A stretch of DNA of 45,768 bases. Source: an uncultured Eubacteriales bacterium (lineage in GTDB: Bacteria > Bacillota > Clostridia > Lachnospirales > Lachnospiraceae). The notes under the pieces are model-generated. The model ran no database searches. It saw nothing but the letters and a program-made list of their open reading frames with translations, and was not told the origin of the DNA. Positions 1 to 45,768 of the stretch are shown here, one piece after another (within the stretch, counting starts at the first letter, position 1; the number at the start of each line of letters is the position of its first letter). Location of the stretch: positions 1 to 45,768 of the forward strand of contig CASFID010000054.1 in the NCBI GenBank assembly GCA_949294665.1. Reading direction: 5' to 3'. The translations under genes and the position numbers were made by a program.

Positions 1-82
1 CGATCCTGTTTGATTGTTTTGGGTGGTAACTTAACAATACTACTATTAGGACTTGCTTTCCACTGTTTTTGTTATAGAAAAC

Positions 83-131
83 AAAAAAATCGCTATACGA
101 CAGCTTTCGCAGGCCATCGCGTAGCGATTTT
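83..131 (-). terminator. Intrinsic terminator downstream of the fructokinase operon
   Basis: Read on the minus strand, bases 117-131 pair with 86-100 (15 positions, one mismatch and one G-U) around a 16-base loop. A run of seven T follows (83-89 on the plus strand). This is the layout of a Rho-independent terminator for leftward transcription from the fructokinase/CobW genes. Confidence 0.75.
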
Positions 132-176
132 GTTCAATTCATGTTTGCCGGACAGACTTCTCTTAGTAAAACGTCC

Positions 177-284
177 GAAAACCAAGCGGATACAGCCAAA
201 TGACTCACGTATCCGGAGCAGTCGGGATTGTAATGCTTCCGGCTCCGTAAGGTACATCAAATCGGCTGTATCCGTTTGATTTTC
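177..284. repeat. Large imperfect inverted repeat in the left-edge intergenic region
   Basis: Bases 177-203 and 257-284 are imperfect reverse complements of about 27 bases, sharing a core CGGATACAGCC. Inside lies a second pairing (CGGAGC/GCTCCG). The rest of positions 1-351 has no convincing gene; short open frames here show no recognisable protein. It may be a structured RNA 3' end or a small palindromic mobile repeat; the sequence alone does not decide. Confidence 0.5.
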
Positions 285-351
285 TGTGTTCATCCAATAG
301 GGGAAATTACATTTTTACGACTACAGCGATATCCCCTCGACAAACATGAAT

Positions 352-1311
352 TTATCCGCGGATCAGTGCTTCGACTTCCGCCCTATCCGGCATGGACCGG
401 ATAGCGCCTTTCTTCGTCGTCACGATGGCGGCCGCTGCATTCGCGAATGTGAGGAGTTCTCCGAGCTGATCTTCCTTCAGATCCTCAAACCCGTGCTCTA
501 CGATATAGTTCAGAGCGCTTCCGCAGAAAGTATCTCCCGCACCTGTCGTCTCGATTGCTTTCACGGTAAAGCCGGGACGCTCAACACGCATTCCATGATA
601 GTACGCACGGCTCCCGTCTCTCCCCATTGTGAGAAGGATCAGCGGAATATGATATTTTTCCTGAAGGCAGGCGATTCCCTCGTCATAGTCTTCTTTTCCT
701 GATACAAACTGGATCTCATTGTCTGAGATCTTCAGGATATCGCATTCGCCAAATCCATATTCCATCTGCTCTTTTGCCAGATCAAGAGAAGGCCAGAGCG
801 GAGGCCGGAGGTTCGGATCAAAAGAGACAAGACATCCCGCGTCTTTTGCTGACCGGATCGCTTTCTTTGTTGCCGCGCGCACACCGTCATGCGTCATGGA
901 AAGCGTTCCGAAATGGAAGATCTTTGTCTGTGCGATGAATTCAGGATCCACTTCCTCCTCTGTGAGCATCATATCCGCTCCCGGGTTCCGATAGAAAGAG
1001 AACTCGCGGTCGCCGTCCGGGAATGTATGTACAAAGGCAAGCGTCGTGTTTACCTTATCGTCTGTCATAAGCTGCGTCGCATCGATGCCGGCCTCCGTGA
1101 TCGTATCTCTGAGCAGCACGCCGAACTGGTCTTTTCCCACTTTCCCGAGGAATGCCGTTTTCTTTCCCATCTTATTAAGAAGCGCGAGAACGTTGCACGG
1201 CGCCCCGCCGGGGCATGCCTCAAACATATTATTTCCCTGTTCACTCTGTCCGTTCATCGTAAAGTCGATCAGAAGCTCACCAAGGGCGATCACATCATAT
1301 TTTTTCTCCAT
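352..1311 (-). CDS. scrK: PfkB-family carbohydrate kinase, probable fructokinase
   Basis: Phosphorylates a sugar, most likely fructose to fructose 6-phosphate, with ATP in the cytoplasm. The 319-residue protein is the usual length for ribokinase-family fructokinases. The N-terminal sugar-binding signature PGGAPCN is at residues 34-40, and the C-terminal ATP/anion-hole signature GAGD, whose Asp is the catalytic base, is at 257-260, followed by TFCGSAL. The start at 1311 is chosen because AGGAGG sits about nine bases upstream; a longer frame to 1368 lacks such a site. It is the last gene of a leftward run after two CobW GTPases, 72 bases away, and is followed by a terminator at 83-131. No sugar transporter adjoins it, so the exact sugar is inferred from family resemblance. 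Confidence 0.88.
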   Translation of the reverse strand: MEKKYDVIALGELLIDFTMNGQSEQGNNMFEACPGGAPCNVLALLNKMGKKTAFLGKVGKDQFGVLLRDTITEAGIDATQLMTDDKVNTTLAFVHTFPDGDREFSFYRNPGADMMLTEEEVDPEFIAQTKIFHFGTLSMTHDGVRAATKKAIRSAKDAGCLVSFDPNLRPPLWPSLDLAKEQMEYGFGECDILKISDNEIQFVSGKEDYDEGIACLQEKYHIPLILLTMGRDGSRAYYHGMRVERPGFTVKAIETTGAGDTFCGSALNYIVEHGFEDLKEDQLGELLTFANAAAAIVTTKKGAIRSMPDRAEVEALIRG

Positions 1312-1383
1312 TTCCGAGTACCTCCTGCTGATATTGATTAATTTACATAATGCCGGAGCAAAAAGCATCTGCCCCGGCAGCTT

Positions 1384-2331
1384 TTAATTGAAGTATACCA
1401 GTTCCTCTATCGGGTCCGCAAGCTCTATATGTTCTGCTTCCAGCACCGGTCCTTCTCCCCGGTAGACTGACAGATTGGCAAACCGGATCTTTGCGCGGAT
1501 CTTCACCCACTGTCCCGGTTTCAATTTGGGAGCGTAAGAGCTTCTGCACACATATCCGAGAAACGACGTATCGTCTGCGCAGCACGTCATCGCCATGCGG
1601 CCCGCCATAAATACTTTGGCCGGGAAAGTCCTCGGCTTGAGCACTTTCGCGGTATACTCTACCACCTTGCCCTTATACCGTTCCGGCTTTTCCATCATGT
1701 CTACATACCAGATGCCGTAATCCTCTTTTGCGATCTCGATGACCGGGGCTTTCAGATCGTAGGGGACTTCGTCCTCAAAAATATTTCCGATCTCCCCCTG
1801 CTCGTCTTCAAAGATCACTTCCGCCTGCGGGCTTACCACTTTTACACTTCGGCGGTATCCTGCCAGCGGCTTGATATCCTCACACCGGTTAAAGAGCACC
1901 ATGTCAGCGCCTCTGACCATCTCCACAAACAACGGTTTCAGATTCATAAGATACATCTGAAATGTACTGGCGTCCACAGTAGTGATCTTCTGCTCGATCC
2001 CCCATCCTGCCGGCAGTTTCAGATTTTCAAAATCGCTTACCTTCCACATGCCGTTGTATTCCACGACTACACGCTCCGGCCTGTGCTTTTTGTTCATCTC
2101 CTCAAGCCACTCTGCGGTGAGTTCCTCCTGATCTTCAACGTTTTCTATGACGACCCCGTATTTGAGCATTTCCGTCGGATCATATTCTTCCTCCCCTTCT
2201 TCGCAGAGGATCAGAAGAGTCTTGCCGTCGATCTGAAAATAATCCTGTTTCAGCGTAAAGGTAAGGAACTGTGTCTTTCCGCTGTCCAGAAACCCCGTCA
2301 TGAGATAAACCATAATGTCCGGTTCATACAT
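1384..2331 (-). CDS. CobW-like GTPase fused to a DUF1980/YcgQ-type C-terminal domain
   Basis: A 315-residue P-loop GTPase of the G3E/COG0523 type. The Walker A motif GFLDSGKT is at residues 13-20, and NRCED at 148-152 occupies the place of the NKxD guanine motif. Unlike its neighbour it has no CxCC metal-binding motif. The C-terminal part (about 205-315) does not look like a CobW_C domain. It resembles the C-terminal OB-like domain of the YcgQ/TIGR03943 (DUF1980) proteins, including MAMTCCADD around 247-254 and PGQWVKI at 272-278. The start has GGGAG about nine bases upstream. It lies 56 bases after a His-rich CobW GTPase and is probably cotranscribed. A role in metal delivery or sensing with that partner is inferred, not shown. 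Confidence 0.75.
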   Translation of the reverse strand: MYEPDIMVYLMTGFLDSGKTQFLTFTLKQDYFQIDGKTLLILCEEGEEEYDPTEMLKYGVVIENVEDQEELTAEWLEEMNKKHRPERVVVEYNGMWKVSDFENLKLPAGWGIEQKITTVDASTFQMYLMNLKPLFVEMVRGADMVLFNRCEDIKPLAGYRRSVKVVSPQAEVIFEDEQGEIGNIFEDEVPYDLKAPVIEIAKEDYGIWYVDMMEKPERYKGKVVEYTAKVLKPRTFPAKVFMAGRMAMTCCADDTSFLGYVCRSSYAPKLKPGQWVKIRAKIRFANLSVYRGEGPVLEAEHIELADPIEELVYFN

Positions 2332-2387
2332 ATCCGTTCTCTCCCATCTTCATTACTTCTCAACAGACGATCTGTCCGTCTGCGCCG

Positions 2388-3593
2388 TTATACAAGTCCG
2401 AATAATTCTGCAAGCCCGTCCTCATTGAGCTCCGCTCCGATCACACAGATTCTTCCGGTATACTCGGGAGCTCCCGTGCGAACCTCATGCTCTTCCGGCA
2501 CCATGTCAAAGTAGATCCACTCTCCGTCTGCCCCGGCTACCATTCCCTTCGCGCGCAGGACATTGCCGTAGCTGCCGTCGGATTCCAGTTTCCTGAGGAT
2601 ATCGCTGATCTGCTCCTTTGTATAAGTATGGATTGTCTCTCGTCCCCAGCTTGTAAACACATCGTCCGCATGGTGATGCCCGGCGTGATCATGATGATGA
2701 TCATGTTCGTGATGGTGAGCGTGCTCCCCGTGGTCATGCCCGTGGTGGTGACCGTGTTCCCCGTGGTCATGCCCGTGGTGGTGATCGTGTTCCCCGTGGT
2801 CATGCCCGTGGTGATGATCGTGCTCCCCGTGGTCATGCCCGTGGTGATGATCGTGCTCCCCGTGGTCATGCCCGTGGTGATGATCGTGCTCCCCGTGGTC
2901 ATGCTCATGGTGGTCATGTCCGCAGCACTCTCCCTCTGCATGGTGATGTCCGCACTCCGGGCAGATAATCTCATCGAGAAGTTCTTCCTCCAGAGATTTG
3001 CCCGCTTCCATCGTCTCAAGGATCTTCCTGCCCGGAAGCTCAGAGATTGGCGTCGTGATAAACGGCGCTTTGTCGTTGAGTTCACGGAGCAGCGCAACGC
3101 TCTCTTCGATCTTCTCCGGTTTTGCCTTGTCTGTACGGCTTAAGATGACCGCGCCCGCATACTCGATCTGGTTACTGAAGAACTCTCCGAAGTTCTTTCT
3201 GTATATTCTGCATTTCGTGACATCTACAACTGTCGTAAAGCTGTTGAGCTCTGCATCGATCTCGCCCTGCACATCCTGCACTGCCTTGATCACATCCGAA
3301 AGTTTGCCTACTCCCGATGGCTCGATCAGAATACGGTCAGGATGATAAGTATCTACGACCTCCCGGAGAGATTTGCCGAAGTCTCCCACGAGCGAACAGC
3401 AGATACACCCCGAGTTCATCTCACGTATCTCTATCCCCGATTCTTTTAAAAAACCTCCGTCAATCCCGATCTCTCCGAATTCATTTTCGATCAGTACGAC
3501 CTGCTCCCCGGCAAATGCTTCCGAGAGCAGTTTTTTAATAAGTGTTGTCTTTCCGGCCCCAAGGAAACCGGAGATAATATCTATCTTGGTCAT
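2388..3593 (-). CDS. COG0523 metal-chaperone GTPase with long His-rich repeat
   Basis: A 401-residue CobW/Zng1-type GTPase. Walker A GFLGAGKT is at residues 9-16, and the hallmark metal-binding CxCC (CICC) is at 63-66 in switch I. SRTD at 152-155 stands where NKxD is usual. After residue 210 come two extra Cys pairs (CPEC 211-214, CC 223-224), then about 100 residues of His/Asp/Gly/Glu repeats, and finally a CobW_C-like domain to the end. The family uses GTP hydrolysis to hand metal (zinc, cobalt or nickel) to client proteins. The His-rich stretch suggests metal storage or buffering, probably zinc, which is inference. AAGGATG precedes the start. An AT-rich imperfect palindrome lies just upstream at 3611-3627. 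Confidence 0.88.
   Translation of the reverse strand: MTKIDIISGFLGAGKTTLIKKLLSEAFAGEQVVLIENEFGEIGIDGGFLKESGIEIREMNSGCICCSLVGDFGKSLREVVDTYHPDRILIEPSGVGKLSDVIKAVQDVQGEIDAELNSFTTVVDVTKCRIYRKNFGEFFSNQIEYAGAVILSRTDKAKPEKIEESVALLRELNDKAPFITTPISELPGRKILETMEAGKSLEEELLDEIICPECGHHHAEGECCGHDHHEHDHGEHDHHHGHDHGEHDHHHGHDHGEHDHHHGHDHGEHDHHHGHDHGEHGHHHGHDHGEHAHHHEHDHHHDHAGHHHADDVFTSWGRETIHTYTKEQISDILRKLESDGSYGNVLRAKGMVAGADGEWIYFDMVPEEHEVRTGAPEYTGRICVIGAELNEDGLAELFGLV
2726..2912. repeat. 33-bp in-frame tandem repeat encoding His-rich units
   Basis: The block CCCCGTGGTCATGC recurs on the plus strand at 2726, 2759, 2792, 2825, 2858 and 2891, an exact 33-base period. Each period encodes an 11-residue unit of the HDHGEHDHHHG type. 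Neighbouring copies are nearly identical in DNA, which points to recent expansion by slippage or unequal crossing over. Confidence 0.95.
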
Positions 3594-3610
3594 TTTGATC
3601 CATCCTTTCT

Positions 3611-3627
3611 ATAAATAATTATTTTAT
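3611..3627. promoter_or_regulatory. AT-rich imperfect palindrome, possible metalloregulator site
   Basis: ATAAATAATTATTTTAT lies between exonuclease III and the His-rich GTPase, about 20 bases before the GTPase start. It is palindromic apart from one inserted base and has the general look of Fur/Zur-family operators. COG0523 genes are often Zur-controlled, but the match to any consensus is loose. Confidence 0.25.
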
Positions 3628-3635
3628 TCGCATCT

Positions 3636-4388
3636 CTATCTGATATCGAGTTCCACCGGACAGTGATCTGAGCCCATGATATCCGTCAGAATCTTCGCGT
3701 CCTCAAGTCGGTCCTTAAGACTCTCTGATACGCAGAAATAGTCAATGCGCCATCCGGCGTTCTTCGCGCGGGCGCTGAATCGGTAGGACCACCAGGAATA
3801 AATCCCGGTACGGTCAGGATAGAAATACCGGAATGTGTCGATAAATCCGGCGTCCAGAAGTTCTGTAAACTTTTGTCTCTCCTCATCGGTAAATCCGGCA
3901 TTTTTCCGGTTTGTCTTCGGATTCTTCAGGTCGATCTCCTCGTGGGCCACATTCATATCGCCCGTCACGATGACCGGTTTCGTCTCTTCAAGTTTCTTTA
4001 AATAAGCACGGAAATCATCCTCCCACTTCATACGGTAATCCAGCCGGGCCAGTTCGTTCTGCGAATTCGGCGTATACACCGTAACGAAATAAAAATCTTC
4101 AAACTCACATGTGATAACACGCCCTTCCTGATCATGTTCCTCGATTCCGATGCCGTATGACACGCTGAGAGGTTCCTTTTTTGTAAATACCGCCGTACCG
4201 GAGTAGCCTTTCCTCACAGCATAATTCCAGTACTGGTGATATCCCGGCAGATCCAGTTCCAGCTGGCCGGCCTGCATCTTTGTCTCCTGGATACAGAAAA
4301 TATCAGCATCCGCCTCCCGAAAGAAATCAAGAAATCCTTTCTGCACACACGCCCGGATCCCGTTGACATTCCATGATATCAGTTTCAT
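3636..4388 (-). CDS. xth: Exodeoxyribonuclease III (AP endonuclease)
   Basis: Cleaves DNA 5' to abasic sites and degrades 3' ends during base excision repair. The 250-residue length is standard. Family motifs run in order: SWNVNGIRA from residue 5, IQETKMQ with metal-ligand Glu at about 35, VTGDMNVAH near 150, GWRIDYF, and C-terminal [10 protein letters not shown] with the catalytic His. The start has AAGGAGG upstream. About 170 bases of non-coding DNA separate it from truA, so it may have its own promoter, although none was clear. The alternative symbol is exoA. Confidence 0.95.
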
Positions 4389-4557
4389 GTATACCTCCTT
4401 ATCTCTGTCCCAATCTGCACGATATCTGCCGTGCAGCTCACGGCAAAGCCGTTCGCTGACCGTTGCCCGTCAAATGTCCGCATGGATGTTCAGGCAAGCC
4501 TGACCATCCTGGCGGCCGCCCTCCGGGCTTATCGCGCAAGTAAGGGCAGATAATCCT

Positions 4558-5307
4558 CTACCTGCCCCTCTGATCATAATGTACCTCTCTTAAGAACAGT
4601 CCTCTTGCCGGGGCAAGGAATCCGGCCTGTCCTCTGTCTTTTGTCCGCAGGATCTCCTGGACGCTGTCCGCTGTCCGGGCATGGGTTCCTGCCTCCAGCA
4701 ACGTCCCCGTCAGGATTCTCACCATATGGTAGAGGAATCCTGTCCCTTCATACCGGATCGTCACACTGCTGCCCCGCCTGCTGACCATTATATCATAAAT
4801 CTTCCGTTTTGTGGATGTTTCGTCCTTTTTATCCGTGAAGCCCGCAAAGTCGTGAGTCCCTTTCAGATATTCCGCTGTTCTTCTCATCGCCTCCAGATCG
4901 AGCCTTTGCGGGAAATGACAGCAGTAACGTCTCCTGAATACGTCCGGCTTGTCGCCGGTATCGATCCGATACTCATATACTTTCCCGGATGCGCTCTTTC
5001 TTGCGTGAAACCCGTTTTTTACAAGATGCGCTTCACAGATGCGGATATCCTCCGGCAGGCCCTGATTGACATTGTCTGTAAAGAACTCTTCTTTCACCGC
5101 CCCGGAGAGAACGACACTGGCAGTCTGTCCCAGGGCATGGACTCCCGCATCCGTTCTTCCGGAACCGTTTACCTCCACAGGATATCCGGCTGCATCCGAT
5201 ATGGCAGTTTCCAGAAGCCCCTGTATCGTCCGGTCTGTAGTAGCCTGCCGCTGCCACCCCCGGTAGCGCGTCCCGTCGTAGGCGACAGTCAGTTTATACG
5301 TGCGCAC
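4558..5307 (-). CDS. truA: tRNA pseudouridine(38-40) synthase TruA
   Basis: Converts uridines 38-40 of the tRNA anticodon stem to pseudouridine. It has 249 residues, the normal size. The N-terminal YDGTRYRGWQRQ and the catalytic-loop motif GSGRTDAGVHALGQ, with nucleophile Asp53, are intact. GFLYHMVR near residue 195 is a further family motif. The start codon is GTG, three bases after the nrdR stop and without a strong ribosome-binding site, so translation is probably coupled to nrdR. Confidence 0.95.
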   Translation of the reverse strand: MRTYKLTVAYDGTRYRGWQRQATTDRTIQGLLETAISDAAGYPVEVNGSGRTDAGVHALGQTASVVLSGAVKEEFFTDNVNQGLPEDIRICEAHLVKNGFHARKSASGKVYEYRIDTGDKPDVFRRRYCCHFPQRLDLEAMRRTAEYLKGTHDFAGFTDKKDETSTKRKIYDIMVSRRGSSVTIRYEGTGFLYHMVRILTGTLLEAGTHARTADSVQEILRTKDRGQAGFLAPARGLFLREVHYDQRGR

Positions 5308-5310
5308 CGT

Positions 5311-5760
5311 TTACTGCAGGAACTTCTTGAGCTCGTCCATAAACGTGCTCGCATCCTTGAATTCTCTGTATACGGACGCAAAACGTACATAAGCGACCGG
5401 ATCAAGATCTTTTAACTTATCCATAACGATCTCCCCGATCGCGCTGCTCGGGATTTCCTTTTCCTCACGGTTAAATATCTCCAGTTCGACAGCGTCTATC
5501 GTTTTCTGGATCGCATCTGCAGGAACCGGACGCTTATAACATGCGCTCAGGATCCCTTTCTCTATCTTGGCGCGCTGGTACTGCTCCCGGTTATTGTCCT
5601 TCTTGATCACGATCATGGGGATCGTCTCTACTTTCTCATATGTCGTAAATCTCCTGCCGCATTCATCGCAGGAACGCCGTCTCCGGATGGAACTCTTATC
5701 CTCAGCCGGCCGGGAATCTATGACTCTGGTATCCGTGTTGCCGCAATATGGACATCTCAT
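5311..5760 (-). CDS. nrdR: Transcriptional repressor NrdR
   Basis: Nucleotide-sensing repressor of ribonucleotide reductase genes. It has 149 residues, typical for the family. An N-terminal zinc ribbon has Cys at 3, 6, 31 and 34 (CPYC and CDEC) with the conserved RRRRSC and RRFTTYE segments. An ATP-cone domain follows from about residue 47 (PMIVIKKD). AAAGGCGG precedes the ATG. A strong promoter for it lies at 5848-5876, and truA follows after three bases. Confidence 0.97.
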   Translation of the reverse strand: MRCPYCGNTDTRVIDSRPAEDKSSIRRRRSCDECGRRFTTYEKVETIPMIVIKKDNNREQYQRAKIEKGILSACYKRPVPADAIQKTIDAVELEIFNREEKEIPSSAIGEIVMDKLKDLDPVAYVRFASVYREFKDASTFMDELKKFLQ

Positions 5761-5847
5761 AATTCATTCCGCCTTTCTCAACCCAGCCTGGATGCGACGG
5801 AGTGTACCGCAGGCCTCCGCACATACAGCTGTTCTCAATCTGCGTAC

Positions 5848-5876
5848 ATTATACACAATCACTAAAATTTTTGCAA
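5848..5876 (-). promoter_or_regulatory. Sigma-A promoter for nrdR-truA
   Basis: On the minus strand, TTGCAA (5871-5876), a 17-base spacer and a perfect TATAAT (5848-5853). The -35 box lies in the last codons of ylmC. Confidence 0.8.
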
Positions 5877-6116
5877 AAACTTTTCTTCCTGGATCTCAAC
5901 GATCACGATATCCGGTCCGATCTTGCGGATGCACGCAAACGGAACCACATACTCGCTGTCTGTCCCAAGTATTCCACAGATCTTTCCCGGGCCCGGGATC
6001 ACTATGGCCTCGACCTCCCCGCTGCATATATTGATCTCCACGTCTACGATACAGCCCAGCCGTCTTCCGCTGCATATATTGATCACTTCTTTATCCCGGA
6101 GTTCACAGAGCCTCAT
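5862..6116 (-). CDS. YlmC/YmxH-family sporulation-linked PRC-barrel protein
   Basis: An 84-residue PRC-barrel-like protein of the YlmC/YmxH family, common in spore-forming Firmicutes. It begins with the family's typical MRLCELRDKEVIN, followed by GxRLGxIVDVEI and the repeated INICSG segments. The start at 6116 is preferred over an ATG nine bases upstream, because AGGGGG then has normal nine-base spacing. The molecular role of the family is poorly defined. It sits between the terminator of the sugar locus and nrdR. Confidence 0.85.
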   Translation of the reverse strand: MRLCELRDKEVINICSGRRLGCIVDVEINICSGEVEAIVIPGPGKICGILGTDSEYVVPFACIRKIGPDIVIVEIQEEKFLQKF

Positions 6117-6152
6117 AACGGACATCCCCCTGTCATATACTTCTTTATATCG

Positions 6153-6185
6153 AGGAAAGCCCCTGCGGACGGCAGGGGCTTTCCT
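6153..6185 (-). terminator. Strong hairpin after the ABC/FAD operon
   Basis: A perfect 14-bp stem (6153-6166 with 6172-6185) and a 5-base loop. It lies about 40 bases after the stop of the solute-binding protein. The T-tract is short on the minus strand, so termination may be partial. Confidence 0.7.
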
Positions 6186-6226
6186 GTTGGTATATGATAT
6201 GCAGTTTTACGCTTTTCTGTGAGCGG

Positions 6227-7609
6227 CTATTTCATTTCACCGCAGTCCTCTATAATCTGCTGGAGCTGCTCGTCCATGTAGTCGACAGACTGCTCGGACG
6301 TCCAGCCCTGGAGCACCACGTTCTGGATCGCATCGCCAAAGAGATTGGAAGATTCGATCTGGCCTGCCGAATTGGTCAGTCCCGCCTCAAATCCGCTCCT
6401 CTCTTCATACGGGAGTATCTCGTCAAAAATAATGTCTAACTCGTCACTGAACATCTGGACCATCTCATTGCTTTGATAAGTATCGCTTTCATAGGCCTCT
6501 TTCAGCGCGGGAAGGGCATAGACCGGACGACTGTTTGCACGGTTTGCCACATTATCCACTTCAAACATATATTGAAGAAATCTTGCCGATGCTTCTTCTT
6601 TCTCATCTGTAGATTTGCCAATAGCCATGTAATACGCTCCTCCGAAACTTGCTGTCTGCCCTGCGGAAGATGCATCTGGTCCCGGCATGGGGAATACAGA
6701 AAGATTCTCAAGCATCTCCGGGTTCTGTTCCTGAGCGATCGCTACGACAGCTCCCCACTCATTACACATCGCGATCTCTCCGTTCGCAAGTGCATTTCTG
6801 AAATCAGTCCATGACCAGTCTACCGAACCTTCCGGCGAGGAACCGTCATTGTAGATTGCAAGCATTGCATCAAGCGCTTCTATCGCTGTTCCCTTGTCGT
6901 CTCCAAATACATATTCTCCGGTCTCCGGATCAAAGATGTTGATGCCCGCGCTGTACAGCCACTGAGAGTATGTCTGTTGAGCCACCATATTTCTGTCCAT
7001 CGGGACTGCCATGCCATAGACGTCTATCGTTCCGTCATTATCCGTATCTTCTGTAAGAGCTGCCGCCGCCTCACGTAATTCATCCCACGTAGTCGGAATC
7101 TCCAGTTCTTTTTCTTCAAAAAGATCTGTCCGATACCACATACACTGATACAATGCCCAGTCAGGGATCCCGTAGATCGCACCGTCTTTCGATACCCAGT
7201 CGATATATTTCTCAATAAATGCATCTCTGCCGCCGAGTGTATCGATCAGATCGGATACATCTGCAAGCGCATCCTGAGACTGCATAAATGCAATATGGCC
7301 CTCGATACCGTTGAAAATATTCGGCAGAGAGTCTGAATCCATGCCGGCCATCATTCTCTGATATACCGTGTCATAGGTTAATGTCTCAAGTGTGATCGTT
7401 ATATCCGGGTTCTCCGCTTCAAACGCCTCGATCTGCGACTCGAGTGTATCGATCATCGACTCCGTTGTATGCATCGTCCACATCGTAAGTTCTATCGTAT
7501 CTCCTGACGAACTGTTGCCTCCCGACGAGCTCTGATTTCCCTTTGCACATCCCGCAAGACTTAAAAGCATCACGCCTGTAAGTATTATTGCTAATATTTT
7601 TTTCAACAC
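6227..7609 (-). CDS. Sugar ABC transporter extracellular solute-binding lipoprotein
   Basis: A family 1 extracellular solute-binding protein of 460 residues. It has a signal peptide with lipobox LAGC (lipidated Cys21) and a Ser/Gly-rich linker to about residue 36. Mature-domain features typical of maltose/multiple-sugar binders follow, such as TMWTMHTTES and PDWALYQCMWYRTDLF. It captures substrate outside the membrane and delivers it to the two permeases upstream. The translation start is GTG at 7609, or possibly the next codon TTG, which has better spacing from AGGAGG. It is the last gene of the operon that begins with the lyase at 11654. The ligand cannot be deduced; context suggests a sugar or sugar acid. 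Confidence 0.9.
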   Translation of the reverse strand: MLKKILAIILTGVMLLSLAGCAKGNQSSSGGNSSSGDTIELTMWTMHTTESMIDTLESQIEAFEAENPDITITLETLTYDTVYQRMMAGMDSDSLPNIFNGIEGHIAFMQSQDALADVSDLIDTLGGRDAFIEKYIDWVSKDGAIYGIPDWALYQCMWYRTDLFEEKELEIPTTWDELREAAAALTEDTDNDGTIDVYGMAVPMDRNMVAQQTYSQWLYSAGINIFDPETGEYVFGDDKGTAIEALDAMLAIYNDGSSPEGSVDWSWTDFRNALANGEIAMCNEWGAVVAIAQEQNPEMLENLSVFPMPGPDASSAGQTASFGGAYYMAIGKSTDEKEEASARFLQYMFEVDNVANRANSRPVYALPALKEAYESDTYQSNEMVQMFSDELDIIFDEILPYEERSGFEAGLTNSAGQIESSNLFGDAIQNVVLQGWTSEQSVDYMDEQLQQIIEDCGEMK

Positions 7610-7622
7610 TTGTTCCTCCTTT

Positions 7623-8981
7623 TCATTTATATATTACTTTTTGTCTTTCCAGTTCATCTTCTATCTCTCTGTAATCTACATTGAGACATGTCATGTTCTT
7701 TTCTGCCGATATAGCCGCACAGATCCCTGCCGCCTGTCCGGTCGCCATAGCTGTCGCCGTGATCCTGAGTGATGCCTGAGCTTCGTGCGTACAGCTGACG
7801 CACCGCCCCGCGAGATACAGATTATCCACATCCTTTGCCACCAGGCTTTCAAGCGGGATCTGATACCCTCTGTTCACCCTGTAGAATTCCATCGTGCTGC
7901 CGTCTGAACAGTGGATGTCCATGGGAAAAGCTCCCATCGCCACAGGATGCTCCGCTCCCTGCCCCTTTTCCAGTTCTTCTTTCGTAATGCAGTGCCAGCC
8001 CTTTATCCTGCGGCTCTCCCTGATGCCTATGCGCCCGATCTTTTTGATGTACGAATCCCTGAACGGCTCTGATTTTTCTGAGAGCCATTTCCACAGTTCA
8101 TATCCCTGCCTGGCGGCTGTTATCTGTGCTGTGCTGCGGTCAGCGGCTGAGGTGGGATCCCCGTTCACGCGTGTATAATTGAGTATCACTTCGCCGGGAT
8201 AATATCCCGTTATCAGATGCATCTCTTTCCTCTCCAGCGAAAGTGCTCCGGCCTCATATCCTTCTTTAAGAAGAGAATAGAATCCCCACAGATGAAGCGT
8301 CTGCTCCTCTCCTTTTTCTGCATGCTGTTTCATATGTTCCAGCGCTTCTTCTGAGAAGAAGCAAAACTCTTCCGGGTGATCCGAAGCCCATTTTGCCAGA
8401 GCGATCTGATCTACTCCCCCAAATTCGATAAGACTTGTCATCGGCTGCGCTCTGCCATCCGGGCCGCCCAACTCGCAGGAGCATCCGGCAAGTACCGCCA
8501 GGTCTCCGTCTCCGGTACAGTCGACAAACTGCTCCGCCTCGAACAGTATCGCCTCATTCTTACTCTGTATCTCTACCCTCCTGATCCGTCTCCCCTGTTT
8601 TTCACATCTGACAGCACATGTCTGCAGGATCAGATCCACCCCTGCTTCTTCCAGCATCATAAATCCTGTGATCCTGCTGATCTCAGGGGCGAAAGGCGTG
8701 ATACTGACCGCGTACCCCGTCGTATCTTCTATATGTCCCGGGCTTCCCCCGGCCACCGCACAGCGGTCCACGAACTCCTGAGCCAGACCTTTGATGACCT
8801 GCCGTTCTTCATCATGAAATGTCATGATCGCCTCGAGAGGTCCTGCCGTAAGATTTCCAAGGATAGAGTCAGACTGCTCGATCAGCAGCACATCCCGCCC
8901 CATCCTGGCCGCCGCTATGGCTGCGCTGAATCCGGCCGGTCCTGCCCCTGCTATGATAATGTCATAATACTGTTTCATCAT
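7623..8981 (-). CDS. FAD-dependent oxidoreductase (PF12831-like)
   Basis: A 452-residue flavoprotein. The N-terminal dinucleotide-binding motif GAGPAGFSAA is near residues 11-20, followed by the acidic LLIEQ strand end. VDCTGDGDLAVLAGC near 160-175 and a C-terminal NLYLAGRCVSCTHEA are typical of the FAD_oxidored group, which includes many uncharacterised catabolic dehydrogenases. It starts four bases inside the upstream permease gene (ATGA overlap), so it is translationally coupled. Placed among an ABC transporter and DapA-type lyases, it probably oxidises the imported compound or an intermediate. The substrate is unknown. Confidence 0.85.
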   Translation of the reverse strand: MMKQYYDIIIAGAGPAGFSAAIAAARMGRDVLLIEQSDSILGNLTAGPLEAIMTFHDEERQVIKGLAQEFVDRCAVAGGSPGHIEDTTGYAVSITPFAPEISRITGFMMLEEAGVDLILQTCAVRCEKQGRRIRRVEIQSKNEAILFEAEQFVDCTGDGDLAVLAGCSCELGGPDGRAQPMTSLIEFGGVDQIALAKWASDHPEEFCFFSEEALEHMKQHAEKGEEQTLHLWGFYSLLKEGYEAGALSLERKEMHLITGYYPGEVILNYTRVNGDPTSAADRSTAQITAARQGYELWKWLSEKSEPFRDSYIKKIGRIGIRESRRIKGWHCITKEELEKGQGAEHPVAMGAFPMDIHCSDGSTMEFYRVNRGYQIPLESLVAKDVDNLYLAGRCVSCTHEAQASLRITATAMATGQAAGICAAISAEKNMTCLNVDYREIEDELERQKVIYK

Positions 8982-9808
8982 TCTTTCACCGCTCCCGCTG
9001 TCATTCCTTCAATAAAGTATTTCTGTATTGAGATAAAGATAATAATGACCGGTACACTGATCAGCACACTCGTCGCCATGATCTCTCCCCATCGGATATC
9101 ATAATGCGCGATAAATTCCCGGATACCGATCGAAAGCGTTTTTCGGTTCGTACTGATCAGAAGCAGGCTCGAGTACAGATACTCATTCCATGACTGAATA
9201 AATGCGAACAGGCCGATGGAAAATATCGCTACCTTTGACATCGGAATCGCAATCTTTCTGAAGACACCTATCTTGCTCAATCCGTCGACAAGACCAGCTT
9301 CCTCAAGTTCCAGCGGGATTGCCGCAAAAAACGAGCGCATCATCCATATTCCAAGCGGAATCGTGATCGTAAGATGAGCCAGGATGATCCCGAGGAATGT
9401 ATCCACCAGATCCAGACCATTGAGTATCCTGTATACCGGAAGCATCAGCAGAATCGGGGGAAAGATGTAGGTACACAATATTACATGAGAAAGCAGTTCT
9501 CTTCCCCTGAACCTGAATCTTGTCAGACTGTACGCTCCGAGCGCCGCAACGATCACTGTCACTGCCATGACGGATGCAGATACAATGACGCTGTTCAGGA
9601 AATACGTCGGCACATTGCTGTGAAGAAATACATTCTCATACCAGCCTGTCCAGAACGATTCGGGAATGATCGACGGATTTCTCATAAACAAATATTCCGC
9701 CGGTGTAAACGAAGATATCAGCATCCATCCGAAAGGAATGATGACGATCAAGAGCAGTATAATGATCCCTATTGTCTTTAATAATATCTTGAGTGCCTTC
9801 ATCTTCAT
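8978..9808 (-). CDS. Carbohydrate ABC transporter permease (MalG type)
   Basis: A 276-residue inner-membrane permease with about six transmembrane helices, the first at about residues 10-32. The EAA loop that docks to the ATPase reads EEAGLVDGLSKIGVFRKIAIP in outline, near 190-210. Length and the FTPAEYLFMRNPSIIPESF segment fit the MalG/YcjP group. It overlaps the MalF-type permease by four bases on one side and the oxidoreductase by four on the other. No nucleotide-binding subunit is encoded in the locus. Confidence 0.92.
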   Translation of the reverse strand: MKMKALKILLKTIGIIILLLIVIIPFGWMLISSFTPAEYLFMRNPSIIPESFWTGWYENVFLHSNVPTYFLNSVIVSASVMAVTVIVAALGAYSLTRFRFRGRELLSHVILCTYIFPPILLMLPVYRILNGLDLVDTFLGIILAHLTITIPLGIWMMRSFFAAIPLELEEAGLVDGLSKIGVFRKIAIPMSKVAIFSIGLFAFIQSWNEYLYSSLLLISTNRKTLSIGIREFIAHYDIRWGEIMATSVLISVPVIIIFISIQKYFIEGMTAGAVKE

Positions 9809-10692
9809 TCCTCCTTACGGTTCAGAGCAGACAGTATGATCAGCATTACGATGAGCACAAGTCCCATAAGCACGGACATTGCGGATGCCCGTCCGAAGTT
9901 GAACATCCCCATCGCTTCTGTATAGATCAGGATGGGCAGATGCTGCGTTGACTGTGCGGGGCCGCCGGCTGTCATCAGATAGATCATGTCAAATGCCGTA
10001 AACTCAAATATCATGCGCAGTGTCAACAGGCTGTACGTAATCTTCTTGAGAGAAGGAAGTGTAATGTAACGGAACCTCTGCCAGGAGTTCGCCCCATCGA
10101 TCATCGCGGCTTCAAACTGATCTTTTGATATTGCCTGAATACCACCCAGATAATTGACCATACAGAACGGAAATGACCTTAAGACATTCACCGCGATCAC
10201 CGTTGCCAACGCCGTACTCGGGCTTGCCAGCAGTGAGGCCCCCTGTTTCAGCAGTCCGAGCTTCACAAGGAGACTGGTCAGTATACCATATGTGTCATTG
10301 AGCATCCACTGGAAAATCAGCACAAGTGAAATGATCGGAATCACATATGGCGTAAGCAGAATGGAACGTATTACTTTATTTATTTTTCTATCCTTGCTGA
10401 TAAGGACTGCCGTCAGCAGACCGAACAGCATCTGAAAAGCAACGCTGCACACAGTCCAGATAATATCGATCCACAGGGATTTCAGAAATGTATCATCGCT
10501 GAGTACGCTGATATAATTGGCAAATCCAATAAAACTGTTGCTTCCTGATATGTAACTCGAATCAAAAAAGCTCTGGCCGATCGTCTGGATAACCGGGATG
10601 ATGATCAGACATCCCAGAAATATAAATGTCGGCAGTAAAAACAAACACCCAAGGAATAAGTCGTTATTGAGCAAACGCTTCTTCCTCTTCAT
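9805..10692 (-). CDS. Carbohydrate ABC transporter permease (MalF type)
   Basis: A 295-residue MalF/YcjO-type permease with about six membrane helices. The first (about 13-38, FLLPTFIFLGCLIIIPV) and the EAA loop (EAAMIDGANSWQRFRYITLP) are clear. It pairs with the MalG-type permease downstream, which it overlaps by four bases. The DapA-family gene upstream ends 44 bases before it, consistent with one operon from the promoter at 11718-11746. The ATPase is probably a shared MsmK/MsmX-type protein encoded elsewhere. Confidence 0.92.
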   Translation of the reverse strand: MKRKKRLLNNDLFLGCLFLLPTFIFLGCLIIIPVIQTIGQSFFDSSYISGSNSFIGFANYISVLSDDTFLKSLWIDIIWTVCSVAFQMLFGLLTAVLISKDRKINKVIRSILLTPYVIPIISLVLIFQWMLNDTYGILTSLLVKLGLLKQGASLLASPSTALATVIAVNVLRSFPFCMVNYLGGIQAISKDQFEAAMIDGANSWQRFRYITLPSLKKITYSLLTLRMIFEFTAFDMIYLMTAGGPAQSTQHLPILIYTEAMGMFNFGRASAMSVLMGLVLIVMLIILSALNRKEE

Positions 10693-10736
10693 CCAGCAGC
10701 ACCTCCTGTTCTATTGCAGCCTGCTCTGTACTGCAT

Positions 10737-11654
10737 CTAGAGTTTCCCTATCTCTCTGAGAATATTCTCGGTTACTTTCATCTCTTCCTCTGTCGCCGGA
10801 GCCAGCGGACTTCTGGCCGGTCCCAGTCTGATTCCTGTTACGAGTTCGATGGCCGGACGCATAATGGAATTGGGAAGGATCCTCCCGTTCTGCCCTGTAG
10901 ACTTACAGAATCGGTAGAGCGGCAGAAACAGTTCTTTAGCTTTCTCGTTTTCTCCCTTCTCGAATGCTTCAAAGATCGCGCGGATCTCATGACCAAAGAT
11001 GTGTGCGCCGCCGCTCACGATCCCCATGGCTCCCTGTACTATCGTCGGCAGAAGCATAACATCGTCTCCGTTGAAGATCACGAAGTCAGGATTGATATCC
11101 TGTGTCGCCAGGAAAAAGTCTGTCACCTGTGTAGGGTTGATTCCCGCCTCATCCTTGATTCCAATGATGTTGTCGATCTCGGCCAGCCTTTTCACTGTTT
11201 CTGCATCAATATTTACACCTACAAAAATAGGAATATTGTACAGAAGGATCTTCATATCCGTGCTCCTGGCAATCGCCTCATAATGTCTGAAAATTCCTTC
11301 CTGAGTGGGCTTATTGTAAAACGGGCATACGATCATCGCAAGTTCAATCCCAAGTTCCTCCGCTCTCTTTGTCAGCGCGATCGTCTCTTTTGTAGAAGCG
11401 CATCCGGTCCCGGCTATGACCGGTTTTCTCCCCGCCGCCGTTTCCACTGCAGTCTCCATAAGTCTGACACGCTCGTCAAAAGTAAGTAGAGATGCTTCTC
11501 CTGTGGTCCCTGTGACTATGAACGAATCGCACATATCATTCTTTATGAGATATTCAATTAATTGCGCATATTGGTTATAGTCAACCTCTTCGTTCTCATT
11601 GTACGGAGTGATCAAAGGCAATAATATCTTTCCATACTTCTCTGTAAATGTCAT
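10737..11654 (-). CDS. DapA/NanA-superfamily aldolase or lyase (first copy)
   Basis: A 305-residue Schiff-base (class I) TIM-barrel lyase. GTTGE is at residues 49-53, Tyr139 lies in LLYNIP, and the Schiff-base Lys167 in IIGIKDEAG, so the catalytic core is complete. After YNIP the sequence is IFVG rather than the xRT usual in true dihydrodipicolinate synthases, which removes the Arg that binds the second carboxylate. That resembles the N-acetylneuraminate lyase/keto-acid aldolase side of the family. GGAGG lies eight bases before the ATG. It is the first gene of an operon with ABC permeases, oxidoreductase and binding protein, which argues for catabolism of a 2-keto acid rather than lysine synthesis. 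The product is unassigned. Confidence 0.85.
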   Translation of the reverse strand: MTFTEKYGKILLPLITPYNENEEVDYNQYAQLIEYLIKNDMCDSFIVTGTTGEASLLTFDERVRLMETAVETAAGRKPVIAGTGCASTKETIALTKRAEELGIELAMIVCPFYNKPTQEGIFRHYEAIARSTDMKILLYNIPIFVGVNIDAETVKRLAEIDNIIGIKDEAGINPTQVTDFFLATQDINPDFVIFNGDDVMLLPTIVQGAMGIVSGGAHIFGHEIRAIFEAFEKGENEKAKELFLPLYRFCKSTGQNGRILPNSIMRPAIELVTGIRLGPARSPLAPATEEEMKVTENILREIGKL

Positions 11655-11680
11655 CTTATCATCCTCCAGAAAATTTAATT

Positions 11681-11704
11681 TTGTATGATATATTATTGTA
11701 TGAT
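11681..11704. promoter_or_regulatory. Paired TTGTATGAT elements, candidate GntR operator
   Basis: Two direct copies of TTGTATGAT (11681-11689 and 11696-11704), 15 bases apart, lie just downstream of the -10 box of the operon promoter. The second copy extends to TTGTATGATGTCCTAC, close to the element before the second lyase gene. They are the likely binding sites of the GntR regulator encoded at 12843-13550. Confidence 0.65.
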
Positions 11705-11717
11705 GTCCTACTTAATG

Positions 11718-11746
11718 ATAATATATGTTTTAAGATATTTTGTCAA
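11718..11746 (-). promoter_or_regulatory. Sigma-A promoter of the lyase-ABC-oxidoreductase operon
   Basis: On the minus strand, a consensus TTGACA (11741-11746), a 17-base spacer and TATTAT (11718-11723), followed by the paired TTGTATGAT elements and an AT-rich leader. Confidence 0.85.
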
Positions 11747-11874
11747 TTAGTTTATTGTTTTCAATTTATTTTTGTATATTATGCACAATTTTTTATTCAT
11801 TCTATATAACAAAATACCGGGATTCATTCTTCTGTATATCAGAATTCAGACTCCCGGTATCCCATCGTTCCATA

Positions 11875-12756
11875 TTATTTCATTATCTTTGCAAATGCTT
11901 TCTCTATCCTCCGCTTCTCATCCTCAGCCAGATGAACAATCGGACTTCTGCAACAGCCCGGCTCTCTTCCCATAACTTTAAGCGCATATTTCAGGCGGAT
12001 AGGGAACTGGTTACCGGCAATACTCTGCCAGCACTCATATAATTCATCCTGTATCTCCCTTCCCCGTCTTATATCTCCGTTCTTATGGCACTTCCACATT
12101 TCTACGCACAGCGCCGGAAAAACCGCCAGAATCGCCGATATCGCTCCAGCCGCACCCAGCTCGTAGCAGGTAAACAGCATATCATCTGTCGCAGCATAGA
12201 CTTTCCCCCTGTCGCCACACACCATCTTCATGGCATAGAGAGCAGGAACACTTCCCACGCTTTGCTTCACTCCTCTGACAAACTCTGTCTCGCTGAGCAG
12301 GCGGCCGAACAGCCTCGGTGTAATCGTGTTCTGCGGTATCACATTATAGATTATGATCGGAAGCTGTACTTCCTCAGAGAGTGTCCTGTAAAACTCAAAC
12401 ATACCCTCCTCGTCCGGCACGAGCACATTATATGCGGTAGGGGTGACCATGATCGCATCTGCCCCAGCCTCGCGCGCGGCAAGTCCGGCTCTCACAGCGT
12501 CTCTTGTGCACGTCCTCATAATACCGCAGACAACAGGCTGGTCCTGACTTACTACCTCCTTTGCAACTGTGACCAGAGCCGTCAGTTCTTCATCTCTGAG
12601 GGTAGGACCTTCTCCCGTGCTCCCGCCGACGCTCAGCCCGTCAACCCCGGCAGAGACAGCGTATCGCATCTCTTTCTCTGCCAGCTTTTCGTTAATCGCC
12701 CCATCTTTATCGAACGGGGTGATGATCGGCGGTATAACTCCTTCTATTCTCTTCAT
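11875..12756 (-). CDS. DapA/NanA-superfamily aldolase or lyase (second copy)
   Basis: A 293-residue class I lyase paralogous to the first copy but clearly diverged. The loop is GGSTGE (44-49), as in N-acetylneuraminate lyases. Tyr138 is in IIYNVIP and Schiff-base Lys164 in GVKQSVG. The C-terminus carries an unusual CCRSP segment. It has its own promoter (12811-12839) with a single candidate operator just before the coding region. The ribosome-binding site is weak (GGTGAG). Two lyases in one regulon could act on epimeric substrates or on successive intermediates; which reaction each performs is not visible. Confidence 0.85.
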   Translation of the reverse strand: MKRIEGVIPPIITPFDKDGAINEKLAEKEMRYAVSAGVDGLSVGGSTGEGPTLRDEELTALVTVAKEVVSQDQPVVCGIMRTCTRDAVRAGLAAREAGADAIMVTPTAYNVLVPDEEGMFEFYRTLSEEVQLPIIIYNVIPQNTITPRLFGRLLSETEFVRGVKQSVGSVPALYAMKMVCGDRGKVYAATDDMLFTCYELGAAGAISAILAVFPALCVEMWKCHKNGDIRRGREIQDELYECWQSIAGNQFPIRLKYALKVMGREPGCCRSPIVHLAEDEKRRIEKAFAKIMK

Positions 12757-12777
12757 AAATTCTCACCATTTCATTTT

Positions 12778-12795
12778 TTATACGACATCATACAA
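12778..12795. promoter_or_regulatory. Candidate GntR operator before the second lyase gene
   Basis: On the minus strand this reads TTGTATGATGTCGTATAA, an imperfect palindrome (TTGTATGA-TG-TCGTATAA, six of eight positions symmetric). It shares TTGTATGATGTC with the element before the first lyase gene. It lies just downstream of the promoter. Confidence 0.65.
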
Positions 12796-12810
12796 TATTA
12801 TCATAATCCG

Positions 12811-12839
12811 AGTATGACACAATAAAAAACATATGTCAA
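12811..12839 (-). promoter_or_regulatory. Sigma-A promoter of the second lyase gene
   Basis: On the minus strand, TTGACA (12834-12839), a 17-base spacer and CATACT (12811-12816). It starts immediately after the stop codon of the GntR gene. Confidence 0.7.
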
Positions 12840-12842
12840 GAA

Positions 12843-13550
12843 CTATTTATCATTTTTCTGACTGCCGTGGATTTCACGCATGTCTTTTTCCGTAATTTCC
12901 AGATGTTTCTTCATCTCTTCTACCGCAAGTTCTTCATTGCCGGTCTCAAAGCACCGGAGAATCCGCTCATGTGGTTCAACGGCGTTGCGGTACACATTTT
13001 TATCGGTAAACGAGTCTCCTCTGTATGCCCGGAATCTTTTAAGGAGCTGCTTATTGATATTGATCAGAAGCGGATTATCTGTGATAGCGATGATCTTCGT
13101 GTGATACAGCTCGTCCAGCATAATCATCTTTGCCATATCACGGTTTTCATTCGCCTCGACAAAGGACTTATGGATCTCTCTTAGTTCCTCGATCTGCTTT
13201 TCTGTCGCTCTCTCGACAGCAAGCCGTACTGACAGTGTCTCTATAGCCATTCGCACTTCCATGAAATCATAGAACTGAGCGTTTTTCGCATCATACCAGG
13301 CGTCTTTTTCTTCACGGGCTTTTGAATAATCCGCGACGAACGCGCCTCTGCCCATCTTATTCTCAACATATCCCAGAGCCTGCAGTATCCTTATCGCTTC
13401 TCTGACACTTGTGCGGCTTACTTTAAGCTGCTCGCAGAGACTGGCCTCTGTCGGGAGCTTTTCTCCCACCTTATATACGTTTGACTCAATCTGCTCTTTG
13501 ATACTCTCGACAACCGCATCTGTTATAGACACTCTCTGAATTTCTTTCAT
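12843..13550 (-). CDS. GntR/FadR-family transcriptional regulator
   Basis: A 235-residue regulator. The N-terminal winged helix (about 5-75) includes KVGEKLPTEASLCEQLKVSRTSVREAIRILQALGYVENKMGRGAFV, given here only as an identifying span. A C-terminal all-helical FCD ligand domain follows, with the metal-binding pattern seen as DELYH near 147-151 and later His residues. Such proteins bind acidic metabolites and are usually released from DNA by them. Its own promoter (13588-13616) overlaps a copy of the TTGTATGAT motif also present before both lyase genes, so autoregulation and control of the locus are likely. GGAGGG precedes the start. Confidence 0.9.
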   Translation of the reverse strand: MKEIQRVSITDAVVESIKEQIESNVYKVGEKLPTEASLCEQLKVSRTSVREAIRILQALGYVENKMGRGAFVADYSKAREEKDAWYDAKNAQFYDFMEVRMAIETLSVRLAVERATEKQIEELREIHKSFVEANENRDMAKMIMLDELYHTKIIAITDNPLLININKQLLKRFRAYRGDSFTDKNVYRNAVEPHERILRCFETGNEELAVEEMKKHLEITEKDMREIHGSQKNDK

Positions 13551-13587
13551 AATTAAAGGTTCCCTCCAATCACTCGCCTTTTGTCTT

Positions 13588-13616
13588 ATTGTATGATTGC
13601 ATTACAAAAAAATCAA
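13588..13616 (-). promoter_or_regulatory. GntR gene promoter with overlapping operator
   Basis: On the minus strand, TTGATT (13611-13616), a 17-base spacer and TACAAT (13588-13593). The element at 13589-13607 (TTGTA on the left and TACAA on the right, nine bases between) covers the -10 box and most of the spacer, a typical repressor position. Confidence 0.7.
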
Positions 13617-13714
13617 CTTATTTTTATCCCCTTTTCTTTTCCGGCTATCTGTTTTACAATAGGAAGAGCACCTCTGGCGTGCAATAGTATAATTAGAGGA
13701 GTATCTGCAATATC

Positions 13715-14098
13715 ATGAAAGAAACAATACTGCTGTTCAACGCACCAGATAGAGAAAAACTGCTCAAGATCGAGATGGCGCTCTTCCCGCTCCATATCCG
13801 CCTGAAACGCGTTCTTCCGGAGGACTACGGACAGCCGCTTGGCTTCCTCGCAGGGATGAAAGACATCGCGCCTTCACAGGAAGCGTATACCGGCGGGGAA
13901 CTTCCCGACACCATGTTCGTGTTCTGTTTTTTAAGCGACAGTCGTCTCAATCAGGTTCTGACCGCTCTTCGGAAATGCGGCGCAGGTCCGTTTCCATACA
14001 AAGCGATCCTGACGCCCGTGAACAGTACCTGGAACGCACCCGACTGCTTTTCTGAGCTCAGACGGGAACACGAGGCGCTTCATCCCGGGAAGAACTGA
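13715..14098 (+). CDS. DUF3783 family protein
   Basis: A 127-residue soluble protein. The N-terminal half resembles a small alpha/beta domain. The C-terminal half matches DUF3783: MFVFCFLSDSRLNQVLTALRK followed by YKAILTPVNSTWN, given as an identifying span at about residues 68-110. No function is known for the family. AGAGGAG lies about 15 bases before the ATG, a longer gap than usual, so the true start is not certain. It is the first gene of a short rightward block and diverges from the GntR gene. Confidence 0.75.
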   Translation: MKETILLFNAPDREKLLKIEMALFPLHIRLKRVLPEDYGQPLGFLAGMKDIAPSQEAYTGGELPDTMFVFCFLSDSRLNQVLTALRKCGAGPFPYKAILTPVNSTWNAPDCFSELRREHEALHPGKN

Positions 14099-14148
14099 CC
14101 GGACAGCCTGCTTCGGACAGCCCGCCGATTTGTCCGTGTGCGTCAACC

Positions 14149-14177
14149 TTGCAAATATCCGCCTGATAAATTATAAT
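14149..14177 (+). promoter_or_regulatory. Sigma-A promoter of the DUF975-CmpB gene
   Basis: TTGCAA (14149-14154), a 17-base spacer and a perfect TATAAT (14172-14177), about 40 bases before the start codon. Confidence 0.8.
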
Positions 14178-14216
14178 TAACTATCATTCGTGAGCAGTGA
14201 AGGAGCGGGATTTATT

Positions 14217-15791
14217 ATGTGGAAAAGAAAGACAATGAAGAAAAGAGCGGTCGCAGCAATGAAGTCCGGTTACTGGCGGATGATTTCTGTCTGCTTTCTT
14301 ATCGCCATGCTGACGACCTCATATTCCGTGTCTACTACATTCCTTAATCTGCAGATCCCATCCGGTTCGCAGCCGCCGGACGCTGCATACACCCCGAATA
14401 TTCCTAATTCCGAAGTGCTGCTTGATATGGCGGCGCGCATTTTTGACGGGACGCCTCTGGACGGAATATCCCGGGGGATCCCCGCCGATATCAGTTCCAT
14501 ACTCGTTGATCTGCTCTCTACAAACATATCCGTCTTTTTCAGTTCACTCAGAGCGGTCAGTCTCTTTTTGAGCGATGGCCCGGATATAACACTTATATTT
14601 CCTTTTGCCGGTATTTTATTTGTTCTTTTTTATCTGCTGTTTGTGAACAACATACTGCTCATCGGGGAGAAACGTTTCTTTCTGGAGAACCGGAAGTATG
14701 AGCGCACTCCTATTTCCAAGATTTTCTTTCTCTACAAGCTTCGCTGGGTGCGCCATCCCGCATGGGTGATGTTCTGCCGGTCTTTCTTTCTGTTTCTCTG
14801 GGGGCTGACGATCATAGGAGGCTTTATCAAGCATTATCAATACGTTCTGATCCCGTACATACTTGCAGAGAATCCGAAGATCAGCCGCAGGGACGCTTTC
14901 TCTTTGTCAAAGCAGCTTATGCGGCATAATAAATGGAAGTTCTTTCTGTTCGACTTGTCCTTCCTTGGCTGGAAGATCCTGTCAGTGTTTACGCTCGGGG
15001 TACTTGATTTCCTCATTGTGAATCCATATATCGCTGCAGCGAAAGCCGAGCTTTATGCCAATCTCAGGAGGAACTACGTGCTCTCGCGCTCCCCGGGTTA
15101 TGAATCGCTGAATGATTCCTACCTTGAGCATGTTCCGTCTGAGGACGAACTGCTCATCAGCAAAGCGCTTTACGACGACTCTCAGGGACCGTATACAAAG
15201 ATTTCATACTTTGAACCACATCAGTATCCTGTATTCCTTTTTTCTGTCCAGCCGCCGTTAAAAGCCGTAAAGTCTCCTGTCAGAGCCGATCGGAAATACG
15301 GCTTTCTGTCCTTCCTGTTCCTGTTCCAGGCATTCTCCATCTTCGGATGGCTGATCGAGACTTTTTTCAGTCTTATAAACAGCGGGGGATTTCTGTCCGA
15401 CAGGATGCTTATCGGACCATGGATACCGCTCTACGGCATATTCGGAGTCCTTATCCTCCTTATCTCCAGACGTCTGATCCGCATGCCGGTACCTGTATTC
15501 GTCATCAATGTGCTCCTCTACACGCTGCTGGAATACATATCAAGCACTGTCGTTGAACTGATGCATGGCTCAACACCGCGGGATTACAGTGAATTCTTCC
15601 TGAATCTGGACGGACGCGTATATCTGGGCGGTTCCATCACCCTGGCGCTTCTCGGGTGTGCTTTTGTGTATTATCTTGCTCCCCGGTGGACAGACATGTT
15701 TCTGAGGATCGGACATGTCAAAAGGACGGTACTGTGTATCATCCTGTATACACTGTTCCTCAGCGACGTCATCTTTGCTTTATTGAGTTGA
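14217..15791 (+). CDS. Polytopic membrane protein: DUF975 domain fused to CmpB-type domain
   Basis: A 524-residue integral membrane protein. The N-terminal part (about 1-280) resembles DUF975: RAVAAMKSGYWRM, a long extracytoplasmic loop, then several helices and the segment LIPYILAENPKISRRDAF. The C-terminal part (about 355-524) resembles the putative ABC-transporter type IV/CmpB domain (PF06541), with FSIFGWLIETFF, GFLSDRMLIGPWIPLYGIFG and about five helices. A hydrophilic linker with ESLNDSYLEHVPSEDEL joins them. The start at 14217 has AAGGAG 11 bases upstream; an upstream GTG (14190) lacks one. Both domains are usually separate membrane proteins of unknown role in Firmicutes. A transport or envelope function is guesswork. 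Confidence 0.75.
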   Translation: MWKRKTMKKRAVAAMKSGYWRMISVCFLIAMLTTSYSVSTTFLNLQIPSGSQPPDAAYTPNIPNSEVLLDMAARIFDGTPLDGISRGIPADISSILVDLLSTNISVFFSSLRAVSLFLSDGPDITLIFPFAGILFVLFYLLFVNNILLIGEKRFFLENRKYERTPISKIFFLYKLRWVRHPAWVMFCRSFFLFLWGLTIIGGFIKHYQYVLIPYILAENPKISRRDAFSLSKQLMRHNKWKFFLFDLSFLGWKILSVFTLGVLDFLIVNPYIAAAKAELYANLRRNYVLSRSPGYESLNDSYLEHVPSEDELLISKALYDDSQGPYTKISYFEPHQYPVFLFSVQPPLKAVKSPVRADRKYGFLSFLFLFQAFSIFGWLIETFFSLINSGGFLSDRMLIGPWIPLYGIFGVLILLISRRLIRMPVPVFVINVLLYTLLEYISSTVVELMHGSTPRDYSEFFLNLDGRVYLGGSITLALLGCAFVYYLAPRWTDMFLRIGHVKRTVLCIILYTLFLSDVIFALLS

Positions 15792-15880
15792 TTTTTACAG
15801 GAAATAATAGTAAACTTTTTATATTGTTATAAAGCAGATTAATATATGCTGTTTTTAAAAGCAGCGGAATGGAGACGATC

Positions 15881-16810
15881 ATGAAAAAACGAGTTGTTGT
15901 AGCTTTAGGACACCGTGCTCTCGGGACCACACTGCCGGAGCAGAAAGCAGCCATCAGACATACTGCAAAATGTATTGCTGATCTTATCGAGGAAGGCTAT
16001 CAGGTCGCCATCACTCACAGCAATGCCCCGCAGGTAGGCATGATCCATACAGCGATGAACGAATTTGCCAAAGCGCATCCCGAATATACGGCATGTCCGA
16101 TGTCCGTATGCTCGGCCATGAGTCAGGGATATATCGGGTATGATCTGCAGAATGGAATACGCGAAGAGCTCTTAAACCGGGGGATTTACCGCACCGTCAG
16201 CACAATACTGACACAGGTGATCGTCGATCCTTATGACGAGGCTTTCTATACGCCGACCAAAGTCCTTGGACGCTATATGAACGCCCAGGAGGCCAACGAA
16301 GAACGAAAAAAAGGGAATTATGTTATCGAGGAAGCCGGAAAAGGATTCCGCCGTGTCGTATCAGCGCCGAATCCTGTCAAGATCGTTGAGCTCGATGCTG
16401 TCAACGCTCTTCTTGACGCAGATCAGGTGGTTGTAGCCGCAGGAGGCGGCGGCATCCCTGTCATGGAACAGGATAATCATCTCAAAGGCGCCAGTGCGGT
16501 CATTGAGAAGGATCTCGCAGCCGGAAAGCTGGCTGAGGGCACCAACGCGGACATGCTCATCATACTCACGAACGTAGAACAGGTCTGCATCAACATGGGG
16601 CAGGAGAACGAAGAGCCGCTTGGCGAGATCACTGTCGATCAGGCAAAGACCTACATGGACGAAGGTCATTTCGGAATCTATAATATGTATCCGAAGTTCC
16701 GCGCAGCCGTTGAGTTCATAGAGAAGAGAGAGGGCCGCTGCGCTTATATCACTTCCTTTGATAAAGTAAAAGACGCTCTCAGGGGAAGGACCGGTACTCT
16801 CATCAGATAA
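15881..16810 (+). CDS. arcC: Carbamate kinase
   Basis: Transfers phosphate between carbamoyl phosphate and ADP to form ATP, carbon dioxide and ammonia, usually at the end of arginine or agmatine breakdown. The 309-residue protein has family motifs VVALGHRALG, SNAPQVG, DPYDEAF, AAGGGGIPV and a C-terminal GRTGTLI. The start at 15881 is chosen because TGGAG has proper spacing; an ATG four codons earlier does not. It stands alone, with no arginine deiminase or carbamoyltransferase beside it, and is followed by a strong terminator. The usual GNALL near the N-terminus reads GHRALG here. Confidence 0.93.
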   Translation: MKKRVVVALGHRALGTTLPEQKAAIRHTAKCIADLIEEGYQVAITHSNAPQVGMIHTAMNEFAKAHPEYTACPMSVCSAMSQGYIGYDLQNGIREELLNRGIYRTVSTILTQVIVDPYDEAFYTPTKVLGRYMNAQEANEERKKGNYVIEEAGKGFRRVVSAPNPVKIVELDAVNALLDADQVVVAAGGGGIPVMEQDNHLKGASAVIEKDLAAGKLAEGTNADMLIILTNVEQVCINMGQENEEPLGEITVDQAKTYMDEGHFGIYNMYPKFRAAVEFIEKREGRCAYITSFDKVKDALRGRTGTLIR

Positions 16811-16861
16811 AAACCGGTCCGGCGGACGGCTCGCCCCACACTCTCTATTTCTATATGTTAC

Positions 16862-16889
16862 AAAAACCGGGTTATCCCGGTTTTTATTT
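16862..16889 (+). terminator. Intrinsic terminator after carbamate kinase
   Basis: A perfect 10-bp stem (16862-16871 with 16876-16885), TTAT loop and a T-rich tail. Confidence 0.92.
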
Positions 16890-16904
16890 TGTATATTTTT
16901 ATAA

Positions 16905-16933
16905 TTGATTTTTATGAATTCTTGATGTAATAT
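16905..16933 (+). promoter_or_regulatory. Sigma-A promoter of the hemolysin III gene
   Basis: TTGATT (16905-16910), a 17-base spacer and TAATAT (16928-16933), directly after the carbamate kinase terminator. Confidence 0.65.
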
Positions 16934-16999
16934 ATGCATATACTAGATGTGGTTTTAAAAACTACTTATCGTTTTCTTACATCTGGGAGGTGCATATTT

Positions 17000-17659
17000 A
17001 TGGAGAAAAGAAAACATATAAAAGAACCCGGAAGCGCGATCACACATTTTATCGGCATGCTCATGGCAATCTTTGCCGCTGTCCCGCTCCTTATCAAGGC
17101 TGCCAGCGAACCAAGCCGGATATACGTCGTCTCACTTGCCATTTATGCGGCAAGCCTGATCTTATTGTATGCAGCCAGCACAACCTATCATACATTTGAT
17201 ATTTCTAAGAAGGTGAACACTGTCCTGAAAAAGATCGATCACATGATGATCTCCGTGCTGATCGCCGGAAGTTATACGCCGGTATGCCTGATCGTACTCA
17301 AAGGACGGACCGGCATTATCCTGCTCTCTATAGTATGGGCGATCGCGATCGCAGGTATCCTGATCAAAGCTTTCTGGATCTACTGTCCGAAATGGGTGTC
17401 ATCTGTCCTCTACATCGGGATGGGATGGACCTGCGTCCTGGCTTTCACCCAGATACTTAACAATATGTCCCCCGCGGCGTTCGGCTGGCTTCTGGCCGGC
17501 GGTATCATCTACACTGTTGGAGGCGTTATATATGCTCTGAAACTCCCGATCTTTAACAGCAGACATAAGAATTTTGGCAGTCACGAGATCTTCCATCTCT
17601 TCGTTATGGGCGGAAGCGTCTGTCACTTCGTAGTAATGTATGCGTTCCTGCTGCCATAG
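17000..17659 (+). CDS. Hemolysin III / PAQR family membrane protein
   Basis: A 219-residue protein with seven predicted membrane helices, of the HlyIII/YqfA (COG1272) group. Conserved features are HFIGMLMAI near the start, TTYHTFDIS, DHMMISVLIAGSYTP and the C-terminal HEIFHLFVMGGSVCHF, whose His residues form the family's putative zinc site. Despite the name, most members are not proven toxins and may act as membrane hydrolases or in membrane homeostasis. GGGAGG lies nine bases before the start at 17000. Confidence 0.92.
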   Translation: MEKRKHIKEPGSAITHFIGMLMAIFAAVPLLIKAASEPSRIYVVSLAIYAASLILLYAASTTYHTFDISKKVNTVLKKIDHMMISVLIAGSYTPVCLIVLKGRTGIILLSIVWAIAIAGILIKAFWIYCPKWVSSVLYIGMGWTCVLAFTQILNNMSPAAFGWLLAGGIIYTVGGVIYALKLPIFNSRHKNFGSHEIFHLFVMGGSVCHFVVMYAFLLP

Positions 17660-17690
17660 CGGCCGGATCACAGACAGCGGAACACAAATC

Positions 17691-17746
17691 AAGCCTGAAA
17701 ATGGTACGTCTGATCCCAGGACGGCGTCACCATTTCCAGGCTTTTT
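17691..17746 (+). terminator. Terminator between convergent hemolysin III and TIGR00266 genes
   Basis: AAGCCTG-x-AAATGGT at the left pairs with ACCATTT-x-CAGGCTT at the right, followed by TTTTT on the plus strand. It mainly serves the rightward gene. Confidence 0.8.
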
Positions 17747-17769
17747 ATCCGATTTAAAAAGTCAGGCTT

Positions 17770-18450
17770 TTACTTGCTGACCGGCATATATCTCATGATC
17801 TGAGCCGCCACGCCCGACAGAGGCATAGTCTGCAGCCATACGCGCCCCGGTCCGGTGATAATCGTATTGAAGATCCCTTCTCCGCCGAACACCATATTCT
17901 TAAGTCCCGGCACGCTCTTAATATCCATCTGGCAGGTCGCATCCATCGCCGCCAGATATCCTGTATCGATCACGATCTGCTGTCCCGGCTGCAGATTATA
18001 CTCCACCACATGTCCGTCAAATTCCAGAAATGCCATTCCCTGTCCGGAGAGTTTCTGCATGATAAATCCCTCTCCGCCGAACAATCCTGCTCCCAGCTTT
18101 TTCTGGAAGAAGACAGACAGTTCTACACTTTCTTCGGCTGCAAGGAAACCGGATTTCTGAACGATCACTTCATTTCCCGGCCCGATCTCCCATGGTCTGA
18201 TCTGTCCGGGGAAACTGGAAGCAAATGCGATCATCCCGTTGCCTCCCTCTGCAGTATACCGGTTCTGGAACATAGCTTCCCCCGCGAACATTCTGCCCAG
18301 CGCTTTCCCGATCCCTCCGTTTGAAGTTGTCTCCATCTTCATATTCGGGGACATCCAGCTCATAGAACCGCGCTCGGTGATCATAGTCTCTCCATTATCC
18401 AGATAGCAGATCACTACCGGCAGTTCGTTTCCTTTAATCTCGTACTTCAT
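17770..18450 (-). CDS. TIGR00266/AIM24 family protein
   Basis: A 226-residue protein of the TIGR00266 (AIM24-like) family, which folds as a repeated beta-prism and has no firm function in bacteria. Three glycine-rich repeats are visible: SNGGIGKALGRMFAGEAMF, GAGLFGGEGFIMQKLSG and GLKNMVFGGEGIFNTIITG, each near the start of a beta unit. No signal peptide or membrane helix is present. GGAG precedes the start. It is a single-gene unit convergent with the hemolysin III gene. Confidence 0.88.
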   Translation of the reverse strand: MKYEIKGNELPVVICYLDNGETMITERGSMSWMSPNMKMETTSNGGIGKALGRMFAGEAMFQNRYTAEGGNGMIAFASSFPGQIRPWEIGPGNEVIVQKSGFLAAEESVELSVFFQKKLGAGLFGGEGFIMQKLSGQGMAFLEFDGHVVEYNLQPGQQIVIDTGYLAAMDATCQMDIKSVPGLKNMVFGGEGIFNTIITGPGRVWLQTMPLSGVAAQIMRYMPVSK

Positions 18451-18537
18451 GCTTTTTCTCCTTTTTCCTGTTGTTTTTGCTGCCGCGATACCATCTCAGA
18501 AAATGAATCGCCGCTATATACAGTCATTGTACCATAA

Positions 18538-18568
18538 AATCCCGGCAGAGTAACTCCCCTGCCGGAAT
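18538..18568 (-). terminator. Terminator after the two-component operon
   Basis: CCGGCAG/CTGCCGG stem (18542-18548 with 18559-18565) with flanking pairs, followed on the minus strand by ATTTT, about 40 bases after the kinase stop. The same segment lies just before an extended -10 (TGG-TACAAT, 18526-18531) for the TIGR00266 gene. Confidence 0.75.
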
Positions 18569-18605
18569 TCTTTACATAAATCAGATACAATGTTACTTTT
18601 TCAGG

Positions 18606-20876
18606 CTATACCTGCACACTCCCCTGGGCGTCTGCCTTCTCCTGCTCTCCTGCTGTCTCAGTCTCCTGCTCCGCCTGACGCCTCTGCTCTTCCTCCGGCG
18701 GGATCTCGAGCTTCGGCAGCATGATATCCGCTTTGAACAGATCGGCCTCTGTAGAGATTTTCAACGTGCCGTGCTGCAGTTCGATAAAGCTCTTGGCGAT
18801 CGCAAGACCAAGTCCGGATCCTTCTGTATTTCTTGAAGAATCTCCCCGGACAAAGCGGTCCGTGATCTCCTCAGTATCAAAATTCAGCTCTGCAGCAGAT
18901 ATATTCTTCATAGAAATGTGTACGTCGTTCTCCTGTTCTGTCATCTCGATATATACCCGTGTATGGGGCATCGCATATTTTGTGATATTTACGATCAGAT
19001 TCTCCAGGATGCGGTACGTCTTCTGACTGTCCAGCCACATGATAAGCTTATGTTCCGGCAGTTTCCAGCGGAAATCAAGATTCGCCTCCCTGATCTTTCC
19101 GTCATTTTCCAGTCCCACTTGTTTGATAAGATCCACAATATCTACTTTCATATAGTGCATGACGACGCTCCTGCTTGCCGCCTTGCTGATCTCAAACAGG
19201 TCCTCGATCAGCACTTTCAGACGCAGAGACTTTCTTTCAAGCACATCGATATATTCTTTCCGCTTTTCTTCATCTTTTTCATTTTTCAGCAGGTCCGTGT
19301 AAGTGATGATCGCAGTAAGCGGAGTCCGGAGATCATGGGATACGTTTGTCACAAGCTCTGTCTTCATCCGCTCATTCTTTACTTCTTCGTCCACAGCTTT
19401 CTTAAAGCCTTTCTGGATCTTCTTCAGCTCATCCTGGATCGGATTGAACAGTCCGATATCCCCCTCGATCGGAGCGTCCAGATGTCCTTCTGCCAACTGA
19501 TTTGTAGACTTTAACAGCAGTTTGTACTTCTCCTGGAGATCTTTCACATATTTTCTGAGGAAAAGGAACAGGAGCACAGAGTAAATGATCAGTGCAAGTG
19601 TTCCGAAAACCCAGAAGAAACATACAACCGCCAGGATGATATAGTTAATGATCACGATCTTTAAGATCGTCCGGTTCGTCTTCTCACGGAAATCAACATG
19701 CTGCAGCGCGTCATATTGTTTTGCAAAGAATGCTTTGATCCTCTTTATGAGGCCGCCTGCCTTTCTCACCATCTCCTCATCGCTCTCTGTTCCCTGGCCG
19801 CGGTAGTGGCGGATCAGCTTCATGGTCAACGTTCTGTCACGCCAGTACGCACCCTTCATGCGGATCATTGCCCGAAGGGAAGTCACGCTCCAGAATACCA
19901 GTCCGAAAACGAAAAACCACATTGCGAAATTAATGATCGCCGCAATAATCTCCATACCGTGCCCCATGCCCGGAAGCAGACTGTTCTCCACTGTCTGATC
20001 TACAATTCTTGCCGGAAGTGCATTCAAATAAGTCGCATATATGAACAGCCACACAAGGATCGGAACTTCAAACGGCACATCAAACATTTTCATCTCACTG
20101 ATATCCAGCTTTCTCCTGACCGGAAGAAGCAGGGCTGCGGCAATCACTACCCAGCACAGGGGATCCAGTGTATCACTGTAGTGAATCGTCTCCCGCACAC
20201 TGTAATATGGAACAGGATCATCTTCCCAATTGTCCTCTGCGTATGCCTCTGTAAACACATTCAGATATTCCTGACTCATCCCATAGATGACAGTAATGCC
20301 TTTTGGCTCCGCAATACTTGAAATCTCCCCACTATATTCCACCTCCTGAGCGGAAGTCACATAATCCGATTCAAGACTGTATTCTTCCTCCGGACTTAAT
20401 GCTGTTCCGTCGATCTGAACAGAAGAGATCTCCCCGTTCTCGGAAAATGTATAACGCGCCCGGAACGCATAGTCTGCTGCATCTTCGCTGTTTGCCAGAA
20501 GGCTCTCCGCCGTCCCCTCATCCACATTTTTGAGGAGCTGCCGGCTTTCACTGTCAAACACTTCGTAATCGAAATACTTTTTCGCCAGCTCAAAGTTTCT
20601 CTGTCCGTATTCGTCCAGCACCTCTGCCGGATCCGTCTCATCGGCATATTCATTATAGAGAAGATAATTCCCCTCAGCCAGATCCATGCTGATCGATGAG
20701 AGTACACTTGTATAAGGCACAGGCGCCTCTGCATCTTCTGTAGCTTCAGAATTAGCGCTGTCCATCTCATACTTCATTCCGTCATACTGTGACATCATGA
20801 TAAGGGAACATATGCTGAGTAATATAACGACTACTATAATACCTGCCTTACGGCTGTTTTTCGATTTTGTATCCAA
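18606..20876 (-). CDS. Membrane sensor histidine kinase
   Basis: A 756-residue sensor kinase. A first helix at about 12-28 is followed by a roughly 210-residue extracytoplasmic domain (30-238) rich in Asp, Glu and Tyr. Further helices are near 239-253, 271-287, 308-332 and a double pass at 405-440; then a HAMP-like linker leads to HisKA with phospho-acceptor His514 in NVSHDLRTPLTA. The ATPase domain has N-box Asn630 (LIVNITKYA) and GSGLGLAI at 687-694. The C-terminal 30 residues are a Glu/Gln-rich tail. The start codon is TTG with AAGGTGG upstream, 29 bases inside the regulator gene. The signal is unknown. Confidence 0.9.
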   Translation of the reverse strand: MDTKSKNSRKAGIIVVVILLSICSLIMMSQYDGMKYEMDSANSEATEDAEAPVPYTSVLSSISMDLAEGNYLLYNEYADETDPAEVLDEYGQRNFELAKKYFDYEVFDSESRQLLKNVDEGTAESLLANSEDAADYAFRARYTFSENGEISSVQIDGTALSPEEEYSLESDYVTSAQEVEYSGEISSIAEPKGITVIYGMSQEYLNVFTEAYAEDNWEDDPVPYYSVRETIHYSDTLDPLCWVVIAAALLLPVRRKLDISEMKMFDVPFEVPILVWLFIYATYLNALPARIVDQTVENSLLPGMGHGMEIIAAIINFAMWFFVFGLVFWSVTSLRAMIRMKGAYWRDRTLTMKLIRHYRGQGTESDEEMVRKAGGLIKRIKAFFAKQYDALQHVDFREKTNRTILKIVIINYIILAVVCFFWVFGTLALIIYSVLLFLFLRKYVKDLQEKYKLLLKSTNQLAEGHLDAPIEGDIGLFNPIQDELKKIQKGFKKAVDEEVKNERMKTELVTNVSHDLRTPLTAIITYTDLLKNEKDEEKRKEYIDVLERKSLRLKVLIEDLFEISKAASRSVVMHYMKVDIVDLIKQVGLENDGKIREANLDFRWKLPEHKLIMWLDSQKTYRILENLIVNITKYAMPHTRVYIEMTEQENDVHISMKNISAAELNFDTEEITDRFVRGDSSRNTEGSGLGLAIAKSFIELQHGTLKISTEADLFKADIMLPKLEIPPEEEQRRQAEQETETAGEQEKADAQGSVQV

Positions 20877-21546
20877 CTCCCCACACCACCTTTAAATATT
20901 TCGGATTCTTTGGATCTAATTCAATCTTTTCTCTTATGTTTCTCACATGCACCATAATAGTATCTGTATTGACGGCTTTTTCCTGCCATACGCGCTCATA
21001 GATTTCCTCGGATGAGAATACTCTGCCCGGATTCTTCGCCAGCAGGAGAAGAATCTTGTACTCTATGGGCGTGAGTTTCACCGGTTTTCCGTCCATCGTC
21101 ACTTCCACCGCATCCTCATTGATCTCCAGTCCTCCGATCACATGCACATTTTCCTGCGGCGTCAGTTTTTCCAGGAACTTCCGGTATCGTCTGAGCTGGG
21201 AATTCACCCTCGCCATCAGTTCCATAGGTGTAAAAGGCTTTGTCACATAATCATCCGCCCCGATATTTAAGCCTGTGATCTTATCCACTTCCTCGGATTT
21301 TGCCGACAGCATGATCACCGGGAAATCATGTTTTTCCCTTAATTTCATTGTCATGCGGATACCGTCCATTCTGGGCATCATGATATCCACGATAGCCAGA
21401 TGGATATCCTCCTTGTCTATGATCTCCAGGCCTTCAATGCCGTCCGCCGCCTGAAATACTTTATATCCCTGACTCTGCAGGTAGATCTGGACGCCCTCCC
21501 GGATTTCCTTGTCGTCCTCTACGATCAAAATATTGTTCGTCTCCAT
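20848..21546 (-). CDS. OmpR-family response regulator
   Basis: A 232-residue regulator paired with the downstream kinase. The receiver domain has acidic residues E10, D11 and D12, phospho-acceptor Asp54 (LAIVDIMMPRMDG) and Lys103 (TKPF). A C-terminal OmpR-type winged helix (about 135-230) ends in KYLKVVWGVGYKIEK. AGAGGAG precedes the ATG. The coding end overlaps the kinase start by 29 bases, so the two are coupled. Likely target genes are not visible. Confidence 0.93.
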   Translation of the reverse strand: METNNILIVEDDKEIREGVQIYLQSQGYKVFQAADGIEGLEIIDKEDIHLAIVDIMMPRMDGIRMTMKLREKHDFPVIMLSAKSEEVDKITGLNIGADDYVTKPFTPMELMARVNSQLRRYRKFLEKLTPQENVHVIGGLEINEDAVEVTMDGKPVKLTPIEYKILLLLAKNPGRVFSSEEIYERVWQEKAVNTDTIMVHVRNIREKIELDPKNPKYLKVVWGVGYKIEKQP

Positions 21547-21576
21547 GTTGTCTCCTCTTCTTCCTTTTCTGGTTAT

Positions 21577-22206
21577 TTATATTGCTGCCTCTGTCTCCAT
21601 CTCCGCCAGCCCGGCAGCCTTTGTCGGGAGCTTCGGCACATGATTTTTACTTACCACTCCATAATTTTTAACGGATACTGTCACGACAGAATACGGCAGA
21701 GGGATCACGTATTTGTCCCATCTGTGCCTCAGCCGCAGGCAGGAAGAATAGGACAGACTGATACCTGCAAAATCTTCTCCCGCATGCTCTGACAGGTAAA
21801 ACGCCAGCTTCTTGGGAATGTGTCTCGGCCCCAGCGGGCCGTCCAGAGCCACCGCGATAGAGTGCGTCTTCTCATAGGAATCCTGCACGATCTTTTTAAG
21901 CGCCGTAAACGCCTGAAATCCATCCGGCACACGAAGCGCGTTTCCTCCGCATCTTCTAACCATATTTTCTATATAATCCCCACGGGTATCTGCAGTTACG
22001 ATCACATCTACCGGCGTTGTCTTATGCGCCAGATTTTCAAGTACAATGTTCATGAAGAAACTGTCTTCGTGCCAGAAACCGAATATCTGACTGTCCCCGT
22101 ATCGATTATCCTCATCCCAGCAGATCGTCACAGTCCTCTCGATCCATTTCAGGTAATTAGTGAAAAGCCACTGCAGAGCTCTCCCGCCGATCTTCTTCCA
22201 TCTCAT
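21577..22206 (-). CDS. DUF374-type lysophospholipid acyltransferase family protein
   Basis: A 209-residue protein resembling the DUF374/lysophospholipid acyltransferase group. IFGFWHEDSFFM near 40-51 carries the His that would serve as catalytic base, VTADTRGDYIENMV follows, and VALDGPLGPRH near 125-135 is the DGPxGP motif of the family. The start at 22206 has AAAGGAG 10 bases upstream and makes the gene overlap the end of the glycosyltransferase by 50 bases; later starts would remove the His motif. With the GT4 enzyme and DedA it may modify membrane glycolipids, an inference from context. Confidence 0.72.
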   Translation of the reverse strand: MRWKKIGGRALQWLFTNYLKWIERTVTICWDEDNRYGDSQIFGFWHEDSFFMNIVLENLAHKTTPVDVIVTADTRGDYIENMVRRCGGNALRVPDGFQAFTALKKIVQDSYEKTHSIAVALDGPLGPRHIPKKLAFYLSEHAGEDFAGISLSYSSCLRLRHRWDKYVIPLPYSVVTVSVKNYGVVSKNHVPKLPTKAAGLAEMETEAAI

Positions 22207-23452
22207 AAAGTCTGTCTCCTTTCCTGAACCCACATTGATTGTAGAGCATCTCCTCGTAGATGGCAAGCCTTGAGGAACGGTATTTCTCAGCGCAGAGAAG
22301 CGCCGCGTCCTTCATCCTGTCCCGGTTCTCTTCTTTCAGCGCCTCGACGACTTTTGCCGCCCATTCTTCTTCCCGTTCCTCAGTCAGAAATCCGTTCACG
22401 CCCTCTTCGATAATATCGTCCGCGCCTACTGCGTGGACCGCCACGACGGGCGTCCCCGCTGCCATGGCCTCTGCCAGGACAATACCCTGCGTCTCCGACT
22501 TCGATGCAAAGAGAAACAGGTCGGCCGCGCCCATATAATCTTTCACCTGATCATTCGGTATATTTCCGGCGAAAGTCACCACATCCTGTATCCCGAGAAT
22601 AGAAGCCCTGACTTTCAGTTCTGCTTTCTGACTTCCATCTCCTACGACAATTACCTGAAAGTCATCTCCGATCACCTGTTTGAGTTCTGCGATCCCGCGC
22701 AGCAGAAAGCCATAATTCTTCTCTTTCTCCAGTCTGGATACGGTGACGAGGAGATGACTCTTCCCCCTGCTGTACTCCTCTCTGATCGTCTGGGAGCGTT
22801 CAATATTTTTCCTGTAAAACGAACCGTCAAGCCCGGTCGGAAGGACAGCGACCGGTGTGTCCACCCCATATCCTCTTATGATCTGCCGCATGCCTTCGGA
22901 TGGTGCAAGTACAAGATCACATTTATTGCAGAACCACCTCATATAAGATGGGATTCCAGTCCTTTGTATCCACTCTGCCGCTTTCTTCTTCACAATCGTG
23001 CTCCTCTCATTGATCCGGAAGCACGGGATATAATGGAGATAGTCCTCGTATCTCGTATGATAAGTATAGACGACGGGTATCCCGTATCTCTTTCCAAGCC
23101 ACAGCGCCCACGGCCCGACGAACATGGGGTGATGCACGTGGATGCAGTCGAATCTTTCCTGCTCAAACACATCGAATATCTCCGTCGGATAGATTCCCGG
23201 ATATACCATCCCGTTATCCATCTTTTTCTTCTGCGAGTGATAACGTACCACCCTCTCCGGCGCCTTCCTGTCCTCTTCCAGAATCTTTTCCCGGAAATAT
23301 TGAGCCTGTTCTTTCTCCTCGCTTTCATACTTCGGTGCAAATACCGTCACCTGATTTCCAAGCTTCACCAGCTCCTTAGCCTGCCGCTCTACCGAGACCG
23401 GCACGCCTCCCACAAAAGGTCTGTAATTATTTGTAAGCATCGCTATCTTCAT
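22157..23452 (-). CDS. GT4-family glycosyltransferase, probable glycolipid synthase
   Basis: A 431-residue GT-B enzyme. The N-terminal glycine-rich acceptor-side loop is RPFVGGVPVSVERQAKEL (about 11-28), HVHHPMFVGPWALW lies near 100, and the C-terminal donor domain begins with VSRLEKEKNYGFLL. SKSETQGIVLAEAMAAGTPVVAV near 325-347 contains the E-x7-E motif of retaining GT4 enzymes. It resembles diacylglycerol glucosyltransferases, which use a UDP-sugar to make membrane glycolipids; cell-envelope acceptors are possible too. AGAGGAT precedes the ATG. It follows DedA by 18 bases and precedes the acyltransferase, forming a three-gene unit. Confidence 0.85.
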   Translation of the reverse strand: MKIAMLTNNYRPFVGGVPVSVERQAKELVKLGNQVTVFAPKYESEEKEQAQYFREKILEEDRKAPERVVRYHSQKKKMDNGMVYPGIYPTEIFDVFEQERFDCIHVHHPMFVGPWALWLGKRYGIPVVYTYHTRYEDYLHYIPCFRINERSTIVKKKAAEWIQRTGIPSYMRWFCNKCDLVLAPSEGMRQIIRGYGVDTPVAVLPTGLDGSFYRKNIERSQTIREEYSRGKSHLLVTVSRLEKEKNYGFLLRGIAELKQVIGDDFQVIVVGDGSQKAELKVRASILGIQDVVTFAGNIPNDQVKDYMGAADLFLFASKSETQGIVLAEAMAAGTPVVAVHAVGADDIIEEGVNGFLTEEREEEWAAKVVEALKEENRDRMKDAALLCAEKYRSSRLAIYEEMLYNQCGFRKGDRLYEMEEDRRESSAVAFH

Positions 23453-23470
23453 ATCCTCTTTCCCCTCCGT

Positions 23471-23980
23471 CTATGCAAAGAAATCGATCGCCGCATCCCC
23501 AAAGAAGTACCCTGCTCCGACAAATGCCAGATTCCACAGAAAGATCCCGCACGTGGAACTCAGTGTATATTTGATAAAATCCATCCTGACCATGCCTGCA
23601 GGAACTGAGATGAGAGTGCGGACCATCGGGAGCAGCTTGCTCACAAATACGCCGACGCATCCTTTCTCTCTTAAATAATTCATCTTTTCCTCTATAACGG
23701 GCCTGTGTTTGGGGAATTTTTTAAAATAGAATCCAAGCACCTTATTCCCTCCGAACCTTCCCAGCAGATAGAGCGCCCAGCTCCCGGTGAGTCCCGCTGC
23801 CACCGTAAGCAGCATGACGACCGGAAAACTGATCTCGCCCTGCGCCGCCCAGATCCCCGAAAGCGGCATAATAACGCCCGCCGGAAATCCCGGAAGATTC
23901 AGATATTCCAAAAGTACGATCAGATAGATGAAAAAAGCACCATATCGGATAAAATAACTGGTAAGTTCTGAAATATTCAT
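23471..23980 (-). CDS. DedA-family membrane protein
   Basis: A 169-residue DedA/SNARE-associated protein, a bit shorter than the usual 200. It keeps the family marks: LEYLNLPGFPAGVIMPLSG, GLTGSWALYLLGRFGG and VSKLLPMVRTLISVPAGMVRM, where the Arg lies in the re-entrant region. DedA proteins flip or recycle polyprenyl phosphate or phospholipids. The neighbouring glycosyltransferase and acyltransferase fit a lipid role. The GGGGG ribosome-binding site lies inside the 3' arm of a strong hairpin (23989-24037). Confidence 0.9.
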   Translation of the reverse strand: MNISELTSYFIRYGAFFIYLIVLLEYLNLPGFPAGVIMPLSGIWAAQGEISFPVVMLLTVAAGLTGSWALYLLGRFGGNKVLGFYFKKFPKHRPVIEEKMNYLREKGCVGVFVSKLLPMVRTLISVPAGMVRMDFIKYTLSSTCGIFLWNLAFVGAGYFFGDAAIDFFA

Positions 23981-23988
23981 AAAAAATA

Positions 23989-24037
23989 CAGCCCCCTTTC
24001 ATGATTACAGGATAAACTGTAAATCTAAAGGGGGCTG
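23989..24037 (-). terminator. Terminator-like hairpin that also holds the dedA ribosome-binding site
   Basis: On the minus strand CAGCCCCCTTT (24027-24037) pairs with AAAGGGGGCTG (23989-23999), with an inner TTACAG/CTGTAA stem. A TATTTTTT run follows and then the dedA ATG. It can end transcription from the upstream acyltransferase gene and, if read through, would hide the GGGGG ribosome-binding site. Confidence 0.7.
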
Positions 24038-24078
24038 ATATAAGATTCCAAAGAATTTCTTAAGAATAAAAGTGAAAT

Positions 24079-25092
24079 CTAAGTGATCTTTCTTCCGATC
24101 TTCGTTCTGCGCATCATCCACACGCACGCGAAAGATACGAGCGCGATCACTGCGATGAGCGCCGGGACCGCGATCCACGCCGAAAGATCGTATGGTTCCA
24201 TATATTTTTTGTAATTGTCAAGAAAAAGGATATGGATCAGATAGATGCCGAAAGAGCAGCCGCAGAACAGATCTATGATCCTCCCCGCACGCTTTCCCGG
24301 TGTGAAATGGCCGCTTTTAAGGCGCAGCATAAACAGGAAGAACATAATGGAGGCCAGGGCAATGAACGGGCACGCATAGGTCAGCGCCCCCTCATAGTGT
24401 CTGCCCAGTATCTCCGTGACTCCCCATGTCGTTCCGAATGCCGCTGCAAGTCCCGCCAGACAGATGATAACCGCGCTCCGCTGGCTGAGTCTGATATGCC
24501 GTCTGTACTTATAGACATAGTATCCCACAAACACATAGTACGCATAGATCCTGTCCCCGACCAGAGGCACATCGTAGTACAACTCGTCTCCGAACAGCCA
24601 CAGGGCATAGTTCAACAGAACTGCCGCCGTCGTCACGACGAGAAATACTTTTTCAAGCTTTACGCTCATATTTCTGCACATAACTTGCAGGAATGGAAGC
24701 ACGAGATAGATCGGGATCATGGCGTACAGATACCACAGGTGGGCCTCCGCCGGCACAAAGAGAATCTCCTTTAGATCATAGGACGTCCCCATATAATATG
24801 TATTCCACAGATAATAGACTGCGCTCCACACGATCAGGACTGTCAGAAAACGCGTCAGTCTCCTGATATGTTTGGAAATGGGCTCGTCTCTCCCCAGCAG
24901 GAGCGCTCCCGATATCATAAAGAAACAGGGCACGCTCAGTCTGGCCGCCGTATCGATCGCAAGAGAGTACACATACTCTCCCTGTGTGATCTCTCCGTAG
25001 GCCCTGCAGAAATAATTACTCACATGTATGGCAATGACCAGGATGAATGAGATCATCCGGATCAGTTCCAGATTATAATTCTTTTCTTTCAT
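24079..25092 (-). CDS. Acyltransferase-3 family membrane protein
   Basis: A 337-residue multi-pass membrane protein of the Acyl_transf_3 (OafA/WecH-like) family, with about ten helices. The N-terminal LELIRMISFILVIAIHVSNYF contains the Arg and His residues thought to be catalytic. SVPCFFMISGALLL near 55-68 is also typical. It probably O-acetylates a cell-surface glycan or lipid-linked sugar. The start at 25092 is chosen because GAGGGGA lies at normal spacing upstream; a start at 25110 would overlap the polymerase stop. It is 14 bases downstream of the polymerase gene. Confidence 0.88.
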   Translation of the reverse strand: MKEKNYNLELIRMISFILVIAIHVSNYFCRAYGEITQGEYVYSLAIDTAARLSVPCFFMISGALLLGRDEPISKHIRRLTRFLTVLIVWSAVYYLWNTYYMGTSYDLKEILFVPAEAHLWYLYAMIPIYLVLPFLQVMCRNMSVKLEKVFLVVTTAAVLLNYALWLFGDELYYDVPLVGDRIYAYYVFVGYYVYKYRRHIRLSQRSAVIICLAGLAAAFGTTWGVTEILGRHYEGALTYACPFIALASIMFFLFMLRLKSGHFTPGKRAGRIIDLFCGCSFGIYLIHILFLDNYKKYMEPYDLSAWIAVPALIAVIALVSFACVWMMRRTKIGRKIT

Positions 25093-25106
25093 AATAAAAG
25101 TTCCCC

Positions 25107-26321
25107 TCATTTATTATTCGGCTTTTTCGGCATCAGGCTTGCTTTCATGACAGCCCCTTCCCCAAATCTCTCATTCAGTTCATCCATAGCTTTCTTCAGC
25201 CTTTTATGCTTTTCATCCGGCTCTTTCGGTATCTCCATATCAAAAATAGAGAGTTGTTCCGGCGCCGCCTCATCTGAGAGCTTGGACGTGCGTATCCCGA
25301 GCAGGCGCACCGGCTCTCCGCTCCACACTTCGAGGAAGAGACTGCAGGCCGTGTCCTTAAGCACTTCCGGTTCGTTGGACGGTTTCTCCAGCTGTATCTG
25401 ATGGGAAATCGTGCGGAAATCATGGTATTTGATCTCCATGCTGACCATGCCGGCCTTTTTCCCCGCTTTCTTCAAACGTTCTCCCACGCTGTCCGCAAGC
25501 CGTTCAAATACCGGGCGGACCTCCTCTATTGTCGTCGCATCCTCGCTGAGCGTCGTGGAGTTGCCGATCCCTTTCGCTTCGTCAGGCTCCGACTGCACGA
25601 CCGAGGTCCCGATTCCATTTGCGAACTCCCACAGCATCTTTCCGTGACTTTTCAGATGCAGTGTGATCAGCTTCAGATCCGCCTGTGCCAAATCTCCTAT
25701 CGTATTTATTTCAAGCTTTTTGAGTACCTCTGTGCTGGATTTTCCCGCCATATAGAGCTCACCGATAGGCAGCGGCCACATCTTCTCCCTGATCTCCTCA
25801 GGATACAGGGTATGTATCCGGTCCGGCTTCTCAAAGTCCGACGCCATTTTTGCCAGAAGCTTGTTTGTAGATATGCCGATGTTTACAGTGAATCCGAACC
25901 TGTCCCTGATTCCGTCCTTAATCTCCGCCGCACCGTCCACAGGAGAGTTCCACCGGTACGCGATCCCGGTGAAATCCATGTAACACTCATCCACGCTGAC
26001 CTGTTCGATCTCTTTCGTAAATGTCCGAAGATACTCCATCAGTTTCCTGCTCTTCTCCCGGTACATCTTATGATCCGGGGGATACATCGTAAGATTCGGG
26101 CACTTACGAAAGGCATTCGCAACGGGTTCCCCCGTGCGGATGCCATATCGTTTCGCCGCAGGGGACTTGGCGAGAACCACGCCATGACGGGATTTCTGAT
26201 CCCCGCCGATGATCGCCGGTATCTCGCGCAGGTCCACTCTGGCTCCGTTTTTCAGTTGTTCTACTGCCGTCCAGCTAAGATAAGCTGAATTCACATCTAT
26301 ATGGAAGATGATGGGTGTCAT
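25107..26321 (-). CDS. dinB: Y-family DNA polymerase (DNA polymerase IV-like)
   Basis: A 404-residue translesion polymerase. Metal-ligand Asp is in FHIDVNSAYLSW near residue 8, and the second acidic pair is in VSVDECYMDFTG near 100-110. The palm-fingers segment has VVLAKSPAAKRYGIRTGEP. Helix-hairpin-helix thumb (IGDLAQADLKLITLHL) and little-finger domains follow; a C-terminal LSIFDMEIP resembles a beta-clamp-binding peptide. The N-terminal motif differs from E. coli DinB (DVNSAY in place of DMDxFF), as in many Clostridia. The start at 26321 has AAAGGA upstream. It lies 85 bases after clpB; this gap has an 8-bp GC-rich hairpin (26343-26374) without a T-tract. Confidence 0.9.
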   Translation of the reverse strand: MTPIIFHIDVNSAYLSWTAVEQLKNGARVDLREIPAIIGGDQKSRHGVVLAKSPAAKRYGIRTGEPVANAFRKCPNLTMYPPDHKMYREKSRKLMEYLRTFTKEIEQVSVDECYMDFTGIAYRWNSPVDGAAEIKDGIRDRFGFTVNIGISTNKLLAKMASDFEKPDRIHTLYPEEIREKMWPLPIGELYMAGKSSTEVLKKLEINTIGDLAQADLKLITLHLKSHGKMLWEFANGIGTSVVQSEPDEAKGIGNSTTLSEDATTIEEVRPVFERLADSVGERLKKAGKKAGMVSMEIKYHDFRTISHQIQLEKPSNEPEVLKDTACSLFLEVWSGEPVRLLGIRTSKLSDEAAPEQLSIFDMEIPKEPDEKHKRLKKAMDELNERFGEGAVMKASLMPKKPNNK

Positions 26322-26406
26322 CTTTAATCGTCCTTTCACGCCGGCCGGATCGCCGGACTGTACGGTATCCGGCCTCTCTGCCCGAATGCCGGGTACTGCC
26401 CCCGGA

Positions 26407-29010
26407 TCATTCTGTGGCGACGATCTGACCTTTCACCTCAGCCGTCAGTTTTCCATCCTTTGCATCGATCAGGATCGTATCCTCTCTGCCTACATTTCCT
26501 GCGAGGATCAGCCTTGCCGCCAGCGTCTCCACATTTTTCTGCAGATATCTCTTCAACGGTCTTGCGCCGTACATCGGATCATAACCACCCTCTACCACGC
26601 AGTCTTTCGCCGCTTCTGTCAGTTCGATCGTCAGCTCTTTCTCCGCCAGACGTTTGTTGACATCTGCTATCAGTAAATCAATAATGGCACGGATATCCTG
26701 TTTCGTCAATGGCTTGAACATAATTATTTCATCCAGACGGTTCAGGAATTCTGGTCTGAAGTGGGCTTTCAGGTCGTTCATGACCATCTCCTGACTCTGT
26801 TCGTCTATAGAGCCGTCATCATGGATGCCTTCCAGCAGATAGCTTGCCCCGATATTCGAGGTCATGATCAGGATCGTATTCTTAAAGTCTACCGTCCTTC
26901 CCTGAGAGTCTGTGATACGTCCGTCGTCAAGCACCTGGAGAAGTACGTTAAATACGTCCGGATGCGCTTTCTCAACTTCATCGAAAAGTACGACAGAGTA
27001 CGGTTTTCTCCGGACTGCCTCAGTAAGCTGTCCGCCTTCATCATATCCTACATATCCCGGCGGCGCTCCGATCAGACGGGACACGGAATATTTCTCCATG
27101 TACTCGCTCATATCGATACGTACCATATTGTTCTCATCATCGAACAGACTCTGCGCCAGCGCTTTGGCCAGCTCCGTCTTGCCGACTCCGGTAGGTCCCA
27201 GGAACAGGAACGAACCGATCGGTTTGCTCGGGTCCTTGATCCCCGCTTTGGAACGGATGATGGCTTCTGTTACAAGTTCAACGCCTTCATCCTGACCGAC
27301 GACGCGTTTGTGCAGTTCATCTGCAAGGTGGAGTGTCTTGTTCCTCTCACTCTCATTTAACTTTGCCACAGGTATTCCTGTCCACCGGGACACGATACGG
27401 GCGATCTCATCGTCTGTCACAGCCTCGTGGACAAGAGAGAGATCCTTCTCTTTTACCTTGTCCTCTTCTTCCTCGAGCTGCTTCTGCAACTGAGGCAGTC
27501 TTCCATACTGTAATTCGGCAGCCTTGTTCAGATCATATTCTCTCTCCGCTTTCTGGATATCTTTATTGACCTGTTCGATCTCCTCCCGGATCTTCTGAAC
27601 CCTCTCAACGGAAGTCTTTTCATTCTCCCACTGGACCTTCTTGCCCGCATATTCTTCTCTTAAGCCCGCAAGCTCTTCCTGGAGATGCTCCAGACGCTCC
27701 TTGCTTAGACGGTCGTCTTCTTTCTTCAGCGCTTCTTCCTCGATCTCAAGCTGCATGACCTTACGTCTCAGTTCATCCAGTTCCGTCGGCATGGAGTCAA
27801 GCTCTGTCTTGATCAGTGCACACGCCTCATCTACAAGGTCGATGGCTTTATCCGGCAGGAAACGGTCGGAAATATAACGGTTTGAAAGTGTTGCCGCCGC
27901 AACAAGCGCGCTGTCCGTGATCTTTACGCCGTGGAATACTTCATAGCGCTCTTTCAGACCACGCAGGATGGAAATCGCATCCTCCACGGTAGGCTCATCT
28001 ACCATGACCGGCTGGAAACGACGTTCCAGAGCCGCATCTTTCTCGATGTATTCACGGTATTCATCCAGTGTCGTCGCGCCGATACAGTGCAGCTCGCCTC
28101 TCGCCAGCATGGGCTTTAACATATTGCCGGCGTCCATGGCGCCGTCCGTCTTGCCCGCGCCGACGATCGTGTGCAGCTCATCGATAAACAGGATGATCTT
28201 GCCGTCGCTGTTCTTCACTTCCTCAAGTACCGCTTTCAGACGTTCCTCAAACTCGCCACGGTATTTCGCACCGGCCACAAGCGCTCCCATATCAAGAGAA
28301 AAGATTGTCTTTTCTTTCAGGCCTTCCGGCACGTCTCCGCTGACGATACGCTGCGCCAGTCCTTCTACCACTGCCGTTTTACCGACGCCGGGCTCTCCGA
28401 TGAGCACCGGATTGTTCTTCGTCTTACGGGAAAGGATACGGATCACATTACGGATCTCCTCGTCACGGCCGATGACCGGATCAAGCTTCTGATCTCTTGC
28501 GCGCTCCACAAGATCCTGCCCGTATTTATTTAACGTATCATAGGTAGCCTCCGGATTATCGCTGGTCACCCGCTGGTTTCCCCGCACCGTAGAAAGCGCG
28601 TGCAGGAATCCTTCCCGGCTGATGCCATACTCACGGAAAAGCTGCTTCATATCTTTACTTGCATATTTTAACAGGGCAAGAAACAGATGCTCCACAGACA
28701 CATACTCGTCTCCCATCTGTTTCGCCTCATCCTCTGCATGGATGAGTACATTGTTGAGATCCTGGCCTACGTAAGCCTGGCCGCCCTGGACTTTCGGCCG
28801 CTTACCGATCATCTGCTCCACACTGTTGATGAAGAGCTGTCCCTGGATACTCATTTTTTCAAGCAATTTTAAGATCAGACTGTCGTCCTGCGTCAGCAGC
28901 GCATAGAGCAGATGCTCCTGCGCCAGCTCCTGATTGCCGTTATCTGCGGCGATCTTCTCGCAGTTCTGTACAGCCTGTAATGAATTCTGTGTAAATTTAT
29001 TTATATTCAT
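26407..29010 (-). CDS. clpB: ATP-dependent disaggregase ClpB
   Basis: A 867-residue Hsp100 chaperone that pulls proteins out of aggregates together with DnaK. The N-domain comes first (1-150, [14 protein letters not shown]). AAA domain 1 has Walker A GEPGVGKT near 200 and Walker [10 protein letters not shown]. The coiled-coil middle domain, about 410-530, separates ClpB from ClpA/ClpC. AAA domain 2 has GPTGVGKT near 600 and [12 protein letters not shown]. There is no ClpP-docking IGF loop. The start at 29010 has GGAGGG upstream; a longer frame to 29058 adds no family sequence. A promoter with an overlapping CIRCE element lies about 110 bases upstream, so HrcA control is expected. Confidence 0.97.
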
Positions 29011-29120
29011 GGCTGTTCCCTCCTTCAATGAAGTCTGCCCGGTATCGTCCGGATCCATAACACTGTCCTATTGCGGCGGGCAGATCAGCAGACACTACTT
29101 GGTTTTCGTGTTCTAGTAGA

Positions 29121-29149
29121 AATATAGCAATAATTATTAGCACTGTCAA
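29121..29149 (-). promoter_or_regulatory. Sigma-A promoter of clpB
   Basis: On the minus strand, consensus TTGACA (29144-29149), a 17-base spacer and TATATT (29121-29126). The -35 box lies inside the CIRCE element. Confidence 0.88.
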
Positions 29150-29163
29150 GAGTCGAGTGCTAA
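29137..29163. promoter_or_regulatory. CIRCE element (HrcA operator) before clpB
   Basis: TTAGCACTG, nine bases, then GAGTGCTAA. This matches the CIRCE consensus TTAGCACTC-N9-GAGTGCTAA at 17 of 18 positions. HrcA binding here would cover the clpB -35 box and release it on heat shock. The 378-base gap between clpB and the next gene otherwise holds the divergent promoter regions of both. Confidence 0.92.
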
Positions 29164-29268
29164 TATTTGAAAAATTTTTGCTAAATCTTCCTCTGCCGAC
29201 AGCATAATGCCGTCTGTGAGCTTTCTTTCTTGTATTTTTACTTCAAGCGGAAGCCCTTTTTATTTTTC

Positions 29269-29358
29269 TTGAACTTACAGACAAAGTTGAACTTTTAATA
29301 TTATATTGAACTTTTCCCATATTTATGGTATAGTATCACCAGTCTATATTGAACTTTT
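29269..29358 (+). promoter_or_regulatory. Four TTGAACTT direct repeats before the Cro/C1-aminotransferase gene
   Basis: Copies begin at 29269, 29287, 29306 and 29349; the last three extend to TTGAACTTTT. The first three are 18-19 bases apart, close to two helix turns. Copy three coincides with the -35 box and copy four lies just after the expected transcription start, an arrangement that suggests autoregulation. Confidence 0.7.
29306..29334 (+). promoter_or_regulatory. Sigma-A promoter of the Cro/C1-aminotransferase gene
   Basis: TTGAAC (29306-29311), a 17-base spacer and TATAGT (29329-29334). Confidence 0.75.
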
Positions 29359-29388
29359 TTTCATTTTGTACTTGAGGAGATTAGGATA

Positions 29389-30885
29389 ATGTCTAGAGAA
29401 ATTTTCGCAGAGCGCCTTAGAGTTTCTATGGCGCAGCAGGGTAAAAAGCAGGTAGATCTGATCCGTGCAGCTTCTGAACACGGTGTCAAGCTGGGGAAAA
29501 GCCACATCAGCCAGTATGTAAGCGGCAAGACTCTTCCAAGACCTGATATCCTGCATTTTCTCGCAGATACGCTTCAGGTAGATGCCGACTGGCTGCGGGG
29601 CGGCGATTCAGGCAACGGCATCCACACAGTTCATACAACTAATACTGTTACGGGGGACAGAAAAATGAGAACTTTTAAAAAATCTTCAAAACTCGACAAT
29701 GTCTTATACGATGTAAGGGGACCGGTTGTCGATGAAGCTGCACGGATGGAAGAATCCGGCACGCAGATCCTGAAATTGAACATCGGCAATCCCGCTCCGT
29801 TCGGTTTCCGCACACCGGACGAAGTCATCTACGATATGCGGCAGCAATTGACGGAATGTGAGGGCTATTCCAACGCGCAGGGTCTTTTTTCTGCAAGAAA
29901 AGCGATCATGCAGTACGCACAGCTGAAAGGCATCCCGAATATCGCAATCGAGGACATCTACACCGGAAACGGTGTCAGCGAACTGATCAACATCTGTATG
30001 TCAGCGCTGCTGGATGACGGGGATGAGATCCTGATTCCCTCTCCGGATTATCCGCTGTGGACCGCCTGCGCGACGCTTGCCGGCGGAGAAGCCGTACATT
30101 ATATTTGTGATGAACAGTCGGAATGGTATCCGGATATTGACGACATCCGCAGAAAGATCACCGACCGGACGAAAGCCATTGTTATCATCAACCCGAACAA
30201 CCCGACCGGAGCGCTGTATCCGAAAGAAGTGCTTCAGAAGATCGTCGATGTGGCGAGAGAACATCAGCTTATCATCTTTTCCGATGAGATTTATGACCGG
30301 CTGGTAATGGATGATGAAGAACACGTTTCCATTGCTTCCCTTGCGCCGGATCTCTTCTGCATCACCTTCAGCGGTCTGTCCAAGTCACATATGATCGCGG
30401 GATTCCGCATCGGCTGGATGATCTTAAGCGGGAATAAGAAAGTCGCAAAAGATTACATCGAAGGGCTGAAAATGCTCTCAAATATGCGGCTCTGCTCCAA
30501 CGTACCGGCGCAGTCCATCGTCCAGACAGCGCTGGGCGGGCACCAGAGCGTCAGAGAATATGTTGAACCGGGCGGACGTATCCGAGAACAGAGAGATTAC
30601 ATTTACAAGACTCTGACCGACATCCCCGGTATCAGCGCGGTAAAGCCGAAAGCTGCCTTTTACCTGTTCCCGAAAATGGATGTGAAGAAGTTCAATATCA
30701 CAGACGACGAGCAGTTCGCCCTTGATCTGCTCCGGGATAAAAAGATTCTCCTGATCCACGGCGGCGGCTTCAACTGGAAACAGCCGGATCACTTCCGGGT
30801 TGTCTATCTGCCCCGGATCGAGGTGCTCAAAGAGGCAACGGGAAAGATTGCTGATTTCTTCAGTTACTATAAACAGCAGTTGTAA
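29389..30885 (+). CDS. Cro/C1-type HTH domain fused to AlaA-type aminotransferase
   Basis: A 498-residue fusion. Residues 1-75 form a Cro/C1 (XRE) helix-turn-helix, with KKQVDLIRAA, KLGKSHISQYVSGKTLPRP and LQVDADWLRGG. A short linker leads to a full PLP-dependent class I aminotransferase (93-498) closely resembling E. coli AlaA (glutamate-pyruvate transaminase): LNIGNPAPFGF, GNGVSELI, PDYPLWTA, NPNNPTGA, SDEIYDRL, and the PLP Lys332 in SGLSKSHMIAGFR. All visible catalytic residues are kept, so it should be an active enzyme. GAGGAG precedes the start. An internal ATG at 29665 with GGGGGA seven bases upstream matches the natural AlaA start and could yield the enzyme without the DNA-binding part. 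Confidence 0.9.
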   Translation: MSREIFAERLRVSMAQQGKKQVDLIRAASEHGVKLGKSHISQYVSGKTLPRPDILHFLADTLQVDADWLRGGDSGNGIHTVHTTNTVTGDRKMRTFKKSSKLDNVLYDVRGPVVDEAARMEESGTQILKLNIGNPAPFGFRTPDEVIYDMRQQLTECEGYSNAQGLFSARKAIMQYAQLKGIPNIAIEDIYTGNGVSELINICMSALLDDGDEILIPSPDYPLWTACATLAGGEAVHYICDEQSEWYPDIDDIRRKITDRTKAIVIINPNNPTGALYPKEVLQKIVDVAREHQLIIFSDEIYDRLVMDDEEHVSIASLAPDLFCITFSGLSKSHMIAGFRIGWMILSGNKKVAKDYIEGLKMLSNMRLCSNVPAQSIVQTALGGHQSVREYVEPGGRIREQRDYIYKTLTDIPGISAVKPKAAFYLFPKMDVKKFNITDDEQFALDLLRDKKILLIHGGGFNWKQPDHFRVVYLPRIEVLKEATGKIADFFSYYKQQL

Positions 30886-30902
30886 ATGAAAGCCCGGAAT
30901 AG

Positions 30903-30947
30903 AGAAAAGGTCTGTTACACCGTTAAGCGGTATGGCAGACCTTTTCT
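30903..30947 (+). terminator. Terminator between convergent aminotransferase and gatB
   Basis: A perfect 12-bp stem (30903-30914 with 30936-30947) with an inner ACCG/CGGT pairing and a T-rich right arm. The symmetric layout could stop transcription from both sides. Confidence 0.85.
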
Positions 30948-30964
30948 TTATCTTACTGGAATTT

Positions 30965-32401
30965 TTACTGTTCCAGCATCTCTTTTATCATCTTTGTCAC
31001 AGCCGCCGGATCGGCTTTTCCTTTCAGCGCTCTCATGCTCTGTCCCATAAGCGCTCCGAAAGCTTTCTGCTTGCCGCCCTTATAATCTGCAACTGCCTGC
31101 GGATTATCTGCAAGGACTTTCTCGACTGCATCTTTGATAGCGCCCTCGTCGTTCACTGTCTTAAGCCCGTTTTCTTCCACATATTTCTCCGGATCCACAT
31201 CATCCGTAAAGATCTGTTCAAAAACTTTTCTCGCAACAGCGGCACTGATGGTTCCCGCATCAGTCATCTCAATGAGCTTTGCCAGATGCTCCGGTGAAAA
31301 TTTCAGGTCTTCCGGTTCCATGCCCTTTTCTTTCATCAGACGGAACGTATCTCCCATGATCCAGTTTGCCGCTTTCTTCGGCTTCCCGCACAGTTCAACC
31401 GTCGCCTCGAAGAGATCCGCCACTTTCTTTGACTCTGTGATAAGCTCAGCATCATATTCCGGAATATCGAATTCCTTCTTGTACCGCTCCAGCTTCTCGG
31501 GACGAAGTTCCGGCTGGCGCGCTTTGATCTTCGCGATCCACTCGTCGCTTATCACGATCGGCACAAGATCCGGCTCCGGGAAATAACGATAATCCTGCGC
31601 GTCCTCCTTGGAACGCATTGCATAGGAATGTTCCTTATTGTCATCCCATCTTCTCGTCTCCTGAATGACTTCTTTTCCTTCTTCGAGAAGTTCGATCTGT
31701 CTCTGCCGTTCACCCTCAATGGCATGGGCGATAGCCTTGAATGAGTTCAGGTTTTTCATCTCGGTTCTTGTACCAAAAGTCTCCGATCCGACTTCACGGA
31801 CAGACAGGTTCACATCCGCCCTCATAGAGCCTTCCTGGAGCTTACAGTCTGACACCCCCAGATACTGCGCGGTCATACGCAGCTTCTCCAGATACGCGAT
31901 CACCTCGTCAGCAGAGCGCATATCCGGTTCGGAGACGATTTCCACAAGAGGAACGCCGCTTCGGTTGTAATCTACAAGGGAAGTATCATCCCATTCATCG
32001 TGAACCAGTTTTCCCGCATCCTCTTCCATATGCATCTCATGAATGCGGACTTTTTTCTTTCCTGTCTGCGTATCAATCTCCACATATCCGTCTCTCGCGA
32101 TCGGAAGATAGAGCTGGGAGATCTGGTAGTTCTGCGGGTTATCCGGATAAAAATAATTCTTCCGGTCGAACTTACACACCTGTGTGATCTTACAATTTGC
32201 CGCAAGTCCGAGCGCCATGGCATATTCTACCACCTGTTTATTAAGCACCGGAAGTGATCCGGGCATACCCGTACACACCGGACAGGTATGAGTATTGGGC
32301 GCGCTTCCAAACTCCGTGCTGCATCCGCAGAAGATCTTTGTCTTCGTCGCCAGCTCGATATGGACCTCAAGTCCGATGACTGTCTCATACTGTTTTGACA
32401 T
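30965..32401 (-). CDS. gatB: Asp-tRNA(Asn)/Glu-tRNA(Gln) amidotransferase subunit B
   Basis: Kinase and tRNA-binding subunit of the GatCAB amidotransferase, which turns misacylated Asp-tRNA(Asn) or Glu-tRNA(Gln) into the correct aminoacyl-tRNA. The 478 residues include ETVIGLEVHIEL at the start, CPVCTGMPGSLPVLN near 45-60, the cradle with KNYFYPDNPQNYQISQ, and a C-terminal YqeY/tail domain ending in KMIKEMLEQ. The start at 32401 has AAGGAGG and overlaps the end of gatA by 17 bases. Confidence 0.97.
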   Translation of the reverse strand: MSKQYETVIGLEVHIELATKTKIFCGCSTEFGSAPNTHTCPVCTGMPGSLPVLNKQVVEYAMALGLAANCKITQVCKFDRKNYFYPDNPQNYQISQLYLPIARDGYVEIDTQTGKKKVRIHEMHMEEDAGKLVHDEWDDTSLVDYNRSGVPLVEIVSEPDMRSADEVIAYLEKLRMTAQYLGVSDCKLQEGSMRADVNLSVREVGSETFGTRTEMKNLNSFKAIAHAIEGERQRQIELLEEGKEVIQETRRWDDNKEHSYAMRSKEDAQDYRYFPEPDLVPIVISDEWIAKIKARQPELRPEKLERYKKEFDIPEYDAELITESKKVADLFEATVELCGKPKKAANWIMGDTFRLMKEKGMEPEDLKFSPEHLAKLIEMTDAGTISAAVARKVFEQIFTDDVDPEKYVEENGLKTVNDEGAIKDAVEKVLADNPQAVADYKGGKQKAFGALMGQSMRALKGKADPAAVTKMIKEMLEQ

Positions 32402-33896
32402 GGCCAGGCACCTCCTTTTCTGCCGCTGCTTTACTGATATCCGCCATTGTCTCATACTGTTTTCCTGTCGCGCATTCATAAGTGTATGCCGCCCGGATCA
32501 GTGTTTTCTCCTCAAATGCATTTCCGATCAGCTGCATTCCGATAGGAAGGCCGTTTTCATCCTTTCCTGCCGGTACTGTCATTCCCGGGAGACCTGCAAG
32601 ATTCACCGAGATCGTATAAATATCTCCAAGATACATCTTCAGCGGATCGCTCAGACTTTTTCCCAGCTCGGGTGCTGTCGTCGGCGCTGCCGGCCCCAGA
32701 ATAATATCGTAATACTCAAATGCTTTATCAAATTCCTTTTTGATCAGCGCTTTTGTGCGGAGAGCTTTCAGATAATACGCATCATAATATCCGGAGCTGA
32801 GCACAAATGAGCCGAGCATGATACGGCGTTTTACTTCCGGGCCGAATCCCTCGGAACGGGTCTTCTTATACATATTGTGAAGTCCTTCGTATTCCTCTGT
32901 CCGATAGCCGTATTTCACGCCGTCAAAACGTTCCAGATTGGAGCTGGCCTCCGCGGAAGCGATCGTATAATATGCCGGGATCGCATATTTCACAAGTCCC
33001 AGATTAAATGTCTCAACAACCGCACCATTTTCTTCCAGTACTTTTGCCGCCCGCAGGACTGCCTTTCTTACTTCCGGATCAAGGCCGTCTCCCATATAGT
33101 CTTTTGGTATACCGATCTTCAGGCCTTTTACATTATTCTCAAGAGCGCTTGTAAAATCATAGTCATCCCGGTCTATAGATGTACTGTCTTTCGGATCGTG
33201 GGATGCGATCGCCTCGAGAAATGCCGCGCAGTCAGATACATCTTTCGCAATCGGCCCGATCTGATCCAGCGACGATCCGTAAGCGACCAGTCCGTATCTG
33301 GAAACTGTTCCATAGGTCGGCTTCAGACCGACCACACCGCAGAAGGAACTGGGCTGTCTGATGGAACCGCCCGTATCCGACCCGAGTGCGCCGAAACATT
33401 CACCCGCCGCTACCGCCGCGCAGGAGCCGCCGGAGGAACCGCCGGGCACATGCGCTGTGTTGTGCGGGTTTTTTGTCGGTCCGTAATAGGACGTCTCAGT
33501 AGTGCTTCCCATGGCAAATTCATCCATGTTTGTCTTTCCGATGATCACTGCCCCGGCTTTCTTTAAATTTTCCACCGCCTCAGCAGTATACGCAGGTTTG
33601 AAATTTGAAAGTATCTTAGAACTGCATGTCGTAAGCTGTCCTTTGATACACATATTATCCTTTACTGCAACAGGTACGCCTGCCAGCGGTCCGGTCAGTT
33701 CGCCTGCATCGATCTTTTTCTGGATCTCTTCCGCCTGCGCGAATGCTCCTGCCTCGTCCAGTGTCACGTAACTGTTGATCACCGGCTCAGCTTCCTTTGC
33801 ACGGTCAATCGCTGCCTGAACGGCTTCTCGCACCGTGATCTCGCCGGCTTTTATCTTTTTCCCCAGCTCCAGGGCTGTAAGTTCTAATATTTCCAT
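32385..33896 (-). CDS. gatA: Asp-tRNA(Asn)/Glu-tRNA(Gln) amidotransferase subunit A
   Basis: The amidase subunit that frees ammonia from glutamine. The 503-residue length is normal. The amidase catalytic triad is visible: Lys in VAVKDNMC near 80, cis-Ser in GGSSGGS near 153-159, and the nucleophile Ser in DTGGSIRQPSSF near 175-185. AAAGGCGG precedes the ATG. It follows gatC by 36 bases and overlaps gatB by 17, as expected for a stoichiometric complex. Confidence 0.97.
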   Translation of the reverse strand: MEILELTALELGKKIKAGEITVREAVQAAIDRAKEAEPVINSYVTLDEAGAFAQAEEIQKKIDAGELTGPLAGVPVAVKDNMCIKGQLTTCSSKILSNFKPAYTAEAVENLKKAGAVIIGKTNMDEFAMGSTTETSYYGPTKNPHNTAHVPGGSSGGSCAAVAAGECFGALGSDTGGSIRQPSSFCGVVGLKPTYGTVSRYGLVAYGSSLDQIGPIAKDVSDCAAFLEAIASHDPKDSTSIDRDDYDFTSALENNVKGLKIGIPKDYMGDGLDPEVRKAVLRAAKVLEENGAVVETFNLGLVKYAIPAYYTIASAEASSNLERFDGVKYGYRTEEYEGLHNMYKKTRSEGFGPEVKRRIMLGSFVLSSGYYDAYYLKALRTKALIKKEFDKAFEYYDIILGPAAPTTAPELGKSLSDPLKMYLGDIYTISVNLAGLPGMTVPAGKDENGLPIGMQLIGNAFEEKTLIRAAYTYECATGKQYETMADISKAAAEKEVPGHVKTV

Positions 33897-33932
33897 AATC
33901 TATGCCGCCTTTCTGTCATGATCCGCTCTGTC

Positions 33933-34226
33933 TCAGCCGATTGTTCTCGGCACCTCAAAGGTATCCTCTTTTCTCTGCGGTGCGTTCGCCAGAGTCTCTT
34001 CCCTGCCGTCACCGTTTGTCACCACATCCTCACGGAATACATTGTTTACCGGAAATACATGGGACATCGGCTCTATTCCCGATGTATCCAGTTCATTCAG
34101 TGTATCAATGTAGTCCAGCATCTTCTCCATGTCAGCTTTCGCAGCTTCTTTTTCTGTATCTGATAACTCGAGCTTCGCCAGAATTCCGACATACTCGATA
34201 GTTTCGTCTGATATCTTGTTTGCCAT
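33933..34226 (-). CDS. gatC: Asp-tRNA(Asn)/Glu-tRNA(Gln) amidotransferase subunit C
   Basis: The small subunit that clamps GatA to GatB. It has 97 residues with the family pattern VGILAKLELSDTEKE, then MLDYIDTLNELDTSGIEP and the C-terminal extension LANAPQRKEDTFEVPRTI. AAAGGAG precedes the start. It lies between aspS and gatA. Confidence 0.95.
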   Translation of the reverse strand: MANKISDETIEYVGILAKLELSDTEKEAAKADMEKMLDYIDTLNELDTSGIEPMSHVFPVNNVFREDVVTNGDGREETLANAPQRKEDTFEVPRTIG

Positions 34227-34264
34227 GACCGTCTCTCCTTTCTCCGATCTGTGTACATACTGCC

Positions 34265-35596
34265 TTATGGTTCCAGTCTGCTCATATCTCTCGGGAACAA
34301 TGTCGTCTCACGGACATTGTCATCGCCTGTCAGTTTCATTGTCAGACGTTCCAGTCCGATTCCCAGTCCGCCGTGAGGCGGCATGCCGTATTTGAATGTG
34401 CTCAGATACTGCTCCATTCCTTCTTCTGTCATGCCGCGCTGCTCCATCTTGGCAAGCAGACTCTCGTAATCATGGATACGCTGTCCTCCTGTCGTGATCT
34501 CCATCCCTCTGAACAGAAGGTCGAAACTCAGCGTATATGTCGGATCTTCCGGATCGTCCATCGCATAGAACGGGCGCTTCCTTGACGGATAATGTGTGAC
34601 GAACACGAAATCCGCATCCCATTTTTCCTTTGCGTATCTGCTGATCAGCACTTCCTCTTCCGGTTCCAGATCATACGGACTTCTGATCTTCCGTCCGTAC
34701 TCCTCTGATACGAGTTTCTTGATCTCATCGAAACGCACTGCAGGAATATCTTCTGTCTTTGGGATTTCAATCCCGAGTATCCTGATCTCGTCCGCATACT
34801 CTTTTTCAAGAAGTTTCATCGTATACTGGAGATATCCGGTCTCCATCGCCATCACATCCTCAAACCCGTCGATGTATCCCATCTCAAAGTCAAGGCTCGT
34901 ATATTCGTTCAGATGACGCTTTGTATTATGTTTCTCCGCGCGGAATACCGGGGCTGTCTCAAATACTCTGTCAAATACCCCGACCATCATCTGTTTGTAG
35001 AACTGGGGGCTTTGCTGCAGGATCGCCGGCCGGTGGAAATACTCCAGACGGAAGAGGTTTGCGCCGCCCTCTGCGCTCTTAGCACCGATCTTCGGCGTAT
35101 GGATTTCTGTAAATCCCTCGCCGTAAAGGAAATCGCGGAATCCTCTTACAAGTCCTTCCTGAATCCGGAATCTTGCCCTCTCTCTTAAGTTTCTAAGAGA
35201 GATCGGACGATAGTTCAGCTTTGCCTCAAGTGAAGTATTCAGCTTCCATTTTGCGATCGGCAGAGGCATAGGCGCCGCCGGTTCGCTTAAGATGCGGATT
35301 CCTGTGAGACGTATTTCAATGCCGTGAGGAGCTTTCTCTGATTCCGCCGCAACACCTGTAACTTCTACTGTGGCAGCTTCTTTTACATCCTTGATATCAA
35401 AATCTGACACACCTTTCTCATACACACACTGTACAAGGCCGCCGCGTTTTCTGAGGATCACAAAAGCCACCGTACCCATGTCGCGGATTGTGTGGACAGC
35501 TCCGTTTACCTTAACTGTCTGTCCTTTCACATCTTCCTTAAGCAGATCTGCAAGTTCCAAAGTTTCTGTTTTCTTTACTCCTTTTACCAGTTCCAT
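34265..35596 (-). CDS. aspS: Archaeal-type (non-discriminating) aspartyl-tRNA synthetase
   Basis: Charges tRNA(Asp) and, as expected from its company, tRNA(Asn) with aspartate. The protein has 443 residues, the archaeal/eukaryal-type length, and lacks the GAD insertion of the roughly 590-residue bacterial AspRS. The OB-fold anticodon domain (about 15-105) is followed by class II motif 1, motif 2 (FRAEKHNTKRHLNEYTSLDFEM in outline, near 212-233) and motif 3 (GLGIGLERLTM near 418-428). The start at 35596 has AAAGGAG. With gatCAB in the same operon, the pathway Asp-tRNA(Asn) to Asn-tRNA(Asn) is complete here. A second, discriminating AspRS may exist elsewhere. Confidence 0.92.
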   Translation of the reverse strand: MELVKGVKKTETLELADLLKEDVKGQTVKVNGAVHTIRDMGTVAFVILRKRGGLVQCVYEKGVSDFDIKDVKEAATVEVTGVAAESEKAPHGIEIRLTGIRILSEPAAPMPLPIAKWKLNTSLEAKLNYRPISLRNLRERARFRIQEGLVRGFRDFLYGEGFTEIHTPKIGAKSAEGGANLFRLEYFHRPAILQQSPQFYKQMMVGVFDRVFETAPVFRAEKHNTKRHLNEYTSLDFEMGYIDGFEDVMAMETGYLQYTMKLLEKEYADEIRILGIEIPKTEDIPAVRFDEIKKLVSEEYGRKIRSPYDLEPEEEVLISRYAKEKWDADFVFVTHYPSRKRPFYAMDDPEDPTYTLSFDLLFRGMEITTGGQRIHDYESLLAKMEQRGMTEEGMEQYLSTFKYGMPPHGGLGIGLERLTMKLTGDDNVRETTLFPRDMSRLEP

Positions 35597-35715
35597 TTTT
35601 ATTTCTCCTTTCCCCTGATATGCCGTGTTTCTCACGACATAATATCACAGTACCCGTTCAGCCCGCGCCATTCACAAAGCCGAACTGGTACTTTCAGATG
35701 CTGTATCCCGGAGAA

Positions 35716-36070
35716 ATAAAAAAGCCCCGGGATACTTAAGTATCCCGGGACGGAAATTATCAAGATAAAATCCGCGGTACCACCCGCATTGAACCCTCAC
35801 CAAGTGATCTTCGGAAGTTCTTGCTCTCTAGGCTCGAAAATACCTCACCAAGTGATCAGGGTTCCACTCTTTGCATGTAACGTATGCTCCACGTACCGCC
35901 CTACTCTGTGCTGCTGCATCTGTTCAGACGGTCAGCTCCCAAGTGTTCCCTTGATCTTCTCCACTGTCCGGCGCTCTCAGTCGGTGACGCCTGCTTCCTG
36001 TCAGTTTCTGAAAACCAGAGTCTTGTTCATTGCCTTTTTCAATTTCAACACTTTAGTCTGTTAAAATTTG
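35716..36070 (-). ncRNA. T-box riboswitch leader of aspS-gatCAB
   Basis: Minus strand, 5' to 3': a Stem I base ACTCTG/CAGAGT, a distal AGAG-rich arm, then a Stem III region. The T-box core GGGTGGTACCGCGG (about 35772-35785) holds the sequence that pairs with the tRNA acceptor end. A 24-base perfect palindrome (35726-35749) and TTTTTT complete the terminator. The candidate specifier, in TGAACAG at 35921-35927, reads AAC (Asn) with GAA (Glu) overlapping. Uncharged tRNA should favour antitermination and raise operon expression. A 15-base segment is repeated at 35795-35809 and 35843-35857. This leader and its promoter fill most of the 614-base gap. Confidence 0.92.
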
Positions 36071-36076
36071 TATCCC

Positions 36077-36105
36077 ATATTACCACACTGTATTTCAAAT
36101 TGCAA
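36077..36105 (-). promoter_or_regulatory. Sigma-A promoter of the T-box operon
   Basis: On the minus strand, TTGCAA (36100-36105), a 17-base spacer and TAATAT (36077-36082), placing the transcription start near 36070. Confidence 0.75.
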
Positions 36106-36210
36106 GCCCCTTTTTGCAAGTTCTGTGATCTAGTCTTGCATTTCTCACAGTACAATTTCCGATTGCGCAGTCATATTGATATGAATCTGAATCCTTTTAC
36201 TGCTGAGATA

Positions 36211-37431
36211 TCACTCCTGTCCGATCTCTTCCCGCACGACTTCCAGAGCTTTCTGCAGCTGATTGTCCGCCTCGTGATCGTCCTCGTCATACTCATACTC
36301 TACTTCCACATCAGGTTTCACGCCTGTTCCGTTGATGCTCCTGCCGTTCGGCGTATAATACTCCGCAATAGTGATCTTCAGACACGTTCCGTCTCCAAGA
36401 TCCATCAGCTGCTGCACAACGCCTTTTCCGTAGGTCGTCATGCCGACGATCGTCCCGGTCCCGTAGTCCTGGACCGCTCCGCTGAATATTTCGGAAGCGC
36501 TTGCACTGTACTGGTTCACCAGAACAGCCAGAGGCCTTGTAAATTCATGAGTTCCGTCACATGTGATCTCCTCGGTGTTTCCGTACTTATCCTTTGTAGA
36601 TACGATAGTACCTTCTGGCAGGAGAAGCTGCAGCATATCCGTAACAGTCGAGAGACTCCCGCCGGGATTGCCTCTCAGGTCAATAACAAGGCCCTGCATC
36701 CCCTGTGTTTCCAGATCTTCAAGCGCCTCTGCAAACTGATCGTACGTCACGCTGTCGAACTCACTCACTGCGATATAGCCGATCTGATCGTCTTTCATCT
36801 CGCTGGTCACCGTCTGCACCTCGATGATATCCCGGGTAGCCGTCAGTTCGATCTCCTCATCACCTCTTAGCACGTGCAGGACTACGTCCGTTCCCTGTTT
36901 GCCTTTAATCCATGACACCACCGTCTCGAGGTCCCGCCCTGACGTCGGGTGATCGTCGACCTGATAAATAATGTCTCCCTGCTTCAGTCCTGCTTTATCC
37001 GCCGGTGAACCTTCGTATACATTGCTCACGGAGATCTCTCCGCTGTCTATGTTCTGGGACATCGTAGCTCCGATTCCCGAGAATTCCCCGCTGGTGGATT
37101 CGTAGAGCGCTTCTGTCTGTTCTTCATCATAATATTCTGTGTACGGATCGCCCAAAGCCTCCGCATAGCCGGAATAAATACCGTCTATCAGAGCGTCCTC
37201 GTCGATATCATCCTCGTACAGATAATAGTCTTCGATCAGGCCGTTTATCTGATCCAGTTTTTCATTTACATCTGATTCTGTCACATTCTCTGATGTATAA
37301 TCTCCGTTCCGGATCTCGGAGAACAATCTCACGGCACCTGCTCCGCCGCATATAATGATCATTGCGCTCAGAGCTCCGGTAAGCACTCCGAGACTGAATC
37401 TTCCTTTTCTTTCTTTGTTCTGATCTGTCAT
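36211..37431 (-). CDS. ctpA: S41-family C-terminal processing protease (CtpA)
   Basis: A 406-residue membrane-anchored serine protease acting outside the membrane. An N-terminal helix lies at about 12-35 (LGVLTGALSAMIIICGGAGAV). A PDZ domain, about 95-185 (GIGATMSQN, VYEGSPADKAGLKQGDIIYQVDD), feeds the S41 catalytic domain. The Ser nucleophile lies in NQYSASASEIF and the Lys general base in TTYGKGVVQ about 25 residues later. The start at 37431 has GGGAGG at about ten bases. It follows ftsX by 141 bases. Such proteases process cell-wall hydrolases or their regulators in Firmicutes, which fits the FtsEX neighbours. Confidence 0.93.
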   Translation of the reverse strand: MTDQNKERKGRFSLGVLTGALSAMIIICGGAGAVRLFSEIRNGDYTSENVTESDVNEKLDQINGLIEDYYLYEDDIDEDALIDGIYSGYAEALGDPYTEYYDEEQTEALYESTSGEFSGIGATMSQNIDSGEISVSNVYEGSPADKAGLKQGDIIYQVDDHPTSGRDLETVVSWIKGKQGTDVVLHVLRGDEEIELTATRDIIEVQTVTSEMKDDQIGYIAVSEFDSVTYDQFAEALEDLETQGMQGLVIDLRGNPGGSLSTVTDMLQLLLPEGTIVSTKDKYGNTEEITCDGTHEFTRPLAVLVNQYSASASEIFSGAVQDYGTGTIVGMTTYGKGVVQQLMDLGDGTCLKITIAEYYTPNGRSINGTGVKPDVEVEYEYDEDDHEADNQLQKALEVVREEIGQE

Positions 37432-37465
37432 CTCTGTCACGCCTCCCATAATACCGAATGAAAGA

Positions 37466-37504
37466 GAGGACAAAGCGGAACTGACTTTTCTCCACTTTGT
37501 CCTC
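37466..37504 (-). terminator. Hairpin between ftsX and ctpA
   Basis: A perfect 10-bp stem, GAGGACAAAG with CTTTGTCCTC, and a 19-base loop. On the minus strand a CT-rich stretch rather than a clean T-run follows, so it may attenuate ctpA expression or act as an RNA-processing site. Confidence 0.5.
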
Positions 37505-37572
37505 CCCTGATTTATCTATATGCGGTGCACACACCGGCATACATCCCGAAAACGTCTGATCTGCCGCACATT

Positions 37573-38526
37573 CTATACTTTCAGATGCTTGCGCACAGTA
37601 AAGAAACTTCCAAGGAATCCGATGCCGATACCCATTGCAAGTCCGATCGGGAGCAAGATCTGATATACAGAGCCCACCGGAAGGAAATCAATGATATTCT
37701 GAAGGATACTGAATCTCGACATAATGTACTGTACAGCCTTGTCATAGAGGAAATACAGCAGTGTAAGCGGTATAGCCGCACCGAAAAGACCAATGATAAG
37801 ACCTTCGATCACAAACGGCGACCGGACCACAAAGTCCTTTGCGCCTATATATTTCATGATCGCAATCTCTTCCTTTCGTACGGTGATACCCATCGTGACC
37901 GTATTACTGATCAGGAAGATCGACACACCAAACAGTATGATTATGATAGCGATAGAAACGATCGCCACAAGTGTATTCACACTTGAGAGCGTGTTAGCCA
38001 CTACGTCTGATTTATTGACTTCACGGACTCCGTCCAGACTCTGAGCAAACTCGACCAGTTCGTTCTGTGTCGCGGAAAGCGAACGACTCCTTGCCACCAG
38101 ACTCTGGTCGTCGCCATCTATTGTCTGCATATATACTTCATAGTTGTCAGAACTTGCCAGAGGGTTATCGTCTTTGAATCCCTCCGCCAGTTCCGGGTTG
38201 TCTCCGAAATACTCTTTCTGGAACTCCTCCCATGCCTCCTCAGCGGACACATAGCGGACATCCGAGACGCCCTCATGCTCTGCAAGCTGCTCGCCGATCG
38301 CCTGTTTCTGCTCATCCGTCGCATCCTCGTTAAAGAATACGGTAATGGCGACCCCTTCCTCGGCAGTTCTTATAATATACTGAAAGTTTACGAGAATCGA
38401 GAAAAATAATCCAAACAGGAAGATACAAGCTGACATCGTCGCAATGGATGCGAGTGAAAACATCTTGTTCCTCCAGATATTCTTAATACCCTGTTTTCCT
38501 ACGTATCCAAGTGTACTAATCCTCAT
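37573..38526 (-). CDS. ftsX: Cell division protein FtsX
   Basis: A 317-residue membrane subunit of the FtsEX complex. The first helix is at about 24-46, after the typical KNIWRNKMFSLASIATM. A large extracellular domain (about 50-190) binds and activates a peptidoglycan hydrolase, and three C-terminal helices follow with TVTMGITVRKEEIAIMKYIGA in outline. The start overlaps ftsE by 11 bases and uses AAAGGTGGG. No M23 or PcsB-type hydrolase gene sits beside it. Confidence 0.95.
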   Translation of the reverse strand: MRISTLGYVGKQGIKNIWRNKMFSLASIATMSACIFLFGLFFSILVNFQYIIRTAEEGVAITVFFNEDATDEQKQAIGEQLAEHEGVSDVRYVSAEEAWEEFQKEYFGDNPELAEGFKDDNPLASSDNYEVYMQTIDGDDQSLVARSRSLSATQNELVEFAQSLDGVREVNKSDVVANTLSSVNTLVAIVSIAIIIILFGVSIFLISNTVTMGITVRKEEIAIMKYIGAKDFVVRSPFVIEGLIIGLFGAAIPLTLLYFLYDKAVQYIMSRFSILQNIIDFLPVGSVYQILLPIGLAMGIGIGFLGSFFTVRKHLKV

Positions 38527-39202
38527 TTATATACCCACCTTTTTGTTCATCACTGACGATCACGCCCTGTTTCATCGTGATCACTCGTTCGTTCATCTCG
38601 TTTACGATCTCCTGGTTATGCGTAACGACGAGCACAGTCGTTCCACGCTCGTTTGCCTCTTTCAGGATACTCATGATCTCCCACGAGTTTGTCGGATCGA
38701 GGTTTCCTGTCGGCTCATCAGCCAGCAGGATGGCAGGCTCATTCACAAGGGCTCTCGCGATGGCGACACGCTGCTGCTCCCCGCCTGAGAGTTCCCTGGG
38801 AAACGATTTATACTTCTGCGCAAGTCCGACCAGCGAGAGCGCCGCGGGGACTTTCTTCTTGATGATCCTCGTAGGCGTCTCTGTCACACGCAGAGCAAAA
38901 GCAATATTTTCATAGATGTTCCTGTCTTTGAGTAATCTGAAATCCTGAAAGACTACTCCAAGACCTCTTCTGTACCTCGCAATATTGCGGTGTCTCATCC
39001 TGTTTAAGTTCTGACCGTTTACGATGATCGTTCCCTCCGTCGGATTCAGTTCCTTCATGATCAGCTTGATCAGCGTAGATTTCCCTGATCCGCTGTCACC
39101 GACGATAAAAACGAACTCTCCCCGTTCGATCTTCACAGATATCCCGTTAAGAGCGGCATTGCCCTTGGAATATTCTTTCGTCACCTTTCTTAATTCGATC
39201 AT
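38516..39202 (-). CDS. ftsE: Cell division ATP-binding protein FtsE
   Basis: A 228-residue ABC ATPase that drives FtsX. Walker A GDSGSGKST is near 36-44, the signature LSGGEQQRVAIARAL near 136-150 and Walker B ILLADEPTGNLD near 158-169, with H-loop THNQE near 193. AGGAGG precedes the ATG. It opens the ftsEX pair; the PucR-type regulator gene ends 118 bases upstream in the same direction, and the gap contains a small CCGCAG/CTGCGG hairpin. Confidence 0.96.
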   Translation of the reverse strand: MIELRKVTKEYSKGNAALNGISVKIERGEFVFIVGDSGSGKSTLIKLIMKELNPTEGTIIVNGQNLNRMRHRNIARYRRGLGVVFQDFRLLKDRNIYENIAFALRVTETPTRIIKKKVPAALSLVGLAQKYKSFPRELSGGEQQRVAIARALVNEPAILLADEPTGNLDPTNSWEIMSILKEANERGTTVLVVTHNQEIVNEMNERVITMKQGVIVSDEQKGGYINED

Positions 39203-39320
39203 ATGTCCCTCCTGATTACTTATCCATACTCCCCGGTATACGGCAGATCTCCCCCGCAGTTCCCCTGCGGACTTCGTGCGTCTGCCCCTGCCCTGTGTTC
39301 CTCACATGACACGCTGTGCA

Positions 39321-40412
39321 TCAATACTCGAGAGATTCCATATACTTCATATATTTTACGACCATCAGCGCAATCTTGAATGTGATAGCATCCTCGAAAA
39401 CACGAAGGTCCAAGCCAGTGCTTTTCTGAAGCTTATCCAGCCTGTATACGAGAGTATTTCTGTGAATATAAAGCTGTCTGGACGTTTCTGATACATTGAG
39501 ACTGTTCTCAAAGAACTTATTGATCGTCGTCAATGTCTCCTCATCAAAATCATCCGGAGATTTCCCCTCGAAAATCTCTTTGATAAACATCTTGCACAGC
39601 GGGATCGGGAGCTGGTAGATCAGACGCCCGATGCCAAGAGTCGTAAATGCCACGATATCTTTCTCGTCAAAGAATATCTTGCCTACGTCCAGCGCAAGTT
39701 TAGCCTCTTTGTAAGATTTGGAAACCTCTTTGATATCGCCTACGATGGTCCCGTATGCAATGCGGATCCTCTCCTCCTCTCCCTCGCTGTGGAGTGTATC
39801 CAGCATCTCCTTCGCCATCTTCTCAAGTTCTCTGTTCCCGTCTTTCTCCGAGAGTTCCTTGACTACGATGATATTCTTCTCATCAACAGCGGTGATGAAA
39901 TCTTTCGACTTGCCGCCGAGCAGACTCCTCACATTTTCGAGAGCGGCATTATCCTTTTCGTGCGATGTCTCAATAATAAAGATAACACGTTTTACCTCTG
40001 TGTCAATATGTAATTTTTTTGCGCGGTTATAAATATCGACCAGGAGCAGATTATCCAGAAGTAAATTTTTGATAAAATTATCTTTGTCAAATCTCTCCTT
40101 ATAGGCGGTCAGCAGACTTTGTATCTGAAAAGCCGCGATTTTTCCGAGCATATAGACGTCCTCACTGTCACCGTCTGCAAGGAGGACATATTCCAGTCTC
40201 TGCTCGTCAAATATCTTAAAAAACTGGCAGCCCTGTATCACCTGACTGTCCGCAGGCGACTCTACGAAAGAAAGCACCGCCTCACCGCGGTCCTGCACAC
40301 TGTCAAATGTCGCGGCCAGTTCTTTTCCCTCTGTGTCCAAAACGCAAAAATCGACTCTTGAGATTCCTTTTAGTCCATCAATCGTATTTTGTAATATCTG
40401 ATTAGAAATCAT
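39321..40412 (-). CDS. PucR/CdaR-type helix-turn-helix regulator
   Basis: A 363-residue regulator. The N-terminal part (about 1-120) looks like a sensory domain of the sugar-diacid-recognition type. A GGDEF-like/PucR middle region (about 135-280) follows, and the C-terminal PucR-type HTH is clear: NVSETSRQLYIHRNTLVYRL and LRVFEDAITFKIALMV near 310-350. Family members often activate catabolic genes. Here its neighbours are ftsE, ftsX and ctpA, so it may instead control them. GGAGGG lies six bases before the ATG. Confidence 0.85.
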   Translation of the reverse strand: MISNQILQNTIDGLKGISRVDFCVLDTEGKELAATFDSVQDRGEAVLSFVESPADSQVIQGCQFFKIFDEQRLEYVLLADGDSEDVYMLGKIAAFQIQSLLTAYKERFDKDNFIKNLLLDNLLLVDIYNRAKKLHIDTEVKRVIFIIETSHEKDNAALENVRSLLGGKSKDFITAVDEKNIIVVKELSEKDGNRELEKMAKEMLDTLHSEGEEERIRIAYGTIVGDIKEVSKSYKEAKLALDVGKIFFDEKDIVAFTTLGIGRLIYQLPIPLCKMFIKEIFEGKSPDDFDEETLTTINKFFENSLNVSETSRQLYIHRNTLVYRLDKLQKSTGLDLRVFEDAITFKIALMVVKYMKYMESLEY

Positions 40413-40526
40413 TCTGTTCCCTCCACTCCTCCGATACGCGCATGTACATTTTCCACAAATTCCGAACCCACATAATATCCTAATGAATCGTTCACGTTTT
40501 CTATATTAAGGCAAAACAGCAAAAAA

Positions 40527-40562
40527 AGAAAGAGGAAATCCATTTTTTTTATGCACTTCCTC
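40527..40562 (-). terminator. Weak AT-rich hairpin after the WecG-like gene
   Basis: GAGGAA (40532-40537) pairs with TTCCTC (40557-40562) around an AT-rich loop; on the minus strand a T-rich run follows. The 249-base gap 40413-40661 also holds a perfect palindrome CAGAAAATTTTCTG (40623-40636). No gene was seen. Confidence 0.35.
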
Positions 40563-40661
40563 AAATTTTTTACAAAAAATTCATATTTTTTGCCTATGCA
40601 TTCTTCACAAAAGACGGGAGGCCAGAAAATTTTCTGAATTATTTATCTTTTGTCTCTCCAT

Positions 40662-41336
40662 CTACTTTTCTTTCTGCTGTCGTTCTACCTGGCGACGGAA
40701 CATCGTCTTCCTGAAGAAATGTCTGATCTTCTGAACTATCATCCGGTCATCATAACTTCTTACAAGCATGGGACCGCAGCCAAACCAGAGTTTTATGTTG
40801 AGCAGAGTTCTGTTCCTGCCGATGAAAGATTCCTGATAAGGCGACGAAAGCACCGAGAGGATACAGTCCGTCTCCGTCCCGTTGATGTCATTTATCACCT
40901 CTTCTTCTCTGGCGTCTTCCCCGCTGAGCAGAGCATGACCTGAGATGCGTATCCCGCGGTTATATCTTCGGATCGCTCCCTCAGCCTGTCCGAGTTCTTC
41001 TTCCGATTCCGCCAGAAGGTAAACTCTCTTATGGTTCTTCTGGAGATATTTCATAAACATTTTAAGAAATATCCTTCCCTCTGTCTCTCTGAGTCTCACT
41101 GCATCATGGATATCTGCCGCCTCGAGTATCTCGGCTTCTCCCGGGAGAACGATCTTTGCCCCGCTAAGCCAGGCCCTCCACTCTTCGTTGTCGCGGCAGC
41201 CCATCAGTGTGTCCATCGTCATTATCTCGATCGTATCAACTGAGTCGTCCTCAAGAAACTGCATAGCGCGCAGCATCGTCTCTTTCGCGCTGAGACAGTC
41301 CATTGTGATCCCCAGGACTTCTATTCTTTCTTCCAT
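40662..41336 (-). CDS. Divergent WecG/TagA/CpsF-family protein
   Basis: A 224-residue protein resembling GT26 glycosyltransferases (WecG/TagA/CpsF), which add a ManNAc-type sugar to a lipid-linked carrier. The N-terminal MEERIEVLGITMDCLSAKE, the central VYLLAESEEELGQAEGAI and the C-terminal SSPYQESFIGRN (family GxPxQE) are recognisable. The usual PDG with the proposed catalytic Asp reads LPGEAEI near 68-74, and the T-x-N motif reads TMDTL. Active-site changes suggest altered or lost activity. It has its own promoter (41370-41398). Confidence 0.72.
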   Translation of the reverse strand: MEERIEVLGITMDCLSAKETMLRAMQFLEDDSVDTIEIMTMDTLMGCRDNEEWRAWLSGAKIVLPGEAEILEAADIHDAVRLRETEGRIFLKMFMKYLQKNHKRVYLLAESEEELGQAEGAIRRYNRGIRISGHALLSGEDAREEEVINDINGTETDCILSVLSSPYQESFIGRNRTLLNIKLWFGCGPMLVRSYDDRMIVQKIRHFFRKTMFRRQVERQQKEK

Positions 41337-41369
41337 AACTACATCACCTATAGTCTCCCCAGTTGAACA

Positions 41370-41398
41370 ATTTTACCAAATCTACAGTTTTTTGTAAA
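41370..41398 (-). promoter_or_regulatory. Sigma-A promoter of the WecG-like gene
   Basis: On the minus strand, TTTACA (41393-41398), a 17-base spacer and TAAAAT (41370-41375), about 35 bases before the start codon. Confidence 0.75.
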
Positions 41399-41425
41399 GT
41401 TTTACCGATTCTCTTTTATCATTTT

Positions 41426-41629
41426 TTAATTATTTTCTTTCACTGCTTCCTGTCGTTTCTTTCTGGTCACCATACCTCCGATGCGTCCTGTCTCTTTTGA
41501 GGTAAGTGATTTCCAGCCGTCTGACATCACCCGGTCGAGCAGTCCCAGTTCTTCTGCCACTTCATATTTTAATTTTTCGTCCGGCTCCAGATTCCTAAGA
41601 TCGATCTTCTTTTCCTTTTTCTTTGCCAT
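41426..41629 (-). CDS. Small acid-soluble spore protein, alpha/beta type
   Basis: A 67-residue basic protein that would coat DNA in the spore. After a Lys-rich N-terminus, LKYEVAEELGLLDRV (20-34) and WKSLTSKETGRIGGMVTRK (39-57) match the two conserved segments of alpha/beta SASPs, including the Glu-Leu-Gly protease-site region. It is of the clostridial short, diverged type. The start at 41629 gives this exact size; the longer frame adds unrelated sequence. The ribosome-binding site is weak (AAAGAAG). A sigma-G-like promoter lies just upstream, consistent with forespore expression. Confidence 0.85.
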   Translation of the reverse strand: MAKKKEKKIDLRNLEPDEKLKYEVAEELGLLDRVMSDGWKSLTSKETGRIGGMVTRKKRQEAVKENN

Positions 41630-41655
41630 ACTATCACTTCTTTCCGTTTTTCTGG

Positions 41656-41685
41656 AGTATTGCCCGAAATCTTCCGGGTTATACA
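41656..41685 (-). promoter_or_regulatory. Possible sigma-G-type promoter of the SASP gene
   Basis: On the minus strand, TGTATA (41680-41685), a 17-base spacer and CAATACT (41656-41662), similar to the forespore sigma-G pattern of TGnATA and CATAnTA boxes. It lies right after the pspC terminator. Confidence 0.4.
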
Positions 41686-41688
41686 TGC

Positions 41689-41716
41689 AAAAACCGGACA
41701 GTAGGATCCTGTCCGG
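41689..41716 (-). terminator. Intrinsic terminator of the PadR-PspC operon
   Basis: CCGGACAG (41694-41701) pairs perfectly with CTGTCCGG (41709-41716); on the minus strand TTTTT follows. Confidence 0.88.
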
Positions 41717-41801
41717 CTCTCTTCTTTCTCTTTTGTTTTCGCCTCTGCGCACATCCGCCGCCTCATCTTCTCTCCGACGGCGGTGCAGGTTGATCTGTCT
41801 C

Positions 41802-41990
41802 TCATTCCGGGCGGTCCGGTATAATGATCGCCGCGATAATATAAGCCAGTATACCGCCGCCTGTACATCCAAACAGTACAAATGCAAGGCGGATCAGAGT
41901 AGGATCGATATTAAAATACTCTCCGATCCCTCCGCACACTCCGCAGAGCATTTTGCTGGTCCTCGAACGATATAGTCTTTTCTCTGACAT
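41802..41990 (-). CDS. PspC-domain membrane protein
   Basis: A 62-residue PspC-domain protein: RLYRSRTSKMLCGVCGGIGEYFNIDPTLIRLAF leads into one C-terminal helix (about 33-57), the span quoted in parts as KMLCGVCGGIGEYF and DPTLIRL. PspC domains sense or signal envelope stress. It is the last gene of the PadR-DUF1700-DUF4097-PspC operon, 12 bases after the DUF4097 gene. Confidence 0.9.
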   Translation of the reverse strand: MSEKRLYRSRTSKMLCGVCGGIGEYFNIDPTLIRLAFVLFGCTGGGILAYIIAAIIIPDRPE

Positions 41991-42002
41991 ATTTATTACC
42001 TC

Positions 42003-42899
42003 CTATTTCTGTTCAAACGATATTTCTATTCTGCCTATCGCACAGTCCGCGCTGATCGTTCGGCTGCTTCCATTGTCAGTATTTACTGTATTTGTCAATC
42101 CACTGTATGCCTCACCGTCAAAAATAAGTTCTCCCACTCCACACGCCAGTTCATAGTTATACAGGTCTGACGTGCCTGTCAGTGTGAACAGCACCTCACC
42201 CAGAGCGCACTCAATATCCGCTGCGTTTCCCACATCGCCCGACAGGGTGATCTGTCCCGCGCCACAATAAGCTTCTACAGTCTCCGCGGTGATATCTTCG
42301 GTGATGATCTGTCCAGCCCCCACATTTAAAGAGACCTCTTCCGCCTTAAGATCCTGCATTTCAAGGAAACCTGCCCCCACATCCGCAGAAACCGTTTCAT
42401 AATATGCGCCGCTCGGAATGCTGATGTACAACATGCCGCTGTCATTTGTATTCCATTTATTATTTTTCAGTTCTATATCAAGCTCTGTCTTATCCTGTGA
42501 GACAACAATGTATTTCCGAAGATCGGCACGTATATCGGACGCATCTACAAGAATGTCTTCCCCGTCATAAGGAAGCATGCACACTCCCAGCCCTCCTACC
42601 TCCAGGGAGAGCGATCTTACGTCTTCGTAAAGGTGGATCGTCTCCCCATCGGGTTCACCAGCCACATATCCTCCCCCGGAGGCGGAGCTGTCCTCCACAT
42701 CCGGCAGATGCGTATCTTCTTTAAGCGCAGTGACTGTTCTGCCCAGGATGCGGTCCAGCCACGTACCGTCAAACCCATTTTCTTCCACATCGCGGAGAAT
42801 CACCAGACCGCCGAGAGACATTCCCGCAGCCGTCAGCAGAATCCCCAGCGATGCGATCACCGCACAGAGGATCCAGAATACTTTCCATCGTTTTTTCAT
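42003..42899 (-). CDS. DUF4097-family beta-strand repeat protein, membrane anchored
   Basis: A 298-residue protein with one N-terminal helix (about 8-35) and an extracytoplasmic part. From about residue 85 on there are short beta repeats of the DUF4097/LiaF-C kind: VSADVGAGFLEMQ, VSLNVGAGQIITED, VEAYCGAGQITLSG, IECALGEVLFTL and ADCAIGRIEISF, each near a turn. The domain folds as a beta-helix and is found in envelope-stress operons; its ligand is unknown. It begins three bases after the DUF1700 gene. Confidence 0.88.
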   Translation of the reverse strand: MKKRWKVFWILCAVIASLGILLTAAGMSLGGLVILRDVEENGFDGTWLDRILGRTVTALKEDTHLPDVEDSSASGGGYVAGEPDGETIHLYEDVRSLSLEVGGLGVCMLPYDGEDILVDASDIRADLRKYIVVSQDKTELDIELKNNKWNTNDSGMLYISIPSGAYYETVSADVGAGFLEMQDLKAEEVSLNVGAGQIITEDITAETVEAYCGAGQITLSGDVGNAADIECALGEVLFTLTGTSDLYNYELACGVGELIFDGEAYSGLTNTVNTDNGSSRTISADCAIGRIEISFEQK

Positions 42900-42902
42900 C
42901 TT

Positions 42903-43619
42903 CTACACCGCCTTCCCGTAGAATGGACGTCTGCACAGATTTACAATCCCTCTTAACATCGCCGGATATACTATGATGCAGAGTTTCACTGTTCCTGCTG
43001 TTGCTATCAGCCCCAGAACAAATATCAGCAGCCCGATCCCCACTGTGACAGACGCTGCGGGCGGAACTGCCAGCAGGAGAGCGATCCCTGCTATAACTGT
43101 GACCACTCCCGTTATCACAACTATGACTGATGCCGCCACCAGCGCGGCAAATATACTGACTGCAGCGATCCCAAAGCCTGCGGCCACCGACAGGACCGCA
43201 AGCGATACCGGCCATACAACGATCGCGATCAGTATGATGAGCAGTATCTTCAGCCCATTGCCGGTCCATGGTTTCTTTTCCTGTCCGTCTTCGTTTCCCA
43301 TTGTATCAGGGCCTGTTCCGCCATACGCCCCGGCTGTTCCCTGTCCGCCGTCTCTCCCCGCGGAAGAGCGTTGGCCGTATTTCTCCATATAGTCTTTGCG
43401 GTCAAACTTTTCTTCATTAAATTCCGTCCCATAGTAGTCGGCCTTGATAGATTCGGCCACTTTCGCGGGGCTCACAAGTTCTTTTATAACCTCTGATTCG
43501 TTCTCCACACCGGCATCCGCGAAATAATCTGCATAGTACTGAACCGCCGCCTGTCGCTCTTCGTCCGGCATATCTGCGAGCAGTCTCTCAAGTTCAGCCA
43601 TAAATTCCATACGGTTCAT
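42903..43619 (-). CDS. DUF1700 (HAAS-type) membrane protein
   Basis: A 238-residue protein. The N-terminal DUF1700/HAAS segment is clear: MNRMEFMAELERLLADMPDE and YYADYFADAG near 27-36. A Gly-rich cytosolic linker (about 75-112) leads to three or four membrane helices. Proteins of this type form pairs with PadR regulators and are thought to act as signal partners. It overlaps the PadR gene by four bases. Confidence 0.9.
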   Translation of the reverse strand: MNRMEFMAELERLLADMPDEERQAAVQYYADYFADAGVENESEVIKELVSPAKVAESIKADYYGTEFNEEKFDRKDYMEKYGQRSSAGRDGGQGTAGAYGGTGPDTMGNEDGQEKKPWTGNGLKILLIILIAIVVWPVSLAVLSVAAGFGIAAVSIFAALVAASVIVVITGVVTVIAGIALLLAVPPAASVTVGIGLLIFVLGLIATAGTVKLCIIVYPAMLRGIVNLCRRPFYGKAV

Positions 43620-43939
43620 GCAGTCACACCTCCCTCAAATATTGCGTTGATCTTCTGAATATACTTTTTCCACTCTGACCTGTAGAGGCCAAGCTGTGCC
43701 ATCCCGCGGGAGGTCACCTTGTAATACCGCCTGTTCCTCCCGTCAAACTGTCTGTCATACACTTCCAGGCACTCGTCTTTCTGCAGCCGCCTGAGGACCG
43801 GATATAATGTCGATTCCGACACGTCGATGATCTTCCGTACGTCCTGAGTGATCTTGTATCCGTATGTTCCCTCGTCCTCCCGGGAGACTACAGCCAGCAC
43901 GATCGCATCCAGAAGCGCTGCACCTGTATTGAATACCAT
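43616..43939 (-). CDS. PadR-family transcriptional regulator
   Basis: A 107-residue PadR repressor. The winged helix (about 8-85) includes VVSREDEGTYGYKITQDV, STLYPVLRRLQKDECLEVY and RRYYKVTSRGMAQL. A short C-terminal helix for dimerisation follows. AGGGTGG lies just before the ATG. A perfect inverted repeat across the promoter (43967-43995) is the likely autoregulatory operator. It is the first gene of a four-gene operon ending with PspC. Confidence 0.93.
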   Translation of the reverse strand: MVFNTGAALLDAIVLAVVSREDEGTYGYKITQDVRKIIDVSESTLYPVLRRLQKDECLEVYDRQFDGRNRRYYKVTSRGMAQLGLYRSEWKKYIQKINAIFEGGVTA

Positions 43940-43966
43940 GCAACCACCCTTTCATATTGTACTGTT

Positions 43967-44001
43967 TTCTATATTATATTTTGTATAATATAGAATGTCA
44001 A
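43967..44001 (-). promoter_or_regulatory. PadR operon promoter with perfect inverted repeat
   Basis: On the minus strand, consensus TTGACA (43996-44001), a 17-base spacer and consensus TATAAT (43973-43978). The bases 43967-43978 and 43984-43995 form a perfect 12-bp inverted repeat with a 5-base centre that fills the spacer and covers the -10 box. This is an ideal position for PadR repression. Confidence 0.88.
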
Positions 44002-44059
44002 TATAATATTGCTTAAGTTATACGCAATAAATTCTAAAGATTTCCCAAAGAAAACGCCG

Positions 44060-44111
44060 AAAAAATCCCGCAGAAGCCGGAAAGAATTCTTCCCATCCGT
44101 CTTCTGCGGGA
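44060..44111 (-). terminator. Intrinsic terminator after dapL
   Basis: TCCCGCAGAAG (44066-44076) pairs perfectly with CTTCTGCGGGA (44101-44111); on the minus strand a run of T follows. Confidence 0.9.
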
Positions 44112-44142
44112 AATCCTGGTCTGTAAACCTTTCTGTCTGCGC

Positions 44143-45345
44143 CTAGAACAGTCCGTCAAACCGCTCCATTGCTTCTCTGGTCTTTTCGTGCGTGCCAAAT
44201 GACGTCAGGCGGAAGTAATTCTTCCCGTTTACGCCAAAGCCCGCGCCCGGCGTGCCGACCACCTGGATATTCTCCAGCAGGTAGTCAAAAAGTTCCCATG
44301 ACTCCATATCGTCCGGACATTTGAACCAGATGTACGGCGAGTTCACGCCGCCTGTAAAGGAGATTCCTTTCTTTCTGAGAGTCTCCGCGATCACGCGGGC
44401 GTTTTCCATATAATAGGAAATATTCTCCATGCATTCCTTCATGCCTTCTTCCGAGAACACCTTCTCTGCCGCGCGCTGGATGATATACGGCGTACCGTTG
44501 AACTTGGTGGACTGTCGTCTGTTCCACATATCATGCAGGCTCATCTGTCCGCCGTTCGAGGAGGTGAACACCAGCTCTTTGGGAACTACGGTATAAGAGA
44601 ATCTCGTGCCTGTAAATCCTGCTGTCTTCGACAGGGAGCCGAACTCAATGGCACATCTCTTTGCTCCTTCTACCGCATAGATGCTGCGAGGCAGTTCGGG
44701 TTCTGACACAAACGCCTCATAAGCCGCGTCAAAAAGGATCACCGCCTCATTTGCAAGCGCATAGTCCACCCATGCTTTCAACTGCTCTTTGTTATAGCAT
44801 GCACCGGTCGGGTTATTGGGAGAACACAGGTATATGATATCTGCCTTTACGCTGTCGTCAGGCATCGGCAGGAAATCATTTTCCTCTGTTCCGTTCATAT
44901 AGATGATCTGTTTCCCGTCCATCGTATTCGTGTCAACATACACCGGATATACGGGATCGGGGACCAGTATCACATTGTCTTTTGCAAAGAGCTCCGTGAT
45001 ATTTCCCGTATCACTCTTTGCTCCGTCGGAGATGAATATGTCATTCTCGTCGACAGAGACGTTGTTTCTCTTATAATAGTCCGAGACGGCCCTGCGCACG
45101 AATTCATATCCCTGCTCCGGTCCGTATCCCCTGAACGTTTCAGATGAGGTCTGCTCGTCGACCGCTTCGTGAAGAGCCTCCACAGCGCTCTTCGTGAGCG
45201 GGCGGGTTACGTCTCCGATCCCCAGACGGATGATATTTCCTGCTTTATCAGGATGCTCTTCCTCATAGACTTTCACACGGCGGGCAATCTCTGCAAAGAG
45301 ATAGCTGTCCTGTACGTTCAGATAGTTTTCATTTAATCTTGGCAT
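44143..45345 (-). CDS. dapL: LL-diaminopimelate aminotransferase
   Basis: Converts tetrahydrodipicolinate directly to LL-diaminopimelate with glutamate as amino donor, for lysine and peptidoglycan synthesis. The 400-residue PLP enzyme starts with the family pattern MPRLNENYLNVQDSYLF and has LGIGDVTRPL, YGPEQGYEFVR, DPVYPVYVDTN, SPNNPTGA and the PLP-binding Lys in FGSLSKTAGFTGTRFSY near 250. The start at 45345 has AAAGGAAG upstream; a longer frame to 45417 lies in the structured leader. Terminator at 44060-44111. The two DapA-like genes in the sugar locus are not its partners by context. Confidence 0.95.
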   Translation of the reverse strand: MPRLNENYLNVQDSYLFAEIARRVKVYEEEHPDKAGNIIRLGIGDVTRPLTKSAVEALHEAVDEQTSSETFRGYGPEQGYEFVRRAVSDYYKRNNVSVDENDIFISDGAKSDTGNITELFAKDNVILVPDPVYPVYVDTNTMDGKQIIYMNGTEENDFLPMPDDSVKADIIYLCSPNNPTGACYNKEQLKAWVDYALANEAVILFDAAYEAFVSEPELPRSIYAVEGAKRCAIEFGSLSKTAGFTGTRFSYTVVPKELVFTSSNGGQMSLHDMWNRRQSTKFNGTPYIIQRAAEKVFSEEGMKECMENISYYMENARVIAETLRKKGISFTGGVNSPYIWFKCPDDMESWELFDYLLENIQVVGTPGAGFGVNGKNYFRLTSFGTHEKTREAMERFDGLF

Positions 45346-45418
45346 CTTTATCTTCCTTTCCACTTCATATGGTCCGGCGTCTTCCCGTTGTGCGGCCGGT
45401 CCCTGTATCAGCATCACA

Positions 45419-45485
45419 AAAGAGCGGGACAGCTCACACCATACCGCCCCTTTGCGGCAGGATAGAGTCCGGTAAGCCCGCTCTT
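45419..45485 (-). ncRNA. Unassigned structured leader of dapL
   Basis: On the minus strand an outer 9-bp stem (AGAGCGGG with CCCGCTCT plus one pair) encloses GGAC/GTCC and an inner TGCCGC/GCGGTA hairpin; TTTT follows the last arm. It starts about ten bases after the predicted transcription start and ends about 70 bases before the coding region. It may be an attenuator or small riboswitch, but it does not look like the lysine riboswitch. Confidence 0.5.
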
Positions 45486-45502
45486 ACGATCTGCATCACT
45501 AT

Positions 45503-45531
45503 ATTTTAGCAGAAATCAACAGATTTTAAAA
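45503..45531 (-). promoter_or_regulatory. Promoter of dapL
   Basis: On the minus strand, TTTTAA (45526-45531), a 17-base spacer and TAAAAT (45503-45508) with an extended TGC just before the -10 box. Confidence 0.6.
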
Positions 45532-45678
45532 GTATTCTCAGCAAAAATGCGTGAACTTTTTCGAGCGCTCCCGTTCCTCGGTATATCCTATCCCCGCATC
45601 CTCAGATACAATACTGTCACGATCACACGGGTCTTTGACACTTTCTCATTAATAGTGTAATGATTAATCCTCATGGTT

Positions 45679-45702
45679 GAGCCATTTTGGCTCTCTTTTT
45701 TT
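45679..45702 (+). terminator. Small terminator near the right edge
   Basis: GAGCCATTTTGGCTC (45679-45693) forms a 6-bp hairpin followed by a T-rich run on the plus strand. About 45 bases upstream lie TTGACA and TAATGA boxes, so a very short transcript is possible; no gene is visible in 45541-45678. Confidence 0.55.
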
Positions 45703-45745
45703 GTCAAATTTTTTGAAATTATTAGTGCTTGTTTGTGCTCGTTAT

Positions 45746-45753
45746 GGTATAAT
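45746..45753 (+). promoter_or_regulatory. Extended -10 promoter facing out of the window
   Basis: TGG-TATAAT, an extended -10 element with a perfect hexamer, for a rightward gene that would begin beyond the edge. The -35 region is poor. Confidence 0.5.
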
Positions 45754-45768
45754 AAAAAGAAAGACTAA

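Follow-up and report, generated by a model that had tools for sequence, protein, structure and literature searches.

A Cro/C1-type helix-turn-helix domain fused to an AlaA-like aminotransferase: a candidate self-repressing enzyme with a second, internal start

The window, i.e. the whole stretch of 45,768 nucleotides under analysis, contains on its forward strand an uninterrupted reading frame (29389-30885, without internal stops) that encodes a Cro/C1-type helix-turn-helix (HTH) domain followed by a variable linker and an AlaA-like aminotransferase. The elements of the gene and of its promoter region, where four copies of TTGAACTT lie in the same orientation, are the following.

29269..29276, + strand, operator-like box 1, TTGAACTT
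29287..29294, + strand, operator-like box 2, TTGAACTT
29306..29313, + strand, operator-like box 3, TTGAACTT, the first six bases of which form the -35 element
29329..29334, + strand, -10 element TATAGT, 17 nt after TTGAAC
29349..29356, + strand, operator-like box 4, TTGAACTT, between the -10 element and the start codon
29374..29379, + strand, Shine-Dalgarno sequence GAGGAG of the full-length start, as read from the sequence
29389..30885, + strand, coding sequence of the HTH-AlaA fusion, 498 residues
29389..29601, + strand, Cro/C1-type HTH domain, residues 1-71, five helices with pLDDT values of approximately 82-92 in the model
29488..29541, + strand, recognition region K34-R51, KLGKSHISQYVSGKTLPR, from the alignment
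29602..29664, + strand, variable linker, residues 72-92, from the alignment (low model confidence from residue 74)
29652..29656, + strand, internal GGGGG resembling a Shine-Dalgarno sequence, 8 nt ahead of the internal ATG (duplex, -8.6 kcal/mol)
29665..29667, + strand, internal ATG (Met93), at the place where standalone AlaA begins
29665..30882, + strand, AlaA-like aminotransferase, residues 93-498, the predicted second product

The continuous frame and the Pfam matches bear out the domain pair of the preliminary description, in which a Cro/C1 HTH was seen joined to a near-standard AlaA. Aminotran_1_2 is recognized at residues 126-475 (E 4e-57), HTH_31 at residues 6-67 (E 5.4e-5; 23.8 bits, below the cut-off of 27) and HTH_3 at residues 35-69 (E 7.3e-5; 23.2 bits, cut-off 23). 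The HTH is weak by Pfam but clear by comparison with solved structures, the closest being the chains of the CI repressor from the lactococcal phage TP901-1 (E 5.5e-8, residues 7-73). Structure prediction gave a good model of the HTH and a poor one of the enzyme part (mean pLDDT, 58.9; TM, 0.33 to 4cvq), so that for the latter the alignment with the sequence of the crystal structure, rather than the model, was relied upon.

Among solved structures, the enzyme part comes closest to E. coli AlaA (4cvq; E 1.1e-174, residues 81-496), which aligns over 416 residues without gaps and with an offset of 92 in the numbering. The residues named in PMC4094517 for PLP, substrate and catalysis in AlaA (Tyr15, Arg18, Tyr68, Tyr129, Asn179, Asp207, Tyr210, Lys240, Tyr333 and Arg378) correspond to Y107, R110, Y160, Y221, N271, D299, Y302, K332, Y425 and R470 of the window. 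All ten are invariant in 94/94 distinct fused proteins. The intact Lys332 and PLP motifs of the preliminary description are confirmed, and the PLP and substrate residues named in PMC4094517 are common to the fusion and to E. coli AlaA, which has no HTH. Four neighbours of the AlaA pocket differ in the fusion (Ile17, Ile213, Ile276 and Leu332 are replaced by Val109, Leu305, Leu368 and Phe424), and standalone relatives share these Val, Leu, Leu and Phe residues in 23, 33, 34 and 34, respectively, of 34 rows. From its sequence, nothing marks the aminotransferase domain as a degenerate sensor. The best-scoring NCBIfam family is alanine aminotransferase NF006230, yet with 377.6 bits against a cut-off of 534. 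By homology and by its catalytic and substrate residues the domain is an AlaA, and it would be expected to carry out alanine/glutamate transamination.

Relatives were collected by scanning genome contigs (453 relatives, best 80 kept), and all of the best 80 are fused, with a match that extends from residue 6 or before to residue 492 or beyond. The search for the domain pair across the family, as proposed with the preliminary description, found the fusion in 20 of 200 genomes, the own one included (18 as judged from the start of the match; G157 and G058 from full frames), and a standalone AlaA-like gene (approximately 50% identity or more) in 35 of 200, G028 having both kinds. At the level of the class, 34 of 291 genomes, again including the own one, have a relative that reaches E 1e-90 or lower, and four more fused genes were found here, in other families; the enzyme part of one of them (L160) is identical to that of L090. 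Judging from the record titles, Blautia wexlerae, Coprococcus comes and Fusicatenibacter saccharivorans are among the carriers. The whole fusion is also present, with 71-77% identity, in three short records from human faeces entitled Bacteriophage sp. (MT839381.1, MT839198.1 and MT838394.1), which may be bacterial DNA or may reflect a gene travelling with phages. Two Eisenbergiella metagenome-assembled genomes each contain two different fused copies on separate contigs (L032/L038 and L043/L048), from either gene duplication or mixed assemblies.

The tree comprised 77 rows, 43 of them standalone and 34 fused (the latter thinned from 98), and the fused proteins sit within a background of standalone enzymes. 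When the fused rows were constrained to form one clade together with the nested standalone rows L115, L158 and L116 (the first two being one gene of genome G176, the third from G001), the likelihood was above that of the free quick tree (p-AU 0.82), while a clade of the fused rows alone gave a p-AU of 0.0525. These values are compatible with, but do not prove, a single fusion event and a later loss of the head by G176 and G001. A separate HTH gene next to standalone alaA was sought by tblastn (E up to 1) without a match; this covered 34 standalone loci, with flanks that for the most part measured some 1 to 1.5 kb per side.

The boxes of the promoter region go with the fusion. Within up to 300 nt upstream, 92 of 94 distinct fused genes have a forward box, and 81 of 94 have two or more; the total of 272 forward copies compares with a mean of 2.17 and a maximum of 8 in first-order shuffles of the 94 upstream regions, although these counts are taken over related genes and carry no P value. 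The four further fused genes have at least one box each, whereas no box in either direction was found at the 34 standalone rows (33 genes) or at nine further standalone genes of the class. A single forward box is found in 11 of 94 fused upstream regions, in some of them more than 200 nt from the start, and two of the 94 have no forward box, namely L119, which has no box at all, and L091, with three reversed copies. Box-to-box distances show a periodicity of 10.4 bp (R 0.44 against a mean of 0.10 and a maximum of 0.18 in 500 random placements), as expected with proteins sitting on one face of the helix. TANNNT lies exactly 17 nt past a TTGAAC in 77 of 94 regions (next best of the tested distances, 5-39 nt, 31). 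The promoter-like site of the window proves little by itself, since the 1,951 bases scanned for such sites contain five of them where 2.5 would be expected.

The kinship of the head with TP901-1 CI, which was derived from the protein as the box was from the DNA, leads to the same motif. The recognition helices of CI (KLSKSTLSQYVNS) and of the window (KLGKSHISQYVSG) are nearly identical, and the helix of the fusion is of CI type (KLSKSTLSQYV against KLGKSHISQYV); K37, S38, S41, Q42, Y43, G46, P50 and R51 are invariant in 94/94 fused proteins. The half-site consensus of CI is given as AGTTCAYR (PMC8516035), and the operator oligonucleotide described in PMC4941734 has AGTTCA at its beginning and TGAACT at its end; TGAACT, the CI half-site, is the core of TTGAACTT, and is found upstream in 92 of 94 fused versus 4 of 43 standalone rows. 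The HTH would, therefore, be expected to bind TTGAACTT, since nearly the same helix is found in CI, whose half-site is the core of the box. Of the two positions altered in the crystallized CI variant Q45A/N48A (PMC4941734), Gln45 aligns with Gln42 of the window (94/94) and Asn48 with Ser45 (Ser in 77, Asn in 12). TP901-1 CI acts on inverted half-sites and has an oligomerization domain of its own, whereas the fusion has mostly direct boxes (inverted CI-like pairs in only 7 of 94 fused upstream regions) and the enzyme as partner of the HTH.

Control of the gene's upstream region by its own protein, as predicted from sequence, is strongly supported by the operator-like boxes, the matching recognition helix and the absence of the box where the head is absent or has been lost, as in G176 and G001, nested in the fused clade. 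A phylogenetic paired test comprised only two pairs, with significance out of reach. As to the preliminary proposal of an enzyme that senses its substrates or PLP and controls genes according to turnover, the boxes and the helix lend support to control of the upstream region of the fusion, whereas sensing of alanine, glutamate, pyruvate or PLP is conjectural.

Targets elsewhere in the genome were sought as exact box pairs with 5-35 nt between them. The host genome (3.59 Mb, 95.9% complete) contains three, all at the fusion promoter (control pattern, 0 matches). The 20 fused genomes of the family contain 31 exact pairs, of which 27 directly precede the fused gene, and 12 of the 20 have an exact pair of this kind; the remaining four correspond to 0.20 per genome, as compared with 42 pairs, or 0.23 per genome, in the 180 genomes without the fusion, by a tally made by eye from the match lists. 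Inverted pairs of the full box were absent from the host genome (control, 2), and within approximately 4 kb around each of the box pairs that in G038 and G176 are not near any fused gene no similar HTH was found. Neither was a conserved operon partner: of the 55 loci with complete flanks, no more than 9 share even the commonest neighbour groups. With exact pairs elsewhere at background level and neighbours not conserved, the likely target, as judged from such pairs, is the fusion gene itself. A wider regulon was not seen among paired sites, relaxed TTGAACT pairs adding three places in the genome versus two matches of the control pattern; single or weaker sites may occur elsewhere.

The second conserved feature is the internal start at Met93. 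Over the 94 genes, the mean Shine-Dalgarno pairing at this position is -9.29 kcal/mol, to be compared with -8.19 for the full-length starts, -7.80 for the starts of standalone genes and -2.97 for 1142 other ATGs inside these same genes. Methionine occupies the Met93 column in 86 of 94 fused proteins and, when shifts are allowed, an in-frame ATG is present near the junction in 91 of 94, with a Shine-Dalgarno pairing of -7 or better in 89 of 94; L090 has a GTG after GGGGG at this place. In four genes (L032, L034, L043 and L066) the ATG is shifted by codons and the Shine-Dalgarno sequence is shifted along with it, and G176, which has lost the head, retains GGAGG and ATG, 13 nt apart. The Shine-Dalgarno sequence is read in differing frames (GGAGG in frame 0 in 53 genes and in frame 2 in 5, as well as 13 genes with GGGGG in frame 2) within a variable linker, so that the bases, rather than a Gly-Gly pair, seem to be kept. 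Glycine codons account for part of the signal, as found by synonymous resampling (-6.84 versus -9.59 observed in the 86 rows with Met). By these sequence features, the gene probably also yields an HTH-free AlaA.

The internal start is absent in L068 and L086, L113 is without its Shine-Dalgarno sequence and L163 without both elements; in all four the twelve enzyme residues that were checked are intact, as though the fused form, too, had enzyme activity. L068 (Blautia sp. MSJ-9) and L086 (B. wexlerae), which keep the fusion and the enzyme residues without an internal ATG, have one forward box approximately 160 nt upstream, and offer a natural contrast for the idea of two starts.

Taken as a whole, the reading that we consider probable is that of one gene encoding a self-repressing, DNA-binding transaminase together with a free transaminase from the second start. 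The full-length protein would recognize the direct repeats of TTGAACTT in its own promoter through its TP901-1 CI-type head, with one HTH per box, and the AlaA dimer (E. coli AlaA is a dimer) would pair the HTHs, holding together boxes on one face of the DNA. Binding would block transcription, since one box forms the -35 element and the others flank the promoter, and the gene would thus repress itself. From the internal Shine-Dalgarno sequence and ATG, free AlaA would be made that supplies enzyme activity and, by forming mixed dimers, dilutes the HTHs, so that a dimer has fewer heads on average. We infer from sequence each of these steps: binding and repression, catalysis, the second product and the mixed dimers. 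More tentatively, and with some doubt on our side, the grip on the promoter may be set by the mix of the two enzyme forms in the dimers and by the PLP/PMP or substrate state, so that turnover would gate the enzyme's own synthesis.

Other explanations were weighed against the self-repressing enzyme with two products. The aminotransferase domain might, as in MocR regulators, mainly be a sensor of PLP or amino acids that switches DNA binding, with catalysis being secondary. The layout, and the direct-repeat operators that PMC5320631 describes for many MocR regulators, agree with such a sensor, but we hold it to be unlikely: the checked active-site residues are invariant in 94/94 proteins, the conserved internal start would yield the enzyme alone, the own genome has no other AlaA-like gene above 32% identity among the matches listed, and no further exact paired targets are present in the host genome. 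It is also conceivable, though improbable in our judgement, that the internal start is left over from two formerly separate genes and that the fused protein is the sole product. Met93 is indeed where standalone AlaA starts, as would be left by a simple fusion through loss of a stop, and L068, L086 and L163 manage without it; however, the surrounding linker varies in sequence and length, yet the Shine-Dalgarno sequence persists in differing frames, and it moves with the ATG where this is shifted by codons.

That the HTH is vestigial and no longer binds DNA, or that the boxes are bound by another protein, is given very little credence. The HTH_31 score below the Pfam cut-off would agree with a vestige, but the recognition residues are invariant (94/94), the boxes accompany the fusion and not standalone alaA among the genes parsed, and CI, a studied relative with nearly the same helix, is described as binding the same core. 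For a sequencing or assembly error that joined two genes, which the preliminary description had named as a way in which its reading could fail, nothing speaks in favour, and the chance is negligible: it is ruled out by the 94 distinct fused proteins, which come from many independent assemblies, isolates included.

Among known systems, the fusion is closest in layout to the MocR/GabR subfamily (GabR, PdxR and TauR), in which an N-terminal HTH is followed by a linker and a fold-type-I aminotransferase-like domain, and the direct boxes recall the direct repeats of many MocR operators (PMC5320631). The HTH of MocR is of GntR type, whereas that of the fusion is of Cro/C1 type and TP901-1 CI-like, with no GntR model found by Pfam at E 0.001; the fusion also differs in its intact enzyme residues and near-standard AlaA, in its conserved internal start and in having its own promoter as the only paired target found. 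The comparison with MocR made at the outset is, therefore, fair as an analogy and does not extend to the GntR domain: for lack of the latter the fusion is MocR-like or trigger-enzyme-like in its working, and not a MocR. That description had missed the box array, the kinship with phage CI and the conserved internal start, and also that exact paired targets occur nowhere else in the host genome.

In PutA and BirA, described in PMC6978683 as trigger enzymes, an enzyme also represses transcription. The fusion would resemble them as a repressing enzyme, here probably of its own transcription, and both halves of such a status, enzyme and control, are supported by sequence; it differs from them in enzyme class and DNA-binding head, and in the conserved internal start for the enzyme alone. 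In the Rpn genes within genes (RpnL/RpnS) the C-terminal part is also made alone (PMC10327210); there, the short form is described as an antitoxin, whereas that of the fusion would be a complete enzyme. A description of an XRE-aminotransferase fusion was not found among the titles and abstract openings of the open-access papers that the searches listed. It looks as if common gut bacteria had arrived independently at the MocR layout, using another HTH and keeping the enzyme intact. The operator is clear, the contact has a structural template and headless close relatives provide a natural comparison, so that the system lets one test whether a working enzyme can report its level or turnover to its own promoter. 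From the conserved internal start one may see how a single gene could serve as regulator and enzyme without all of the enzyme being bound to a head.

The surroundings of the gene present a few further elements. The inverted repeat TTAGCACT...GAGTGCTAA (29137-29163; 1 mismatch, 0.01 expected) precedes a minus-strand clpB-like gene and overlaps its promoter-like site. The repeat is CIRCE-like, so that control of clpB by HrcA is likely. A further aminotransferase of class I/II, different in kind from that of the fusion, is encoded at 44143-45417 on the minus strand (Aminotran_1_2, E 5.5e-40). Directly 3' of the fusion gene lies the inverted repeat AAAAGGTCTG...CAGACCTTTT (30905-30945), found by eye, which probably terminates transcription of both this gene and the convergent gatB-like gene.
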